DNA of 64,000 nt from Williamsia sp. CHRR-6. Lineage in GTDB: Bacteria; Actinomycetota; Actinomycetes; Mycobacteriales; Mycobacteriaceae. Below the pieces are notes generated by a model, which was not told the DNA's origin, ran no database searches, and worked only from the letters and a program-made list of their open reading frames with translations. Location: contig NZ_JAHCSG010000004.1 in the NCBI RefSeq assembly GCF_018474015.1, forward strand, positions 124,001-188,000. The letters run 5' to 3'. Shown here piece after piece: positions 1 through 64,000 of this stretch (position 1 is its first letter; each line of letters begins with the position of its first letter). Both the position numbers and the translations under genes were made by a program.

Positions 1-91
1 CCAGGTCCACGGGCTTGATGCTGTGCAGCGATCCGTTGCGCTGCTTGCCACGAGGCGTACGGATCGCCTCGTAGATGAATGCGTCACTCAT
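1..91 (-). CDS. fadA: Acetyl-CoA C-acyltransferase (thiolase), 5' end only
   Basis: The first 30 codons read on the minus strand begin [16 protein letters not shown] and continue to the window edge. This is the characteristic N-terminus of FadA-type thiolases, which carry out the last, CoA-dependent thiolytic step of fatty-acid beta-oxidation. The ATG at 91 is preceded by AGGA at good spacing. The catalytic Cys and His lie outside the window. The gene is divergent from a TetR-type regulator 131 bp away, a common arrangement for a local repressor of beta-oxidation genes. The family call is firm although only a fragment is visible; which of the usual FadA paralogues it is cannot be told. Confidence 0.85.
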
Positions 92-96
92 GGTGA

Positions 97-125
97 ATGT
101 TCCTTTCACATGAACATCGGTGTTC
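97..125. promoter_or_regulatory. Candidate TetR operator between fadA and the tandem TetR gene
   Basis: Three GAACA/TGTTC half-sites are packed together: ATGTTC at 97-102, GAACAT at 112-117 and TGTTC at 121-125. GAACA-TCGG-TGTTC is a perfect inverted repeat, and ATGTTC-N9-GAACAT is a second one sharing its middle arm. They lie just upstream of the fadA start in the divergent fadA/TetR gap, so binding of the neighbouring TetR protein is a reasonable inference. There is no direct evidence of binding. Confidence 0.4.
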
Positions 126-222
126 CTATCGGGGATAGGCTAACGCTGCGTCACTTGTTTGGCCATACCCCCTCATCAAGACCTTCTCCAGGCTCACCAC
201 TCTGCGCTAGGGTCGGTTCACC

Positions 223-1443
223 ATGTCCGCTCACGACGACGCCCGCGCATCCGGTCCAGACACCCCGGCCCGGCGTCCCGCCGACCGCAAGCGCCAGCTC
301 ACCGACGGTGCTGCTGCCCTGTTCCTGGAGCGTGGCTACACGGCGGTGTCGGTGGCTGACATCGCCCGCGCCGCCGGCGTCACCGCGCCGTCGGTGTACC
401 GCCACTTCACCGACAAGCAAGCTCTGTTGGCCGCCGCCGTCCTCGCCGGGGTGGAGGACCTCGAGTCGTGCACCGACCGCGCGATCGCGGCGGCCGCCGA
501 ACTGCCCGAGCCCGACGCCCGCCGGGAGACGCTCATCGAGTCGGCGTGCGCGATGGCGGTCCGCCGTCCCGACGCAGTGGTCCTGTGGCGCTGGAACGGA
601 GCGTTTCTGTCCGACGAGCAGAACGCCGAGGTGGCCCGACGCACCACGACCATCCTCGATCGGTGGGCGCAGGCGCTGCGAGATGGGCGGGCACAGCTCG
701 ACCATCGCAGCGCCCGACGACTGGCCCTGGCCATGCTGAGCATCACCGGCAGCCTCACCGTGCACAAGACGCGCATCTCGACCACCCGTGCCCTCACCCG
801 TCTCAACGACCTGGTGCACCGGCTCATCGCGCTGGACCCGGCGTGCGCCCCGCCGCTGACCGCACCGGTCCTCACCTCGCCCGAACCGCTGACCCGTCGC
901 GACGAGATACTCGACGCCGCCTCGATCCTGTTCGAGCGCAAAGGTTTCGCCGACGTCGGCGTCGACGAGATCGGTGAAGCGGTGGGCATCAGCGGACCCA
1001 GCCTGTATCGACACTTCTCCAGCAAGACCGCCATCCTGCTCAGCATCGGCGCCCGCAGCGCAGCCCGTCTGGAGGCCGGGGCGATGGCCGCGCACGCGGT
1101 GTCGGGGTCAGCCGGTGAGCTCTTGAGCAACCTGGTCGACTCCTATGTGGGCGCGTTGACCAGCACCCCGGACCTGTCGGTGGCGTTCACCAGCGCCAGT
1201 GCGACCGCGATGCGACAGGACGAGGCACGTGATCTGCTCACCGCGCAGCGCCAATACGTGGGACGCTGGTCGGCGTTGGTCTCGCAACTCGACCCGACCC
1301 TGCCGCAACCGGAGGCGGCGGTGACGGTGCACGCCGCACTGTCCATCGCCAACGACGCGGTACGGATGCGGGGTGCGCGGGAGCGACCCGAACTGCCGGC
1401 GTTGCTGGCGTATCTGATGAAGGGTGTCCTGGGTTGTGAGTGA
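223..1443 (+). CDS. TetR/AcrR family regulator with two DNA-binding domains
   Basis: The 406-residue protein contains two TetR_N helix-turn-helix domains: residues about 23-70 (…SVADIARAAGVTAPSVYRHF…) and about 223-270 (…VGVDEIGEAVGISGPSLYRHF…). Each is followed by a helical ligand-domain-like segment. A normal TetR protein is about 200 residues with one HTH, so this is a tandem duplication-type regulator, a known architecture in mycobacteria and relatives. The ATG at 223 is the first start that keeps the whole first HTH. It is divergent from fadA, so control of fatty-acid or acyl-CoA metabolism is likely. Its stop overlaps the probable GTG start of the downstream cyclase. Confidence 0.85.
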   Translation: MSAHDDARASGPDTPARRPADRKRQLTDGAAALFLERGYTAVSVADIARAAGVTAPSVYRHFTDKQALLAAAVLAGVEDLESCTDRAIAAAAELPEPDARRETLIESACAMAVRRPDAVVLWRWNGAFLSDEQNAEVARRTTTILDRWAQALRDGRAQLDHRSARRLALAMLSITGSLTVHKTRISTTRALTRLNDLVHRLIALDPACAPPLTAPVLTSPEPLTRRDEILDAASILFERKGFADVGVDEIGEAVGISGPSLYRHFSSKTAILLSIGARSAARLEAGAMAAHAVSGSAGELLSNLVDSYVGALTSTPDLSVAFTSASATAMRQDEARDLLTAQRQYVGRWSALVSQLDPTLPQPEAAVTVHAALSIANDAVRMRGARERPELPALLAYLMKGVLGCE

Positions 1444-2518
1444 TGACGGGCCTGTGGGTGATGACGGGTCTGTGTTTGATGGCGATTCGGTGGGTGATGA
1501 CGGGCCTGTGGGTGATGACAGGTCTGTGTGTGATGTCGATTCCGTGGGAGATGACGGGCCTGCGGGAGATGACGATCTGACGAGTTTCGAACAGATCTTC
1601 TTGGGCGGACCACCGGCGTTCACCCGCGAGCAAGCCATCTCCGAACTCGACATCGACCCCGACTACGCCGACGAGATCTGGCGCGCTTTCGGATTCGCCC
1701 ACGATCCCAGTGACACCGCCATCTTCACCGAGGACGACCTGGCCGCGATGGGCCTCATCCGTGCCGCCTACGAGGACAGCTCCTCCGACGCGGCGGTCGG
1801 TGCGGCGCGCACCGTGGGACAGGCGATGGCTCGGCTGGCCGAATGGCAGGCTTACCGTCTCACCGATCTCGACGGCGATCCAGCGGTCGCCGCCGGGCTC
1901 GCCGAGCTCGCGGTGGCCATGGAGCGGGTGCACACCCTGGTGTGGCGTCGACACCTGGTCGCAGCGCTGCGCAACGTCCGACAGCAGAAGTCGACCGAAT
2001 CCGACACCACCACAACCACTGTCGGCTTCTGCGACATCGTCGGATACACCAGCCTGTCGCGGCGGATCGGCAATCAGGAGCTGACCGAGTTGCTGGACAC
2101 CTTCGAGTCGAAGACCACCGCCATCATCACCGAACACGGTGGGGTGGTGGTGAAAACCCTCGGCGACGCGGTGATGTTCACCGTGCCGCAACCCAATTCC
2201 GCGGCGGCCATCGCACTGGAGGTGCACGCGATCAGCGAGACCGCGCCGTCGATACCTCCGTTGCGCGTGGGTTTGGCCTACGGCGAGGTGTTGAGCCGCT
2301 ACGGCGACGTGTTCGGTGAGCCGGTGAACATCGCGGCACGCCTGACGGGTTCAGCTCGACCGGGCACCTCGCTGTGCGATGCCGCCCTGGCCGATGCGAT
2401 CGACGACGACCGGTTCTACGTCAAGTCGATCGGCACGCTGAACGTGCGCGGCTACCGCCATCTCAAGGCCCGCGTCATCGAACCGAACCGCGGCCGCGTC
2501 AGCGAGCCGACCGACTGA
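1436..2518 (+). CDS. Class III adenylate/guanylate cyclase with N-terminal regulatory domain
   Basis: The 360-residue protein has three parts: an acidic repeat (residues about 2-47), a helical regulatory domain resembling the pH-sensing N-terminus of mycobacterial Rv1264 (about 50-185), and a class III cyclase domain (about 190-355). Catalytic features are visible: metal-binding Asp200 (FCDIVGYT) and Asp244 (KTLGDAVMF), the Lys before the second metal site, and Asn298/Arg302 (VNIAARL) for transition-state binding. All point to an active homodimeric cytosolic cyclase making cAMP. GTG 1436 overlaps the TetR stop by 8 bp and suggests translational coupling; GTG 1424 is an alternative start. The N-terminal repeat is not part of the family. 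Confidence 0.88.
   Translation: MSDDGPVGDDGSVFDGDSVGDDGPVGDDRSVCDVDSVGDDGPAGDDDLTSFEQIFLGGPPAFTREQAISELDIDPDYADEIWRAFGFAHDPSDTAIFTEDDLAAMGLIRAAYEDSSSDAAVGAARTVGQAMARLAEWQAYRLTDLDGDPAVAAGLAELAVAMERVHTLVWRRHLVAALRNVRQQKSTESDTTTTTVGFCDIVGYTSLSRRIGNQELTELLDTFESKTTAIITEHGGVVVKTLGDAVMFTVPQPNSAAAIALEVHAISETAPSIPPLRVGLAYGEVLSRYGDVFGEPVNIAARLTGSARPGTSLCDAALADAIDDDRFYVKSIGTLNVRGYRHLKARVIEPNRGRVSEPTD
1439..1576 (+). repeat. In-frame 18-bp tandem repeat encoding acidic hexapeptides
   Basis: About seven and a half 18-bp units read Gly-Asp-Asp-Gly-Pro/Ser-Val with variants. Every third unit is a divergent Asp-x-Asp-Ser-Val form, so a 54-bp higher-order period is visible (GPV, GSV, DSV; GPV, RSV, DSV; GPA). 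The period is a multiple of three, so copy-number change would lengthen or shorten the cyclase N-terminus without breaking its frame. Confidence 0.85.
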
Positions 2519-2529
2519 GAGGACTCTCC

Positions 2530-3096
2530 ATGCGTCAACTGATCGTCACCGCCTTCGTCTCACTCGACGGCGTCATGGAGGCCCCCGGCGGCGAGCCCGG
2601 ATACCGCAACTCCGGCTGGACGTTCGAGGGAATCGAGTTCGATCCCGCCGCCTATGAGATCAAGGGGCGCGAACAGCAGGAGGCGGGCGCGCTGCTGTTC
2701 GGCCGCAACTCCTACGAGGCGTTCGCGCCGGTGTGGCCCACCATGGCCGAGTTCGAGCACATGAACACCCTCCCCCGGTATGTGGTGTCGACGACGCTGC
2801 AGACCGACGACGACCGGTGGCCGGCCACGATTCTGCGGTCGATCGACGAGGTGGCTGATCTGAAGCACACCGGTGATGGACCGATCCTGGTCCAAGGCAG
2901 TGCCACTCTCGGCGCCGCGCTGGCCGACGCCGGCCTGGTGGACCGCTATCACCTGCTGGTGTTCCCGGTGTTGTTGGGTGCAGGCAAGCGGCTGTTCAGC
3001 ACCGCCGACAAGGACACCACGCATCTGCGCCTGGTCGAATACGAGACCTACGGCAACGGGATCTGCAAACAGATCTATGACGTGGTGCACACGTGA
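2530..3096 (+). CDS. Dihydrofolate reductase family (RibD C-terminal domain) protein
   Basis: The 188-residue protein starts MRQLIVTAFVSLDGVMEAPGG, the N-terminus typical of the RibD_C/DHFR-like family. It contains the LLFGRNSYEAF motif near residue 55 and a GSATLGAAL segment near 125, both usual for the NAD(P)H-binding fold. The family includes riboflavin-pathway reductases, but stand-alone members have no assigned substrate, so a cytosolic NADPH-dependent reductase is as far as the call goes. A GAGAGGA ribosome-binding site ends seven bases before the ATG at 2530. It follows the cyclase by 11 bp and may be cotranscribed. Confidence 0.8.
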   Translation: MRQLIVTAFVSLDGVMEAPGGEPGYRNSGWTFEGIEFDPAAYEIKGREQQEAGALLFGRNSYEAFAPVWPTMAEFEHMNTLPRYVVSTTLQTDDDRWPATILRSIDEVADLKHTGDGPILVQGSATLGAALADAGLVDRYHLLVFPVLLGAGKRLFSTADKDTTHLRLVEYETYGNGICKQIYDVVHT

Positions 3097-3177
3097 ACCG
3101 TCCCCGTTGCGCAGAAACTGCCCCCTGACCGGCCACCGAGGGCAGATTCCCCTCGAGCACCGCTGTCCGGGCCGTTT
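3097..3177. terminator. Possible weak terminator in the convergent gap before modC
   Basis: A 6-bp hairpin (CGAGGG at 3137-3142 pairing with CCCTCG at 3150-3155, 7-nt loop) lies in the 81-bp gap between two convergent genes. It has no clear T-tract, so this is a weak call. Confidence 0.3.
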
Positions 3178-4263
3178 TCAGCAGGACGACCGCGACGGGT
3201 AGATCGACACCTCGGTCGCCTTGATCGCCAGATGCACGGTGTCGCCCACACCAAGGCGCAGCTCCCGCAACGCATCCCAGGTGAGCTCGGCCGAGATCGC
3301 GGTCTGGCCGCACTGCACCACCACCGTGCCCCGATCGCCGGTGGGATCGACCGCGCTCACCTCGCCGGTGAACACGTTGCGTGGACTGCCCTGGGGGGCA
3401 ACCGGATACACGGCCACCGATCGTGGCGCGAAGGTGGCAGCGGCCGATTCACCGTCGCGCAGCGATGCGGCACCGATACCCACCACGCTCAGGTCGACAC
3501 CGCGCAGCCACCCCGATTCGGAGCCGGCACCGGCCACCCACCGCCCCGCGATCAGGTTCACCCCGGCCAGCGAGGCGGCGAACTCGGTCACCGGGTTGAC
3601 CACCACATCACGCACCGGGCCGTGATCGACCACCCGGCCCGCGTCGAGGACCAGGGCTTCATCGGCCAGGGTCAGCGCGTCGACGATGTCGTGGGTGACG
3701 ATCACCGTGACGCGTCGACGGTCGGCGAGCACCCGAGCGACCAGGCTGCGCAGCCGGGCGGCCACGTCCACGTCGAGGGCGGCGAACGGTTCGTCGAGGA
3801 GCAACACACTCGGATCTGCGGCCATCGCGCGGGCGATGGCCACCCGCTGAGCCTGCCCACCGGAGAGCTGCCCGGGTCGACGGTCGGCGAGCTCGGTGGC
3901 ATCCACCGCAGCCAGCCACCGGGCCACCGTCTCGCGCACCTGCGCGCGCGGTCGCCTGGCCGCCGACGGTGCGAACGCGATGTTCTGCGCCACCGTCAGA
4001 TGCGGGAACAGCCGCGCCTGCTGGGACAACAGGGCGATGGATCGACGATGCGGCGCAACAAACGTCGATTCGTCGACCAATGTCCGGTCGCCGACGGCGA
4101 GGTGGGCTCCATCCACCCTCAGCAGCCCGGCGATGAAGTGCAGCAGCGTCGATTTGCCCGCCCCGTTGCGGCCCAGCACCGCCAGGGTGCGCCCGGCACC
4201 CACCGTCACCTCGACATCCAGCGGCGGCACCTGCGAGTGCACCCGCGCATGCAGCGCGTTCAC
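3178..4263 (-). CDS. modC: Molybdate ABC transporter ATP-binding protein
   Basis: The 361-residue ATPase energises molybdate import. Walker A is GRNGAGKST (about 32-40), the ABC signature LSGGQAQR (about 133-140) and Walker [12 protein letters not shown] (about 155-165). A C-terminal TOBE (molybdate-binding) domain follows from about residue 290. The GTG start at 4263 overlaps the modB stop by 4 bp. It is the last gene of a regulator-modA-modB-modC operon read on the minus strand. The TOBE domain and a permease of the ModB type favour molybdate over other oxyanions; tungstate uptake cannot be excluded. Confidence 0.92.
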
Positions 4264-5075
4264 AGCACCGCCGATCGGTCCGGACGCCGCAGGTGCACGC
4301 CGATCACCACCACCAGCGCGATGGCCACCAACACGAACGCCAACGGCAGCGCCTGCTGCGGGTCAGAGATCTCGTCGACGTAGATCTTCAGCGGGGCGGT
4401 CTGGGTGATCCCCGGCGCGTTGCCGGCGAAGGTGATGGTGGCACCGAACTCACCGAGTGCGCGAGCAAACGCCAACACCACCCCCGAGAGCATCGCCGGG
4501 AACACCAGCGGCAGCGTGACCCGCCACAGGGTGCGGGTGGGTGAGGCACCCAGGGTGGCCGCCACCTGTTCGTAGGATGCACCCGAGACCCGCAGCGCCC
4601 CTTCGACACTGATCACCAGGAACGGCAACGCCACGAACGTCTGCGCCAACACCACCGCGGTGGTGGAGAACGCGATGTCGACACCCCACGCGGTGAGGTG
4701 TTCGCCGATCAACCCGCGCCGCCCGAAGGCGTACAGCAGCGCCACACCACCAACCACCGGCGGTAACACCAACGGCAACAACACGATTGCCCGCACCACC
4801 CGCAGCACCGCCGAGTCGGTGCGCGCGAACACCGCCGCCATCGGCACCCCGATGAGCACACAGAGCACCGTGCTGGCGCTGGCGGTACGCACACTCAAAC
4901 CCAGAGCTTGCAGCGAGGCCTCGGAGGTGATCTGGCCCCAGAAGTCCTGCCACGGAAGCCGTTGCGCCAGGGCGATGGGCGGGATGGCGATCAGCAGTAA
5001 CCCGAGCAGCGCGGGCAGGTACAGCCAGCGCGGGACCGGCTGCAACCCAATCCTGGTGCCGGCTGAACGGGTCAC
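4260..5075 (-). CDS. modB: Molybdate ABC transporter permease
   Basis: A 271-residue inner-membrane permease with about six hydrophobic spans. It carries the BPD transport EAA-type loop near residue 170-190 (…[21 protein letters not shown]…) that docks onto ModC, and the second conserved segment [13 protein letters not shown] that is typical of ModB/CysT permeases. The GTG at 5075 is the start consistent with the tight modA-modB spacing of 3 bp. It forms the channel for molybdate released by ModA. Confidence 0.92.
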
Positions 5076-5078
5076 GCT

Positions 5079-5846
5079 CTACTTCGGTCCGAAGCCGAGA
5101 CTTGTCAGCGTCTGCTGGCCAGAGGTTCCGGTGACCGCGGCCACGAACTCCTTGGCCCGATCGGTGTTCTTCGAGTTCGCGAGCACCGCGATCGGGTAGC
5201 GGTTGACCACGGCCGCCAGCGCCGGGTCGTTCACCACGCCGATCGTGGCCCCGGCGGTCTTGGCGTCGGAGACATAGACCAGACCGGCATCGGCCTGACC
5301 CGAGGTCACCTTCGTCACCACCCCGGTCACCGAGGTCTCCTCGCTGGCCGGCCTTATGTCCACGCCTGCGTTCTTCTCCACCTGCGCCGCTGCGCTGCCA
5401 CACGGCACCGCGACCGCGCACAGCACGGTGATCACCCCCGGCCTGGCCAGGTCGGCCACCGAGGTGATCTTCTTCGGGTTGCCGGGCGCAGTGATGATGG
5501 TCAACACGTTGGATGCGAAGAACTTCGGCTTGACGGCCGTGGCCCCCAGCTTGGTCATCGTCTTCTCGTCGGCGGTCGCGATCACGTCGGCGGTGGCGCC
5601 CTGTTGGATCTGGGTGACCAGCGCCGAGGAGCCGTCGAAGGTGAGCTTCACGGTGACCCCCGGATGCGACTTCTCGTACGAGGTGGCGATGGTGGTGAAC
5701 CCGGCTTTCAGCGAGGCGGCCGCGAATACGGTCACAGTGGTCGACTTCGGAGTGTCATCTGAGGAGCACCCGGCCGCCAGGGTGGCCGCGCAGGCGATGG
5801 CCACCGCCAGCGATCCGGTGCGACGGGTGATCGAATGCTGGGTCAT
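5079..5846 (-). CDS. modA: Molybdate-binding lipoprotein of the ABC transporter
   Basis: The 255-residue protein has a lipoprotein signal peptide ending in the lipobox LAAGC (Cys about 26). It is followed by a type II periplasmic-binding fold with ModA signatures: FAAASL near the N-terminus, the GSSAL ligand loop, GATADV, and ASNVLTI. It captures molybdate outside the membrane and hands it to ModB/ModC. The ATG at 5846 is chosen because the signal peptide begins there; a longer in-frame extension upstream would precede the signal sequence and overlap the regulator gene. It lies 20 bp after the HTH-molbindin gene. Confidence 0.92.
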   Translation of the reverse strand: MTQHSITRRTGSLAVAIACAATLAAGCSSDDTPKSTTVTVFAAASLKAGFTTIATSYEKSHPGVTVKLTFDGSSALVTQIQQGATADVIATADEKTMTKLGATAVKPKFFASNVLTIITAPGNPKKITSVADLARPGVITVLCAVAVPCGSAAAQVEKNAGVDIRPASEETSVTGVVTKVTSGQADAGLVYVSDAKTAGATIGVVNDPALAAVVNRYPIAVLANSKNTDRAKEFVAAVTGTSGQQTLTSLGFGPK

Positions 5847-5866
5847 GGCGCCACTTTCGTTGAGGG

Positions 5867-6268
5867 TCAAGGGATCGGGCGTTCGACGATGACGGTGGTC
5901 GCCTTGACCACGGCCGTGGCCACCACACCCACCGCGAGATCGAGTTCGGTCACCGCGTCGGTGCTCATCAGGGAGGTGACCACGAACGGGCCGCACTGCA
6001 TGGTGACCTGCGACATCACCGGATCCGATCGCACCGCGGTCACCAACCCGACGAACCGGTTACGGGCCGAACGCTCCACCTCGATGCCGTCGGGGGCGGG
6101 CTCGGGCGCCCGAGTGGTGGCAAGACGAGCCAGGTCGGCGCCGTCGATCACGGTGCGACCGGACTCGTCGGTGCGTGCGGTCACCTCACCTGAGGCGATC
6201 CAACGACGCACGGTGTCGTCGGAAACACCGAGCAGCTCGGCGGCCCGACGCACCCGGATGTCGGTCAT
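5867..6268 (-). CDS. HTH-molbindin (Mop/TOBE) molybdate-responsive protein
   Basis: A 133-residue protein with an excisionase/MerR-like winged-helix start (…AAELLGVSDDTVRRWIASGEV…, residues about 8-29). It is followed by a single TOBE/Mop domain (about 70-130, …SARNRFVGLVTAVRSD…). The architecture is that of small actinobacterial molybdate-binding regulators placed first in mod operons. It probably senses cytoplasmic molybdate and controls the operon it heads, as ModE does elsewhere, but with an unrelated DNA-binding half. A perfect inverted repeat 17 bp upstream of its start is the obvious candidate operator. Confidence 0.85.
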   Translation of the reverse strand: MTDIRVRRAAELLGVSDDTVRRWIASGEVTARTDESGRTVIDGADLARLATTRAPEPAPDGIEVERSARNRFVGLVTAVRSDPVMSQVTMQCGPFVVTSLMSTDAVTELDLAVGVVATAVVKATTVIVERPIP

Positions 6269-6285
6269 CTCTGAACTCGGTCACG

Positions 6286-6303
6286 CGTATGCGGTTGCAT
6301 ACG
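6286..6303. promoter_or_regulatory. Inverted repeat, candidate operator of the mod operon
   Basis: CGTATGC-GGTT-GCATACG is a perfect 7+7 bp inverted repeat in the 99-bp divergent gap between the molybdate operon and surE. It lies just upstream of the HTH-molbindin gene. Its position suggests autoregulation by that protein. The same GCATACG half-site occurs twice, overlapping, in front of the cyanase gene at 12393-12405. Confidence 0.5.
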
Positions 6304-6367
6304 TTGATGCTATCCGTATCTGCGGCATCGTCGGCGCCACGGGTGGTCGTCGCTATCCTCGGGGACC

Positions 6368-7174
6368 ATGAGCGTGCGCATCCTGTTGACCAACGACGAC
6401 GGCTGGGATGCCCCGGGAATCAGCGCGCTGCGCGCGGGTTTGCGGGCAGCCGGGCACGAGGTGACCACCGTCGCGCCGGCCGACAACCAGAGCGGTGCCG
6501 GCACGCGGGTGGCATCACAACGCGCACTGCGGGTCGAGCGCCCCGACGAGAAGTCGATCTGGGCGGTCCACGGGTCGCCGGCCGACTCGGTGATCTTCGG
6601 TCTGTCCCACGTCTTCGCCGACGGCCATCCCGACGTGGTGATCTCGGGGGCCAACAACGGTGCCAACGCCGGGCAGGGCGTGCACTTCTCGGGCACCGTG
6701 GGAGCTGCCCTGTGCGCCACCACGTTCGGCGTGCCCAGCATCGCGGTGTCGACCGACCTGCCGTGGGAACACACCCCCTCGGTCGACGACTTCGACACCA
6801 CCACCCGGCTGATCAACGAGCTGCTCGACTGGGCTGCACCTCATCGGTTGGTGGCTGCAGGCACCCTGTTGAACATCAACGTGCCTGCACCCGAGCATCC
6901 CGAGCCACTGCGGCTCGCCGCCACCCACGGCGACCGAAACCTGTTGGGCGAGATCGCCTATCGCGAGGCCGGTGGCGTATTCGAGCTCACCTTCGGTGAT
7001 CGCCCCGAACCACAGCACGGCAGTGATCTGCACGCCCTGCGGTCGGGCTGGGTAAGCCTGGCTGCGGTGGGTGTCACCCATCCGATCGACGAGACAGTGA
7101 CCGAGCACCTGCGGCAGGTGGCCGCAGCCGACCTGCCGTCAGTGCGAGTGGGCGCGGTCGACGGTCGCCTGTAG
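6368..7174 (+). CDS. surE: 5'/3'-nucleotidase SurE
   Basis: A 268-residue cytosolic metal-dependent phosphatase that removes phosphate from nucleoside 5'- or 3'-monophosphates. The N-terminus MSVRILLTNDDG holds the two metal-binding Asp residues (9 and 10). NQSGAGTRV near residue 41 supplies the conserved Ser, and the second metal-ligand region ISGANNGAN lies near residue 95. The length matches the family. The ATG at 6368 is the only start that retains the NDDG motif. The last 36 bp overlap the end of the convergent acyltransferase. Confidence 0.93.
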   Translation: MSVRILLTNDDGWDAPGISALRAGLRAAGHEVTTVAPADNQSGAGTRVASQRALRVERPDEKSIWAVHGSPADSVIFGLSHVFADGHPDVVISGANNGANAGQGVHFSGTVGAALCATTFGVPSIAVSTDLPWEHTPSVDDFDTTTRLINELLDWAAPHRLVAAGTLLNINVPAPEHPEPLRLAATHGDRNLLGEIAYREAGGVFELTFGDRPEPQHGSDLHALRSGWVSLAAVGVTHPIDETVTEHLRQVAAADLPSVRVGAVDGRL

Positions 7175-7900
7175 TCGCTCCCGGATGATGTCGGTGATCT
7201 CCGGCACCGACAGGGTTGCCGCCACGGTGACCGGGTCGCCGAAGACCACCCGCGCCCGCTTGGCCGAATCACCCTGGTAGGCAACGGCGATCGGTATCAG
7301 CGCGGTCGGCCGCCGGGCCGCGATGCCGGCGGCTATCTGACCGGCCCCCGACGCCAGAGGTTGCAAGACGGTCGGGTCGCCGTCGTTGCGGGTGCCCTCG
7401 GGGAAGATCGCGATCGCGTCGCCGCCGGCCCCACGCTCGATGCACACCGCGAGCATCCGGCGATTGGCGGCAGCCGCGGTCTCGGGATCGGTGTCGCGGG
7501 CCCGAAAAACCGGGATACCGCCCATCATGTCGATGTTGGCGCGCTGCTTGGGGTTGGTGTACAGCCCGTGTTTGGCCAGCACCCGAATGCGTCCGATCAA
7601 CGGCCGTAGCGGCGATCGCCACAGCGCCCCGGCGACGACGAACTGGTCTTTGTCGTTGATGTGGTTGACGCACAACACCAGTCGCACGCCCGAACGCGCC
7701 ACCGCACGCAGGTGCGGGCGGGCGTCGTCGACGAACTCTACGCGCGGCCGGTAGGTGAGGCCGAGCGCGAAGTGCGCGAAACGCGCCTTGCGCCGTGGCT
7801 GTTGATGGGTGGCGTAGTGGTCGTAGACCTCGTCGGCCTGGGCCGGGTCGATCGCGATCACTGGGGGGTCACATTCACCCTCATCACTGTAGAGGTGCAC
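7139..7900 (-). CDS. 1-acyl-sn-glycerol-3-phosphate acyltransferase-like protein
   Basis: A 253-residue PlsC-type acyltransferase. The H-x4-D catalytic motif is seen as NHINDKD, and the phosphate-binding block as IFPEGTRN. It should transfer an acyl chain to a lysophospholipid or related acceptor at the membrane, although no clear membrane span is visible. An upstream GTG at 7954 is in frame, but the GTG at 7900 has a strong AGGAG seven bases before it and is preferred. Its 3' end overlaps surE antiparallel by 36 bp. Confidence 0.78.
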   Translation of the reverse strand: MHLYSDEGECDPPVIAIDPAQADEVYDHYATHQQPRRKARFAHFALGLTYRPRVEFVDDARPHLRAVARSGVRLVLCVNHINDKDQFVVAGALWRSPLRPLIGRIRVLAKHGLYTNPKQRANIDMMGGIPVFRARDTDPETAAAANRRMLAVCIERGAGGDAIAIFPEGTRNDGDPTVLQPLASGAGQIAAGIAARRPTALIPIAVAYQGDSAKRARVVFGDPVTVAATLSVPEITDIIRERLQATVDRAHSH

Positions 7901-7967
7901 AGGTGTACTCCTGGTCACGATGAGGACAACGGTGGGCACCAGACGGTGACCCACCTACGGTGGAACG

Positions 7968-8927
7968 ATGCTGCCCGTAATCTCGCTGCGCGACCTGGAC
8001 ACCCCTGCCGCGCGGGCTCACCTGGAGCAGGTGTCGTCGACCGTCGGATTCTTCTATCTGGTGGACCACGGCGTCACCGGTGCGGTGCGCGACCGCATCA
8101 CCGACGCCGCACGCGCCTTCTTCGCCTTGCCTCAAGCCGACAAGGACGCAGTCGCCATGATCAACAGTCCCCACTTCCGGGGATACAACCAGCTCGGCGG
8201 CGAGCTGACCAACGGGCAGGTCGACTGGCGGGAACAGATCGACATCGGCCCCGACCGGGACGCGATCGCCGACGCGACGGGCCCACTGCGGCTGCAGGGG
8301 CCCAACCAGTGGCCGGCGGCGCTACCGGAACTGCGGGCCGCGGTCACCGCATATGACGCCGAGCTGAGCCGCGTGTCCCGGGAGTTGTTGTCCCACTGGG
8401 CCCAAGCCCTCGGCGCGGCACCGGACTTCTTCGACGACGCGTTCGCGTTGCCCGCCACCTTGATCAAACTGATCCGATACCCGGCCCGAGCTGCCGACGA
8501 CACCGCACGCGAGCGCGACCAAGGTGTTGGCGCACACAAGGATTCCGGGGTGCTGACCATCCTGCTGGTGCAGGAGGGGTCGAGCGGACTGCAGGTGCAG
8601 GCCGGTGACGGCAGCTGGATCGATGCACCACCACAACCAGATGCCTTCATCGTCAACATCGGCGAGATGTTGGAGGTGGCCACCGACGGGCGTCTGGTGG
8701 CCACCCGCCACCGAGTGATCACCCCGCCGGGATCGCCGGAGCGCCTGTCGATCCCATACTTCTTCGCCCCCGCACTGGATGCGGTGATGCCGCGAATCGC
8801 CGATCCGCAGGCTCCCGGGATCACCCAGGATCCGAACAATCCGCTGTTCGCCACCTACGGCGACAACACCTGGAAGAGCCGGACCCGCGCCCACCCCGAC
8901 GTGTTTGCACGCTGGTACCGCGACTAG
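7968..8927 (+). CDS. 2-oxoglutarate/Fe(II)-dependent oxygenase, isopenicillin N synthase family
   Basis: The 319-residue protein has the DIOX_N N-terminal domain (…STVGFFYLVDHGV…) and the 2OG-FeII_Oxy core. The iron ligands are His190-x-Asp192 (AHKDSG) and His248 (ATRHRV). An R-x-S motif (ERLSIPYFF) about ten residues later binds 2-oxoglutarate. The family hydroxylates or desaturates small molecules; the substrate here is unknown. It is a single gene divergent from the acyltransferase with 67 bp between. Some actinobacterial members act in catabolism rather than antibiotic synthesis. Confidence 0.82.
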   Translation: MLPVISLRDLDTPAARAHLEQVSSTVGFFYLVDHGVTGAVRDRITDAARAFFALPQADKDAVAMINSPHFRGYNQLGGELTNGQVDWREQIDIGPDRDAIADATGPLRLQGPNQWPAALPELRAAVTAYDAELSRVSRELLSHWAQALGAAPDFFDDAFALPATLIKLIRYPARAADDTARERDQGVGAHKDSGVLTILLVQEGSSGLQVQAGDGSWIDAPPQPDAFIVNIGEMLEVATDGRLVATRHRVITPPGSPERLSIPYFFAPALDAVMPRIADPQAPGITQDPNNPLFATYGDNTWKSRTRAHPDVFARWYRD

Positions 8928-8977
8928 GCCCGCCGATCACAGCCCCTTCCATCAGTTGGTTGGTTAGGGTCAGGGTC

Positions 8978-10507
8978 GTGACCTCTTCTCACGACCGAAC
9001 GGTCGATGCGGACTTCGTGGCGTTGCCGCTGCATGAGTTGGCTGATGCCGCACTCACCACAGCCACCGCCGCCGGCGCCGCCCACGCCGATCTACGGGTG
9101 CACCGGATCCGCACGCAGACACTGCGACTGCGCGACGGTTCGGTCCAGTCGTCGGTGGACTCCACCGAGCTGGGCCTGGCGGTCCGGGTGATCGTCGACG
9201 GCACCTGGGGTTTCGCCTCGCATGCGGCGCTGGACACCACGGTGGTCCGCGAGACCGTGCATCGGGCGGTCGAGGTGGCGCGCGCGCTGCGCTCCCTCAA
9301 CCGCGATCCGGTGGTCTTGGCCGACGAACCCGTCTACACCGACGCCACCTGGGTATCGGACTACGAGGTGGATCCGTTCACGGTGTCCACTGCCGACAAG
9401 GTGGGTGTCCTGGCCGACTACTCCGAGCGCCTGCAAGCCGCCGACGGGGTGGACCATGTGTCCGCCTCGGCGATGCTGGTCAAGGAACAGACCTTCTACG
9501 CCGACACCGCAGGGTCACGTATCACCCAGCAGCGGGTACGCGTGCATCCGGAGTTCGAGGCGACCACCGTCGACTCGGCCGCAGGCACGTTCGAGACGAT
9601 GCGCACGGTGGCCCCACCGGTCGGTCGCGGGTGGGAGTACCTGACCACCACCGAGGCGGGCTGGGACTGGGCGGACGAACTGGCTCAGATCCCCGAGTGG
9701 TTGGCCGAGAAGGTGAAGGCGCCGAGTGTGAGCGCCGGACCCACCGACCTGGTCATCGACCCGACCAACCTGTGGCTCACCATCCACGAGTCCATCGGTC
9801 ACGCCACCGAATACGACCGGGCCATCGGTTACGAAGCCGCCTACGCCGGGACATCTTTCGCCACCCCCGACCAGCTGGGCACGCTGCGCTACGGCACCCC
9901 GATCATGCACGTGACCGCCGATCGCACCCAACGTCACGGGCTGTCGAGCATCGGCTACGACGACGACGGTGTGGCCGCACAACAGTGGGATCTGATCCGC
10001 GAGGGCACGCTGGTGGGGTATCAGCTCGACCGGGTGTTCGCGCCCCGACTGGGTCTGACGCGGTCCAACGGGTGCTCCTATGCCGACTCTGCCCACCACG
10101 TCCCCATCCAACGGATGGCCAACGTGTCGCTGCAACCCGACCCGGCCGACGACACCAGCACAGCCGAGCTGATCTCGAAGGTGGAGAACGGGATCTACAT
10201 CGTGGGCGACAAGTCCTGGTCGATCGACATGCAGCGCTACAACTTTCAGTTCACCGGACAGCGGTTCTTCCAGATCACCAACGGCCAGTTGACCGGACAG
10301 CTACGCGACGTGGCCTACCAGGCCACCACCACCGACTTCTGGGGGTCAATGGAAGCCGTGGGCGGCGAGTCCACATGGCGGTTGGGCGGTGCGTTCAACT
10401 GCGGCAAAGCTCAACCCGGGCAGGTCGCTGCGGTCAGTCACGGCTGTCCGTCGGCGCTGTTCCGTGGGGTCAACGTCCTCAACACCCGATCGGAGGGCGG
10501 CGCATGA
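8978..10507 (+). CDS. tldD: TldD-family metalloprotease
   Basis: A 509-residue member of the TldD/PmbA (U62/M103) family with the zinc motif HESIGH at residues 270-275. TldD and TldE form a heterodimeric cytosolic protease that degrades unfolded or modified peptides and, in other bacteria, matures microcin B17 and degrades CcdA. The GTG at 8978 follows AGGG and is preferred to a TTG 18 bases earlier. Its TGA overlaps the ATG of the next gene by 4 bp, as expected for subunits made in equal amounts. Only the TldD subunit carries the metal site. Confidence 0.88.
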   Translation: MTSSHDRTVDADFVALPLHELADAALTTATAAGAAHADLRVHRIRTQTLRLRDGSVQSSVDSTELGLAVRVIVDGTWGFASHAALDTTVVRETVHRAVEVARALRSLNRDPVVLADEPVYTDATWVSDYEVDPFTVSTADKVGVLADYSERLQAADGVDHVSASAMLVKEQTFYADTAGSRITQQRVRVHPEFEATTVDSAAGTFETMRTVAPPVGRGWEYLTTTEAGWDWADELAQIPEWLAEKVKAPSVSAGPTDLVIDPTNLWLTIHESIGHATEYDRAIGYEAAYAGTSFATPDQLGTLRYGTPIMHVTADRTQRHGLSSIGYDDDGVAAQQWDLIREGTLVGYQLDRVFAPRLGLTRSNGCSYADSAHHVPIQRMANVSLQPDPADDTSTAELISKVENGIYIVGDKSWSIDMQRYNFQFTGQRFFQITNGQLTGQLRDVAYQATTTDFWGSMEAVGGESTWRLGGAFNCGKAQPGQVAAVSHGCPSALFRGVNVLNTRSEGGA

Positions 10508-11874
10508 TCCCCGGACATCAGCTGGTCGAGCTCGCGTTGGCCGCGGCCACCGTCTCCGAGACGATCGTCATCGTCTCCGACTCGTCGAATGCCTCCCTAC
10601 GGTGGGCGGGCAACTCGATGACCACCAACGGGGTCACCATCACCCGAACCTGGGTGGTCATCGCGATCGTCCGCGACGGCTCCGACGCTCGCGTGGGCAC
10701 CGTCAGCTCCACCAGCGTGGACGCCGACAGTGTGGCCGGGGTGGTGCGTGCTGCCGAAACTGCCGCTCGCGCATCGCAACCCGCCGACGACACCGTCGAC
10801 CTGGTGCGCGCCGACACCCCCGACGACGACTGGGAGGTGCCGGCGCAGCACACCGGGGTGAGCGTGTTCGAGCCGATCACCACCGACCTCGGCCGTGGCT
10901 TCGACGGTGCCGACGCCCTTTACGGTTTCGCCACCCACACCACCTGCACCACCTGGTTGGGCACCAGCACCGGGGTGCGACGCCGGTTCGTCGAGCCGGT
11001 GGGATCGCTGGAGATCAACGGCAAGCGTGGCGGCCTCACCGGATCGAGTGCGTGGGCGGGCACCGGTACCCGCGACTTCACCGACGTGTCCGTCGACGGC
11101 CTGCTGGCCCAGCTCTCGCAGCGGTTGGATTGGGCCACAACGAAAGTAGATCTACCCGCCGGGCGTTACGAGACGCTGATGCCGCCGTCGACGGTGGCCG
11201 ACATGATGATCTATCTGATGTGGAGCATGCAGGGCCGGGGGGCGCAGGAGGGTCGGACGGCCCTGGCGGCCCCCGGCGGCACCCGCGTCGGCGAGCGGCT
11301 GGGGACGCTGCCGGTGACCCTGTTCAGCGATCCGAACGCGGCCGGTCTGCAGTATGCGCCGTTCGTCGTCGCTTCAGCATCCAGCGACGGACAATCGGTG
11401 TTCGACAATGGCCTGCACCGCGACCGGGTGGACTGGATCCGCGACGGGGTGATCACCTCGCTGGCCTATCCCCGTGCTGCGGCACAGGAATTCGGCACCG
11501 AGCCCACCCAGCTCGGAGAGAACCTGCTGATGACCGGCGGCAGCGACGTAGGCATCGACGACATGATCGCGCGCACCGAGCGGGGGCTGTTGCTGACCAC
11601 GCTGTGGTACATCCGCGAGGTCGATCCGGCCACGCTGCTGCTGACCGGACTCACTCGTGATGGCGTCTATCTGGTCGAGGACGGCACGGTGACGGCCGCG
11701 GTCAACAACTTCCGATTCAACGAGAGCCCATTGGATCTGCTGCGACGTGCCACCGAGGCCGGACGCACCGAACCGGCTCTGCCCCGTGAATGGGGCGACT
11801 GGTTCAGTCGGACCGCCATGCCGCCGCTGCGCATCCCCGATTTCCACATGTCCTCGGTGAGCCAAGCGCAGTAG
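10504..11874 (+). CDS. TldE/PmbA-like partner subunit of the TldD protease
   Basis: The 456-residue PmbA/TldE-type protein lacks the HExxxH metal motif, as this non-catalytic subunit does. Conserved parts of the family are present: an N-terminal strand-rich segment, the central GSSAW region, and the C-terminal block near residues 375-405 (…[23 protein letters not shown]…). It is translationally coupled to tldD by an ATGA overlap, so the two almost certainly form one complex. Its substrate in this organism is unknown; no ribosomal-peptide cluster is adjacent. Confidence 0.85.
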
Positions 11875-11916
11875 CCCCGGCCACACGCGGACGGCGCGTC
11901 GGCGTTGGTGTGATCG

Positions 11917-12369
11917 TCACCATTGATAAGGCAGGAATTTGCCGTTGAAGGTGACCACCACTCGATCGCCGGCCGGGTCGGGCACGCGCGCAAAGTCGAT
12001 GTTGAAGTTGATGGCGCTCATGATCCCGTCGCCGAACTCCTCGTGAATCAATTCCTTGAGCGCCTGACCGTAGACGTCGATGGCCTCGTGGAAGCGATAC
12101 ACGGTGGGATCGGTGGCCAGCCCATCGTCGGCGATCCGATACGGCTGTCGCGTGAGGGCCGCGATCACCTCAGACCCAAGACCCAGTGTTTCGCCGATGA
12201 TCTCCGCGCAATCGCGCGGCACCGGATGCTTACCCAGCAGGGCTGCCACAGTCCACACCAACGGCTTGTCGATGCTCTCGGCCAACTCCCGCCACGTATG
12301 ACCAGCGGCGATTCGCGCGTCGTTCACCAGTTCCCCGGCCTGCACCTTGCTGATGGCTGCTGCGGTCAT
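11917..12369 (-). CDS. cynS: Cyanate hydratase (cyanase)
   Basis: A 150-residue cyanase. An N-terminal helical domain resembles a POU/HTH fold and the C-terminal half is highly conserved (…LIHEEFGDGIMSAINFNIDF… and GDRVVVTFNGKFLPY at the end). The active-site Arg and Glu lie in YRFHEA and the Ser in SAINF. The enzyme is a decamer that converts cyanate plus bicarbonate to ammonia and CO2, detoxifying cyanate and providing nitrogen. No cyanate transporter or carbonic anhydrase is adjacent. The end is convergent with tldE, 42 bp apart. Confidence 0.95.
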   Translation of the reverse strand: MTAAAISKVQAGELVNDARIAAGHTWRELAESIDKPLVWTVAALLGKHPVPRDCAEIIGETLGLGSEVIAALTRQPYRIADDGLATDPTVYRFHEAIDVYGQALKELIHEEFGDGIMSAINFNIDFARVPDPAGDRVVVTFNGKFLPYQW

Positions 12370-12392
12370 GGGGTCCTCTCATCGTTGCCTAC

Positions 12393-12405
12393 GCATACGC
12401 ATACG
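12393..12405. promoter_or_regulatory. Overlapping GCATACG direct repeats ahead of cynS
   Basis: Two overlapping GCATACG units lie 24 bp upstream of the cyanase ATG in the divergent gap with the ABC exporter. They match the half-site of the inverted repeat ahead of the molybdate operon. Function is unproven; they could be an activator or repressor site for cynS. Confidence 0.3.
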
Positions 12406-12540
12406 CACCGTTGACGATAGGCCCGCGAATCACGGCGCGCAGAGCGACGGCGATGAGTTCTGGGCGCGACCCGAGTCAGTCACGTGTGTCCACCAAAACT
12501 GCCTCGCCACTTGTCACAGGGAAGGGCTAGCGTGTCCCCC

Positions 12541-13530
12541 ATGTCCGAATCCACGTCCGCCATCGAGGCCATCGATCTGGTCAAGAAGTTCGGGGAGCAC
12601 ACCGCTGTCGACGGCGTCAGCTTCACCGTCCCCCAGGGCACGGTGCTGGGATTGCTCGGCCCCAACGGGGCGGGCAAGACCACCACCGTTCGCATGATGA
12701 CCACGCTGACCGCACCCACCAGCGGCACCGCCCGGGTCGCCGGCTACGACGTGGTCGGCCAGCCCGACATGGTGCGCCGCAGCATGGGTCTGACCGGCCA
12801 GGCCGCCACCGTCGACGAGTTGCTCACCGGGCGAGAGAACATCCGCATGATCGGCGGGCTCTACGGCATCGGGCGCAGACAACTCCACGCCATCGGTGAC
12901 CAGCTGTTGGAACAGTTCGCACTGACCGAAGCCGCCGACCGACCGGTCAAAAGCTACTCGGGCGGTATGCGGCGGCGGATCGATCTCGCGGTCTCCCTGC
13001 TGGCCGCGCCGCCGGTGTTGTTCCTCGACGAGCCGACCACCGGACTCGACCCCCGAAGCCGCTCGGAACTGTGGGACGTGTTGCGCGGCTTGGTGGCGCA
13101 GGGCACCACCCTACTGTTGACCACGCAGTACCTGGAGGAGGCCGATCAGCTGGCCGACAACATCGTGGTCATCGATCACGGCCGCATCATCGCCCAGGGT
13201 TCACCGCTGCAACTCAAGGAACAGGCCGGCAAGGCCAGCCTGGTGCTGACGGTCTCGCATGCCGAGGACATCGCAGCCGCCGAGGCGTTGTTGCGCAAAA
13301 CCGGCAACGAGGTGTCGGTCGACACCGGCGCTCGGCGTCTCACCGCCCCCGCCGACGGGTTGGCCGAGATGAACCGGGTCATCGGCTGGTTCACCGACAG
13401 CGGCATCGAAGTCGACGACATCGGCTTGTCCCGCCCCAGCCTCGACGACGTGTTCTTGTCCCTCACGGGCCGTCGCACCGACAGCGAACCCACCGAGCAT
13501 CCATCCGACGTTGTGGAGACATTGACATGA
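12541..13530 (+). CDS. Daunorubicin-resistance-type ABC transporter ATP-binding protein
   Basis: The 329-residue ATPase is of the DrrA family (about 330 residues). Walker A is GPNGAGKTTT near residue 41, the signature YSGGMRRR near 140, and Walker B VLFLDEPTTGLDPR near 160. A C-terminal extension ending …PSLDDVFLSLTGR is typical of DrrA/CcmA-like exporters. With the downstream DrrB-type permease it forms an exporter for a drug or lipid-like substrate. ATG 12541 is taken as start, but GTG 12532 lies closer to the GAAGGG ribosome-binding site and is equally possible. The stop overlaps the next start. Confidence 0.88.
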   Translation: MSESTSAIEAIDLVKKFGEHTAVDGVSFTVPQGTVLGLLGPNGAGKTTTVRMMTTLTAPTSGTARVAGYDVVGQPDMVRRSMGLTGQAATVDELLTGRENIRMIGGLYGIGRRQLHAIGDQLLEQFALTEAADRPVKSYSGGMRRRIDLAVSLLAAPPVLFLDEPTTGLDPRSRSELWDVLRGLVAQGTTLLLTTQYLEEADQLADNIVVIDHGRIIAQGSPLQLKEQAGKASLVLTVSHAEDIAAAEALLRKTGNEVSVDTGARRLTAPADGLAEMNRVIGWFTDSGIEVDDIGLSRPSLDDVFLSLTGRRTDSEPTEHPSDVVETLT

Positions 13531-14375
13531 CCACCACCCAGGCTCGACCCAGCGAACCCCTGATCCGCCCCGAGATCCATCAGACCAGTGTGGCCCGGCA
13601 GTCGTGGATCATGGTGCAGCGCAGCATGATCCACACCAAACGGATGCCAGAGATGTTGTCCGACGTGACCGTGCAGCCGATCATGTTCGTGCTGCTGTTC
13701 GCCTACGTCTTCGGCGCATCGATCACCAACACCGGCGGCGGCAGCTACCGCGAGTTCCTGTTGCCGGGCATCATGGGCCAGACCATCGTCTTCTCGGCGT
13801 TCGTGGTGGCCACCGGCATCACCGCCGATCTCGACAAGGGCATCGTCGACCGATTCCGGTCACTGCCCATCTCCCGCTCATCGGTGTTGATCGGACGCAG
13901 CGTGGCCAGCCTGATGCACTCGTCGATCGGTATCGCCGTGATGGCGGTGACGGGGCTGCTCATCGGCTGGCGTATCCGCGACGGGTTCGCCCACGCGATC
14001 CTGGCTTTCGCACTGATCCTGCTGTTCGGATTCGCCATGATCTGGTTCGGCATCCTGGTCGGCTCGTCACTGAAGTCGGTGGAGGCGGTCAACGGTGTCA
14101 TGTTCACCGTGCTGTTCCCCATCACGTTCCTGGCCAACACCTTCGCCCCCACCGGACCGATGCCGGCGTGGCTGCGGGCGATGGCCGAATGGAACCCGAT
14201 CTCCTCGCTGGTGCAGGCGCTGCGCGAGCTGTGGGGTAACGGACCGCAGGCAGCGCCCTCCGCGCAGCTACCGCTACACCACCCGGTGCTGGCGACCGTG
14301 TTGTGGTCGGTGGGCCTCACCCTGGTCATCGCCCCATTCGCCCTCCGCGCCTTCGCCAAGCGCACACAGGACTGA
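13527..14375 (+). CDS. Daunorubicin-resistance-type ABC-2 permease
   Basis: A 282-residue ABC-2 type membrane protein with about six hydrophobic spans. After a cytoplasmic N-terminus of roughly 45 residues it shows the DrrB pattern: …VQPIMFVLLFAYVFG…, a Gly/Pro-rich …FLLPGIMGQT… loop, and a final helix near residue 265. It is the membrane half of the exporter with the overlapping DrrA-like ATPase (ATGA). In mycobacteria DrrAB export phthiocerol-type lipids; here neither lipid-synthesis nor antibiotic genes adjoin, so the substrate is unknown. Confidence 0.87.
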   Translation: MTTTQARPSEPLIRPEIHQTSVARQSWIMVQRSMIHTKRMPEMLSDVTVQPIMFVLLFAYVFGASITNTGGGSYREFLLPGIMGQTIVFSAFVVATGITADLDKGIVDRFRSLPISRSSVLIGRSVASLMHSSIGIAVMAVTGLLIGWRIRDGFAHAILAFALILLFGFAMIWFGILVGSSLKSVEAVNGVMFTVLFPITFLANTFAPTGPMPAWLRAMAEWNPISSLVQALRELWGNGPQAAPSAQLPLHHPVLATVLWSVGLTLVIAPFALRAFAKRTQD

Positions 14376-14387
14376 TCCGGTGACCGA

Positions 14388-15695
14388 TCAGGCCGTCAGC
14401 GCCAACGCCTCCAGCGGATCGGAATAGATCGCATCGAGTGACACCGCTCCGGCGGCCTGCTGCTGGACGGTGGCGCCCGCGCGGGTCACCCGCACGTCGC
14501 GGTGCAGTGCGGCGGGGGTGGCCCGCACCGCGCGAGCCACAGCAGGAAGGGTGGACGGCGAATCGGTGAACGCCTGCCCACCCAAGATCACGTGGTCGGG
14601 GTTGAACACGTCGGCGATCAGCGACACCGCGCGGCCCAGCACCTCGGCGCGCTCCAACAGGATCGCGGTGGCGGTGGGGTCGTCGGCTGCAGCTGCGGCG
14701 TGTACGTCGTCGACGGTCTCCACGGTCAGTCCCGCTGCGCGAGCGGCCGCAACTATCCCGGTGTCGCTCACCGCGGGTTCGAGCTGCCCGGTCGTGGTCG
14801 GGTCGAGCAGCGTGGTGGGTCCGGCCGGGAAATGGCCGATGACCGGTGGTCCTGCGGTCGGGCTGTACACCGAGCCCTCGACGGTGAACGCCACACCGAC
14901 CATCTCGCGGGCGTAGAAGTACATGAAGCTGCCGGTGTCGTCGTCCGGGTTGACCAGCAACTCGGCCGCGGCCATCGCCTCGACGTGGGAGGCCACCGAC
15001 ACGGGGATACCCAGCGCCTGCGCGAGGACTGGACCGACCGGGGCCTGAGTCCACCCCAGGCGAGGATGATCGACCAGACCGCCGTCGTTGACACGGCCAC
15101 CGATGGCCACACCGGTCCACAGGATGCGCTGGTTGGGCCACCGGGATGCGAACCGGCGTGCGCTGACCCCGATCGCGGCCAGCGTCTGCTCGGGGGTGTC
15201 GGCGACCGGCGTGGGGATCTGGATGGCCCCGACCACCCGGTGGAACAGGTCGTGGGTGGTGATCGAGGTGACCTTGAGCCCGATGTGCAGACCCAGCGTG
15301 AGGAACTCCGAGGAGTTCAACTCGAACGGCAAGCGTGGGCGACCGATGGCCCCGGCCGGGGCGAGGTCGGCGCGCTCACGCAGCAGACCGGCCTTCAGCA
15401 ACGCGCTGACCTGCCGGTTCACCGTGGAGATGCTGAGCCCGGACTGAGCTGCGGCATCGTCACGGAAGATGGGGCCCTGCAAGCGGGCGATGCGCAGTAC
15501 CACCGCCGACGGCTTGGTCGACAGGTGCAGCTGCGGGGTGGCGATGTGGATGATCGGGGTCCTTGTCAGCGGGCCGACCGCAGACCCCATGGCCAGCGGA
15601 CGCACTCCGAGGCGAGGCCGTGCTCCGGTCGGTCGCGGCCGGACCGCCGCGGGACGACGAGTGCGGGTGTTCAGGTGATTGATCGAGGTGGTCAT
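14388..15695 (-). CDS. ROK-family transcriptional regulator
   Basis: The 435-residue protein has a winged HTH at about residues 70-120 (…GLSISTVNRQVSALLKAGLL…) followed by a ROK sugar-kinase-like domain (…LGLHIGLKVTSITT…, …GVAIGGRVNDGG…, …VFNPDHVILGGQAF…). The usual ROK zinc motif CxCGxxGCxE is absent where it would be expected (…GHFPAGPTTLLDPTTTG…), so this member probably senses something other than a sugar. The first 60 residues are basic and low-complexity. It is divergent from ssuD/sfnG and is their likely regulator; Rv0485 of M. tuberculosis is a comparable ROK protein. Confidence 0.82.
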   Translation of the reverse strand: MTTSINHLNTRTRRPAAVRPRPTGARPRLGVRPLAMGSAVGPLTRTPIIHIATPQLHLSTKPSAVVLRIARLQGPIFRDDAAAQSGLSISTVNRQVSALLKAGLLRERADLAPAGAIGRPRLPFELNSSEFLTLGLHIGLKVTSITTHDLFHRVVGAIQIPTPVADTPEQTLAAIGVSARRFASRWPNQRILWTGVAIGGRVNDGGLVDHPRLGWTQAPVGPVLAQALGIPVSVASHVEAMAAAELLVNPDDDTGSFMYFYAREMVGVAFTVEGSVYSPTAGPPVIGHFPAGPTTLLDPTTTGQLEPAVSDTGIVAAARAAGLTVETVDDVHAAAAADDPTATAILLERAEVLGRAVSLIADVFNPDHVILGGQAFTDSPSTLPAVARAVRATPAALHRDVRVTRAGATVQQQAAGAVSLDAIYSDPLEALALTA

Positions 15696-15776
15696 GCGGG
15701 GTTTCCCTGTCGAATGTGCCACACCAGACCTGCGAAACACAGGTGACCCGCCAGGTCAGAAGGGGTGTGGGAGCGA

Positions 15777-15851
15777 ATGTCTGAAAGTCGGCTCAGAGAC
15801 TCGTGCGACAGAGGATGCGAGCGAAGGGCAGACGGCAACCCAGCGCGGTGA
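15777..15851 (+). CDS. Possible leader peptide upstream of ssuD
   Basis: A 24-codon reading frame (MSESRLRDSCDRGCERR…, two Cys codons) lies about 230 bp ahead of ssuD. Short Cys-containing leader peptides are known upstream of actinobacterial sulfur-assimilation genes, which is the only reason to list it. There is no clear ribosome-binding site, and it does not show the Arg-Arg-His-Val-Asp-Leu core of the best-known actinobacterial leaders. It overlaps an opposite-strand small frame. Confidence 0.25.
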   Translation: MSESRLRDSCDRGCERRADGNPAR

Positions 15852-15894
15852 TCACATAGGTGACCTCCGGGATGTGGGGCGTCGTGCTCGGCAT
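15793..15894 (-). CDS. Small reading frame upstream of the ROK gene
   Basis: A 33-codon frame (MPSTTPHIPEVTYVITALGC… ending ARILCRTSL) has the high third-position GC expected of genuine coding sequence. It begins 200 bp upstream of the ROK start, in the ROK direction. It is antisense to the 24-codon frame above. It could be a leader peptide or an RNA element whose two strands happen to be open; I do not recognise the product. Confidence 0.3.
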   Translation of the reverse strand: MPSTTPHIPEVTYVITALGCRLPFARILCRTSL

Positions 15895-16042
15895 GAGCGA
15901 AAGCTAGCAAGGGCCGCCACGCACTGGCAACGCCGGGGCCTGCGAATGCGACCTGGGCCACACCCGCTGGCTTGCGATCACCCCGATTACAACCCGGCAT
16001 CACCTCACCGCGCCATACGACACTGGATGGCCGAAGACGGGT

Positions 16043-16066
16043 GCGTCCGCTGTACTGCGCGGACGC
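16043..16066 (+). promoter_or_regulatory. Hairpin immediately before the ssuD ribosome-binding site
   Basis: GCGTCCGC (16043-16050) pairs perfectly with GCGGACGC (16059-16066) across an 8-nt loop. The stem ends five bases before the GAAAGGG ribosome-binding site of ssuD. It has no T-tract and could tune translation or form part of an attenuator. The rest of the 15,696-16,082 gap holds the two small frames listed and nothing else I recognise. Confidence 0.35.
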
Positions 16067-16082
16067 TGACGAAAGGGTGGTC

Positions 16083-17261
16083 GTGTCGCTTCACCTGCAC
16101 TGGTTCCTGCCGACCTACGGGGATTCCCGGAACCTGATGGCCGGGGGTCACGGCTCGACGATGACCGGCGATCGCACCGCCGACCTGCGCTACCTCAAGC
16201 AACTGGCCGGAGCGGCGGAGATCAATGGCTTCGAGGCGGTGCTGACCCCCACCGGACAGTGGTGTGAGGACGCCTGGCTGTCGACGGCGATGCTGGTGGA
16301 GACCACCGAGACCCTGAAGTTCCTGGTGGCGCTGCGCCCCGGGCTGACGAGTCCGACGCTGGCGGCACAGATGGCCTCGACGATGCAGTGGCAGTCCAAG
16401 GGCCGATTGCTGATCAACGTCGTCACCGGGGGCGAGTCGATCGAGCAGCGCGCCTACGGCGACTACCTGGCCAAGGACGCCCGCTACGAGCGCTGCGGGG
16501 AGTTCCTCGACATCGTGCGACGGCTGTGGACGACCCCAGAACCGTTCTCGTTCAACGGCAAACACCTGCGCGTGGACGACGCGTTCCTGGCTCGCCGCCC
16601 GGAGACGGTGCCACCGGTGTTCTTCGGGGGATCGTCACCGGCGGCAGGGGCGGTGGCGTCACGGTTCGCCGACACCTACCTGACCTGGGGTGAGGCTCCC
16701 GCTGCGGTGGCCGAGAAACTGAAGTGGATCCGTGGTCTGGCCGCTGCCCACGATCGCACCCTCACCTACGGAATCCGACTGCACATCATCGCCCGTGAGA
16801 CATCGCAGGCAGCGTGGGCCGAGGCCGACCGGCTGCTGGCCGGCCTCGATCCCGCGCGCGTGGCCGATGCCCAAGCGGCCCTTGCCAAGTCGGAATCGGA
16901 GGGGCAGCGCCGCATGCGTGAGCTGCACGGCGGCGGTGCCGACTACTCGCAGTCCCGCGACGCCCGATCACTGGAGATCCACCCCAACCTGTGGAGCGGC
17001 GTGGGCCTGGTGCGCGGCGGTGCGGGCACCGCGCTGGTCGGCTCCTACGACGAGGTGGCCGATCGGATCGCCGAGTACGCGGCGCTGGGGCTCGACCACT
17101 TCATCCTGTCGGGATATCCGCACGTCGAAGAGGCCTTCCATGTGGGCGACGGGGTGCGCCCGGCGCTGGCGCGACGCGGCCTGCTGGGCACGTCCGAGAA
17201 CACCACCGAACCGGTCCGCGGAGCCTTCCTACCCGACCTGGAACCCACCCCCGCGTCCTGA
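16083..17261 (+). CDS. ssuD: FMNH2-dependent alkanesulfonate monooxygenase-like protein
   Basis: The 392-residue protein is of the bacterial luciferase-like superfamily. The SsuD-type start HWFLPTYGDSRN and the blocks NGFEAVLTPTGQWCEDAW, GRLLINVVTGGE and PVFFGGSSPAAG are clear. SsuD cleaves alkanesulfonates to sulfite and an aldehyde using FMNH2 and O2, supplying sulfur when sulfate is scarce. The GTG at 16083 sits behind GAAAGGGTGG and retains the conserved N-terminus. It precedes sfnG by 46 bp, so the pair could act in sequence on dimethylsulfone and the methanesulfinate or sulfonate formed from it. No SsuE-type FMN reductase is nearby. Confidence 0.88.
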   Translation: MSLHLHWFLPTYGDSRNLMAGGHGSTMTGDRTADLRYLKQLAGAAEINGFEAVLTPTGQWCEDAWLSTAMLVETTETLKFLVALRPGLTSPTLAAQMASTMQWQSKGRLLINVVTGGESIEQRAYGDYLAKDARYERCGEFLDIVRRLWTTPEPFSFNGKHLRVDDAFLARRPETVPPVFFGGSSPAAGAVASRFADTYLTWGEAPAAVAEKLKWIRGLAAAHDRTLTYGIRLHIIARETSQAAWAEADRLLAGLDPARVADAQAALAKSESEGQRRMRELHGGGADYSQSRDARSLEIHPNLWSGVGLVRGGAGTALVGSYDEVADRIAEYAALGLDHFILSGYPHVEEAFHVGDGVRPALARRGLLGTSENTTEPVRGAFLPDLEPTPAS

Positions 17262-17307
17262 GGCCCCACCAACCACCCCTATCGAAACACCGAGAGAGAG
17301 AACGACA

Positions 17308-18417
17308 ATGACCACGGAGAAGATCTCTGATCAGATCAAGTTCGCCTACTGGGTACCCAACGTCAGCGGCGGCCTGGTGACCAGCGACATCGAGCAGCGC
17401 ACCAGCTGGGACTTCGAGTACAACAAGAAGCTCGCGCAGACCGCAGAGAACAACGGCTTCGACTACGCCCTGTCGCAGGTGCGCTACATGGCCTCCTACG
17501 GCGCCGAGTACCAGCACGAGTCCACCTCGTTCAGCCTGGCGCTGCTCGGGGCCACCGAGCGCCTCAAGGTGATCGCCGCGGTGCACCCGGGGCTGTGGCA
17601 CCCGGCCGTGCTGGCCAAGCTGGGCGCCACCGCCGATCACCTGTCGAACGGACGTTTCGCCATCAACGTCGTATCTGGTTGGTTCGCAGGCGAATTCCGG
17701 GCTCTGGGTGAGCCGTGGTTGGAGCACGACGAACGGTACCGGCGCAGCGCCGAGTTCCTCGAGGTGATCCGCAAGATCTGGACGCAAGACAACGTGGAGT
17801 ACGCCGGTGACTTCTACCGCATCCGCGATTTCACGCTCAAGCCCAAGCCGCTCAACACCCCCGAGCGCCCCAATCCTGAACTGTTCCAGGGCGGTAACTC
17901 CACCGCCGCCCGCAACAACGGCGGCCGCTACGCCGACTGGTACTTCTCCAACGGCAAGGACTTCGACGGCGTCGTCGAGCAGCTCGACGACCTGCGCGCG
18001 GTGGCCCAGGCGCACGAGCGGGAGGTGAAGTTCGGACTCAACGGTTTCATCATCGCCCGCGACACCGAAAAAGAAGCCCACGACACCCTGCGCGAGATCA
18101 TCGCCAAGGCCAACAAGCCTGCGGTGGAAGGCTTCCGAGATGCCGTGCAGCAGGCCGGCAAGTCCACCTCTGACGGCAAGGGCATGTGGGCCGAGTCGAA
18201 GTTCGAGGACCTCGTGCAGTACAACGACGGCTTCAAGACCCAGCTCATCGGCACGCCCGAGCAGGTGGCCGAGCGCATCGTGGCCTACAAGAAGATCGGT
18301 GTAGACCTCATCCTCGGTGGCTTCCTTCACTTCCAGGAGGAAATCGAGTACTTCGGTGCCAAGGTGCTGCCCCTGGTCCGTGAGCTCGAAGCCGCCGACA
18401 CCTCGGCCGCCGTCTGA
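17308..18417 (+). CDS. sfnG: Dimethylsulfone monooxygenase
   Basis: A 369-residue luciferase-like flavin monooxygenase with the SfnG start KFAYWVPNVSGGLVTS and the internal blocks NGFDYALSQVRYMASYG, FAINVVSGWFAGEF and NPELFQGGNST. SfnG oxidises dimethylsulfone to methanesulfinate with reduced FMN, feeding the SsuD reaction. The ATG at 17308 has a GAGAGAG ribosome-binding site. It is cotranscribed with ssuD by spacing. The last 91 bp overlap the end of the convergent glycosyltransferase gene, an unusually long antisense overlap. Confidence 0.92.
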   Translation: MTTEKISDQIKFAYWVPNVSGGLVTSDIEQRTSWDFEYNKKLAQTAENNGFDYALSQVRYMASYGAEYQHESTSFSLALLGATERLKVIAAVHPGLWHPAVLAKLGATADHLSNGRFAINVVSGWFAGEFRALGEPWLEHDERYRRSAEFLEVIRKIWTQDNVEYAGDFYRIRDFTLKPKPLNTPERPNPELFQGGNSTAARNNGGRYADWYFSNGKDFDGVVEQLDDLRAVAQAHEREVKFGLNGFIIARDTEKEAHDTLREIIAKANKPAVEGFRDAVQQAGKSTSDGKGMWAESKFEDLVQYNDGFKTQLIGTPEQVAERIVAYKKIGVDLILGGFLHFQEEIEYFGAKVLPLVRELEAADTSAAV

Positions 18418-19586
18418 CGCGGCGGGTACAGCAGCGCCACGACCGCTGCGATGCCCATACCGATCAGCATCTCGCGGATGGCCCACCCCAGCGGGTGCAG
18501 CCAGACGTCGTGACCGTCGAGTAGACGGTCGCCGGCCCGGGGCCAGGTGACAATCGCGACCACCGTCGCTGACACCACCGCGCCCCGGGCCGCCCACCGT
18601 CGGTCGGCGGCGACGAGGATGGCAGCCGGGATCAAGAAGACCCAGTGGTGGATCCAACTGACCGGCGAGATGAGGCAGCCCACGATCCCGGCGACCACCA
18701 CCCCCGCGAGGTGACCGCGGATGCGGTACACCCGCAGCGCCGCCCACGCCCCGAGCACCGCGACGATCCCGAGGATCGCGGTCGCGACCGCACCGGGCAG
18801 CCCGATCGTGACGAACAGGCCGGTCAGGCTCGAGTTCGAGGGCGTGCCCAGACCTGCTCCCAGCGCGACGGTGGAGTCCAGGTGCCACAGTGAGTCGGTC
18901 CAGAACGTCATCGACATGCGCGGTGCGATCGCAAACGCCACCGCAGCCGCGCCGCCGAACGTCACGGTGGCCGCCCCGAGCGTGCGCCACTGCCGGGTGC
19001 CGGCCAGGTAGGCGAAGAACACCAGCGGGGTCAGTTTGATCGCGGCCGCCAGCCCCACCAGCACACCGCGCGGCAGAAACGCCAGCACCCGATCCGACCG
19101 GCCGATGTCGGCGACCACCAACACCGCCAGCAGAAGGTTGATCTGCCCGAACGACAGGTGAATGGAGACCACGGTGGTGGCGCAAGCGGCGATCCAGGCG
19201 ATCGCGACCATCAGGTCCCGACGCGCAACGTTCGCCGGCACGGACAGGTGGACCAGCGCCAGCACCAACAGCACCGACAGCGCCGTCCACACCGTCGCGC
19301 CGAGGGTCATGCCGAAGAGGTTCGTGGGCCACAGCACGATGGCGGCAAACGGCGGGTAGGTGAACGGCATCCCGTCGGGCTGCCCGATCAACGCGCCCCG
19401 CAACCCTGCCGCGTAGATGTCCTCGCCTCGCCAAGCCCCGGCCGAGCCGTAGCGATAGACCACCCAGTCGATCGGGTTCACGCTGCGAACCTGGTCGAAC
19501 ACGACGGTGATGATCACGGTCACCGCGACGACGGCCAGCACGCGCACTGCCGTCCGCGCCCCGTTGCCCACCACACCATTCAACAC
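18327..19586 (-). CDS. GT87-type polyprenol-phosphate-mannose-dependent mannosyltransferase
   Basis: A 419-residue integral membrane protein with about ten hydrophobic spans and the GT-C/DUF2029 (GT87) hallmarks. An early acidic loop (…NPIDWVVYRYGSAGAWRGEDIY…, about 37-58) and …MPFTYPPFAAIV… near residue 73 are followed by …GQINLLLAVLV… and …LIKLTP-like segments (AAIKLTPLVFF). Family members add alpha-(1,2)-mannose to lipomannan or PIM. The C-terminal 30 residues are Ser-rich and encoded antisense to sfnG. The start is uncertain; GTG 19586 is the outermost plausible one. It is divergent from sigG by 55 bp. Confidence 0.8.
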   Translation of the reverse strand: MLNGVVGNGARTAVRVLAVVAVTVIITVVFDQVRSVNPIDWVVYRYGSAGAWRGEDIYAAGLRGALIGQPDGMPFTYPPFAAIVLWPTNLFGMTLGATVWTALSVLLVLALVHLSVPANVARRDLMVAIAWIAACATTVVSIHLSFGQINLLLAVLVVADIGRSDRVLAFLPRGVLVGLAAAIKLTPLVFFAYLAGTRQWRTLGAATVTFGGAAAVAFAIAPRMSMTFWTDSLWHLDSTVALGAGLGTPSNSSLTGLFVTIGLPGAVATAILGIVAVLGAWAALRVYRIRGHLAGVVVAGIVGCLISPVSWIHHWVFLIPAAILVAADRRWAARGAVVSATVVAIVTWPRAGDRLLDGHDVWLHPLGWAIREMLIGMGIAAVVALLYPPRQTAAEVSAASSSRTRGSTLAPKYSISSWK

Positions 19587-19641
19587 GACGAAATCGGTTG
19601 ATCGTCAGCCCGTTTCCCACGACGTCACCTACCGTGTCCGC

Positions 19642-20649
19642 ATGAGCGTGCAGAACGATCCGCGTCCATCCACCACCGATGCCGACTTCCTACTCGCCAC
19701 CGAACCGCTGCGCCGCGAGATCACCGCGCACTGCTATCGGATGATGGGCTCCCACCACGATGCCGAGGATCTGACCCAGGAGACGTATCTGCGTGCCTGG
19801 CGCGGGTTCGCGGGTTTCGACGGCCGGGCATCGGTCCGCACGTGGCTGCACCGGATCGCCACCAACACGTGTCTGAGCGCACTGGAATCGACGTCGCGGC
19901 GGCCGCTGCCATCGGGGCTCGGGACCGACGCATTCGACCCCACCGACACCTTGCTCACCGACACCGAAGTGCCGTGGCTGCAACCGTTTCCCGGTGCCGC
20001 ACCATCAGAACGCGATGACCCGGCCCAGATCATCGGGGTCAACGAGTCCATCCGATTGGCTTTCGTCGCCGCGCTGCAACATCTCCCCGCTCGACAACGC
20101 GCGGTGCTGATCCTGCGAGATGTGCTGGCGTGGAGGGCATCGGAGGTAGCCGACACCGTCGGGCTGAGCGTGGCCTCGGTGAACAGCCTGCTGCAGCGAG
20201 CGCGGGCCACCCTGCGTGAGGTCGACCCTGACCACGACGCCCAGTGCGAACCCAGCGACGCCACCACCCGCGCCACCCTTGCCCGTTGGGTCGCCGCATT
20301 CGAGGAGTACGACGTGGAGGCGATCGTGTCGATGTTCACCACCGACGCCATCTGGGAGATGCCACCCTTCACCGGGTGGTACCGAGGTGGCGAGCAGATC
20401 GGGACCCTGATCCGCGGCAACTGCCCGGCCAGTGCGCCCGGCGACCAGATCCTGGTGCCCACCGTCGCCAACGGCCAGCCCGCATTCGGCCTCTACATGC
20501 GAGGCGAGGACGGGCAGCACCGACCGTTCCAACTCCAGGTGCTCGATCTGACCACCGACGGACAGGTGCGCCACGTGGTGGCCTTCTTCGACGACGCCGA
20601 GGCGATGTTCGCCCGATTCGGCCTGCCGCAGCGCCCACCCTCACGCTGA
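19642..20649 (+). CDS. sigG: ECF RNA polymerase sigma factor, SigG type
   Basis: The 335-residue protein has sigma-70 region 2 (…REITAHCYRMMGSHHDAEDLTQETYLRAW…, about residues 15-50), region 4 (…LPARQRAVLILRDVLAWRASEVADTVGLS…, about 150-190) and a C-terminal SnoaL-like domain (about 210-325, …EMPPFTGWYRGG…). This three-part layout and the sequence closely follow M. tuberculosis SigG. The SnoaL domain probably replaces an anti-sigma factor in controlling activity. No anti-sigma gene adjoins. The ATG at 19642 is the first start before region 2. Confidence 0.9.
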   Translation: MSVQNDPRPSTTDADFLLATEPLRREITAHCYRMMGSHHDAEDLTQETYLRAWRGFAGFDGRASVRTWLHRIATNTCLSALESTSRRPLPSGLGTDAFDPTDTLLTDTEVPWLQPFPGAAPSERDDPAQIIGVNESIRLAFVAALQHLPARQRAVLILRDVLAWRASEVADTVGLSVASVNSLLQRARATLREVDPDHDAQCEPSDATTRATLARWVAAFEEYDVEAIVSMFTTDAIWEMPPFTGWYRGGEQIGTLIRGNCPASAPGDQILVPTVANGQPAFGLYMRGEDGQHRPFQLQVLDLTTDGQVRHVVAFFDDAEAMFARFGLPQRPPSR

Positions 20650-20734
20650 GACAGCGCGCGACGGCGAGTGCGCTCGACGTCGTACTTCTGCCGGATGCGG
20701 CGGCCGCCGTCGATGGACCACTATGGTCCCCACG

Positions 20735-21997
20735 ATGTCTGCCGTCTCCGAGAACCTGACCCGCCGCGTCAGCCGCAGTGGCCGCTGGCTGCCGGGCGAG
20801 GTGCGCGCCGAGCTGAGCAACGATCCGCACCCGCTGGTCGGGCGACGTTCGGTGCGAGACCACATCGTCGACGGGCTGATGGTGCTCTTTGCGCTGGGTA
20901 TCGGGCTGATCGGTCTCCTGGAACTCCTCGACAGCCGGGATTGGCCGAACTGGGTGGTGGCGGTCAACCTCATCGGGTTGTTCGGGACCTCGATCGCCCT
21001 GCTGTGGCGACGGCGGTGGCCGCTGCCGATCGCGGTCGTCCTCGTCGTGCTCGCGCTTCCTCTCGCGGGCGCGGGCGGTGCGGCGTACGTGGCCCTGTTC
21101 AGCCTCGCCGTGCACCGGCCGCTGCGGTATGCGATCCCGGTGGCGGTCGGGGCGATCGGCACCACCCTGGGCTACACCCTCATCTTCGGCAGCCCGCAGC
21201 CCCTGATCACGGTCACCGCGTTCACCATCTTGAGCGTGGGCGTCGCGGTGGCGTGGGGAACCTCGGTGCGCAACCGACGACAACTGCTGCTGGCGTTGGC
21301 CGAGCGGGCCAGGCGCGCCGAGGCCGAGCAGCGAGAACGTGCCGTGGCCACCCGCGCCACCGAACGCGAACGACTCGCCCGCGAGATGCACGACGTGTTG
21401 GCCCACCGGATGAGCCTGCTGTCGGTGCACGCCGGGGCACTGGAGTACCGGCCCGACGCGCCGCCCGAGGAGATCGCTCGCGCTGCCGGGGTGATCCGCA
21501 GCGGTGTCCACCAGATGCTGGAGGACCTGCGCGACGTGATCGGCATGCTGCGCAACGACTCCGACGATCTGGCACAACAGGCCACCTCGGTTGCCCGCAT
21601 CCCGGCGCTGGTCGAGGAAGCGCGTGAGGCCGGCAACGCGGTCCATGCCACCGTGGAGGTCGACGCACCGCGCGAGGTGCCTGGGGTGGTGGGGCGCGCG
21701 GTGTATCGCGTCGTACAGGAAGGCTTGACCAACGCGCGGAAACACGGTGGGCCGGTACCGGTCACCCTGGAGATCCGCGGTGGGCCAGGACGGGGCATCG
21801 AGGTGGTGGTCAGCCAACCACTCAACGGGACCCTCACCCGATCCGAGATCCCAGGCACCGGAACAGGTTTGACCGGATTGAACGAGCGGGTGACGCTGGC
21901 CGGCGGCACCCTGACCCACGGCGTGATCGAACACCGATTCGTGCTGTGCGCCCGATTGCCATGGGAGAGAGGCATTGTCAGTGAACGAGGCGTCTGA
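20735..21997 (+). CDS. NarL-type sensor histidine kinase
   Basis: The 420-residue protein has five or six N-terminal membrane spans (about 45-190), a short coiled-coil, a HisKA_3 dimerisation domain with the phospho-acceptor His in LAREMHDVLAHRMSLL, and a HATPase_c domain (…VVQEGLTNARKHG…, …GTGTGLTGLNERV…). There is no extracytoplasmic sensor domain, so it likely senses the membrane itself, as in LiaS/DesK-like kinases. ATG 20723 is an alternative start. It overlaps the response-regulator gene by about 17-23 bp, and the two form one two-component system. Confidence 0.9.
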   Translation: MSAVSENLTRRVSRSGRWLPGEVRAELSNDPHPLVGRRSVRDHIVDGLMVLFALGIGLIGLLELLDSRDWPNWVVAVNLIGLFGTSIALLWRRRWPLPIAVVLVVLALPLAGAGGAAYVALFSLAVHRPLRYAIPVAVGAIGTTLGYTLIFGSPQPLITVTAFTILSVGVAVAWGTSVRNRRQLLLALAERARRAEAEQRERAVATRATERERLAREMHDVLAHRMSLLSVHAGALEYRPDAPPEEIARAAGVIRSGVHQMLEDLRDVIGMLRNDSDDLAQQATSVARIPALVEEAREAGNAVHATVEVDAPREVPGVVGRAVYRVVQEGLTNARKHGGPVPVTLEIRGGPGRGIEVVVSQPLNGTLTRSEIPGTGTGLTGLNERVTLAGGTLTHGVIEHRFVLCARLPWERGIVSERGV

Positions 21998-22664
21998 TCG
22001 CACAACCGACACCATCCGATTGCTCCTGGTCGACGACGAATGGTTGGTGCGCGCAGGACTGAAGACGATGCTCAGCGGCGAACCCGACATCGAGATCGTG
22101 GGCGAGGCGGCCGACGGTGCTGCGGTGGTCGACCTGGTGACCGCCACCGCACCCGACGTGATCCTGATGGACATCCGCATGCCGGGGATGAACGGGTTGG
22201 AGGCCACCGAAAGCGTTCGAGCCCTGCCTGATCCGCCCCACGTCGTCATCCTGACCACCTTCGACGCCGACGATCTGGTGATGCGGGCGCTGCGGGCCGG
22301 AGCCTCGGGATTCCTCCTCAAGGACACCCCACCGCCCCGACTCGTCGCCGCACTGCACAGCGTGGCCGCGGGCGACCCGATCCTGTCGCCGTCGGTGACC
22401 CGACAGTTGATCACCCAGGTCACCGATCCCGAACGTGATGATCGTGGGGCGCGTGCCTGCGCGGCCCTGGAGACCCTGACCCCCAGCGAACAGCGGGTGG
22501 CCGAGGCCGTGGCGCAGGGGTTGTCCAACGCCGACATCGCTCGGGAGTTGTTCGTCACGGTGGCCACGGTGAAAAGCCACATATCGCACATTCTCGACAA
22601 GTTGCAGATGAACAACCGCGTGCAGATCGCCCTGCTGGTGCACGACGCGATGCCCGACAAGTAG
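21981..22664 (+). CDS. NarL/FixJ-family response regulator
   Basis: A 227-residue regulator. The receiver domain has the acidic pair VDDE near residue 15, the phospho-Asp in VILMDIRMPGMNG and the Lys in FLLKDT. The LuxR-type HTH spans about residues 165-215 (…LTPSEQRVAEAVAQGLSNADIARELFVTVATVKSHISHILDKL…, read here in two parts). The GTG at 21981 lies eight bases after GAGAGAGG and is preferred to TTG 21975. It is the partner of the overlapping kinase; targets are not evident, since no ABC exporter follows. Confidence 0.9.
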   Translation: MNEASDRTTDTIRLLLVDDEWLVRAGLKTMLSGEPDIEIVGEAADGAAVVDLVTATAPDVILMDIRMPGMNGLEATESVRALPDPPHVVILTTFDADDLVMRALRAGASGFLLKDTPPPRLVAALHSVAAGDPILSPSVTRQLITQVTDPERDDRGARACAALETLTPSEQRVAEAVAQGLSNADIARELFVTVATVKSHISHILDKLQMNNRVQIALLVHDAMPDK

Positions 22665-22764
22665 CTCGCGCAGGCGCGCAGACCGTGCCTGTAACGAACG
22701 ACCGGTACTGTGCGATACCACCAATGTCCCACCGGACGGAGCAGTGATATCGGAAGGCAGCGCC

Positions 22765-22989
22765 ATGAGCAGTCTTAGTTATCCGCAGGCCACGGCCGCG
22801 TTGTTCACCTCGTGCGCCACCGCGAGCATCCTCGCGCTGTTGGAGCCCGCGTCAGGCGACAGCGCGGATGGCGCGATCGCCATCGGGGGCCTGCGGGGCG
22901 ATGGCGGGCACAGCCAGCGCGGTCATCTCGGTGAGCAGGTCGATCAGGTCGCCACCGAGCGCCCGAGTCACCGCGCCGATGACCTCTGA
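22765..22989 (+). CDS. Possible small protein overlapping the XRE gene
   Basis: A 74-codon frame starts MSSLSYPQATAALFTSC with GGAAGG seven bases upstream and good third-position GC over its first 30 codons. The remaining two thirds are antisense to the end of the ClgR-like gene and look like its shadow. It may be a small real gene, a truncated one, or chance. The 22,665-22,764 stretch holds nothing else I recognise. Confidence 0.22.
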   Translation: MSSLSYPQATAALFTSCATASILALLEPASGDSADGAIAIGGLRGDGGHSQRGHLGEQVDQVATERPSHRADDL

Positions 22990-23217
22990 CGAGGCCTCTT
23001 TCCGACCGCGTTCCACCTCCGAGAGGTAGGTCATCGAGACCCCAGCGCGGTCGGCGACGTCTTTGAGGGTGCGTTCCTGACGTAACCGCGCCGACCGCAG
23101 CGTCGCACCGAGCAGCTCACGCATCAGCGGCCCGGTGTCTGCAACCTTGGTGTCGGAAGCCGGGGCGTCGCGGGTCTCGGTCGCGAGTGCACTCGACACC
23201 ACCCGAAGATCGCCCAT
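22852..23217 (-). CDS. XRE-family regulator similar to ClgR
   Basis: A 121-residue protein with an HTH_3 domain at about residues 35-95 (…RTLKDVADRAGVSMTYLSEVERGRKEASSEVI…). The recognition-helix region SMTYLSEVERGRKE resembles actinobacterial ClgR, the activator of clp protease genes. The 30-residue N-terminal extension is not conserved in ClgR. The ATG at 23217 has a near-perfect GGGAGG ribosome-binding site five bases away. No clp gene lies nearby, so the function is inferred from family only. It is divergent from the histidine phosphatase with 119 bp between. Confidence 0.75.
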   Translation of the reverse strand: MGDLRVVSSALATETRDAPASDTKVADTGPLMRELLGATLRSARLRQERTLKDVADRAGVSMTYLSEVERGRKEASSEVIGAVTRALGGDLIDLLTEMTALAVPAIAPQAPDGDRAIRAVA

Positions 23218-23336
23218 CGATGCCTCCCAGATCTCGTTCCACAGCGGACTTCTTCCAACCTAGTCGGCGGCCGCGACAGTCGGGTGGGCACCGCGCCGAT
23301 TCCGCTCACAGCGCAGTGGTGGGTGATCATGGATCG

Positions 23337-24035
23337 ATGGGAGTCCTCTACCTGGTACGCCACGGTCAGGCGCGTGCCGGCGCGTACGGATCCGGTGCGC
23401 TCGACGACACGGCCGGTGGGCTGACCGAACTCGGTAGACGCCAGGCTGTGCGCGTCGGGCAGTCGTTGGCCGCCCGGGTGCAGCGGGTCGACCATGCGGT
23501 GTCCGGGGCGTTGGCGCGCCAGCGCGAAACCGCTGCGCTCGCTCTCGCCGAGATCGGTGCGGCGGCCACTCCCCTCGTCCACGCCGGTTTCGACGAATAC
23601 GACCTCGGTTCCGTCACTGCACCATCCCGCAGGGATCAGCCCACCGCTTCTGATCCCCTGGCCCCGGGGCCGTCGGGAAAGGCGTTTCAGACCGGGCTCG
23701 ACGACGGTCTGCGGGCCTGGATCGCGGGCACGATCGACGGCGGAGGGTCATATGCCGACTACCGGGCCCGCTGCGCAGCAACCCTCGATGACGTTGCGGC
23801 CCAGGCAGGGTCGGGACAGACCGTGGTGGCGTTCTCCTCGGCCGGCACCATCACCGCGATGATCGCAACGATATGGGGACTCGATGACGAGCGGTGGATC
23901 ACGCTGTCGCGAACCATGATCAACACCTCGATCAGCAAACTTCTGTGCGGCCGATCGGGGATCTCGGTGGTGTCGATCAACGACCACACCCATGTGGATG
24001 TGGCCGCTGATCGCACCCTGATGACGTTCCGCTGA
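23337..24035 (+). CDS. Histidine phosphatase family (phosphoglycerate mutase-like) protein
   Basis: A 232-residue cytosolic protein with the RHG catalytic motif at the start (LYLVRHGQA), the second Arg/Glu region (…ALARQRETA…) and a later position of the second His occupied by …VVAFSSAGTI…, where canonical members have a Gly-His-Gly-type motif. The absence of that second His makes classical phosphatase activity doubtful, though divergent members exist. The substrate is unknown. ATG 23337 begins directly at the conserved MGVLYLVRHG. Confidence 0.78.
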   Translation: MGVLYLVRHGQARAGAYGSGALDDTAGGLTELGRRQAVRVGQSLAARVQRVDHAVSGALARQRETAALALAEIGAAATPLVHAGFDEYDLGSVTAPSRRDQPTASDPLAPGPSGKAFQTGLDDGLRAWIAGTIDGGGSYADYRARCAATLDDVAAQAGSGQTVVAFSSAGTITAMIATIWGLDDERWITLSRTMINTSISKLLCGRSGISVVSINDHTHVDVAADRTLMTFR

Positions 24036-24047
24036 GGCCCGCAACGC

Positions 24048-24725
24048 TCAGGCGGCGGCGAACAATCGCCGCTCGGTAATCGGGTTGTCGACAAGACGCC
24101 GCGCCCACTTCGCTGCGGCCAGCACCGCGAGATCGGCGAGTGGTTCGATGAGGATCACCGTCAGATACGCCAGACCAAAGGTGGCGATGGCGGCCAACGT
24201 CGAGGCACTGACACCCTCTCCGTAGAGAGCCCAGAACGTCACCCAGCCGACGATGCCCGCCTGATAGGTGCTCGAAAGAGCAAGTACCTGACGGTAAGTC
24301 AGGTCAACGTACGCCCGCTGGGCAGGGATCACGCGCTTGGCGACCAGCCCTATGGTGAACAGTGGCACCAGCAGGGTGGTCACGTTCATCCCGTACTGGG
24401 GTAGGTCGAACGGGGCGAAGAACACGCCCTGGACCAAGAGCCCGGCGGCCAGTCCCACCGCTGCCGGAGCCGCGCCGAAGATGAGGAACAGAGTGGACCC
24501 GAGTATCAGGTGCACTTCTGAGACCCCAACGGGCACATGCGGAAAGATCTGGAAGAAGACGAACACGGCCACGGTGCTCAGCATCGACCCGACGGCGAGC
24601 GAGGACATTCCACGCTCCCGCACGTGTCGGATTCCGAGCTGCGCGGCCACGGCGCCCACACCACCGGCGGTCAGGTAGCTGAGGATGATTTTGGGACCTT
24701 CGACGATCCCGGGTTCGATGTGCAC
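24048..24725 (-). CDS. cbiM: CbiM-type cobalt ECF transporter permease
   Basis: The 225-residue membrane protein begins MHIEPGIVEGPK, like the CbiM/NikM N-terminus where Met-His and a second His bind the metal. It contains the family block HVPVGVSEVHLILGS, where His residues are also metal ligands, and about six hydrophobic spans. CbiM is the metal-binding S-component of cobalt ECF transporters. The expected CbiN, CbiQ and CbiO genes are not adjacent, so it must use modules elsewhere or act alone. The GTG at 24725 has AAAGG seven bases upstream. It is controlled by an upstream cobalamin riboswitch. Confidence 0.85.
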   Translation of the reverse strand: MHIEPGIVEGPKIILSYLTAGGVGAVAAQLGIRHVRERGMSSLAVGSMLSTVAVFVFFQIFPHVPVGVSEVHLILGSTLFLIFGAAPAAVGLAAGLLVQGVFFAPFDLPQYGMNVTTLLVPLFTIGLVAKRVIPAQRAYVDLTYRQVLALSSTYQAGIVGWVTFWALYGEGVSASTLAAIATFGLAYLTVILIEPLADLAVLAAAKWARRLVDNPITERRLFAAA

Positions 24726-24830
24726 GGCAATACCTTTCGGATACAGCTGAGCCGAACCGCCCGACGGAGCCGACCAAGGTACGACGCATCGCCACCCGGC
24801 CGCCGGCCCGATCCACGAGGCGATGCGACA

Positions 24831-24851
24831 GCCGGACACGGCGTATCCGGC
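24831..24851 (-). promoter_or_regulatory. Hairpin 3' of the B12 box (expression platform candidate)
   Basis: GCCGGA and TCCGGC form a 6-bp stem with a 9-nt loop directly downstream of the B12 box, between the aptamer and cbiM (106 nt before its start). It could be part of the switching platform. No T-tract follows, so control is more likely translational or Rho-linked. Confidence 0.35.
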
Positions 24852-25020
24852 ACAGGCGGCAGGTCTTCGGACTCTCGGACATCGCACATGGTGCACCTAC
24901 TGGACGCCTCTTCCCAGCCTGATCGTTCTGGCCAGTGAGTGTGGCGACGGTCGTTTCCGATCACCGCTGCGGGTCAGTCCCGGAATTTCACCGGGTTCCC
25001 TCTCACACATCGCGTCGCGA
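24850..25020 (-). promoter_or_regulatory. Cobalamin (adenosylcobalamin) riboswitch
   Basis: Read on the minus strand, the element shows the conserved segments in order: GGGAACCCGGTG followed by AAATTCCGGGACTG and ACCCGCAGCGG (about 25000-24961), a central region with CACTGGCCAG, and the B12 box GAAGACCTGCC (about 24867-24857). These are the core segments of the B12 riboswitch aptamer. High cobalamin should reduce expression of the downstream cobalt permease. A hairpin follows the B12 box. The exact ends are approximate. Confidence 0.9.
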
Positions 25021-25394
25021 TGCGCTCGACGACTCTCGAATCGGATACATCGAATCGAGCAGCCGGACCGTCTGCGCTGCTGAACATACCCTGCGGGTGC
25101 CCGTTTCGATGCGGCGCTGCGTGTGTTGCTTTCGGCGCAGCGGATCGGGCACGTCCCCTGCACCGATGTGGCCGCGCCGCAGTAGCCGGGCCTCGGCGGG
25201 CCGGACACCACGAATCCGCAGAACAAGTGTCGGGTTCTTCGTGGTGGGGGGCGGTCCAACGGACGCAGTCGACGGGTGCCACCGGCGGACCCACCCGCAG
25301 ACCGGCGATGTCCACTCGGAGGAACTTCATCGCTTACCTTCCGCTGTGAGTTTAGGATCGGTTCAACGAGTCCAGTGGAGTGGAGCGGACACCG
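25021..25394. other. Unassigned region between the riboswitch and lldD
   Basis: This stretch lacks a recognisable gene. A minus-strand frame starting at 25330 ([16 protein letters not shown]…) has GGAAGG six bases before its ATG and high third-position GC for about 35 codons. It then degrades into Cys/Arg/His-rich sequence and runs into the riboswitch, so it may be a decayed gene start. It also must hold the promoter of the riboswitch-cbiM transcript and that of the lldD unit. Confidence 0.4.
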
Positions 25395-25466
25395 ATGTCG
25401 GTCACCGAGGATGCGATCAGCAAGATCAAGGCGCGCATCGTCTCGGGCGAGCGGGTGCGCCGATGA
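25395..25466 (+). pseudogene. Remnant of a GntR-family regulator upstream of lldD
   Basis: A 23-codon frame, [20 protein letters not shown] followed by VRR and a stop, matches the first helix of FadR/LldR-type GntR regulators, which normally continue into the winged HTH after Ser-Gly-Glu. Here the frame ends at once, and its TGA overlaps the lldD ATG (ATGA). In related organisms lldD genes often follow a GntR gene, so an internal deletion that removed almost all of the regulator is the simplest explanation. It may now serve as a short leader frame coupled to lldD. Confidence 0.55.
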
Positions 25467-26698
25467 AGCGTCGTTTCCCGCGGCCGAAAGAGCTTGCGCC
25501 GCTGATGCGGATGTCGATGCCCGACCGGGATCGGGTCCGCGCGCGGCTCGAGCGCGCGCTGACCATCGACGACCTGCGGACCATCGCCAGACGTCGCACC
25601 CCGCGCGCGGCATTCGACTACACCGACGGTGGCGCCGAGGCGGAGATCTCGATGGCACGGGCTCGACAGGCGTTCGTAGACATCGAGTTCCGGCCCGCCA
25701 TTCTGCGCGACGTGTCCCAGGTGGATGCGTCGTGTGAGGTTCTCGGCGGCGCATCGCAACTGCCGTTCGGTATCGCACCCACCGGGTTCACCCGCATGAT
25801 GCAGACCGAAGGCGAGTACGCCGGAGCCCGCTGCGCGCAACGCGCAGGCATCCCGTTCACGTTGTCCACCATGGGAACCGCCTCGGTGGAGGATGTGGCC
25901 ACCGCAGCCCCCGGCGGCCGACACTGGTTTCAGCTCTACATGTGGAAGGACCGGGACCGGTCGATGGCGTTGGTGGAACGCGCCGCCGCCTCCGGCTTCG
26001 ACACGTTGATGGTGACCGTCGACGTGCCGGTCGCCGGAGCTCGCCTGCGGGACAAGCGCAACGGGATGTCGATTCCGCCGGCGTTGACCCCGTCGACCAT
26101 CCTCAACGCCATCCCCCGGCCGTGGTGGTGGTTCGACTTCCTCACCACCGAGCCACTGGCCTTCGCCAGCCTCGACCGCTGGTCGGGTACGGTCGGGGAG
26201 TTGCTGAACTCCATGTTCGACCCGACCGTCACCTACGAGGACCTGAAATGGGTTGCCGCGCAATGGCCAGGCCGGGTGGTGGTCAAGGGCGTGCAAACCC
26301 TCGCCGACGCGCGCGCCTGCGCCGAGGCCGGGGTGGACGGGATCGTGTTGTCCAACCATGGTGGGCGCCAACTGGATCGGGCCCCCGTACCGTTTCACCT
26401 GTTACCGCAGGTGGTCGGCGAGCTCGGTGACGATCTGACCATCATGCTCGACACCGGTATCCGTTCCGGCGCCGACATCGTGGCCGCCATCGCGCTGGGG
26501 GCCGACTTCACGTTGATCGGTCGGGCCTACCTGTACGGGCTGATGGCCGGTGGTGAGCGCGGCGTCGACCGGGCGATCACCATCCTGCGTGACGAGATCC
26601 TGCGCACCATGCAGCTTCTCGGGGTGAAGACATTGTCCGAGCTGGGGCCCGAACACGTCATTCAGTTGACGCGATGGCGCGAAGTCCCGCGGCCATGA
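25463..26698 (+). CDS. lldD: FMN-dependent L-lactate dehydrogenase, LldD2 type
   Basis: The 411-residue protein is of the alpha-hydroxyacid oxidase/dehydrogenase family and oxidises L-lactate to pyruvate with electrons passed to the membrane quinone pool. Conserved blocks are [16 protein letters not shown] near residue 37, [13 protein letters not shown] near 100, and the active-site His in [13 protein letters not shown], followed by the FMN phosphate-binding [11 protein letters not shown] and [13 protein letters not shown]. The sequence resembles M. tuberculosis LldD2. ATG 25463 is the start after the GntR remnant; a much longer upstream frame is excluded because it runs through the riboswitch. 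Its 3' end overlaps the convergent phosphotransferase by 41 bp. Confidence 0.92.
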
Positions 26699-27680
26699 AC
26701 TCCGCGGTCGCCTCGGCGGCTTTCTCGGCGCCGTCGCCCGACGATGCACCCGACAGGGCCCGGTGGGTGATGCCCTCGCCGATGACCCCGAGCTTGAAGT
26801 TGGCCAGGGCGAGGTAAAAACCCCAGTGCCGCAGATCGCTTCCCGCGGTGGCGGCATACCGCTGGGCCAGGTCGGTGGTATCCGGATACCGGTCGCTGGT
26901 CCAGGCGGCTGTCATCCCGATGACCCGGTCGAAGATGGGTTCGCGGTAGACACACATCAGCGCGACATCGGTCAACGGGTCGCCGAGGGTGGACATCTCC
27001 CAGTCCACCACCGCTTCCACCCGACCTGGGTCGTCCTTGCCGAGGATGGTGTTGTCGACCCGGAAGTCGCCGTGCACCACCGCGTTGGCGCTGTCGGCGG
27101 GGATGTTCTCGGCGAGTTGCTCGGCCAGCCGAGCTACATCGGGCAGTTCGCGGGTCTTGACCAGATCCCATTGTCGGGTCCAGGTTTTCACCTGTCGGGC
27201 GCAGTAGCCCTCGGGGCGACCGAACTCGCCGAGCCCCACGGCTTCGTAGTCGACGGCATGGAGGTCGGCCAGCACCCGGATCAATGCGTCGACGTTACGG
27301 TCGATGGTCACGTCGTCGAGTGCGTCGAGGTCGGCGGCGCTGCGGATGACGGTGCCGTCGACGAACTCCACGACGGTGCAGGGCGCCCCGAGCGCACTGC
27401 CCTCAGCGTCGAAGGCGATGGTGCGAGCCACCGGGACGGCCGTGTCCTGCAGGGCGGTGGTGACCCGCCATTCGCGGTTCATGTCGTGGGCTGAGGGGGT
27501 GAGCCCCCCGGTCGGCGGGCGTCGGACCACCCAGCGGCTCACCCCGTCGGTGGCCGAGAAGGTGAGGTTGGACCGACCCCCGGAGATCAGCTCGACGGTC
27601 AATTCGCCCGCCACCGGCACGCCGGATCGGACCAGGAAGTCATGCAGGGCAACGGGATCCATTCCCGGCAGTGCGCCCAT
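26658..27680 (-). CDS. Phosphotransferase (APH) family protein linked to acyl-CoA dehydrogenase
   Basis: The 340-residue protein is of the aminoglycoside-phosphotransferase-like family, the group often labelled FadE36 or ACAD10-like. The N-lobe …[10 protein letters not shown]… is followed by the catalytic loop [10 protein letters not shown] and the Mg-binding [15 protein letters not shown]. Members next to acyl-CoA dehydrogenases phosphorylate 4-hydroxy fatty acyl-CoAs so that the dehydrogenase-type partner can rearrange them in ACAD10/11-type catabolism. Its ATG shares one base with the stop of the upstream dehydrogenase gene, so the two are coupled. Confidence 0.87.
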
Positions 27681-28891
27681 CACAGGGCCGCAGCCTCGAT
27701 GGCCTTCTTGGCGCGCCCCACGGCACGTTTGGCGATGGCCCAGCGGTGCACCTCCGATGGTCCGTCGTAGATGCGGAACGGGCGCAGCTCCTGCTGCAGG
27801 CGCGCGATGGGCAGGTCGTCGGTGACGCCGCTGCCGCCGCACATCTGCACTGCGCGATCGGCGATTCGCGAGTACGCCTCGGCGGCGAAGGTCTTGGCGA
27901 TGGAGGTCTCGTCGCCTGCGTTGCGCCCCAGGTCCAGCTCATGGCACGCCTTGATCAGCAGGGCCCGCGAGGCGGCCAGGTCGATCTCGTTGTCGGCCAC
28001 CATCTGTTGGATCATGCCCAGGTCACCGAGCCGACCACCGAACGCTTCTCGGCGCGCGACATAGTCGAGCGCCACCTCGTGCACGCGGGCGGCCACACCC
28101 AGCCAGCGCATCACATGCGTCATGCGGGCCGGGCCCAGCCGCACCTGCGCGTAGCGGTACCCCTCGTTCACCTCGCCGAGCACGTTCTCGTCGGGGACGA
28201 ACAGGTCGGTGAACTTCACCTCGCAGTGCCCACCGATACCGGCTCGGTCGATGGTCCCGATGTGACGGACGATCTCGATGCCCGGGTCGGGGGCGGGGGC
28301 CAGGAACATGGTGGCCCCGCCGCGGTCTCCCGGCTCACCGGAGGTGCGCGCCATGATGATGTAGAAGGACGCACCGTCGGCGCCGGTGATGAACCACTTG
28401 TGGCCGTTGATCTTCCAGCCACCGTCGGCCTTGGTGGCGGCGGTGGCCAGGGCCGAGGGGTCTGACCCGGCGCCGGGTGAGGGCTCGGTCATGGCGAACG
28501 CCGACCGCACCTCACCGGAGGCCAACGGGGCCAGGAACTGCTGACGCTGTGAAGGTGAGGCGATGTGGTCGAGCATGTGGACGTTGCCCTCGTCCGGGGC
28601 GTGGATGTGGGTGGCGAACGGACCGAAGACCGAGCGGCCGGCCGCCTCGAAGACCGGTGCCCGGTCGGACATGTTGAACCCCAAGCCGCCGAACTCGACC
28701 GGCGCGTGAGGGGCAAAGATGCCTGCCGCCTTGGCTTTTGCCTGCATCTCCAACCGCAGGTCGTCGCCGCCGGCAGCGGTCAGATCGCCGGCGAACTCGG
28801 TCTCCAGCGGCAACACGTAGTCGTCGATGAACGTGCGGGTCTGCGTGATCACGCGGTTGACCTCGTCGCTGTAGCGAAGGTCGATGGTCAT
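27680..28891 (-). CDS. Acyl-CoA dehydrogenase (FadE)
   Basis: A 403-residue flavoprotein of the ACAD family. The N-terminal helical domain is followed by AFAMTEPSPGAGSDPSAL and WKINGHKWFITGAD, the FAD/substrate-binding beta-domain signatures, and a C-terminal helical domain with the FAD-binding QMCGGSGVTDDLPIAR segment near the end. The closing motif is that of the ACAD10/11-like subgroup, in line with the downstream phosphotransferase. It probably works on 4-hydroxy- or branched acyl-CoAs. Its start overlaps the TetR stop by 4 bp, giving a TetR-ACAD-APH operon. Confidence 0.9.
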   Translation of the reverse strand: MTIDLRYSDEVNRVITQTRTFIDDYVLPLETEFAGDLTAAGGDDLRLEMQAKAKAAGIFAPHAPVEFGGLGFNMSDRAPVFEAAGRSVFGPFATHIHAPDEGNVHMLDHIASPSQRQQFLAPLASGEVRSAFAMTEPSPGAGSDPSALATAATKADGGWKINGHKWFITGADGASFYIIMARTSGEPGDRGGATMFLAPAPDPGIEIVRHIGTIDRAGIGGHCEVKFTDLFVPDENVLGEVNEGYRYAQVRLGPARMTHVMRWLGVAARVHEVALDYVARREAFGGRLGDLGMIQQMVADNEIDLAASRALLIKACHELDLGRNAGDETSIAKTFAAEAYSRIADRAVQMCGGSGVTDDLPIARLQQELRPFRIYDGPSEVHRWAIAKRAVGRAKKAIEAAAL

Positions 28892-29574
28892 GGCGCATCT
28901 CCTTGGTCTCGGTGGCGGACGATCTGAGGACTCGTGATCTCTGGTCGGGTGGAGTCGCCGACGTAGCCGACGGTGTCGCGAGCGATGCGGCCCCAGCGGT
29001 CCACCAGTTCATCCGGCGACAGGCGACCGTCGGGGCGGTACCAGATGGACACTCCGACACACATGGTGGTGATGGCCCGACCGGTGTCGTACGGGTCGCC
29101 GGTGACGAACACCCCACGCTGCGCGCCGTCGACGACGATCTCGTCGACCATCTGCTGCTGGCGCCGCCGCTTGGCGGTGTAGACGGGCCGGTAGTCGGCG
29201 TCGAGGCTACGGATCTCGCTGGAACCGATGAACGCCTGCTCACGGCGGTACATGTGGAACTCGAGCAGGGTGGTGACCACCGCGTCGAGCCGGTCGATCG
29301 GTTCGGGTCCTGCCGCGGCGATCGACTGCTCGGAGCGCCACAGCAGGTCGTCCATGCTCATCTCCAGCAGACCCTGCAGCATGGACTGCTTGGACGGGTA
29401 GTGGTGGTAGAGACCGGGCACCGAGAGACCCGCGCGGCCGGCGATCTCGCGGACCGAGGTGCCGTGGTAGCCGTGATCGGCGAACGCCGACAGGGCTGCG
29501 GCCAGCGGAATGGGCAGGTCGGACCGTCCGTAGTCGCGCCAGGCCGGGCGGGCGGCGTACGGATCGAGGGTCAT
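28888..29574 (-). CDS. TetR-family regulator of the acyl-CoA dehydrogenase operon
   Basis: A 228-residue single-HTH TetR protein. The DNA-binding domain spans about residues 22-68 (…HGYHGTSVREIAGRAGLSVPGLYHHYPSK…), followed by a helical ligand domain resembling TetR_C of FadR/KstR2-like acyl-CoA sensors. It is the first gene of the operon and presumably its repressor, responding to an acyl-CoA. The start is chosen at ATG 29574; TTG 29583 and GTG 29580 are in frame just upstream. It is divergent from the CrtI-like oxidoreductase by 70 bp. Confidence 0.85.
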   Translation of the reverse strand: MTLDPYAARPAWRDYGRSDLPIPLAAALSAFADHGYHGTSVREIAGRAGLSVPGLYHHYPSKQSMLQGLLEMSMDDLLWRSEQSIAAAGPEPIDRLDAVVTTLLEFHMYRREQAFIGSSEIRSLDADYRPVYTAKRRRQQQMVDEIVVDGAQRGVFVTGDPYDTGRAITTMCVGVSIWYRPDGRLSPDELVDRWGRIARDTVGYVGDSTRPEITSPQIVRHRDQGDAP

Positions 29575-29644
29575 GGTCACCAACCTAGTAGCACGGCGAA
29601 CGGCGTGGTGGCGGCGGGTGTCCGAACGCTCGGTCGGTAGCGTG

Positions 29645-31177
29645 ATGTGGGTGCAGCACTACGACGACATCGTCATCGGCGCCGGACACAACGGCCTGAC
29701 CACTGCGGCGTATCTGGCGCGGGCCGGGCGGCGGGTGCTGGTGCTGGAGCGCTCGGATCATCTCGGTGGCGCCACGGTGTCGGCCGAGCCGTTCTCGGGT
29801 CTGCCTGCGCGGCTGTCGCGGTACTCGTATCTGGTGTCGCTGATGCCGCGGCAGATCATGGCCGACCTCGATCTCGACCTCCGCCTGGTGCGGCGGCGTC
29901 ACTCGTCGTACACACCGCTGCCCGCTGATCCCACCCGCGGGATCCTGGTGGACAACGGCGACCGCGCTGCCACTGCTCGCTCGTTCACCCAGGCCACCGG
30001 CGGCGCCAGGGATTTCGCGGCGTGGACTCGGTTCTACGAGCGGATGGGGCGGCTGGCGCAGCGGGTGTTCCCGACCGTGCTGGAGCCGTTGCGCAGCGAA
30101 GACGCGATGCGCGCGCAGGTCGACGACGACGAGTTGTGGCGTGCGGTGGTGCAGCGGCCGCTCGGCGAGATGCTGGAGGCGACGTTCGACGACGACGTGG
30201 TGCGCGGGATCGTCGCCACCGACGCGTTGATCGGCACGTTCGCCGATCTGCACGATCAGTCGTTGCGGCAGAACATCTGCCTGCTCTATCACCTGATCGG
30301 TGGCGGGACGGGTGACTGGGATGTGCCGGTAGGTGGGATGGGTGCGGTCAGTGGCGCTCTGGCGCGTGCGGCTGCCGACGCCGGGGCGACGCTGCTGACG
30401 GCGGCGCGGGTGCTCGCCGTGGACCCCACCGACGGCACGGTCACCTGGGACGGTGGTGAGGCTCGTGGTTCGAAGATTCACGCCGGCTGCGCGCCAACAG
30501 TTCTCAGCTCACTGATCGGTGAGCCGATGGATTCCGAGACCGCGCCGCAGGGCGCTCAGCTGAAGGTGAACCTGCTGTTGACGCGGCTGCCACGACTGCG
30601 CGACACCACGGTGGACCCGACGGCGGCGTTCTCGGGCACCTTCCACATCAACGAGAGTTATACGCAATTGCAGGCGGCTCATGCTGCGGCGGCGGCAGGC
30701 AAGATTCCCAGCCCGGCTCCCTGCGAGATCTATTGCCACACTTTGTCGGATCGATCGATCCTCGGGTCGGAACTGGACGGGATGCACACCCTCACCATCT
30801 TCGGACTGCACCTGCCACCGGACGTGTTCAGCTCATCGGATGCGCGCCGACGGGCGACCGAGGAGACGTTGGCGTCATTGAACTCTGTTCTGGCCGAACC
30901 GATCACCGATGTCATTGCCCGGGACGGCAACGGTGAACTGTGCATCGAGGCCAGATCGCCGCAGGATCTACAGGATTCGGTGGGGCTGCCGGGCGGCAAC
31001 ATATTTCATCGGTCACTGCAGTGGCCGTGGGCCCAGACCCCCCAGCAGGTGGGCACCTGGGGTGTGGAGACCCGCTACGCGAACGTCACCATCTGCGGGG
31101 CCGGGGCGCGACGGGGTGGCGGGGTGAGCGGCATCCCGGGCCACAACGCAGCCCGGTACGTCCTCGATTCCCACTGA
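29645..31177 (+). CDS. FAD-dependent oxidoreductase, phytoene-dehydrogenase-like
   Basis: The 510-residue protein has an N-terminal dinucleotide-binding fold (DIVIGAGHNGLTTAAYLA, with ERSDHLGG at the end of the beta-alpha-beta unit) and a C-terminal FAD contact (…GVETRYANVTICGAGARRGGGVSGIPGHNAA…). It is a CrtI/PDS-like flavoprotein of the large group found in mycobacteria (for example Rv0897c). There is no carotenoid gene nearby and the substrate is unknown. ATG 29645 or GTG 29654 could start it; both keep the nucleotide-binding motif. Confidence 0.8.
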   Translation: MWVQHYDDIVIGAGHNGLTTAAYLARAGRRVLVLERSDHLGGATVSAEPFSGLPARLSRYSYLVSLMPRQIMADLDLDLRLVRRRHSSYTPLPADPTRGILVDNGDRAATARSFTQATGGARDFAAWTRFYERMGRLAQRVFPTVLEPLRSEDAMRAQVDDDELWRAVVQRPLGEMLEATFDDDVVRGIVATDALIGTFADLHDQSLRQNICLLYHLIGGGTGDWDVPVGGMGAVSGALARAAADAGATLLTAARVLAVDPTDGTVTWDGGEARGSKIHAGCAPTVLSSLIGEPMDSETAPQGAQLKVNLLLTRLPRLRDTTVDPTAAFSGTFHINESYTQLQAAHAAAAAGKIPSPAPCEIYCHTLSDRSILGSELDGMHTLTIFGLHLPPDVFSSSDARRRATEETLASLNSVLAEPITDVIARDGNGELCIEARSPQDLQDSVGLPGGNIFHRSLQWPWAQTPQQVGTWGVETRYANVTICGAGARRGGGVSGIPGHNAARYVLDSH

Positions 31178-31218
31178 GATCGTCCGCTGAGCGGCCGTCG
31201 GTGGTCACTGTGTCCACG

Positions 31219-31732
31219 ATGGCCACCTATTCGGACGATTTCCGCAGGATCGTCGGACCTACGTCCCGCACCAGGGGGAGGTGCGCGACAATTGACTCTG
31301 CGTGCAACTTTCCCGGATCAACCTTCCGCACGTGGGCTCGCGGTTACGACGTGCGTGGGGTGGCAGGCGACCCCGTGGTCACCGACCTCGCAAACGCCTG
31401 GGCACCGCGGGCCCTCGATCCCGTTCATCGGACTCGCCGAGGGCTACGCTTTGGCCGCACTTCGCAGATCAGGGGTTCCACTTCAGCGGATTCGGCCCGC
31501 CTTGGAGCAACTCGACAGGAAGATGGGCATCGCGCACGCGCTGGCCTCCGAAGGACTGTTCACCGACGGTGCCGAGATCATCTTCGATTACTCGCGTACC
31601 AGCACGCACCCAGGCTCGGATCACTCGGCTGTGATCACGTCCCGCAGAACGTTTGGAATCGGTCGGCGAACTCAGGTGGTGCTGCTGCCGCGTAGGCGGA
31701 CAGTGCGGGATCGGCGTCGAACGGGCGGGTGA
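31219..31732 (+). pseudogene. Frameshifted DUF433/VapB45-like antitoxin gene
   Basis: Two pieces of one protein family lie in successive frames. The first frame encodes …STFRTWARGYDVRG… (about 31317-31358), typical of the MerR-like N-terminus of DUF433 antitoxin-like proteins. The next frame encodes SIPFIGLAEGYALAALRR and then RMGIAHALAS-like and LFTDGAEIIFDYS segments (about 31417-31595), typical of the DUF433 half. The shift lies between 31353 and 31416. The gene also lacks its normal C-terminus, since homology stops near 31595 and the frame runs into selO. No toxin gene is adjacent. It appears to be a decayed toxin-antitoxin remnant. Confidence 0.65.
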
Positions 31733-33104
31733 GCGCAGCCAGCAGATCGTTGAACGGTTGCAGGTCGCCTGCGGTGGCCGCGGTCAACGCGGCATCCACC
31801 AGATGGTTGCGGGGGATGTAGATCGGGTTGACCGCATCCATCGCCGCCGCCACCTGAACCGGGTCACCGGCTGGCAACTCGCGCCAACGGGCCACCCATG
31901 CTGCGCTCGACTCACGTGGGATCACGGCGTTCAGTGCGGCGGGGTCACCACGCAGCTCATCGGCCAACGCCCGAAAGGTTGCGGTGTGATCGGCGCGGTG
32001 CTCAGTCATCAGGGCCAGCAGATCGTCGGCGAGCTGATCTGCGGCGGGATGCTCGGGCACACCGATCTTGGCGCGCAGTAACCGATGGTGGGCGGTGGAG
32101 TATCGGTCGAGGTAGGTCTCCAACACTGCGGTCAAGGCCTGCACTGCGGACTGCACGTCGTCGCCGCGCGCCGCGGCGACCAGCGGGATGAGGGTCTCGG
32201 CGAAGCGCGACAAGTTCCAACCGATGATGACCGGCTGCGCTCCGTAGGCGTAGCGGCCGTTGATGTCGATGGAGCTGAACACTGTCGCCGGGTCGTGTGC
32301 GTCGAGGAAGGCGCACGGGCCGTAGTCGATGGTCTCACCGGAGATGGTGGTGTTGTCGGTGTTGAGGACACCGTGGATGAATCCGACGGACATCCACTGC
32401 GCCACCAGGTGGGCCTGCCGGTCGACGACGGCGTCGAAGAAGCGGACGTACTTCTCGGCCGGTTCGGAATCGACCAGCTGCGGATAGTGCCGGGCGATGG
32501 CGTAGTCGGCCAAGCGCGCCAGCGGATCTCGCTGCCGCACCGCGAACTCGAAGGTGCCCACCCGAATGTGGCTGGCGGCGACCCGCGCCAGCACCGCACC
32601 GGGCTCTTGCGCATCGCGTTGCACCGCCTCCCCGGTGGCGGTGACCGCCAGCGCGCGGGTGGTGGGAATGCCCAGGGCGTGCATGGCCTCGGAGATCAGG
32701 TATTCGCGCAGCATGGGCCCAAGCGCCGCGCGACCGTCGCCGCCCCGCGAGAAACGGGTGGCCCCCGACCCCTTCAGATGCAGGTCACGCCGGTTGCCGT
32801 CGGTGTCGATCAGCTCGCCGAGCAGCAGTGCCCGACCGTCACCGAGAAGCGGCTGATAGCCCCCGAACTGATGCCCGGCATACGCCATCGCGATCGGTGT
32901 GGAACCTTCCGGCGCCCGCGCGCCGGTCAGCACCTCAGCGCCGGCCCGGGTGCCCACGGCATCAGGGTCGAGGCCGAGTTCGGTGGCGAGGGTGGTGTTG
33001 AGCACGACCACCTGCGGATCGGGAGCCGGCTCCCCTGCGCTGGGCACGAACAAGCCCTCGAGGTCACGGGCGAACGTGTTCTCCAACCGGAACGCAGTGG
33101 TCAT
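31635..33104 (-). CDS. selO: Protein adenylyltransferase SelO (YdiU/UPF0061)
   Basis: The 489-residue pseudokinase-fold enzyme transfers AMP from ATP to Ser, Thr or Tyr of target proteins, affecting redox homeostasis. Family blocks visible are AYAGHQFGGYQPLLGDGRA, LHLKGSGATRFSRGGDGRA, the metal-binding …GVLNTDN… with the following DYGPCAFLD, and the conserved SSID block. The C-terminus ends …FCGT, placing a Cys third from the end, where eukaryotic SelO has selenocysteine. ATG 33104 gives a full-length protein. Whether the neighbouring RNase HI is functionally linked is unknown. Confidence 0.93.
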   Translation of the reverse strand: MTTAFRLENTFARDLEGLFVPSAGEPAPDPQVVVLNTTLATELGLDPDAVGTRAGAEVLTGARAPEGSTPIAMAYAGHQFGGYQPLLGDGRALLLGELIDTDGNRRDLHLKGSGATRFSRGGDGRAALGPMLREYLISEAMHALGIPTTRALAVTATGEAVQRDAQEPGAVLARVAASHIRVGTFEFAVRQRDPLARLADYAIARHYPQLVDSEPAEKYVRFFDAVVDRQAHLVAQWMSVGFIHGVLNTDNTTISGETIDYGPCAFLDAHDPATVFSSIDINGRYAYGAQPVIIGWNLSRFAETLIPLVAAARGDDVQSAVQALTAVLETYLDRYSTAHHRLLRAKIGVPEHPAADQLADDLLALMTEHRADHTATFRALADELRGDPAALNAVIPRESSAAWVARWRELPAGDPVQVAAAMDAVNPIYIPRNHLVDAALTAATAGDLQPFNDLLAALTRPFDADPALSAYAAAAPPEFADRFQTFCGT

Positions 33105-33539
33105 GGGTCAAGGCTAGCGATCAATTCGGCGGATCAGATTCGTCGTCCTGGGGCGCCCGGCGGGTGCGTTGGGTCCAGAACTGCGGGTTGTGGCGGTTGG
33201 GTACCCGCTCGGCCTGACGGCGGGATGGCGGTAGCGCGTCCACTCGAGGTAGGCCAGACCTGCTGTGGCACGGCGCAGTTCGAGCAGCAGGGCGTCGGGC
33301 GCATCGGCCGGAAGCACCGCCGAGGGCCCCATCGAAGCCGAATCGATACCTGGCCATCCCCCCTCGAACGCATGATCGAAATCACCTGTACATGGGGATA
33401 GTTTGCAACCAAATGCCAAGATCAGCAGCCTGATTGGTGTGATCGAGTTACCGGCGGGTAGCTTTCAACGCCCAGATGTACAGGCGCACAACTTTCGTCG
33501 ATCCCCGGCGTTGTCCGATCAGGCCCGTATGGTGGACCT
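33105..33539. other. Intergenic region with a degenerate minus-strand reading frame
   Basis: Between selO and rnhA no intact gene is recognisable. On the minus strand two consecutive frames look coding: ALLLELRRATAGLAYLEWTRY (about 33300-33235) and, after a one-base shift, AERVPNRHNPQFWTQRTRR then a charged tail with stop at 33121. Together they resemble one small protein interrupted by a frameshift, but I recognise no family. The rest contains an AT-rich stretch (33380-33430) that could hold promoters. Confidence 0.3.
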
Positions 33540-34040
33540 GTGATCATCGTCAGCACCGACGGCTCCTGCCTACGCAACCCAGGCGGGGCGATCGGTTGGG
33601 CGTGGGTGGATCACACCGGCCCCACCGCCAGTGGCGGAGAACCGGTCGGCACCAACCAGATTGCCGAGCTCCGCGCCATCTACGAGGCGATCACCGCCCA
33701 CCCCGGGGCCGAGCCGATGTTGGTGGAGTCCGATTCGCAGTACGCGATCAAATGCGCCACCGAGTGGCTGCCGGGCTGGAAGCGCAAGAATTGGCGCACT
33801 GCGTCGGGTTCGCCGGTGAAGAACGTGGAGCTGATCCGGGCCATCGACGAAGCCATCACCGAGCGTGAAGGTCCGGTCCGGTTTCGCTGGGTACGCGGGC
33901 ACGTGGGCGACGAGTTCAACGAGATGGCCGACGAACTGGCCGGTCAGGCTGCGCGCGCGGCTCAGGAATCCGGCGAATCCAGCGCCCCCGGACCGGTGGC
34001 TGCATCGGCCGACGACCACGAGCCCGCCACACTGTTCTGA
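33540..34040 (+). CDS. rnhA: Ribonuclease HI
   Basis: A 166-residue RNase H type 1. The four carboxylates are in place: Asp in STDGSCLRNPGG (residue 7), Glu in NQIAELRAI, Asp in ESDSQYAI and Asp/Glu in GDEFNEMAD. The Lys/His handle region (WLPGWKRKNWRTASGSPVKN) matches bacterial enzymes. It removes RNA from RNA-DNA hybrids in the cytosol. The GTG at 33540 begins exactly at the conserved first strand. The C-terminal 25 residues are an unconserved Ala/Ser/Pro tail. Confidence 0.93.
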   Translation: MIIVSTDGSCLRNPGGAIGWAWVDHTGPTASGGEPVGTNQIAELRAIYEAITAHPGAEPMLVESDSQYAIKCATEWLPGWKRKNWRTASGSPVKNVELIRAIDEAITEREGPVRFRWVRGHVGDEFNEMADELAGQAARAAQESGESSAPGPVAASADDHEPATLF

Positions 34041-34045
34041 GGCGA

Positions 34046-34846
34046 TCAGTGTCCGCCGTGGGCGAGACGCTTGTTGACCAGGCGGGTCAGCCAGATCGGG
34101 GAGAAACGTGAACCCATGGCCAGCAACGCGGTCTGGGTGCCCACGGTCCAGTGGATCTGGTGGGTCAGCTTGCTGTAAAGCCCCGGCTCGGCGGCCTTGA
34201 CGATCACATCGGCCACATCCTGCGGGCCCAGCTTGATGCCCAGCGAATCGGTGGTGCCGGTCTTGATGTTCTCGGTCATCGCGGTCTGCACGTACAGCGG
34301 CCAGATGGCGGCCAGCCGGATGCCGTAGCTCCCCCACTCGATGTCCAGCGCCTCGGTGATGGCTCGCACGTAGTGCTTGGTCGCGCTGTAGCTGGCCAAC
34401 TCGGCCTGACCGTAGATGGCCGACGCCGACGCCATACTGATCGCCACCGACCCCTTGGTCGCCTTCAGGTACGGGAACGCAGCGTGCAGACCGTTGGCCA
34501 CACCCTTGGTGTTGATGTCGATCTCGCGGTGGATGGTGGCGATCTTCAGCTCTTCGAACTTGCCCGCAACCAGGATGCCGGCGTTGTTGACCAGCACATC
34601 CAGCCGACCACCGGTGGTCGCGGTGAACTCGGCGAGCCGTTCGGCGAACTCGTCGGCGTCGGTGACGTTGAGGTGACCGACCACGGCGGTGCCGCCGAGG
34701 TCCTCGATCTCGTCCTTGAGGGACTTCAACCCCACCTCGTCGATGTCGTAGCCGCCGACGGTGTAGCCCTTACGCGCGAACGACACAGCCGCTTTGCGGC
34801 CGATACCAGCAGCAGCGCCGGTGATGAAGACAGTCTTGGAAGCCAT
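34046..34846 (-). CDS. Short-chain dehydrogenase/reductase
   Basis: A 266-residue classical SDR. The cofactor motif is TGAAAGIG at residues 10-17, the stabilising NNAG occurs near 90, the catalytic Ser lies in SMASASAIYG and the catalytic Tyr-x3-Lys is YSATK. The Asp after the second strand (YDIDE) suggests NAD(H) preference. The substrate is unknown. It is divergent from a TetR gene with a palindromic gap, so it is probably repressed by that protein and may act in lipid or xenobiotic oxidation. Confidence 0.88.
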   Translation of the reverse strand: MASKTVFITGAAAGIGRKAAVSFARKGYTVGGYDIDEVGLKSLKDEIEDLGGTAVVGHLNVTDADEFAERLAEFTATTGGRLDVLVNNAGILVAGKFEELKIATIHREIDINTKGVANGLHAAFPYLKATKGSVAISMASASAIYGQAELASYSATKHYVRAITEALDIEWGSYGIRLAAIWPLYVQTAMTENIKTGTTDSLGIKLGPQDVADVIVKAAEPGLYSKLTHQIHWTVGTQTALLAMGSRFSPIWLTRLVNKRLAHGGH

Positions 34847-34885
34847 CTGACATTCCTATCAATCAAAATCGGGAACCATAACCTT

Positions 34886-34895
34886 GTTCCGGAAC
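34886..34895. promoter_or_regulatory. Palindromic candidate operator between SDR and TetR genes
   Basis: GTTCCGGAAC is a perfect 10-bp palindrome in the 73-bp divergent gap, flanked by further GGAACC copies at 34872-34877 and 34897-34902. It is the likely site for the adjacent TetR protein and would overlap both promoters. Confidence 0.5.
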
Positions 34896-34919
34896 CGGAA
34901 CCTGATTACGGTTTCTGTC

Positions 34920-35483
34920 ATGGCCGCCACCGACCGTCGACGCCAGCGAACCGTGGCCGCAGTATGTACCGCCGCGCGCACCTTGTTCGAGGAACGCGGG
35001 TATCAAGCCGCCACCATCGCCGACATCGCCACCCACGCCGAGGTGTCGGTCAGCACCATCTACGAGAACTTCCCCGGCGGCAAACAGGACATCTACCTGG
35101 CGCTGGCCGATCAGGCCGTGGTGGCCAACGAACACATCATCGACGAGGCCGTGCGCCGCTGCACCCCTGAGGACCGCGCCGGGGAGGTGTTCGACGCCTA
35201 CGTGCGATTCCACCGCGACGACGACCAGCTGGCCTTCCGACTCATCGCTCTCGCCGACGCCCTGAGCCCGTCGGCCCGATTCGACGACATCCGCCGCGAC
35301 TTCGGCGAACGCATCGCCGCGGTCCTGGTGCGCGCGGTGGGCGAACACGGCGACCTGGCCCGCACCGCGGCCACCTGGGCTGCGGTCAACGGGCTGTTCT
35401 CCGCGCGCACCCAGGGCTTCATCGACGACGACCTGCTGGACCAGGCACTGGCATCCACCCGTAGCTGGGCAACGGGGACCTGA
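34920..35483 (+). CDS. TetR-family regulator
   Basis: A 187-residue TetR protein with a standard HTH at about residues 6-52 (…[30 protein letters not shown]…) and a TetR_C-type helical domain. It is divergent from the SDR gene and separated from dprE1 by only 44 bp, so read-through into dprE1 is possible. The ATG at 34920 leaves the HTH complete; an upstream in-frame start is not needed. Control of the SDR and itself is the simplest role. Confidence 0.87.
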
Positions 35484-35527
35484 ACGGCGGCCCGAGCTGC
35501 CTGGATGAGGCAGTAGTCTGGCAGGCG

Positions 35528-36967
35528 ATGTCTACCGTGAAAACGCCCCTGACCGGCCGGGGCGAGCTGCCGATCGAGACCCGCCGGTTGATGGGGTGGA
35601 GTCGCACCACCCCCATCGAGGGCCACGTGCTCTCCACTCCTGATCTCGACGTGATCGCCGACGCCGTAGCCCGCGTCGCCGACGACAACGCCGACAAGCC
35701 TGCCCACCTGCAGCGCGGGGTCATCGCGCGGGGGCTGGGCCGCTCGTACAACGAATCGGCCCAGAACGTCGGTGGCCTCACCATCGACATGACGCGGCTC
35801 AAGAAGATCCACTCGATCGACGCGCAGACCGCCATCGCCGACGTGGAAGCCGGTGTCGACCTCGACACCCTGATGAAGACGGCGTTGCCGTACGGGCTGT
35901 GGGTTCCGGTGCTACCCGGCACCCGGCAGGTCACCATCGGCGGTGCCATTGCTCACGACATCCACGGCAAGAACCACCACAGCGCGGGCAGCTTCGGCAA
36001 CCACGTCACCGAGATGACCCTGCTGCGCGCCGACGGTCGGATCATCACCATCACCCCCACCGGCACCCCCGACGACCCGGACGCGTCGATCTTCTGGGCC
36101 ACCATCGGCGGTATCGGGCTGACCGGATTGATCCTGCGGGCTAAGATCGCGATGACCCGCACCGAGACCGCGTACTTCATCGCCGACGGCACCGTCACCC
36201 GCAGCCTGGACGAGACCATCGCCCTGCACACCGACGGCAGCGAGCACAACTACACCTACAGCTCGGGCTGGTTCGACGCGATCAGCGCGCCGCCGAAGCT
36301 CGGTCGCGGCACCTTCTCGCGCGGCTCGCTGGCCACGCTGGATCAGCTGCCCGACGACTTGGCCCGAAACCCGTTGGCGTTCACGGGCAAAACTCTGCTG
36401 ACATTCCCCGACATCTTCCCCAACGGCTTGGCCAACAAGTTCAACTTCAGCCTGGTAGGCGAGGCCTACTACCGGATGGGTGGCAACTACACCGGAAAGA
36501 TCCAGAGCCTCACCGCCTTCTACCATCCGCTGGACCTGTTCGGTGACTGGAACCGGGCCTACGGTTCGAAAGGCTTTCTGCAGTATCAGTTCATCGTCCC
36601 GGTGGAGGCGGTCGAGGAGTTCAAACAGATCATCATCGACATCCAGGCCTCGGGACATGTCAGCTTCCTCAACGTGTTCAAGCTGTTCGGCGAGGGCAAT
36701 CAGGCGCCGTTGAGCTTCCCGATGGAGGGTTGGAACATCTGCGTCGACTTCCCCATCAAGCGTGGGCTGCACGAGTTCTGCACCGAACTCGACCGGCGGG
36801 TGCTGGCGATGGGCGGGCGGCTCTACACCGCCAAGGACTCGCGGACCACCGCCGAGACCTTCCACGCCATGTACCCGCAGATCGACGACTGGATCGCCAC
36901 CCGACGTCGGGTGGACCCCACCGGGGTGTTCATGTCCGACATGGCGCGTCGTCTCGAACTGTCCTGA
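35528..36967 (+). CDS. dprE1: Decaprenylphosphoryl-beta-D-ribose 2'-oxidase
   Basis: The 479-residue flavoprotein oxidises the 2'-hydroxyl of decaprenylphosphoryl ribose in the first half of epimerisation to decaprenylphosphoryl arabinose, the sole arabinose donor for cell-wall arabinan. The FAD-binding region is [16 protein letters not shown] and [20 protein letters not shown], with the substrate domain following. The Cys that benzothiazinones modify in mycobacteria (Cys387 there) is present as Cys405 in [10 protein letters not shown]. It is followed by dprE2 after an 88-bp gap containing short repeats. Confidence 0.96.
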
Positions 36968-36974
36968 CCCCCGC

Positions 36975-37019
36975 GCGCACCCGGACCTAGGCGCATATCC
37001 GGACCCAAGCGCACACCCG
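36975..37019. repeat. Three degenerate direct repeats in the dprE1-dprE2 gap
   Basis: Units beginning GCGCAC or GCGCAT and followed by CCGGACC occur at 36975, 36991 and 37009 (16-18 bp period, the third truncated). They sit between the dprE1 stop and the dprE2 ribosome-binding site. The function is unknown; slipped-strand duplication would account for them. Confidence 0.5.
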
Positions 37020-37055
37020 TTGCCCCGCTTGTCTTCTGATGTGAAGGAACCTCCC

Positions 37056-37817
37056 ATGATCAACGCCGTCGGCGTGCCCAAGTCCCTGCTGCTGCTCGGC
37101 GGCAGCTCCGAGATCGGGCTGGCCATCTGCGCCGAGTACCTGAAGAAGGGTCCAATGCGGGTCATCCTGGCCACCGTGCCCGGCGACCCGGCCGCGCCCG
37201 CTGCGGTCGAGACGATGAAGGCGGCCGGTGCGTCGTCGGTGGAGACCATCGACTTCGACGCCCTGGCCTTCGACACCCACCCCGAGGTGATCGGGAAGGC
37301 GTTCGCCGGCGGCGACATCGATGTGGCGATCGTCGCGTTCGGTCTGCTCGGTGACGCCGAGGAACTGTGGCAGAACCAGCCCAAGGCCGTGCAGATCGCC
37401 GGCATCAACTACACCGCCGCGGTGTCGGTGGGGGTCCTGTTGGCCGAGCACATGCGCAGCCAGCGCCACGGCCAGATCATCGCGATGAGCTCGGCCGCCG
37501 GAGAACGCGTGCGCCGCAGCAACTTCGTCTACGGCTCCACCAAGGCCGGCCTCGACGGCTTCTACCTCGGTTTGGGTGAGGCGGTGAAACCCGACGGGGT
37601 GAACGTGCTGGTGATCCGCCCTGGTCAGGTGCGCACCCGCATGTCGGCTGGGGTGAAGGAAGCCCCGCTGACGGTGAACAAGGAAGACGTGGCCACCCTG
37701 GCGGTGATCTCCGCCGAGAAGGGCAAGGACCTGGTGTGGGCGCCGCCGCCGTTCCGGTTCGTGATGATGATCCTGCGGCACATCCCGCGACCCATCTTCC
37801 GCAAGCTCCCCATCTGA
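37056..37817 (+). CDS. dprE2: Decaprenylphosphoryl-2-keto-beta-D-erythro-pentose reductase
   Basis: The 253-residue SDR reduces the 2'-keto intermediate made by DprE1 to decaprenylphosphoryl arabinose using NADH. The cofactor motif is [13 protein letters not shown], the catalytic Ser lies in [16 protein letters not shown] and the Tyr-x3-Lys is YGSTK, exactly as in mycobacterial DprE2. The ATG at 37056 has an AAGGAAC ribosome-binding site. It stands between dprE1 and aftA in the conserved arabinan locus order. Confidence 0.95.
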
Positions 37818-37830
37818 GTCCCGGCCCCCG

Positions 37831-37880
37831 GTGACGACTGCGCCCGTGACGACTGCGCCTGTGACGACTGGGCCGGTGAG
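37831..37880 (+). repeat. 15-bp repeats giving four in-frame GTG starts for aftA
   Basis: GTGACGACTGCGCC-type 15-bp units begin at 37831, 37846 and 37861, with a fourth diverged GTG at 37876. Each encodes Val-Thr-Thr-Ala/Gly-Pro and each GTG is in frame with AftA, so any could initiate translation. No strong ribosome-binding site distinguishes them. Confidence 0.6.
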
Positions 37881-39768
37881 GACTGCCGCTCACCTCCTGC
37901 GGGCCATCGGGTCGGTGGCTGCGGCCGGTGTGGTGGCAGGCGTGGTCGCCTCGGTCGGGCTGTACGCCATCGCGCAGGTCCAGTGGCCGGCGTTCAACTC
38001 CTCCAACGTCAACGCTGCCCTGACCACCCTCGGGCAGACCGTGGCCATCGTGATGTTGACGGCAGCGGCGTTGGCGGCCCGCGCGGGCCGGTGGCGGCAC
38101 TGGACGGGCCCGTTGAGCTGGGTGGGCATCTCCGGGTTCGCCACCGTCACCCTGGCCATGCCGCTGGGCGCCACCAAGCTGTACCTGTTCGGTATCTCGG
38201 TGGATCAGCAGTTCCGCACCGAGTACCTCACCCGGTTCACCGACACCTCCGCCCTGGCCGACATGACCTACAAGGGGTTGGCGCCGTACTACCCGGCCGG
38301 CTGGTTCTGGTTGGGCGGTCGCTACGCCGTGCTCACCGGCCAGCCCGGCTGGGAGGCGTTCAAACCGTGGGCCATCATCTCCATCGCGGTGGCCGCCACC
38401 GTGGCGATGGTGTTGTGGACCAGGATGATTCCCACCCCCAAGGCCATCGCCGCCACCCTCGCCTCCACCGCGTTGACCATCTATTACGCCGGCCCCGAAC
38501 CGTATGCCGCCGTGCTGATCGTGTTGGGCGCGCCGATGATGGTCATCACCCTGCACGCCCTGCGATCCGGGTCGCGTCCGGCGATCGTGGCGGCCGGCTT
38601 GTTCTTCGGGTTCAGCGCCACCTTCTACACCCTGTTCACCGGTCTGTTCGCCCTGACCGCCATCGTGATGACCGGATACCTGCTGGTGACGGCGTGGCGA
38701 TCGGTGACCAACAGCGCAGTCCATCGTGATGCACTGCGCGCGCAACGTCGTCGCCTGGTACTTGCCCACGGCGCACGCCTGCTGGCTGTGGGGGTGCTCT
38801 CGGGGGTGGTGGCGTTGAGCGTGTGGGGCCCGTATCTGTTTGCGCGCCTGCGTAACCGACCGGCCAGTGGCGGCACCGCCGAGCACTATCTGCCCGGTAG
38901 CGGCGCCACCCTGCCCACCCCGATGCTGCATCTGAGCCTGGTGGGGGCGTTGTGTTTCGCCGGGTTCGGATGGTTGTTGCTGCGCAACCGAACTCGAACC
39001 ATCTCGCTGGCCCTTGGGCTGACGGTGATGACCATCTACCTGTTCTGTCTGCTGTCGATGGCGTTGACCGCCAAGGGGACCACCCTGTTGGCGTTCCGGC
39101 TGGAGCCGCTACTGGCGGTGATCCTGGCTGTGGCCGGGGTGTTCGGTGTGGCTGAGCTGGCTCGCGCGCTGGGCCAGCGGATGGGTGACGTGGGTTTCGT
39201 GGTGGTGGCCACCGGAGTGGTCTCGGCAATCGCGTTGTCGCAGAACATTCCTGCTCACCTGTCCAGCGAGATCACCATCGCCTACACCGACACCGACGGC
39301 AACGGTGTGCGGGCCGACAAACGGCCGCCGGGTGCGCAGTCGTATTTTCCGCAGATCGACACACTGGTTCGGCAGCAGACCGGAGCGCCCCGCAGGGACA
39401 CGGTGGTGTTGACCGCCGACTACGGATTCCTGTCGGTGTACCCGTACTACGGATTCCAGGGACTCACGTCCCACTACGCAAACCCGTTGGCGGAGTTCGA
39501 CAAACGGGCCACCGCGATCGAGGAGTGGTCGGGTTTCACCACGCCCGACCAGCTGGTGGCCGCACTCGACGCGTCGCCGTGGACGCCGCCGCGGGTGTTC
39601 CTGTTCCGTTATAGTGCCGACGGGTATGCGCTGCGGTTGGCCACCGACGTCTACCCCAACGACCCCAACGTCAAGCGCTACACCGTGACGTTCGCCCCTG
39701 CCCTGTTCACCGACCCGCGGTTCACCGTGACCACCGTGGGTCCCTTCGTCCTGGTGGTGCGCCGATGA
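37831..39768 (+). CDS. aftA: Galactan 5-O-arabinofuranosyltransferase AftA
   Basis: A 645-residue GT85 membrane enzyme with about eleven spans and a C-terminal periplasmic domain (from about residue 475). It transfers the first arabinofuranose residue from decaprenylphosphoryl arabinose onto galactan, priming arabinan synthesis. The typical early loop with GISVDQQFRTEYLTRF (catalytic acidic residues) and the downstream LAPYYPAGWFW block are present. The start is ambiguous because of the in-frame GTG repeats; GTG 37831 is the outermost. It follows dprE2 by 13 bp and overlaps the next gene by 4 bp. Confidence 0.94.
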   Translation: MTTAPVTTAPVTTGPVRTAAHLLRAIGSVAAAGVVAGVVASVGLYAIAQVQWPAFNSSNVNAALTTLGQTVAIVMLTAAALAARAGRWRHWTGPLSWVGISGFATVTLAMPLGATKLYLFGISVDQQFRTEYLTRFTDTSALADMTYKGLAPYYPAGWFWLGGRYAVLTGQPGWEAFKPWAIISIAVAATVAMVLWTRMIPTPKAIAATLASTALTIYYAGPEPYAAVLIVLGAPMMVITLHALRSGSRPAIVAAGLFFGFSATFYTLFTGLFALTAIVMTGYLLVTAWRSVTNSAVHRDALRAQRRRLVLAHGARLLAVGVLSGVVALSVWGPYLFARLRNRPASGGTAEHYLPGSGATLPTPMLHLSLVGALCFAGFGWLLLRNRTRTISLALGLTVMTIYLFCLLSMALTAKGTTLLAFRLEPLLAVILAVAGVFGVAELARALGQRMGDVGFVVVATGVVSAIALSQNIPAHLSSEITIAYTDTDGNGVRADKRPPGAQSYFPQIDTLVRQQTGAPRRDTVVLTADYGFLSVYPYYGFQGLTSHYANPLAEFDKRATAIEEWSGFTTPDQLVAALDASPWTPPRVFLFRYSADGYALRLATDVYPNDPNVKRYTVTFAPALFTDPRFTVTTVGPFVLVVRR

Positions 39769-40514
39769 CCGATTTCGAGTTGACAACCGTCTCCACCGAA
39801 ACCGGTCAAGCCCACCTGGTGCACACCGAGCACGTGAACTGGGTTCTGCTACAAGATGATCGGGGTGTCACGCTGATCGACGGCGGCTATCCGAAGCTGG
39901 CGCCGACGGTGGCGCGGTCGATCGAGGCCATCGGGGCCGGGATCGGTGATGTGCGCGCGGCCCTGCTCACCCACGCCCACGTCGACCACATCGGCGGGTT
40001 GCGGGTGCTGGCGGGCGAGCACGGTTTCCCGGTGTACGCCCACCCTGAGGAGGTGGGCCACGTGCAGCGCCTCTACCTGCAGCAGGCATCGCCGGGGGGT
40101 GTGATCGCGTTGGCCTACCGGCCGCGGGTGCTGCGGTGGTTGGCCGAGGTGATCCCCATGGGCGCCCTGGACAAGAGTGGGATCGACTCGTGCACAGCGT
40201 TTCCCGACGACGAACCGCTGGATCTGCCGGGTCGGCCGCTTCCGGTGCCCATCCCCGGCCACACCAGTGGACACTGCGGATACCTGGTGGCCGACGGGAC
40301 CGTGCTGTGCTCGGGCGACTCGTTGATCACCGGCCACGGATTCTCCGGCTCACGCGGACCGCAGCTGCTGCACCCGATCTTTCATCACGACCTTCCCACC
40401 AACCGCGACTCGCTGGCCACCCTGCGAGACCTGCCCGCCACCACCGTTTTCCCCGGTCACGGCCTGCCCTTCCACGGCACCGTCGCCGAGGCGATCGACC
40501 AGGCGCTGGGGTAG
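39765..40514 (+). CDS. MBL-fold metallo-hydrolase
   Basis: A 249-residue metallo-beta-lactamase-fold protein. The zinc-binding motif is THAHVDHIGG (about 66-75), followed by the His in IPGHTSGHCGY, Asp in CSGDSL and the final His in FPGHG. The fold occurs in glyoxalase II, lactonases and thioesterases; no substrate can be assigned. It is translationally coupled to aftA (ATGA), which is unusual and suggests a cell-envelope role, but that is inference. It ends one base from the convergent membrane-protein gene. Confidence 0.85.
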   Translation: MTDFELTTVSTETGQAHLVHTEHVNWVLLQDDRGVTLIDGGYPKLAPTVARSIEAIGAGIGDVRAALLTHAHVDHIGGLRVLAGEHGFPVYAHPEEVGHVQRLYLQQASPGGVIALAYRPRVLRWLAEVIPMGALDKSGIDSCTAFPDDEPLDLPGRPLPVPIPGHTSGHCGYLVADGTVLCSGDSLITGHGFSGSRGPQLLHPIFHHDLPTNRDSLATLRDLPATTVFPGHGLPFHGTVAEAIDQALG

Positions 40515-40515
40515 C

Positions 40516-42102
40516 TCAGCCGGTGCTGCTGCAGGTGGCGGGCTGTTCGGAGAGCACCCCGCGTACCGTCAACACTCCTTCGAGGGCGTAGTCGCCGGGG
40601 GCATCGACCTGCAGGGTGATCCAGCCCTCTGGGGTCTCGGTGATGCAGCCGAGCTGTTGGCGGTCATAGAGGTTGCGCGCCACCAGGTATCGGTTGGGCC
40701 GGATCTGGATGGGGTGGGCGTTGGTGTCGGGGACCCGCACGATCATCTGGGCGGGATCTTGCGCCAGCAGCCGCAGCGGCGAGCCGACGATGGGCTGCGG
40801 TCGGTCCACCTCATACACCGTCCAATCCTTGTTCGACCAGGTCTTGCGGAGGTAGCTCAGTCCCGTGTTCACCAGGGCCGCTTCGGGTTTCGCCTGGCGC
40901 AGCGGCTCGGTGGCCACCGCCACGTAACTCACCGCGTTCTCGTCCAACCAGGCCCGATACGACTCGGGGGTCAACGCATCCTTGAGGTAGAAGATGGGGT
41001 TGAACCTCGAGTCGGACTGGTTCTCCCACCCGCGTGCCAGCGAGATGACCGGTCCCAGCTCGTGCGAGCCGGCGTGGGTACGCGCGTCGATGAGCTCCAC
41101 CCGGTGGTTGATCAGCTTGGGCGCCTGCAGCAGAACCTTTTTCAGCGGATCGTAGTCCTGCTTGGTGTCGCCGGCGTCAGCGACGGCCACCTGATCGGCC
41201 ACCGCCACGAACCCCGCGTAGCTCACCGCGGGCGCCAGCGCGATGACCAGGATGGGAATGGCCGTACGCGAGTAGTAGACCACCACGCAGGGCAACACCA
41301 GGCAGAAGAACCGGCTGATGTTGGAGCCCACCCCGTTGGGGACGGCGAAGATGACCAGTGCAGCCACCACGGCGATCGGGGTGATCCACCGCTGTGGCCG
41401 TTCGGTCAACGCCACCCCCGCCCCGGCTGCGATCGCCAGGTTCCAGGCCAGTGTGGTCCACGGAAAGCCCTGTGCCCCAGGCGCTCCGAACAGGATGAAC
41501 GGCACGGCCACACCCAGCCCAGATCCGATGAGGACGGTCCACACCTTGACCGAACGGGGATGGGCCAGCAGGAACGCCACCCCGGCCATACCCACGAAAC
41601 TGGGCGCCAACGGGCTGGCCAGGCCGGAGAACACCATCAGCACCCCAGCCCAGGTGGTGTGGCCGCGCTGCACCACCACCAGCGCCCCGATGGCGATCAC
41701 CGCACCGACGGCGAACGCCACCCGACCCGACATCATGTTGAACACCGCGGCCATCGCGATGGCCCAGGTGAACAGTTGTGGACGCACGGCATCGCGAGCC
41801 AGCGGATAGGCCAGCAACGCGATGGCCATGGTGGCGATGGCCAGCAACGGCAGCGACCCGATGGCCGCCGACAGCTTGGGCACGATCAGCGAGTAGCTGC
41901 CCGGCGACACCCCACCGAACCAGCTGAACCAGTAGCCCAGACCCACCCCCGAGCGAGCGGCCTGCTCACGCGCGATGGCGGCTTGCAGATCACCCAGCGC
42001 GGGCCGGAAGACCAGCAGCAGCGTGGTGGCCACACCGGCCACGAGAAACGGCAACGCCCAGTGGCGTAGGCGCTCCGCGCGAGCTGCGGTGGTCGGCGTC
42101 AT
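40516..42102 (-). CDS. Multi-pass membrane protein, GT-C-like, function unknown
   Basis: The 528-residue protein has about eleven to thirteen hydrophobic spans in its first 320 residues and a soluble, probably extracytoplasmic C-terminal domain of about 200 residues. The topology and the acidic/aromatic first outer loop (…YWFSWFGGVSPGSYSL…, about 57-72) resemble GT-C glycosyltransferases that use polyprenyl-phosphate sugars. I cannot name the family. Its place between aftA and the emb genes suggests a role in cell-wall polysaccharide synthesis. Its stop lies one base from the MBL gene, and it starts 3 bp after the end of the PAP2 gene, so the two are cotranscribed. Confidence 0.75.
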   Translation of the reverse strand: MTPTTAARAERLRHWALPFLVAGVATTLLLVFRPALGDLQAAIAREQAARSGVGLGYWFSWFGGVSPGSYSLIVPKLSAAIGSLPLLAIATMAIALLAYPLARDAVRPQLFTWAIAMAAVFNMMSGRVAFAVGAVIAIGALVVVQRGHTTWAGVLMVFSGLASPLAPSFVGMAGVAFLLAHPRSVKVWTVLIGSGLGVAVPFILFGAPGAQGFPWTTLAWNLAIAAGAGVALTERPQRWITPIAVVAALVIFAVPNGVGSNISRFFCLVLPCVVVYYSRTAIPILVIALAPAVSYAGFVAVADQVAVADAGDTKQDYDPLKKVLLQAPKLINHRVELIDARTHAGSHELGPVISLARGWENQSDSRFNPIFYLKDALTPESYRAWLDENAVSYVAVATEPLRQAKPEAALVNTGLSYLRKTWSNKDWTVYEVDRPQPIVGSPLRLLAQDPAQMIVRVPDTNAHPIQIRPNRYLVARNLYDRQQLGCITETPEGWITLQVDAPGDYALEGVLTVRGVLSEQPATCSSTG

Positions 42103-42105
42103 GCG

Positions 42106-43005
42106 TTAGACGGTATGCCCCAGGCGTCGACGCTCGAGATGGGAGTTCCAGAGTTGCCGTATGCCCAGCGCGATCCCGGTGCCGGCAGCCAGCACGGCCA
42201 GGCCCGCGACCACGTCGAGGAAGTAGTGGTTACCGGTGGCCATCACCGTGAAATAGGTGGTGATCGGGTACAGCAGCCCCAACACCCGAACCCAGGTGCG
42301 GCGAGCCAGGAAGAACAGGGTGAGCCCGCACCACGTGGCCCACGCACAGTGCAGCGACGGCATGGCGGCGTACTGGTTGGAGATGGCATCCGATCCCGGT
42401 GCCCCCGACGCGGGCCACCAGCCCCACGACGACGTCTGGCTCATGATGTCGTAGAAGCCCTCGGTGGAGAGCATGCGCGGCGGGGCGGCGGGATAGACGA
42501 AGAACCCGATCAGTGCGAACAGGGTGGTGATGATGAGTCCGCCACTGTAGAGGCGATAGTGCTCGGTGCGGCGGACCATCAGCCAGATGAGCACCGCGGG
42601 GGTGACGATGAAGTGCAGCGTCGCGTATTCCAGGGCCACCACGTTGGCGACGACGGGGGTGTGGTGCACCCACTGGTTGAGCGGCCGTTCGAGGTTGATG
42701 TGCAAGAAGTTCTCGACCGAGAGGATGTCGTGCCCGTTGCGGAAGGCGATGGCGGTGACGTCGCCGACGTTGTTGCGGATGGCCGAGTACAGCGCGTACA
42801 GGCTGCCCAGCAACAGCACCTCCACCCACCAGCGGGTCGTGGAGAAGAAGGTGAGGACGGAATCGAGCAGACGGAAACGGGAGCGGGAGAGCGACGCCTT
42901 GGCCGATTCGAGCTCCGGAGAGTCGAGCTCGACACGCACGCGTCGTTCGTCGCCGATGGGCATCGCGGACGATTTGCCCGTGGGTGAGTTCTCGGCGAGA
43001 GACAT
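42106..43005 (-). CDS. PAP2-superfamily (inositol phosphorylceramide synthase-like) phosphatase
   Basis: The 299-residue membrane protein has a 60-residue cytosolic N-terminus, about six spans and PAP2 signatures: AAMPSLHCAWA (catalytic His) and GNHYFLDVVAG (nucleophile His and Asp). It belongs to the PAP2_3 group. Possible roles are dephosphorylating decaprenyl phosphate intermediates or transferring a phospho-headgroup. ATG 43005 is chosen for its excellent GGGAGG site six bases upstream, over a longer frame. It heads an operon with the GT-C-like gene. Confidence 0.85.
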   Translation of the reverse strand: MSLAENSPTGKSSAMPIGDERRVRVELDSPELESAKASLSRSRFRLLDSVLTFFSTTRWWVEVLLLGSLYALYSAIRNNVGDVTAIAFRNGHDILSVENFLHINLERPLNQWVHHTPVVANVVALEYATLHFIVTPAVLIWLMVRRTEHYRLYSGGLIITTLFALIGFFVYPAAPPRMLSTEGFYDIMSQTSSWGWWPASGAPGSDAISNQYAAMPSLHCAWATWCGLTLFFLARRTWVRVLGLLYPITTYFTVMATGNHYFLDVVAGLAVLAAGTGIALGIRQLWNSHLERRRLGHTV

Positions 43006-43280
43006 CAACGACCTCCCGGTCCTGTGCGTGGCTCCGCACACCGTATCCGCGAAACCTGGGCTTGAGCACCACCAAAAGTGCGAGATCAGATCGCACGAGG
43101 TGCCGCGATTCCTGTGAATCGCCTAAATAAAAGGTTAACGGCGGCCCACATGCAAACATCGGACACTACACGTCGCCCACCCACCCCGTGCTCTGCAAGG
43201 CACGAGGCACATCGGAAACCCTCAGGCCAGAGCGTTACAGACCGGGAACAACGCCCAACCTACAGTGATCCAGATCACCA
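43006..43280. other. Gap between PAP2 and aroQ, with an AT-richer stretch
   Basis: Apart from a CRP/GlxR-like site at 43265-43278, this 275-bp gap holds no gene. A less GC-rich patch at 43105-43155 could carry the promoter of the PAP2 operon. Confidence 0.5.
43265..43278. promoter_or_regulatory. CRP/GlxR-like binding site
   Basis: GTGATC-CA-GATCAC is a palindrome with a 2-bp centre, close to the actinobacterial CRP/GlxR consensus TGTGA-N6-TCACA. It lies 2 bp after the 3' end of aroQ and 260 bp upstream of the PAP2 start. The cAMP link would fit the cyclase elsewhere in the window, but no regulation is shown. Confidence 0.4.
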
Positions 43281-43757
43281 TCACAAAAGGGTTGCAGCCA
43301 TCCGTACCGCGTATTCGTACCCGTGCACCCCACATCCGGTGATGACGGCCGTGGCTATCGGCGAGACGTAGGAGTGGTGCCGAAACTCCTCACGCGCGGC
43401 GATGTTGCTGATGTGTACCTCGATGATCGGGACCTCGGGGATGACCAGTGCATCGCGCAACGCCACCGAGGTGTGCGTCCATCCACCCGGGTTGATGATG
43501 ATGGCCCCGACCGTGCCGCAGGCACCGTGCACCCAGTCGATCATCTCGCCCTCGTGGTTGGTCTGGCGTGCATGCAGCACCAGCCCCAGCTCGGCGGCGG
43601 TGTCACCGGCCAGGGTCTCCACGTCCAACAACGTCGCCGACCCGTACGTCTGCGGCTGGCGTACGCCGAGCATGTCGAGGTTGGGGCCGTTGAGCAGCAG
43701 GATGGTGCGCAGTGCAGATCCTGTGGTGTCGGGGTCGTCGGTGTCGGCGCTGGCCAT
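43281..43757 (-). CDS. aroQ: 3-dehydroquinate dehydratase, type II
   Basis: The 158-residue enzyme is of the type II (AroQ/AroD2) family. It carries out trans-dehydration of 3-dehydroquinate to 3-dehydroshikimate in the shikimate pathway. [11 protein letters not shown] near residue 22 supplies the active-site lid start, [15 protein letters not shown] the second block, and [17 protein letters not shown] the substrate-binding Asn and the region before the catalytic His (VEVHISNI-like [17 protein letters not shown]). It stands alone, away from other aro genes, and divergent from embC by 47 bp. The start is weakly supported because GAGG is only two bases away. Confidence 0.93.
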
Positions 43758-43804
43758 GTCCTCATCGTAGGCGGCACGCCGACCTGCGGTTACGATCTGC
43801 AACT

Positions 43805-46800
43805 GTGTCCGACCTGCGCAGCCCCGTGACGGGCACACCCACCCCCGCCGCCGATCGTGTCCGGTTGGCCCGGATCGTGGCCGTGGTGGCCGGCCTGCTC
43901 GGTTTCGTGTTGGCGCTGGCCACCCCGTTGCTACCGGTCACCCAGCGCACGGCCGAGATCACCTGGCCGCAGACCACCGCCGCCGATCAACAACTCCGCT
44001 CGGTCACCGCCCCGCTGATCAGCTACGTGCCCATCGACGTGGAGTTCTCGGTGCCGTGCGCCGCCGTCGACCGGCTGGTGGCCGGCACCGGCTCCACCCT
44101 GCTCTCGACCACACCCGCAGACGCACCCAAGGCGTTCGAGCGTGGGTTGTTCGTTCGCGTCACCGGCCGATCCTCGGACAAACCCGACGACCGCACCGTG
44201 GAGGTGGTGGTCCGCAACAACCAGCTCGTCAGCGCCACCGTCGGCCAGATCCGGTCACAGAACTGCCGCAGCATCGACGTGCGCGCCACCTCGACGGCGG
44301 TCACCGCCGCGTTCGTGGGCATGACCAACACCGACGGCGACCCCCTGGAGGGTTCGACCACCGACGGCGATCAGCGCCCCCAGCTGACCGGGCTCTACAG
44401 CGACCTCACCGGCGACGCCGACACCCTGCCCGGACTGCGTGCCCACGTCACCATCGACTCCCGGTACTCCACCGGCGCCACCGCGCTGAAGTGGACGGCC
44501 ATCGTGATCGGCGTGATCGCGACCCTCGTCGCCCTGGCCGCGCTGCATGTCCTCGACAGCACCGACGGCCGCAGACACCGCCGCATCCTGCCGGCCCGCT
44601 GGTGGCGGCTCGACGCCCGCGACGGCGTGGTGATCGGCGCCCTGGTGGTCTGGCATCTGGTGGGCCCCAACACCTCCGACGACGGCTACCTGCTGACGAT
44701 GTCGCGGGTGGCCGAGCACGCCCACTACACCGCCAACTACTACCGCTGGTACGGCGCACCCGAGGCCCCGTTCGGCTGGTACTACCAGGTGTTCGGCTGG
44801 CTGGCCCACGTCACCACGGCCAGCCCATGGGTGCGGTTGCCCGCTCTGGCCTGCGGAATCCTGGTGTGGCTGTTGATCTCCCATGAAGTGCTGCCCCGGC
44901 TCGGGCGCGCCGCACTCACCCATCGGGTGGTTCCGTGGACCGCAGCGATGGTGTTCCTGGCCTCCTGGTTCCCGTTCAACAACGGTCTGCGTCCCGAACC
45001 GATCATCTGCTTGGGCGCCCTGCTCACCTGGTGTTCGGTGGAACGCGCCATCGCCACCGGGCGCACCCTGCCGGCCGCAGTGGCCTGCACGGTCGGCGCG
45101 TTCAGTCTGGCCGCCGGCCCCACCGGCCTGATGGCGGTGGCCGCGCTGATCGCCGGTGGACGCCCGATGATCATGTCGATCATCAAGCGCACCAGGGTGA
45201 TCCGCGCACCGGCCGACCCCACCGACGCTCGCGCGGTACTGCGCGCCCGACTGCAGGCCTACACCGCGATGGTGGCCCCGGTGCTGGCCGCGGGCACCTT
45301 CGTCATCTTCGTGGTGTTCTCCAACCTCACCCTCTCGGCATTCGTGCAGGCCTCCCGGATGAAGTCGGCGCTGGGTCCCTCGCTGCACTGGTTCAACGAG
45401 ATCGACCGTTACTCGGCACTGTTCGAGTTCTCCGCCAACGGCTCGGTGGGTCGCCGCTTTGCGGTGCTGATCATGATGGTCGGGCTGGTGGTGTCGGCGG
45501 CGGTGTTGATCCGCAAGAACCTGGTGCCCGGCACCGCGCTGGGTCCCACCCGCCGCATCGTGGGTATCACCTTCGCCTCGCTGCTGTTCCTGATGTTCAC
45601 CCCCACCAAGTGGACCCATCACTTCGGCGTCTTCGCCGGACTGGCGGCGGCGTTGGCCGCCATCGCCGCCATCGCGGTCACCTCGTCGTCGATGCACTCG
45701 TTGCGCAACCGCACCATCGTGACCGCGGTGGTCCTGTTCATCACCGGTCTGTCGTTCACCGGCCCCAACGCCTACTACTACATCTCCAACTACGGCATGC
45801 CCTACGGCGTTCAGCCGGTGCGGATCGGTATCGCGCTGGGCAGCCTGCTGCTGTACTCCTCCATCCTCACGCTCATCCTGGCCGGCTGGTTCCACCTACG
45901 AGCCCCCTACCGCGACCAGCCCGATCACGCCGATCACACACAGACCAACACCTCGCGCCTGCGCCGACTGCGTGATCGGCTGCCCGCCCGACTGCGCGCA
46001 GGGCTGGCCCCACTGCTGGTGGCCGGTGCGTTCCTGGTGGTGTTCGAGCTCGGCACCGGGGTGGCCGCGGGCGTGCACCAGAGCGGCTCGTATTCGGTGC
46101 CCTCAGCCAACCTCGACGCGCTGCGCGGCAAGCCCTGCGGCATGGCCGACAAGGTGATGGTCGAGCCCGACCCCACCGCCGGACTGCTCGACCCGGTGGA
46201 GCGCACCCGCACCGACCCACTCGCAGGCACCGATCCGGTCGGGACCCCGGCGGCGTCGGCGAGCACGGTGGGCTTCTCCCCCAACGGCATCCCCACCAGT
46301 CTCGACTCCACGGCCAGCGAGGGTTCGTTGGGCGTCCTGGCCGGTAATGCGGTCGCCTCACCAGATGTGTTGACCGCCAACACCGGTGGCACCGGAGGCG
46401 GCGACACCGGTACCGCCGGGGTGAACGGCTCGACCGCCAAGCTGCCGTTCGGGCTCGACCAGCAGCGCACCCCGGTCCTCGGTAGCTACTCCAACGGAGA
46501 TCAGGTGCCGTCGCGACTCACCTCGTCGTGGTATCGCCTGCCCACCAAGCGATCTGACCGACCGCTGATCACGATGGCGGTCGCTGGCAGCTTCGACATC
46601 CGGGACGTGACGCTGGAGTACGCCACCGCAAGCGGCGCCCGCAACAGCGATTACACCGCCGCAGGCACCGTCAAGCTGATCGACCCCGGACCCAGCCCGT
46701 CGTGGCGCAACCTGCGCACCTACCGCAGCTCGTTCCCGCGCGATGCCACCGCCGTCCGCATCGTGGCCAAGGACAACAACCTGGCCGTCGACAGCTTCCT

Positions 46801-47272
46801 GGTGGTCACCCCGCCGCGGGCACCGCTGCTGCAGTCGTTGCAGTCACTGGTGGGCAAGGACGACCCGGTCCAGATCGACTGGACCTCGGGTCTGGCCTTC
46901 CCGTGCCAGCGCCCGTTCAACCACCGCGATGGCGTGGCCGAGGTGCCGACGTGGCGCATCATGCCTGGGGCCGACCTGTCGGCCGCCGTGGGCGCCTGGC
47001 AGGACGCGTTCGGTGGCGGTCCGCTGGGGTGGATCGAGGTGGCGCTGGACTCGACCACCGTGCCCAGCTACCTGCGCGACGACATCGGACGTGACTGGGG
47101 CGCGTTGCTGCGGTACCGGCCCCTCAGTGGCACCACGTCGGCCGCCGGGGTCACCGCCACCGGTAGCCCCACCGCGGTCACCGACCGTGGCCCGGCCCCA
47201 CGCCCAGCCCGCCTCGAGCGGGGCACCGCCACCCGATCCGGACTGTGGAGTCCCGCACCGATCCGGTACTAG
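43805..47272 (+). CDS. embC: Arabinosyltransferase, EmbC-like (first of three Emb proteins)
   Basis: An 1155-residue GT53 membrane enzyme. It has an N-terminal span and extracytoplasmic lectin-like domain (about 45-225), around fourteen further spans, and a C-terminal carbohydrate-binding domain (from about 750). The catalytic pair is Asp292-Asp293 in NTSDDGYLL, and Met is kept at the Mtb EmbB 306-equivalent position. It uses decaprenylphosphoryl arabinose; EmbC extends lipoarabinomannan, whereas EmbA/B build arabinogalactan. The C-terminal linker has Gly/Ala-rich insertions (about 800-880). The C/A/B naming follows gene order and is inferred. The GTG at 43805 starts just before the first basic segment. 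Confidence 0.92.
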
Positions 47273-47351
47273 CCGGTACGCCTCGATACCCCATCGGCAC
47301 CGAGTGGTAGCGAATCGGTGCACACAGCCGCGTCGCATACCATCGTTGCTC

Positions 47352-50300
47352 GTGCCGATGCCTGCCCGACTGACCAGCGCGTCCACTGCTCGTCTGGTCG
47401 CCGCGGCGGCTGGTCTGCTGGGGGTCTTGGCCTGCATCCTCACCCCGTTGCTGCCGGTCCACCAGCAGACCGCGACGCTCACCTGGCCGCAGGGACAGAC
47501 CCTGTCCGCCGACACCCCGTCAGTGGTGGCACCGCTCACCGCCCAGACCCCACAGTCCCTCGAGGCCACCATCCCGTGTTCGTTGTTCGCCTCGGTGCGG
47601 CCGGGCGGCGGGGTGCTGCTGGCCACCATGCCCGCCGGCGCCGATCGCGCCGCGTCGAAGTCGTTGGTCATCTCCGCCACCGCTGCCGGCGGCGCAGTGG
47701 TGTCGTTCCGCAACACCGTGGCCGCCACCGCCACCCGCGAACAACTGCGTTCACCCCGGTGCCGCGGCCTGACCGTGTTCTCCCGCGCCGACGGTCCCGG
47801 CGCGCAGTTCGTCGGTGTGGGTCCGCGCACCGTGCTCTCGGCCGACAACCGTCCGCAGGTCAGCGGCCTGTACAGCACGCTGAGCACCGCTCGGGTGCTC
47901 AGCGAAGCCCGCAACGGTCTGCGGGTGGAGGTGGCCATCGACAACCGGTACGACAGTCGCCCCACCGCGCTGAAGCTGATCGTGATGATCGTCGGGCTGA
48001 TCGCTGTCGTCGTGTCGCTGATCGCGCTGGCCCGGCTGGACTGGGTGGGCGGGTATCACCGCCGGATCGGTGTGCGGTCGTGGCGTCGCATCCTGGCCGC
48101 CCGCCCGGCCGACGTGGCGGTCACGGCGATCCTGGGCATCTGGCTGTTCCTGGGCGCAGGCACACCCGACGACGGCTACATCCTCACCATGGGTCGGGCC
48201 GCGCAGGACTCGGGCTATCTGGCCAACTACTACCGGTTCTTCAACGCCCCCGAGGCCCCGTTCGACTGGTACTACAGCGCGCTGGGGCACTGGTCGCAGG
48301 TGTCCACCGCCGGACTGTGGATGCACCTGCCCGCCCTGGCGGCCGGGCTGCTGTCGTGGTTCGTGCTCAGCCGGGTGTTGCTGCCCCGGCTGGGCGCTGC
48401 GGTGCGTGGCAACCCGTGGGCGGTGTGGGCCGGCGCCGCGGTGTTCTTGGCGTTCTGGTTGCCCTTCGACAGCGGGCTGCGCAGCGAACCCATCATCGCC
48501 ACCGGCGCCCTGCTCACCTGGTGGGGCGTGGAGCAGGCGGTGGCCACGCGGCGCCTGCTCCCGGTCGCGTTGGCGCTGATCTGCGCGGGGTTGACCCTCG
48601 CGCTGGCCCCACACGGTCTGATCGCGGTGGCCATCGTGATCGTCGGTGCCCGACCGCTGCTGCGGGTCGCGCTGGTGCGCCGCGGAGTCGACGGGTCGCT
48701 GTCGGTGCTGGCGCCCCTCGTGGCCGCCGCTGTGCTCACCCTCGTCGTGGTGTTCCGAGATCAGTCGCTGAGCACTGTCTACGACGCGGTTCGGCTGCGC
48801 TACGTCGTGGGACCGACCATCCCCTGGAATCAGGAGTACCTGCGCTACTACTTCATCTCGGTGACCACCGAGGACGGCGCTCTCACCCGCCGGGTGCCGG
48901 TCCTGCTGCTGATCGCCGGGGTGTTCGTGACGTTGGCGGTCATGTTGCGGCGCAAGCGGATCCGCGGGGTCGACCCGGGACCCACCTGGCGTCTGGTGGG
49001 TGCGGTGCTGCTCACCCTGCTGCTGCTGGTGTTCACCCCCAGCAAGTGGACCATCCAGTTCGGCATCTTCGCCGGCCTCGGCGCCGCGGTGGGCGCGGTG
49101 GCCACTGTGGCGGTGGTGCAGTCGGCGGCGCGCTCGTCGCGCAACCTCGCCGTCTTCGTCTCCGGCCTCATGTTCGCCCTCGCCGCCGCCATGGCCGGGC
49201 AGAACGCCTGGCCGTGGGCCTATGACTTCGGTATCTCCTGGTTTGATCGGGCGCCGGTGCTGGCCGGTCGCCAGGTGTCGACGATGTTCCTGATCCTGGC
49301 CGTCCTGGCCGGCGCGGTGGCAGTGTATCTGCATCTGCGACAAGACTTCTCGGCCAATCGGGGCCTGGTACACGCCGACAACGCACGCCGTGACCGCCGT
49401 CGCCTGGTGGTGGCGTCCTCGCCCATCGCATTGATCGCAGCCCTGCTGGTGCTCAGCGAGGTGGCGGTGTTCGCCAAGGCCGCAGTGGTCCGCGACGACC
49501 GCTACACGGTGTTCTCCGGCAACATCGGCGCGCTGGGCGGGGACACCTGCGCGCTGGCCGACAAGGTGCTGGTCGAACCCGACCCCAACGTCGGCACACT
49601 GCTTCCCGCCGACGGCGCGAGCGCCTCGACCGCGTTGGCAGGCACCGGGTCGGTGGGATTCACCCCGGACGGCGTGGCCGGCGACCTCTCGCCCGACCCA
49701 GGCTCGGCCCGTCCGGGTCAGATGAACGTGGCGGGAAGCGTGGCCCGACCCTTCACCATTTCCGGCGGCTACTCGACCACGTTGGGCGGCAACGGGCCTC
49801 GCACCGTCAACGGGTCCACCGCGGCGCTGCCGTTCGGACTCGACCCCGCGCGCACCCCGGTGCTGGGCAGCTACGGGTACAACAGCGGTCAGGCCACGCT
49901 GACCACCGACTGGTACCGCCTGCCCGCCCGCTCGGCCGGCCCGTTGATCGTCATCACCGCCGCCGGATCCATCGCCTCGGTAGACGAGGACGGCATCGGC
50001 GAGTTCGGGCAGAAGCTGACCGTCCAGTTCGGCCGCGTGAGCGCCGACGGCACCTTCGCCCCCGTCGGCGGTCCCTTCCAACCGATCGACGCCGGACCGC
50101 AACCGCCCAACTATCCGTGGCGCAACCTGCGGATACCCACCGACCTCGTCCCGGCCGACGCCGAGGCCATGCGGGTGGTGGTCGCCGACAACAACCTCAA
50201 CGACGACCAGTGGATCGCCATCACCCCACCGCGGCTGGCCGTGCTGGCCACCCTGCAGTCGGTGGTCGGGTCCTCCACACCCACCCTCATCGACTTCACC

Positions 50301-50645
50301 GTCGCCGCGCAGTTCCCGTGTCAGCAACCGATCACCTCCCGAGACGGCGTGACGGGCGTGCCGCGATGGCGCATCCTGCCCGACCGGATCACCGCGGTGT
50401 CGCAATCACGTACCTGGCAGGCGTCGGATGACGGTGGGCTGCTGGGCATCTCGGAGGGGACCACGACAGCTGTGACCGTGCCGACCTACCTGTCCAAGGA
50501 CTGGTACCGCGACTGGGGATCGCTGGAACGGCTGACGCCGTTGGCTGCGGGCGCTGCGACCGCGGTCATCACCACCGGCACCGCCACGCGCTGGGGCTTC
50601 TCGCATCAGCCCGCCATTCGCGCGATGGGATCCAACGATGAATGA
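47352..50645 (+). CDS. embA: Arabinosyltransferase, EmbA-like (second Emb protein)
   Basis: The 1097-residue GT53 protein has the same layout as its neighbours: short cytosolic start, first span (about 10-30), lectin-like outer domain, polytopic core with the catalytic Asp273-Asp274 in TPDDGYIL, and a C-terminal carbohydrate-binding module ending …RWGFSHQPAIR. Met is present at the ethambutol-region position (TMGRAA). It would act with EmbB as a heterodimer forming the 3,5-branched arabinan of arabinogalactan. GTG 47352 (or ATG 47358) is the start that matches the others. It ends with an 8-bp overlap with embB. Confidence 0.9.
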   Translation: MPMPARLTSASTARLVAAAAGLLGVLACILTPLLPVHQQTATLTWPQGQTLSADTPSVVAPLTAQTPQSLEATIPCSLFASVRPGGGVLLATMPAGADRAASKSLVISATAAGGAVVSFRNTVAATATREQLRSPRCRGLTVFSRADGPGAQFVGVGPRTVLSADNRPQVSGLYSTLSTARVLSEARNGLRVEVAIDNRYDSRPTALKLIVMIVGLIAVVVSLIALARLDWVGGYHRRIGVRSWRRILAARPADVAVTAILGIWLFLGAGTPDDGYILTMGRAAQDSGYLANYYRFFNAPEAPFDWYYSALGHWSQVSTAGLWMHLPALAAGLLSWFVLSRVLLPRLGAAVRGNPWAVWAGAAVFLAFWLPFDSGLRSEPIIATGALLTWWGVEQAVATRRLLPVALALICAGLTLALAPHGLIAVAIVIVGARPLLRVALVRRGVDGSLSVLAPLVAAAVLTLVVVFRDQSLSTVYDAVRLRYVVGPTIPWNQEYLRYYFISVTTEDGALTRRVPVLLLIAGVFVTLAVMLRRKRIRGVDPGPTWRLVGAVLLTLLLLVFTPSKWTIQFGIFAGLGAAVGAVATVAVVQSAARSSRNLAVFVSGLMFALAAAMAGQNAWPWAYDFGISWFDRAPVLAGRQVSTMFLILAVLAGAVAVYLHLRQDFSANRGLVHADNARRDRRRLVVASSPIALIAALLVLSEVAVFAKAAVVRDDRYTVFSGNIGALGGDTCALADKVLVEPDPNVGTLLPADGASASTALAGTGSVGFTPDGVAGDLSPDPGSARPGQMNVAGSVARPFTISGGYSTTLGGNGPRTVNGSTAALPFGLDPARTPVLGSYGYNSGQATLTTDWYRLPARSAGPLIVITAAGSIASVDEDGIGEFGQKLTVQFGRVSADGTFAPVGGPFQPIDAGPQPPNYPWRNLRIPTDLVPADAEAMRVVVADNNLNDDQWIAITPPRLAVLATLQSVVGSSTPTLIDFTVAAQFPCQQPITSRDGVTGVPRWRILPDRITAVSQSRTWQASDDGGLLGISEGTTTAVTVPTYLSKDWYRDWGSLERLTPLAAGAATAVITTGTATRWGFSHQPAIRAMGSNDE

Positions 50646-53600
50646 CCGCATCGCACAGTGGTTGCGCGGCAACGACTATCGGCGGGTGAAGTGGACCGCC
50701 ACGATCGCCGGGCTGCTGGGCTTCCTGTTGGCGGTGGCCGCGCCCATCCTGCCGGTGAAGCAGACCACCGCCGAGATGTCCTGGCCGCAGGGGCCGGTGG
50801 GCAACGTGGTGGCCCCGCTGGTGGCGTTCGTCCCGGTGGACCTCGACATCACCGTGCCGTGTGCGCGAGCCGCCGAACTGCCCCGCGACGGCGGGATGCT
50901 GTTGTCGACCATCCCGGCCGACGGTGGCGACGCCGCCGCACGTGGCCTGTTCATCCGCGCCAGCCGCGACACCCTGTCGGTGGTGAACCGTGGGGTGGTG
51001 CTGCTGACCACCGATCGCGCCGCGGCGCAATCGGATCCGGACTGCGCGATCGTCATCCGCAGCGACGGCACCGCCACCCGCGCCCAACTGCGCGACTACA
51101 CCGGCAGCGGTCAGCTCACCTTCGACGTCGCCGATGCGAACCTGCGTCCGCAGATCGTCGGGGTGTACACCGACCTGCCGTCGTCGGCGGCCGGGCTCAG
51201 CCTGCACGCCACCATCGACACCCGCTTCGTCTCCACCCCCACCACGCTGAAGTTCCTGGGCCTGGTGGCCGGGGTGGCGCTGACCATCATCTCGCTGATG
51301 GCCCTGGGCATCCTCGACACCCGCGACGGCCGGGCCCGGCGCCGGTTCCTGCCCGCAGGGTGGTGGCGCGTACGACCGCTCGACCTGATCGTCATCGTGA
51401 CGCTGGGGTTGTGGTGGTTCCTGGGCTCCAACACCTCCGACGACGGCTACAACTTCACCGTCGGTCGGGTGGCGGCCAAAGCCGGCTACGCCGACAACTA
51501 CTACCGCTACTTCGGGGTGCCCCAAGACCCGTTCGGCTGGCACTACCAGGTGATCTCGGCGATGACGAAGGTGTCGCTGGCCGCGCCGTGGATGCGGTTG
51601 CCCGCCTTCATACTCGGCGTACTGGGCTGGTGGATCATCAGCCGCGAGGTGATCCCGCGACTGGGCCGCACCGTGCGCCACAGCACCCCGGCGCTGTGGA
51701 CCGCAGCGGGAGTGTTCCTGGCCATCTGGCTGCCACTGAACAACGGCCTGCGTCCCGAGCCCGCCATGGCCGTCGGCGCGCTGCTCACCTGGTGTTCGGT
51801 GGACCGCTCCATCGCGACGGGTCGACTGTTGCCGTTGGCGCTGGCCGCGGTGTTCGCCTCGTTCACCCTCGCCCTGGCGCCTGGCGGTCTGATGGCCGTG
51901 GCCGCCCTGCTGGCCGGGGTGCGACCGCTGATCAACCGGGTGGCTCGACGTAGGCACCGCGACGGGGTGCTGCCGTTGCTGGCCCCCATCCTGGCCGCGG
52001 GCACGGCGGTGCTGTACGAGATATTCGCCGATCAGACGCTCTCGGGCGTGCTGACGGCTTCGACGGTGTCGTCCACGGTGGGTCCCACCCTGGAGTGGTG
52101 GCAGGAGCCGGTGCGGTTCTACTACCTGATGCTGCCCACCGTCGACGGGTCGTTGTCGCGTCGCTTCGGCGTGCTGATGATGCTGCTGTGCCTGGCGTTG
52201 GTGCTGCTGGTGATGTTGCGTCGACGCGCACCGCAGGGGGTGGCCCGCGGACCGGTGTGGCGGTTGATCGCCGTCATGTTCGGCACCATGTTCTTCATGG
52301 CGTTCACGCCCACCAAGTGGACGCACCACTTCGGGGTCTACGCCGGTATCGCCGGTGGCCTGGCCGCGGCGGCCGGAGCGATGGCCGCACCGGCGTTGTT
52401 GCGGCGCAGGCGAAATCGCACTCTGCTCGCCGCTGCGGTCCTGTTCGTGACCGGGATCGCGTTCACCGGCACCAACGGGTGGTGGTTCGTCGGCAGCTAC
52501 GGCGTGCCGTGGTGGGACCGGGCCCCTGCGGTGGGCGGGGTGAAGGTCGGGTGGATGATCCTGACCCTCGCGCTGGCGGTGGCCGCAGTGGGTCTGTGGC
52601 AACACTTCCGCGACGACTACGTACCCGAGTCGGTGCGCCGAGGCGAACACGACGGCGGCAGTTCCACTGCAGCACTGCGTGATCGGCTGGGCGGGGCGGC
52701 CATGCCGGCGATCATCGCGCTGGTGGTGTTCTTCGAGGTGGCCTCGATGATCAAGGGCGCCTACGTTCAACGCAACAGCTTCTCATGGGCGTCGTCCAAT
52801 GCGCGCGCCCTGACCGGCAACTCGTGCGGGATGGCCAACGACGTTCTGGTGGAACAGGATCCGAACTCCGGCCTGCTGGCCCCGGCCGCAGTAGCCGGAC
52901 AACGCGGGCTGACCCCCGGCGCCGCACTGGCGGGTACGTCCGCCGGCTTCACCCCCAACGGCGTCCCCGACGACCTCAGCGTCGACTCCACCGAGGACTC
53001 GGCCACGGCATCGGCACAGAACACCGCACAGAACAGCGCCGGCGCCGGCGACGACACCTCGGGCAGCGACTCGGTGGAAGGTGGCACCGGCGGCGGTCAG
53101 GGCGCGCGCGGTGTCAACGGTTCCACCGTCCGGTTGCCGTTCGGGTTGTCCCCGGCCCGCACCCCAGTGCTGGGCAGCTACGGCGGACCCGGCGGCACCC
53201 TCAGCTCGGCCTGGTATCAGATGCCCCCGCGCAGTTCGAAGGCCCCGCTGCTCGCGGTGTCGGTGGCCGGGGCCGTGCAGGGCACCGACAAGCAGGGCGT
53301 CATCCACCCTGGGCAGAGTCTGGTGGTCGAGTATGGACGCGTGGGTGCCGGCGGTCGGGTCATCGGCCTGGGCACCCGGTCGCCCATAGACATCGCCGAC
53401 CCACCGATCTGGCGCAACCTGCGCTTCCCGTTGGATGAGGCTCCACGCGCAGCCACCGTGGCCCGCATCGTCGCCTCCGACGTCTCCGGCGCGCCGGATC
53501 AGTGGTTGGCCATCACCCCGCCGCGCATCACCACAATGCGAACCCTGAACGACGTGGTGGGCCGCACCGACCCGGTGTTCATCGACTGGCTGCCCGCGTT

Positions 53601-53925
53601 CGTGTTCCCCTGCCAGCAGCCGATGTATGTCCGCAACGGGGTGGCGCAGGTGCCGCGCTGGCGAATCATGCCCGACGCCAACGCCACCCGACAGAACAGC
53701 CAAACCTGGATGTCGGGTAAAGCCGGTGGCCCGTTGGGGCTCAGCGAGGCACTGCTGCGACCGACGTTGTTGCCGACCTATCTGCGCAACGACTGGGGCA
53801 ACGACTGGGGCTCACTGCAGAAGTTCAGCGAGATCGACCCGGCTCCGGTCGCCCGGTTGCAGATCGGGACGGCCACGCGATCGGGGCTGTGGGATCCAGC
53901 CCCGATGCGCGCCGTCGGATACTGA
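50638..53925 (+). CDS. embB: Arabinosyltransferase, EmbB-like (third Emb protein), Val at the Met306 position
   Basis: The 1095-residue GT53 protein starts at ATG 50638 inside embA. It has a first span near residue 20-40, an outer lectin-like domain, the catalytic Asp268-Asp269 (NTSDDGY) and the usual polytopic core and C-terminal module. The ethambutol-resistance region reads Tyr271-Asn-Phe-Thr-Val275-Gly-Arg, where M. tuberculosis EmbB has Tyr-Ile-Leu-Gly-Met306-Ala-Arg. Val at this position is a classic resistance substitution, so intrinsic tolerance is predicted. The linker after residue 750 is Ser/Ala/Gly-rich. Confidence 0.92.
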   Translation: MNDRIAQWLRGNDYRRVKWTATIAGLLGFLLAVAAPILPVKQTTAEMSWPQGPVGNVVAPLVAFVPVDLDITVPCARAAELPRDGGMLLSTIPADGGDAAARGLFIRASRDTLSVVNRGVVLLTTDRAAAQSDPDCAIVIRSDGTATRAQLRDYTGSGQLTFDVADANLRPQIVGVYTDLPSSAAGLSLHATIDTRFVSTPTTLKFLGLVAGVALTIISLMALGILDTRDGRARRRFLPAGWWRVRPLDLIVIVTLGLWWFLGSNTSDDGYNFTVGRVAAKAGYADNYYRYFGVPQDPFGWHYQVISAMTKVSLAAPWMRLPAFILGVLGWWIISREVIPRLGRTVRHSTPALWTAAGVFLAIWLPLNNGLRPEPAMAVGALLTWCSVDRSIATGRLLPLALAAVFASFTLALAPGGLMAVAALLAGVRPLINRVARRRHRDGVLPLLAPILAAGTAVLYEIFADQTLSGVLTASTVSSTVGPTLEWWQEPVRFYYLMLPTVDGSLSRRFGVLMMLLCLALVLLVMLRRRAPQGVARGPVWRLIAVMFGTMFFMAFTPTKWTHHFGVYAGIAGGLAAAAGAMAAPALLRRRRNRTLLAAAVLFVTGIAFTGTNGWWFVGSYGVPWWDRAPAVGGVKVGWMILTLALAVAAVGLWQHFRDDYVPESVRRGEHDGGSSTAALRDRLGGAAMPAIIALVVFFEVASMIKGAYVQRNSFSWASSNARALTGNSCGMANDVLVEQDPNSGLLAPAAVAGQRGLTPGAALAGTSAGFTPNGVPDDLSVDSTEDSATASAQNTAQNSAGAGDDTSGSDSVEGGTGGGQGARGVNGSTVRLPFGLSPARTPVLGSYGGPGGTLSSAWYQMPPRSSKAPLLAVSVAGAVQGTDKQGVIHPGQSLVVEYGRVGAGGRVIGLGTRSPIDIADPPIWRNLRFPLDEAPRAATVARIVASDVSGAPDQWLAITPPRITTMRTLNDVVGRTDPVFIDWLPAFVFPCQQPMYVRNGVAQVPRWRIMPDANATRQNSQTWMSGKAGGPLGLSEALLRPTLLPTYLRNDWGNDWGSLQKFSEIDPAPVARLQIGTATRSGLWDPAPMRAVGY

Positions 53926-53944
53926 GCTTCAACCTGTGGTGGGG

Positions 53945-54502
53945 TCAGCCGAAGTTCACCTTCGGTAGCGCCTTGGTCACCGCTGCCGCGCAGGCCGCCG
54001 GGCTGTCGAGCTTGACCACCAGGGTGGCCAGCTTGCGGCCCTTCACCACGTAGCCGACCGCATCGGTGGAGCGGGTGCAGACAAAGGCGGTGTCGCCGGC
54101 CTGCACATCCACCGGCGGTGACGTGCAGGTGGCACGGGTGCCCTGCACGTACTGATCGACGTCGAGGGCGATGTCGATCAGGTTGATGTTCGCGTCCCCG
54201 GAACCGATGGCGTAGAAGCAGATGTCAGCGCCTGCTGAGTTGACCGTCACCGGGGTCCCGCCGACGGCGGACGACAGATCCTGCCCGCTCAGGATGGTGC
54301 ACTGCTCGCCTGAGGACGAGCCGGCCGCGGCGGCTTGGCTCATCGACGTCGCCGCAGAGGTTGTCACCGTTTCGGAGGTGGACGCGGCGGTGGGCCTCGA
54401 GGCGATATCGGAACCGTTGTCCGACGACGAATCGTCACAGGCGCTGAGGATGAGTGAGCCCAAGAGCAGGGCCCCGGTAGCGGAGACCAGTCGAAGTTTC
54501 AT
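53945..54502 (-). CDS. DUF3558-like secreted lipoprotein
   Basis: A 185-residue protein with a lipoprotein signal peptide and lipobox LILSAC (Cys22), a Ser/Thr/Ala-rich linker of about 40 residues and a C-terminal domain with several Cys (Cys68, Cys96, about Cys125, Cys142, Cys170). It resembles DUF3558 lipoproteins of Mycobacteriales, for which no function is established. It is convergent with embB, 19 bp apart. ATG 54502 begins a textbook signal sequence. Confidence 0.75.
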   Translation of the reverse strand: MKLRLVSATGALLLGSLILSACDDSSSDNGSDIASRPTAASTSETVTTSAATSMSQAAAAGSSSGEQCTILSGQDLSSAVGGTPVTVNSAGADICFYAIGSGDANINLIDIALDVDQYVQGTRATCTSPPVDVQAGDTAFVCTRSTDAVGYVVKGRKLATLVVKLDSPAACAAAVTKALPKVNFG

Positions 54503-54720
54503 GGGCTCAGGAAACCATCGCCCACGTGCTGACCACCTTCTACAGACGTCTCAACCGGGTCTCACGATTGCCGCACACCGTCTCGTGAGGGCAACTACAT
54601 AGCCTGTGAGCTGCGGTAACGGCTTTTGGGCCACCGTTATCGCGCTGATACACTTTCGCCAACGTGCTTTCGGGGGGCACATTTCCGACATGCAGACGCA
54701 CATCGTGCGGTGAGGATCTC

Positions 54721-55443
54721 GTGGTGAGCAAACCAGTGGATTACGAGGCGGCCAAGGCTGCGCTGCGCGCGCAGATCGCCGCGCGCGCCGACGCCGCGGG
54801 TGGCACGGAGGGTGCGCAGCGACCGTGGCGCCTGCTGGGCGCAGCCGCCAGCCTGTCTGTCATCGTCTGCGCTGTGGTGCTCACCTTGTGGATCGCCTCG
54901 AGCTCACCTGCCCCACAGGTGGCCTCGGCTCCACGCGTGGCCGACAACGCACGATCGTCGGGGACCGACGGTGCCGCGGGGTCACCGGCACCCACCGGCT
55001 CGACGCCGTCGGCGGTGGTGCCCGCAGGCACTCCAGCGTCAAACGCCGCTGCCGAGGCAGCCACCCAAGGCATCGTGGGCATCCCGCCCTTGATCGCCGC
55101 ACCCGGTGCGATCACTGCGAGCGGTACCGATCAGCCGCCCGGCGAGCAGCCCGGCGAGCGTAGTGGGCTCGACCGGGACGGTTCTCGCGCACGTGGTGTC
55201 GCACCCGCCCTGCTACCGCCGACCGCGCGTGCCCCGCTGAGCCGACCGGCACCACCACGTCGGCCTGGGCGACCCCCGGCCCCACCGCGCACCGACCCGG
55301 CCCCACCGCCTCCGCGAGTCGATCCGGCCCCGCCGCCCCGGGTCGATCCGCCGCCCGCCCCGGCCCCTGCGCCCGATCCCGACCCGAGCCCTGCGCCTGC
55401 ACCCGATCCGGTGCAGAGCAACAGCGACGCCGGCGCGCCGTAA
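54721..55443 (+). CDS. Membrane-anchored protein with proline-rich C-terminal region
   Basis: A 240-residue protein with a basic cytosolic N-terminus of about 40 residues and a single span (about 45-65, …LLGAAASLSVIVCAVVLTLWI…). A Ser/Ala/Pro-rich outer region follows, and the last 75 residues are dominated by Pro, Asp and Arg (repeats such as Asp-Pro-Ala-Pro-Pro-Pro). Low-complexity Pro/Asp tails of this kind span the cell wall in actinobacteria. No enzymatic domain is seen. GTG 54721 and 54724 follow GAGGA closely; the upstream frame to 54664 is less supported. Confidence 0.65.
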   Translation: MVSKPVDYEAAKAALRAQIAARADAAGGTEGAQRPWRLLGAAASLSVIVCAVVLTLWIASSSPAPQVASAPRVADNARSSGTDGAAGSPAPTGSTPSAVVPAGTPASNAAAEAATQGIVGIPPLIAAPGAITASGTDQPPGEQPGERSGLDRDGSRARGVAPALLPPTARAPLSRPAPPRRPGRPPAPPRTDPAPPPPRVDPAPPPRVDPPPAPAPAPDPDPSPAPAPDPVQSNSDAGAP

Positions 55444-55466
55444 GCCAGACAGACCTAGCGTCTTTT

Positions 55467-55478
55467 TTACGTTCGTAA
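55467..55478. promoter_or_regulatory. Palindrome upstream of the AraC gene
   Basis: TTACG-TT-CGTAA is a perfect 5+5 bp inverted repeat 70 bp upstream of the AraC start. It lies in an AT-richer stretch with a run of T and a GCATACG half-site beside it. It is a candidate autoregulatory site; the run of T could instead terminate the upstream gene. Confidence 0.3.
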
Positions 55479-55547
55479 CGCATACGTCATCGCGAGTACC
55501 TACTCTGATCTGCACCGGTACACCGAACCCGACCACAGGATCGACGT

Positions 55548-56519
55548 ATGCCCGCACTGCTCACCCGGCACAACCTGACGCGCACCTGCGATCTGGACGA
55601 GGCCCGCGCGCGGATAGCCGACGTGTTCTGCCCGCACCGGCTGGAACTCACCCGACCCGACAGTCGACTCGACACCGTGCACAACGGATACCAGGACGGT
55701 GCGGTGGGCCTGAACTACCTGCGTTACGGCAGCGAGGTGCGCATCGTGCCCGGCGCGATGGAGTCGTTCTACCTGGTACAGATCCCGCTGGTGGGCCGCG
55801 CCCAGGTGCGCATCGGTTCTGAGCGGGTGCAGTCCGATCGCCGGACCGCGACCATCGCCTCACCCACCCTGTTCACCGACATGACCTGGTCGGACGATTG
55901 CGAGCAACTGCTGGTCTACCTGTCGCGGACCGCCGTGCAGGACTACGCCCGCGACGTCCTCGGCGACACCTCGGGACGCTCGGTGCGGTTCGCCCCGTCC
56001 TTCGACCTCACCGCGCCGGCCGCCCAAAGCTGGCTGCGGCTGGTCAACTGGTTGCGCGAGGACGTCGAAGGGGGCGGCGTCATGTCCCAGACCCCGGTCA
56101 TCGCAGCGCAATTCGAAGCGATGGTCATCGGCGGCCTGTTCGACATCCAGACCAACAGCGTGACCCGGCCCCGCCATCGCCCCCAACCGGTGGCGCCACG
56201 GTCGGTGGCGATGGTGCGCGACGCGATCGAGGCCGACCCCGCGCGGGCCTGGACGGTCACCGACCTCGCACGGGTGGCACACGTCAGCGTGCGGTCGTTA
56301 CAGGAGTCGTTCGCCCGCGACCTGCAGACCACCCCGACGCAATACCTGCGTCGGGTCCGCCTCGAACGTGCCCGCGCCGAGATGTCGATGGCCGATCGCA
56401 GCACCACCACGGTGTCCGAGATCGCAATCGCATGCGGCTTCGCCCACTTCGGCCGGTTCTCCACGCTGTACCGGGCCACCTACGGCGAATCACCGTCACA
56501 GACGCTGGCGCGCAGCTGA
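55548..56519 (+). CDS. AraC-family regulator
   Basis: The 323-residue regulator has an N-terminal AraC_binding_2-type beta domain (about 20-190) and a C-terminal pair of HTH motifs (about 220-320, …WTVTDLARVAHVSVRSLQESFARDLQTTP… and …TVSEIAIACGFAHFGRFSTLYRATYGESP…). Regulators of this type activate aromatic, alicyclic or alkane catabolic genes in actinobacteria. It lies at the head of the SDR-FMO-FAD-cyclase-ThDP cluster and is the prime candidate for its activator. ATG 55548 is the natural start. Confidence 0.88.
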   Translation: MPALLTRHNLTRTCDLDEARARIADVFCPHRLELTRPDSRLDTVHNGYQDGAVGLNYLRYGSEVRIVPGAMESFYLVQIPLVGRAQVRIGSERVQSDRRTATIASPTLFTDMTWSDDCEQLLVYLSRTAVQDYARDVLGDTSGRSVRFAPSFDLTAPAAQSWLRLVNWLREDVEGGGVMSQTPVIAAQFEAMVIGGLFDIQTNSVTRPRHRPQPVAPRSVAMVRDAIEADPARAWTVTDLARVAHVSVRSLQESFARDLQTTPTQYLRRVRLERARAEMSMADRSTTTVSEIAIACGFAHFGRFSTLYRATYGESPSQTLARS

Positions 56520-56648
56520 TCCCACCGATCACCGCGTCGGTCGGATAGCGACCGCGCCACGCGGATAGCGCGCCGCGGGGGACATGCCGTTCGATGGTGG
56601 CACGGCGTCGAATCCCGTAGGCGCCCCGCATCGAATGGGAGTGCGCAC

Positions 56649-57428
56649 GTGTTCACAGACAAGACTGTCGTCGTCACCGGCGGAGCCACCATCATCGGCG
56701 AGGCGGTGTGTGCCGCGTTCGCCGCGGCCGGTGCCCGGGTGACCATCGCCGACATCAACGTCGACGGCGGGACCGAGGTGGCCCGACGCATCGGCGGGGC
56801 AACCCGATTCGTGGCCACCGACATCTGCGACGACGTCGCGTTGCACGCCCTCGTCGACGACACCGTGGCGCAGACCGGCAGCCTGGACGTGTTGGTGAAC
56901 CTGGCCTGCAGCTACGTCGACGACGGTGCCGACAGCACCCGATCGCAGTGGCTGGACGCGTTCAACGTCAACGTGATCGGCGCAGCGATCCTCTCCGGCA
57001 TCGCCCGCCCGCACCTCGCCGCGGCGCGCGGGTCGATCATCAACTTCGGTTCCATCTCCTCGAAGGTGGCCCAGACCGGACGCTGGCTCTACCCTGCAGG
57101 CAAGGCTGCGGTGGTCCAACTGACCCGGTCGATGGCGATGGACTACGCCGCCGACGGGATCCGGGTGAACTCGGTGTCCCCGGGCTGGACCTGGTCGGCC
57201 ATCATGGATCAGCTCAGCGGCGGCGACCGCGCCAAGACCGACGCCGTGGCCGCCGACTTCCACTTCCCCGGCCGCGTGGCCGATCCAGCCGAGGTGGCCG
57301 CCGTGGTCACCTTCTTGGCCTCACCGGCGGCATCATTCGTCACCGGCGCCGACTATGCCGTGGACGGCGGATACTCGGCGATGGGCCCCGAGCAGTCGGT
57401 GCCCGCCATCCCCCGGCTGGCCGAATAG
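56649..57428 (+). CDS. Short-chain dehydrogenase/reductase
   Basis: A 259-residue classical SDR. The cofactor loop is TGGATIIGEAV, where the usual Gly-x-Gly is replaced by Ile-Ile-Gly. The catalytic Ser is in INFGSISSK and the Tyr-x3-Lys is YPAGK. Asp after strand 2 (IADINVDGG) suggests NAD(H). The GTG at 56649 begins just ahead of the nucleotide-binding fold. It is the first enzyme of the cluster after the AraC gene and may oxidise a cyclic alcohol to the ketone used by the neighbouring monooxygenase, which is an inference from context. Confidence 0.85.
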   Translation: MFTDKTVVVTGGATIIGEAVCAAFAAAGARVTIADINVDGGTEVARRIGGATRFVATDICDDVALHALVDDTVAQTGSLDVLVNLACSYVDDGADSTRSQWLDAFNVNVIGAAILSGIARPHLAAARGSIINFGSISSKVAQTGRWLYPAGKAAVVQLTRSMAMDYAADGIRVNSVSPGWTWSAIMDQLSGGDRAKTDAVAADFHFPGRVADPAEVAAVVTFLASPAASFVTGADYAVDGGYSAMGPEQSVPAIPRLAE

Positions 57429-57440
57429 CTCCGCGCCACA

Positions 57441-57479
57441 ACACAGCCCGGTCGATCATCGGATCTGACCGGGCTGTGT
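57441..57479. terminator. Bidirectional transcription terminator
   Basis: ACACAGCCCGGTC (57441-57453) and GACCGGGCTGTGT (57467-57479) form a perfect 13-bp stem with a 13-nt loop in the convergent gap between the SDR and the flavin monooxygenase. With no T-tract on either side it is a typical GC-rich actinobacterial terminator. Confidence 0.85.
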
Positions 57480-57496
57480 CGTGTCGGTGCGCGCGG

Positions 57497-58975
57497 TCAG
57501 GCGGCCTTGCTCAGCCGCTTGTTCAGCTTGCGGGCGACCTTCTTGTACGAGCCGGGGTTGATCGGTCCCAGCCACTGCAGCGCGCGGGTGGCCGGTCCCA
57601 CGTTGAGGTCGAGGTCAGAGAGCACCTCGTCGATGTTGTGCATGGAGAACGGGATGATGTTGGTACCACGGGCATGTCGGCCGTCGGTGCGTTCCTCCAT
57701 CCACACCAGACGCCGGTCGATGTGGGCCCGCATCTGCTCGGTGGACGGCAGATCGAGTGCGCCGCGCAGGTACGCCGAGATCCACACCGCCGACATCTCC
57801 GCCGACAGCGGGCTGAAGAACGACGAGTTGTAGCCGGCGAAGGTCAGATTGGGCACCGACAGCGGCAGGATCTGCCGGTACAGCTGGAAGTTGCCGCGAT
57901 CGTCGGTCAACTCGTCGTTGATCTCGGCGGAGAAGAACGGCACCTCCTGGTGAAACCCGGTGGCGCACACCACCGTGTCCACCGCGATGCGCTCACCGGT
58001 GCTCAACTCGGCCCAGGTGCCCGTAGCGTCGGCGAGCAGCTTGGCCACCTCGGCGTCGCGGGTGACGGTGATGGCACCGGCCTGCACCTGCTCGTAGAAC
58101 CGTTCGGTGGCCAGGCTGACCGTGCTGCGCGCGATGTCCTCGAACGACCCGTTGGGCACCAGACCCATCTGCGGCAGTTTGAGCTGGCGGGTGATCACCG
58201 ACTGCACCGAGCCGACCATGCCCTTGCGCACGCCGTTGCCCGGGCCGTGAAGGAACTTCTCCAAGCCCACCGGCTCGATGTAGCGGAACAGGCCCTCCCC
58301 CATCCGGGTGAGCATCAGGAACTTGTAGTTGAGCACCCCACCGAGCTTGCGCGGCATCTTCCACAGCAGTTGTCGGGCCACCACCCGGGTCGAGGCGGCC
58401 ACATCGCTGATCGGTACCGCGACATCGCACGCCGACTTGCCGTAGCCCAGCACCGCCACATTCTTCCCGCGCACCGACTCCAGATCATGGAAATCGCTGG
58501 CCGCCAACACCTTCCCACCGGCGGCCCGGAAGTCGTCGAGTCCGGGGATGTCGGGGATGCGGGGGGTGGAGAAGATGCCGTTGGCCACCACCAGGTGCTC
58601 CACGGTGCTCGCGGAGGTCCCGTCGGGACCGGTGGTCACCAGATCCCAACCGGCGGCACCCGGCTGCGCCGAGACCACCTCGGTGGACAGTCGCAGCGCG
58701 CCTCGCAGGTTGTTGGCGTCGACGTAGCTCTCCAGGTAGCTCTGCACCTGCTCGCCGGTGGGCCACTGCGGGAAGCTACGCGGCATCGGATGATCCGACA
58801 GTGCGTAGGTGCCCTTGTTGTTCTGCGTCCGTAGGCCCGGATAGCGTCGGGTGCGGCTCCACACCCCACCCACATCTGGGGTGCGATCGTAGACGACGAC
58901 ATCGAAACCGGCTTCGCGCAACACCTTTGCCGTGCTGAGGCCGGCGAACCCGGCCCCGATGATGGCGATGGTCAT
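57497..58975 (-). CDS. Flavin-containing monooxygenase-like protein
   Basis: The 492-residue class B flavoprotein monooxygenase-type enzyme has the FAD motif IGAGFAGLSTAKVL at the start with VGGVWSRTRRYPGLRTQ after it, and an NADPH-type motif VAVLGYGKSACDVA near residue 170. The ATG-like block TVVCATGFHQEVPFF follows near 335. The FMO/Baeyer-Villiger fingerprint FxGxxxHxxx(W/Y) is only partly matched (LAASDFHDL), so N-, S- or Baeyer-Villiger oxidation cannot be told apart. ATG 58975 begins at MTIAIIGAG; longer upstream frames are rejected. It is divergent from the CrtI-like gene by 174 bp. Confidence 0.82.
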   Translation of the reverse strand: MTIAIIGAGFAGLSTAKVLREAGFDVVVYDRTPDVGGVWSRTRRYPGLRTQNNKGTYALSDHPMPRSFPQWPTGEQVQSYLESYVDANNLRGALRLSTEVVSAQPGAAGWDLVTTGPDGTSASTVEHLVVANGIFSTPRIPDIPGLDDFRAAGGKVLAASDFHDLESVRGKNVAVLGYGKSACDVAVPISDVAASTRVVARQLLWKMPRKLGGVLNYKFLMLTRMGEGLFRYIEPVGLEKFLHGPGNGVRKGMVGSVQSVITRQLKLPQMGLVPNGSFEDIARSTVSLATERFYEQVQAGAITVTRDAEVAKLLADATGTWAELSTGERIAVDTVVCATGFHQEVPFFSAEINDELTDDRGNFQLYRQILPLSVPNLTFAGYNSSFFSPLSAEMSAVWISAYLRGALDLPSTEQMRAHIDRRLVWMEERTDGRHARGTNIIPFSMHNIDEVLSDLDLNVGPATRALQWLGPINPGSYKKVARKLNKRLSKAA

Positions 58976-59149
58976 ATGAGTCTCCCTGCATCGTGACGGT
59001 TGTGTCCTTGGCGCCAGACGGTAATCAGGGCGCGGGGGCCCGACTATCCCCGATGCGCGGCCGGTGTCCGCAGCACGCACGAATGCTTGCGGCGCCGGCC
59101 CACCGCAGCGTCTGATGTGTTCGACACACCCGACGGTGAAGGGACGGCG

Positions 59150-60787
59150 ATGACGGCTGCGGCTGGCGAGGTGACCGATGCGGTGGTCATCGGTTCGGGG
59201 ATCAACGCGTTGGTGGCGGCCGCCGAACTGGCCGGTGCGGGGTGGTCGGTGCGCGTGCTCGAACGCAACGACCGGATCGGCGGGTTCATCGACAGCGGCG
59301 AGCGCACGGTGCCCGGATACATCCACGACACCTACTCGTCGTGGCATCCGTTGTTCGTCTCCGGCGGCGCCTACGGTGCGCTGGCCGACGATCTGGCCCG
59401 ACACGGCCTGAGCTACGCCAACACCGACGGCGCGGTCACCGCGTCGGTCGCAGGCAACGGCCACACGGTGGTGGCACAGCGTGATCCGGCCGCCACCGTC
59501 GCCCACTTCGCCCACGCCGCCGACGGCGAGCGATACCTGGCCGCGTTGGAGTCGTTCGGGGCATCGGCCGATCTCATCGGCGGACTGCTGGGCGGCGAAC
59601 TCCGCAGTCCAGCCACCCTGTCGATCCTCTCCAGAATGGTGCGGCGCAACAAGATCGACGGAACCGAGGCGCTGCTGCGCGATGCCGTGACCAGTGGACG
59701 CGGGTGGTGCCGGCGTGAGTTCACCGGTACCGAGGTGGACCAGCTATGGGTACCGTGGCTGTTGCACGCCGGGCTGGCCCCCGACAGCGCCTCCGGCGGT
59801 CTGATGATCCCCATCTTCGCGGCCACCATGCACGGTTTCGGCCTGCCGATCGTCACCGGCGGTGCGGCTAACTTCGTCGCCGCGTTCGCCGGGTTGCTGG
59901 CCGAACGTGGCGTGCGGGTGCACACCGGCGCCGACGTCACCGAGATCACCGTGACGAACGGTCGCGCCACCGGCGTGGTGACCGCCGACGGCACCCGCCA
60001 CGTCGCTGCGCGTGCGGTGATCGCCTCAGTCACCCCCGCAGCGCTGTACGGGTCGTTGTTGTCGCCGGCGGTGTCCGGGCGCGCGGCGGTGGCCAGTGCC
60101 CGCAGCTACCGGTTCGGCCGCGCGGCCATGCACATCCACCTGGCGTTGTCGGCCCCGCCGCGTTGGACCGACAGCCGCCTGGATTCGGTTCCGCTGATTC
60201 ATCTCTCCGACGGATCGACCAGCACCGCCATCGCGTGTGCGCAGGCCGAGGCCGGGATGCTACCCGCCCGACCCACGGTGGTGGTGGGCCAACAGTTCGT
60301 CATCGACCCCAGCCGCGTGCCCAGCGGAGCCGGATCGTTGTGGATTCAGCTGCAGGAGGTGCCGTTCTTCCCCACCGCCGACGCCGGTGCCTCCATCACT
60401 GTGGACGGCAGCTGGAACGCTGCGACCACGCAGGCCTACGCCGATCGGGTGCTCGACCTGATCGACACCCACGCTCCCGGGGTACGCGAATCCGTGGTGG
60501 GCATGGAGGTGCTGACACCGCGAGATTTACAGCGCCACAACGTCAACGCCGAGTTCGGTGACCCCTACGCCGGCAGCGCCGAACTCGACCAGAACTTCAT
60601 CTGGCGCCCCGCCGTCGCCGGTGGTCGACACCGGACCGCAGTCGAGGGACTGTGGCACATCGGGGCCTCCACCCATCCCGGGCCGGGGCTCGGCGGCGGA
60701 TCGGGTGCCATCGTGGCCGCCGCGTTGACCACCCCACCGCTAGGGACCCGCGTGCGAGAACGCCTGCGCGCCGGACTGTCTCGCTGA
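59150..60787 (+). CDS. FAD-dependent oxidoreductase, phytoene-dehydrogenase-like
   Basis: The 545-residue flavoprotein has an N-terminal beta-alpha-beta fold (AVVIGSGINALVAAAEL, ERNDRIGG) and the C-terminal FAD contact …GLWHIGASTHPGPGLGGGSGAIVA… of the CrtI group. Carotenoid genes are absent. Proteins of this group can dehydrogenate alicyclic or terpenoid rings. It is probably the first gene of the unit that continues with the cyclase and ThDP genes (50-bp gap). The ATG at 59150 is preferred because GTG/ATG positions further upstream add no homologous sequence. Confidence 0.82.
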   Translation: MTAAAGEVTDAVVIGSGINALVAAAELAGAGWSVRVLERNDRIGGFIDSGERTVPGYIHDTYSSWHPLFVSGGAYGALADDLARHGLSYANTDGAVTASVAGNGHTVVAQRDPAATVAHFAHAADGERYLAALESFGASADLIGGLLGGELRSPATLSILSRMVRRNKIDGTEALLRDAVTSGRGWCRREFTGTEVDQLWVPWLLHAGLAPDSASGGLMIPIFAATMHGFGLPIVTGGAANFVAAFAGLLAERGVRVHTGADVTEITVTNGRATGVVTADGTRHVAARAVIASVTPAALYGSLLSPAVSGRAAVASARSYRFGRAAMHIHLALSAPPRWTDSRLDSVPLIHLSDGSTSTAIACAQAEAGMLPARPTVVVGQQFVIDPSRVPSGAGSLWIQLQEVPFFPTADAGASITVDGSWNAATTQAYADRVLDLIDTHAPGVRESVVGMEVLTPRDLQRHNVNAEFGDPYAGSAELDQNFIWRPAVAGGRHRTAVEGLWHIGASTHPGPGLGGGSGAIVAAALTTPPLGTRVRERLRAGLSR

Positions 60788-60837
60788 TCCCCACCCACCG
60801 GTCCACTGCTGTTGTCCCCCTTGGAAAGGAACCCCCG

Positions 60838-61611
60838 ATGACCGTTCTCACCGACCTCGTATCCGCGGTCTCCGGCGGCAGCGTCGAGATCGTCGATCTG
60901 ACGGCGCCGCTGCAGGCGTCCACCCCCATCCTCAACCTGCCCGAACCGTTCGCCAACACCCAGCCGTTCGCGCTGCACGAGATCAGCAACTACGACGCCG
61001 CCGGGCCGGGGTGGTACTGGAACAACATCTCCACCGGAGAACACGTGGGCACCCACGTCGATGCGCCGAACCACTGGATCACCGGTCGCGAATCAGCGGA
61101 CGTGTCTGCGGCACCGGTCAAACAACTGATCGGGCCGGCGGCGGTGCTCGACGCCTCCGACCGGGTGGCGGACAATCCCGACTTCCTGCTCGAGGTCAGC
61201 GACATCCACGCCTGGGAGGCCCAGCATGGACCGCTGCCCGAAGGCGGCTGGTTGCTGTTCCGCACCGGATGGGATGCGCGGTCGCATGATTCGGCGGCGT
61301 TCCTCAACGTCGACGAGAACGGGTCGCACACCCCTGGGGTGTCGGTGGAATGCGCCAAGTATCTCGCCGAGGAGACCACGCTGTTCGGGTTCGGCGTGGA
61401 GACGGTGGGCACCGACGCCGGCGGTGCGGGGGCGTTCGACCCGATGTTCCCGTGTCACCACTACTTCCTCGGATCGGGCAAGTTCGGGCTCACCCAGCTA
61501 CAGAACCTGGCCCAACTGCCGCCGACCGGCGCGGTGATCGTGGTGTGTCCGCTGCCCATCGTGGGTGGAAGCGGCAGCCCCGCACGCGTTCTGGCGATGG
61601 TGTCGCGGTGA
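60838..61611 (+). CDS. Cyclase-family (kynurenine formamidase-like) metal-dependent hydrolase
   Basis: The 257-residue protein carries the cyclase-family zinc signature HVGTHVDAPNHW (about 70-81), the usual metal site of kynurenine formamidase and related hydrolases. Further conserved segments are WLLFRTGWD near 138, GVSVECAKYL near 167 and GVETVGTDAG near 185. The family cleaves amides, lactones and, in isatin hydrolase, a cyclic ring. The ATG at 60838 has AAAGGAA upstream. Its TGA overlaps the ThDP gene GTG by 4 bp, which argues that the two enzymes act in one pathway. Confidence 0.87.
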   Translation: MTVLTDLVSAVSGGSVEIVDLTAPLQASTPILNLPEPFANTQPFALHEISNYDAAGPGWYWNNISTGEHVGTHVDAPNHWITGRESADVSAAPVKQLIGPAAVLDASDRVADNPDFLLEVSDIHAWEAQHGPLPEGGWLLFRTGWDARSHDSAAFLNVDENGSHTPGVSVECAKYLAEETTLFGFGVETVGTDAGGAGAFDPMFPCHHYFLGSGKFGLTQLQNLAQLPPTGAVIVVCPLPIVGGSGSPARVLAMVSR

Positions 61612-63275
61612 CGGTGGCCACGGGTTCGACGATGTCGGTGGCCGACCTGATCGGTGCCACCCTCGTCGACCTCGGGGTCGACACCGTCTTCGGTGTGGTG
61701 GGCAGCGGCAACTTCGTGGTCACCAACGCTCTTCTCGCGGGCGGAGCCCGGTTCGTCGCCGCCCGCCACGAGGGTGGTGCGGCGACCATGGCCGATGGCT
61801 ACGCCCGGATGAGCGGCTCGGTGGGTGTGGTGACGATGCACCAGGGTTGTGGTTTCACCAACGCGCTCACCGGGATCGGTGAGGCGGCCAAGTCACGCAC
61901 CCCGATGTTGGTGTTGGCCGCCGACACCCCCGGTGCGTCGGTGCTGTCGAACTTCCGCATCGATCAGGACGGGCTGGCCACCGGCGTGGGCGCGGTGAGC
62001 GAGCGGGTGCACTCGGCGCAGACCGCGGTGGCCGACACCGTGCGCGCGTACCGAATCGCGTTGCACGAGCGGCGGACGGTGGTGTTGCAGCTGCCCATCG
62101 ACATCCAGGCCGAGCCTGCGGTGGCGGCCGTGGACACGGCGACGCTGGGGTCTCGTCCCGACCCCGTCCGACCGGCTGCAGACGCGGTGAACCGACTCGC
62201 CGACCTGATCATCGCATCGCAGCGGCCGGTGTTCGTGGGTGGTCGCGGTGCGCGGGGTCATCGCGACATCCTGCGGGCGGTCGCTGCGCGGGCCGGTGCC
62301 CTGCTCGCCACCTCCGCCGTCGCCAACGGGCTGTTCGGGGGAGACGAATGGTCGCTGGGGATCTCGGGCGGCTTCTCCTCCGACACCACCGCCTCGCTGA
62401 TCGGTGACGCCGACCTCATCGTGTCGTGGGGCTGCGCGTTGAACATGTGGACGATGCGACACGGTCGGTTGATCGGCGCCCAGACCACCGTGGTGCAGGT
62501 CGACGACGACCGCTCCGCGCTGGGGCGGCACCGGCCGGTGGACCTGGGCATCCACGGCGATGTGGCATCCACCGCAGCTGATCTGTTGCAGGAGTTGACG
62601 TCTCGAGATGTCGATGCGCCCCGGTATCGCACCGGAGACGTCCGGGATCGGATCGCGGGGTCGTCACGGTGGCAGGACGTGCCGGTGACCGCCGCCCCGC
62701 AGCCGGATCGAATCGACCCACGGACGTTGACCATCGCCCTCGACGAGTTGCTGCCCGCCGACCGGGTCCTCAGCATCGACTCGGGCAACTTCATGGGCTA
62801 TCCCAGCACGCACCTGTCGGTGCCGGACGAAAACGGTTTCTGTTTCACCCAGGCCTTCCAGTCGATCGGCCTGGGACTGGCCACGGCGATCGGCGCGGCA
62901 CTGGCTCAGCCGCACCGGTTGCCGGTGCTGGGCACCGGCGACGGCGGTCTGATGATGGCCGCGGCCGAACTGGAAACGGTGGTGCGGCTGGGCATTGCGA
63001 TGGTGGTGATCGTCTACAACGACAGCGCCTACGGGGCCGAGGTCCATCATTTCGGGTCGGATGTGAACCTGTCGACCGTCACCTTCCCCGAGACCGACAT
63101 CGCGGCACTGGCACGCGGAGCCGGCTTCGAAGCGGTGACCGTGCGGTCGGTGGCAGACCTCGATGCCGTGCACAAATGGTTGGTGGGCAGTCGAACCCAG
63201 CCGTTGCTGATCGACGCGAAGATCGCCGCCGACGGCGGCGCCTGGTGGCTGCACGAGGCCTTCGCCAAGCACTGA
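61608..63275 (+). CDS. Thiamine-diphosphate-dependent enzyme (decarboxylase/acyloin type)
   Basis: The 555-residue protein is of the ThDP pyruvate-decarboxylase-like family. The catalytic Glu lies in RHEGGAATMADGYAR (about 47-61), and the Mg/ThDP motif GDGGLMMAAAELETVV followed by the conserved Asn in VIVYNDSAYG lies near residue 443-475. The three-domain layout matches benzoylformate decarboxylase, acetolactate synthase and cyclohexane-1,2-dione hydrolase, and sequence alone does not decide between them. It is coupled to the cyclase gene by a GTGA overlap, and it ends just before the inverted repeat arrays. Confidence 0.85.
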   Translation: MTVATGSTMSVADLIGATLVDLGVDTVFGVVGSGNFVVTNALLAGGARFVAARHEGGAATMADGYARMSGSVGVVTMHQGCGFTNALTGIGEAAKSRTPMLVLAADTPGASVLSNFRIDQDGLATGVGAVSERVHSAQTAVADTVRAYRIALHERRTVVLQLPIDIQAEPAVAAVDTATLGSRPDPVRPAADAVNRLADLIIASQRPVFVGGRGARGHRDILRAVAARAGALLATSAVANGLFGGDEWSLGISGGFSSDTTASLIGDADLIVSWGCALNMWTMRHGRLIGAQTTVVQVDDDRSALGRHRPVDLGIHGDVASTAADLLQELTSRDVDAPRYRTGDVRDRIAGSSRWQDVPVTAAPQPDRIDPRTLTIALDELLPADRVLSIDSGNFMGYPSTHLSVPDENGFCFTQAFQSIGLGLATAIGAALAQPHRLPVLGTGDGGLMMAAAELETVVRLGIAMVVIVYNDSAYGAEVHHFGSDVNLSTVTFPETDIAALARGAGFEAVTVRSVADLDAVHKWLVGSRTQPLLIDAKIAADGGAWWLHEAFAKH

Positions 63276-63278
63276 CTC

Positions 63279-63490
63279 GTCGGTTGGGCGGAAACCCGCG
63301 TCGAGTGGGCGGAAACCCGCGTCGAGTGGGCGGATAACCCCCGTCGAGTGGGCGCTAATCCCCGTCGAGTGGGCAGAAACCCCCGTCGAGTGGGCGGAAA
63401 ACCCCCGTTGAGTGGGCGCTAATCCCCGTCGAGTGGGCGGAAACCCCCGTCGAGTGGGCGCTAATCCCCGTCGAGTGGGCAGAAACCCTG
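63279..63490. repeat. Array of ten 21-bp direct repeats
   Basis: Ten units, each GTCGAGTGGGC followed by GCTAATCCCC, GGAAACCCCC or AGAAACCCCC (two units are 22 bp), begin 3 bp after the ThDP gene stop. The first unit has GTCGGTTGGGC instead. There are no unique spacers and no encoded conserved product, so it is not CRISPR. A matching array lies 135 bp further on in the opposite orientation. Confidence 0.95.
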
Positions 63491-63625
63491 CGCAACTACC
63501 GATCTGAGAGCCCGAAGCATCGGTGGACATCCGTGAGGACCGAGCCACCCCCGCATCGACGGCGCATCACAGCTCACCGATTCACACGCCAGACGAGGGC
63601 GGCCGCCCAACAAAACGAGATCGCC
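63491..63625. other. Spacer between the two inverted repeat arrays
   Basis: 135 bp without a recognisable gene. It would form the loop if the two arrays paired. Unlike the arrays it shows no periodicity, apart from a degenerate unit start (GCCGCCCAA) at 63602. Confidence 0.5.
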
Positions 63626-63744
63626 GCCCACTCGACGGGGTGTTCCGCCCAACCGACGGGGATTAGCGCCCAACCGACGGGGTTTTCCGCCCAACCGACG
63701 GGGATTAGCGCCCAACCGACGGGGATTAGCGCCCAACCGACGGG
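63626..63744. repeat. Array of six 21-bp repeats in the opposite orientation
   Basis: Six units, GCCCAACCGAC followed by GGGGATTAGC or GGGGTTTTCC (the first unit has GCCCACTCGAC), are the reverse complement of the units in the left array. The last unit is cut off by the stop codon of the convergent reductase gene. The type found in the left array's first unit is the norm here, and the reverse, so exchange between arrays is suggested. Confidence 0.95.
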
Positions 63745-64000
63745 TCAGGCGGGCAGCCAGCGGCGCCGCCGCTCGGTGCCCCGAGAACGCACCAGCTCCA
63801 GGCGAGGCGGTGGTCCGTCGGTCCGGCCGGTGGGCGGCTTGCGGTTACCCGCGGCGTACGGCAGCGGCCACACCGCACCCGGGCCGGTGTATCCCTGCTC
63901 GGCGGCGGCGTGCAGTGTCCACTGAGGGTCGTAGAGGTGGGCACGTCCGATGGCCACCAGGTCGGCGCGGCCGGCCAGCAGCACCGAGTTCACGTCGTCG
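63745..64000 (-). CDS. Old-Yellow-Enzyme-type NADH:flavin oxidoreductase, 3' end only
   Basis: The last 84 codons of a gene that continues past the window edge. LAGRADLVAIGRAHLYDPQW and TLHAAAEQGY followed by GPGAVWPLPYAAG match the end of the OYE-like domain found in bifunctional salicylyl-CoA 5-hydroxylases and related NADH:flavin oxidoreductases. These add or relocate hydroxyl groups on aromatic thioesters or reduce enones. The last 25 residues are Arg-rich and not conserved. The location beside the ThDP gene fits a catabolic cluster, but the N-terminal part is needed to tell a reductase from the bifunctional hydroxylase. Confidence 0.75.
   Translation of the reverse strand, partial: DDVNSVLLAGRADLVAIGRAHLYDPQWTLHAAAEQGYTGPGAVWPLPYAAGNRKPPTGRTDGPPPRLELVRSRGTERRRRWLPA

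Follow-up and report, generated by a model that had tools for sequence, protein, structure and literature searches.

Phased 21-bp repeat arrays at gene 3' ends and enriched in convergent gaps, in Williamsia sp. CHRR-6 and its relatives

Background

The window analysed here, a stretch of 64,000 nucleotides (C4:124001-188000) of the 4.0 Mb, 14-contig genome of Williamsia sp. CHRR-6 (hereafter G000), ends in a convergent gap of 469 bp that is filled by two opposed arms of a 21-bp repeat (63279-63744). This locus raises a simple question: what are such arrays, and why should they sit where two genes meet tail to tail? To our knowledge, the way in which transcription ends between convergent genes of high-GC actinobacteria is unsettled.

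The array of the window

The first of the two genes (61608-63275, + strand; start codon chosen by us) carries three TPP_enzyme Pfam domains and is predicted to encode a thiamine-diphosphate-dependent enzyme. The second, of which the window holds the 3' end (63745-64000, - strand), extends past it (L134:3746-6100) and encodes a protein of 783-784 aa with FMN oxidoreductase and FAD-binding domains. The stops lie at 63275 and 63745, and each arm starts 3 bp past the stop of the gene that is read in sense with it, the leaders being CTC for the + arm (63276-63278) and, on its own sense strand, CCC for the - arm (63742-63744). The + arm comprises ten units (63279-63490; core GTCGNNTGGGCG/A, tails of 9-10 nt) at successive distances of 21, 21, 22, 21, 21, 22, 21, 21 and 21 bp; its first core has the variable letters GT and the following ones AG, with one GTTGAG. 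The - arm comprises six units spaced by 21 bp (63624-63744, or about 63619-63744), five with GT and the innermost with AG. This confirms the initial annotation, which had described ten units facing six, and adds a decayed seventh core of the - arm (63604-63615, - strand), in phase and retaining 7 of the 10 fixed core letters; apart from this decayed core, the central spacer (63491-63623) is not repeated. The same annotation had noticed that the units at the boundaries carry the variant of the other arm, and had seen in this a trace of inversion or gene conversion. The variants are indeed present (GT in the outermost + unit, AG in the innermost - unit), but the interpretation has no special support: mixed-variant arms are common in other gaps, so that these units are no special sign of inversion.

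Elsewhere, the window contains a second tandem array (1431-1574) with a period of 18 bp, 8 copies and a higher-order unit of 54 bp, and C-rich tandem repeats of 24-30 bp (55274-55411), possibly a putative proline-rich coding stretch.

A repeat family found in two genera

Absence of the unit from the rest of the genome and from relatives would have counted against the initial annotation; it was found in both. A two-unit pattern that includes the tail of the window's genome has 53 matches in this genome, 0 in 40 relatives and 0 when reversed, which speaks against chance; the initial annotation was right that this is not noise. The tail types are real. The shorter string GTCGNNTGGGC has 330 occurrences in the genome, its control 149. 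In 40 stretches of G000, chosen by clusters of cores from core-variant listings, a detector that uses the core only identified 59 arrays (mean 4.7 units, maximum 17), which form 10 opposed pairs and 39 single arrays. In three congeners, labelled G002, G005 and G006 (G003 and G004, mentioned below, are congeners as well), most arms are paired, with 19 facing pairs and 10 single arms.

Exact pairs of cores at 21 bp, sought without regard to the tail, are present in six of seven congeners (11, 52, 0, 14, 52, 74 and 2 matches; controls 0). An exact two-core search of the bacterial family was positive in 18 of 401 genomes and in 2 of 31 genera, namely the window's own genus (7 of 8 genomes) and Gordonia (11 of 52, counted from the table); the two weakest of the 18 yielded no more than 1 and 2 matches, and reversing the pattern as a control gave a single match in each of 4 other genomes. 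When one mismatch was allowed in 26 named genomes, 19 places were found in G. lacunae, 14 in Gordonia sp. 'Campus', 4 in G. rhizosphera, one in each of three more and none in the other 20, the control matching once. G003 is the sole genome among the eight of the genus without a match to either two-unit pattern.

Some observations concern the distribution along the chromosome. For the core variants listed, C1:1-509000 and C5 of G000 have lone core matches without clusters. In G006, a stretch of 846 kb on the largest contig (G006:C1:942880-1789267), which contains dnaA (1594436), has no exact core pairs among the matches listed; in G000 the nearest array found is at least about 109 kb from dnaA (C4:374701), and five array loci lie elsewhere on C4. 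Avoidance of the origin as a rule was not retained, being seen in G006 and unclear in the window's genome. A search of the latter for the DnaA N-domain gave no match; a search for the C-domain did. Finally, the ends of contigs C1 and C2 (L112:3780-4131 and L122:3340-3689) carry a near-identical opposed array plus about 250 bp beyond it; this common stretch may be the end of a putative HNH/DUF222-like gene (its 3' part) present in several copies, and is a candidate reason for the assembly break there.

Core and tail of the unit

The unit consists of a conserved core, GTCGNNTGGGCG, and a tail of 9 bp that usually ends in C; a C also precedes the first core in 48 of 48 arms of three congeners. 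The detector demands 8 of 10 core letters and the loci of the relatives were picked with 21-bp patterns, which builds in part of the core and spacing regularity. On this basis the fixed core letters are conserved at 91-100% in 276 units of the window's genome and, for the congeners G002, G005 and G006 (166 units), at 93-100%; among the 81 Gordonia units two of these letters vary, position 7 (80%) and position 9 (58%). The two N letters of the core are mostly AG, AC, GT or GC.

The common tails are CTAATCCCC and GAAAACCCC in the window's genome, GTTGGAGAC in G006, TTTCCGGAC in G002, GTTGGAGAC and GCAGGACGC in G005, and TGGCTTTTC and TCCGTTTCC in G. lacunae; in G004, all 11 units listed, of 14 in the tail-free list, have tails ending in TGCGGAC. 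Different loci of the same genome agree in their tails at 0.55-0.62 (G000, G002, G005 and G006) or 0.48-0.52 (two Gordonia), and tail identity is somewhat higher among the units of one arm (0.60) than for arms of the same genome taken at random (0.53). For unrelated loci of different genomes the agreement is low in some comparisons (0.25 for G000 with G006 or G002, 0.32 for G002 with G005) and higher in others (G006 with G002 0.50, G006 with G005 0.45, the two Gordonia 0.49). Across 15 pairs of orthologous arms from different species, the mean agreement is 0.43, with extremes of 0 and 0.88; here too the values are low between G002 and G005 (0.10-0.50 in six arm pairs) and between G000 and G006 (0.00), and not low between G006 and G002 or G005 (0.18-0.85). 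All these comparisons concern loci of the relatives picked with patterns that require a 21-bp spacing, one of which is additionally biased towards A and C at a small number of positions in the tail; a search that left the tail free gave the same kinds of tails among the matches listed. The species can be assigned from the tail in 325 of 396 units, a figure driven by G000 (216 of 217), since the remaining genomes give 47/61, 28/37, 11/21, 21/38 and 2/23. As far as the letters themselves go, the tails differ by lineage, sharply in some comparisons and with overlap in others, while the core does not, and the divergence of the tails falls short of a strict species-by-species turnover. The 9-nt tails recur between units and loci, unlike the spacers of a CRISPR, which are unique.

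Spacing and helical phase

Neighbouring cores within 80 bp of each other, taken without any imposed step, lie 21 bp apart in 181 of 206 cases in the window's genome (otherwise 22 bp fifteen times, 42 bp eight times, 20 and 64 bp once each), in 118 of 123 in the congeners (otherwise 8, 13, 20, 68 and 78 bp) and in 41 of 49 in Gordonia (otherwise 22 bp, 42 bp four times and 63 bp three times). A unit is skipped in only 3 of 407 within-array steps. Like iterons, the arrays are direct repeats whose spacing of 21 bp amounts to two full turns of the helix.

The centre of facing pairs is also nearly fixed in the congeners, where 16 of the 19 pairs of G002, G005 and G006 have 24-26 bp between their inner cores (the others 5, 5 and 15 bp); a looser count over five congeners gives 17 of 23 facing cases (the others at 5, 6, 33, 36, 67 and 100 bp). 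Among the matches listed for G006 and G002, 14 of 15 facing distances equal 3-5 modulo 10.5, a result to be read with care, as the distances were taken by hand from the list for these two genomes, facing hits more than 150 bp apart were omitted, and loci of common ancestry were included. Twelve of the 15 belong to the 25 + 21k class, whose members have a common phase by definition; of the rest, two measure 15 bp, which is shorter than 25 bp by about one turn, and one measures 134 bp. A period of 10, 10.5 or 11 bp describes these listed matches comparably well. In six gaps common to two congeners the centre distances are 25/25 (three gaps), 24/25 (two) and 25/5 (one), and in the three 25/25 gaps 9, 12 and 11 of the 25 centre letters agree. 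The pairs of the window's genome do not follow the 25-bp rule: their centres measure 10, 11 (four pairs), 14 (two), 37, 78 and 143 bp, without helical phase (Rayleigh test at 10.5 bp, p about 0.5). Of the five pairs with centres of 10-11 bp, two (L112 and L122) are copies of nearly identical sequence and two others (L111 and L135) resemble each other in the centre. A palindromic centre was considered and set aside, the complementarity (0.349 against 0.286 +- 0.031 when shuffled, 16 centres) being suggestive at most. In two places, L179 (G006:C1:205031-205149) and G006:C1:2967713-2967812, the arms point apart, with 11 and 13 bp between them, the reverse of the usual facing pair.

Position relative to genes

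Array-bearing gaps are strongly enriched between convergent genes. The 46 array gaps of the window's genome comprise 23 convergent, 20 co-directional and 3 divergent ones, the 189 array-less gaps of the same stretches 24, 125 and 40, respectively (convergent 23/46 versus 24/189, Fisher P 1.9e-7); in the relatives the corresponding figures are 19, 21 and 5 versus 17, 78 and 27 (P 2e-4). These counts, which cover the 54 of 59 own arrays situated between two called genes and leave out 5, depend on genes called by an in-house codon-usage script without homology, and some of the relatives' calls are doubtful. Where a sense gene lies upstream of an array, the median distance from that gene's stop codon to the first core is 6.5 bp in the window's genome (42 of 54 arrays; 31 within 20 bp) and 23.5 bp in the relatives (48 of 68 arrays; 22 within 20 bp). 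The bias of orientation in co-directional gaps is weak, with 14 sense versus 9 antisense arrays in the window's genome and 17 versus 13 in the relatives, where many arrays are pairs and one arm is hence antisense by geometry. Divergent gaps contain 3 arrays in the window's genome and 7 in the relatives. A coding repeat of seven residues can be ruled out, because the arrays trail the stops in differing frames (1, 2, 3, 5 ... bp) and steps of 20 and 22 bp occur.

Four features had escaped the initial annotation: the regular 21-bp phase, the near-fixed centre of the congeners, the proximity of the arrays to stop codons, and the way in which tails differ between species.

Folding and terminator signals

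The idea that transcripts of either gene could form a very long hairpin deserves separate treatment. Whole paired gaps do fold strongly, with a z of -17 in the window and, for the 30 paired gaps out of 32 that are shorter than 450 nt, of -4 to -13, but strong folding of opposed arms is the necessary outcome of their opposition. The two arms of the window taken alone have z values of +1.1 and +1.3, and single arms compared with mononucleotide shuffles average -1.2 (59 own) and -1.0 (68 of relatives), 14 of each falling below -2 (28/127). Over the 32 pairs, the two variable core letters agree between the arms at 0.402 versus 0.395 for random arms of the same genome, and the tails agree slightly less than at random (0.498 versus 0.533 +- 0.017). 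By group, the variable letters agree at 0.49 versus an expected 0.34 in the 10 own pairs, several of which are related copies, and at 0.26 versus 0.37 in the 19 congener pairs. The folding of paired gaps proposed in the initial annotation is real, then, but a selected long hairpin is unsupported: the arms are not matched beyond random over all pairs, single arms fold weakly, and most arrays of the window's genome are single.

With a simple in-house scan, a T-run signal resembling an intrinsic terminator was seen in 4 of 22 own array-bearing convergent gaps, in 0 of 6 array-less ones and in 0 of the 5 convergent gaps of the window; in 18 of the 22, the scan gave no signal of a GC-rich hairpin with a T-run after it, as in a canonical intrinsic terminator. 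The contrast between array-bearing and array-less gaps was dropped, the latter being too few. An Rfam search of 10 of the 80 array loci, with E up to 1, placed no family on an array and gave one below-cut-off match inside a gene. This match, to CRISPR-DR20 (32.3 bits for a cut-off of 42), lies at 62909-62944 in the thiamine-diphosphate enzyme gene of the window and is probably due to chance.

Discussion

The arrays combine a conserved core, a 21-bp spacing, a near-fixed centre in the congeners and a placement at gene 3' ends that is enriched between convergent genes. Our preferred explanation, which we hold tentatively, is that they would be helically phased tandem binding sites for a putative sequence-specific DNA-binding protein, acting as a barrier at the 3' ends of genes. 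We favour it because a regular 21 and 25 bp is what neighbours on one face of the DNA helix need, and what an RNA stem does not. Protomers of the candidate protein would lie side by side on one helix face and build a nucleoprotein block within the gap, and this block may act as a barrier, an insulator or a bidirectional terminator that curbs read-through and head-on transcription between adjacent genes. The differences in tails between species could come from arrays recombining with each other, or from a protein that reads part of the tail.

Two known systems come close to this. Iterons of plasmid replication initiators are direct repeats about two helical turns apart on which the protein is bound side by side; the arrays are like them in their spacing, with protein binding still putative, and differ in lying at dozens of chromosomal gene ends, some of them opposed, without sign of replicon function. 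The Sal-box/TTF-I terminators of mammalian rRNA genes are tandem protein sites of one orientation that stop the polymerase downstream of the gene; the likeness is in the tandem sites past a gene end, the difference in that they are eukaryotic and of one locus type, whereas the protein of the arrays is putative. The MIRU of mycobacteria are comparable as intergenic tandem repeats that touch stop codons in a related group, but have longer units, located in operons, with small reading frames.

Several points weigh against a protein block. A first core 1-3 bp past the stop would have the polymerase halted inside the gene, unless the block forms further in. The orientation bias in co-directional gaps is weak, and arrays occur in divergent gaps. 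The pairs of the window's genome have neither the 25-bp centre nor helical phase, which we have weighed against the model, and their variable core letters agree more than expected; alternative periods of 10 to 11 bp fit alike. Exact tandem duplication alone would preserve 21 bp, so that phasing need not reflect selection, and the 25-bp class of centres may be inherited.

The arrays could instead act as RNA, the facing cores (and single units, weakly) folding in the 3' UTR so as to terminate transcription in both directions or to protect mRNA 3' ends, on the model of the role supposed for REP/BIME elements. The folding of the paired gaps and of the 28 single arms below -2 is in favour of this, and so is the agreement of variable core letters in the ten own pairs. 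The 25 nt before the arms are, moreover, C-rich and G-poor in three congeners (C 0.58, G 0.18 in 48 arms, versus C 0.39 and G 0.33 after 65 array-less gene ends). The placement near stops and between convergent genes is likewise that of REPs, as the main text of PMC3733652 describes them. We nevertheless think it rather unlikely, since a T-run is absent as a rule, the complementarity of the arms is that of random arms over the 32 pairs and lower still in the 19 congener pairs, 39 own arrays are unpaired, and stems have no need of a regular 21 and 25 bp.

The initial annotation had also suggested a REP-like element, and the comparison is instructive. In the main text of Di Nocera 2013 (PMC3733652), CGTC-tagged REPs adjoin the 3' ends of convergent genes, and the CGTC-tagged super-family of REP/BIME elements consists of short repeats at gene 3' ends, often between convergent genes and often in opposed pairs. 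The arrays share this location, downstream of genes in convergent and unidirectional gaps and near the 3' end, and their core, mostly preceded by C, gives CGTC. The REP unit of that text (PMC3733652) is, however, a palindrome with a stem of 8-9 bp and a CCA end, features that the array unit lacks; the array units follow each other head to tail at 21 bp. By eye, the unit consensus has no stem of 8-9 bp, and a search of the eight genomes of the genus for the RAYT/Y1 transposase (PF01797) found none (control positive in 5 of 14 genomes). Because the palindromic unit and the Y1 transposase are both absent, we do not class the arrays as REPs: of the earlier suggestion, the location as a repeated element of convergent gaps stands and the membership does not. 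The main text of PMC3733652 has no word beginning with Actinobacteria, Gordonia or Mycobacter.

Unlikely as well, in our opinion, is that these are selfish or neutral tandem repeats, spread by slippage and exchange between loci and tolerated at the 3' ends of genes, the places at which an insertion is least damaging. Such an origin would agree with the somewhat homogeneous arms, with tails that are alike across the loci of each of four species and diverge between orthologous arms of G002 and G005, with the small number of divergent gaps (3 of 46 own, 5 of 45 in relatives) and with the patchy presence in Gordonia. It is harder to reconcile with the core being kept at the same orthologous gaps at which tail and centre diverge. 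The eight genomes, searched for mobility by Y1 only, lack that transposase, and plasmid and phage collections have no match at E 1e-3; a mobile-element or viral origin was accordingly rejected. In viral contigs the own-tail pattern had 0 matches and the core-only pattern one, whose repeats read TGTCGTTTGGGCGTTATTTGC and look unrelated to the arrays.

A programmed head-on collision, in which polymerases would pause at each core and the facing pair would determine how far apart converging polymerases meet and terminate, is very unlikely: polymerases would be unable to occupy sites 21 bp apart at once, the arrays of the window's genome are mostly single, and 7 of its 10 pairs have centres of 10-14 bp. 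The reading owes its interest to the common pairing of arms in convergent gaps and to one preprint, in the available text of which collided E. coli polymerases, in their best resolved classes, have 26, 29 and 31 bp between active sites, near the 25-bp centre of the congeners (PMC13082048). In that model of bidirectional termination, which is likewise set between convergent genes and at a comparable size, a hairpin or pause sequence positions the collision, and not phased arrays (PMC13082048, same text).

Conclusion

The arrays can provisionally be described, from their sequence, as intergenic interspersed repeats in a phased tandem, non-palindromic form that appears undescribed within the literature searched; there, six strings of the core 12-mer were found in one paper only, on a human gene, with most subscription journals outside the coverage. 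Since the core is conserved, the phase regular and the tail variable, the dozens of natural gaps per genome make binding, phase and read-through separately testable, and the orthologous gaps that have kept their cores and changed their tails and centres are a useful case for selective retention in short bacterial repeats. One may go further and imagine, in the two genera, a dedicated, fast-evolving DNA-binding protein that forms phased blocks between convergent genes, its preference and the tails co-evolving in each species. We consider this doubtful, and have given it less weight because of the overlap in tails between G006 and both G002 and G005; if true, it would be a bacterial counterpart of the co-evolution of satellites and their binding proteins, serving to separate neighbouring transcription units.
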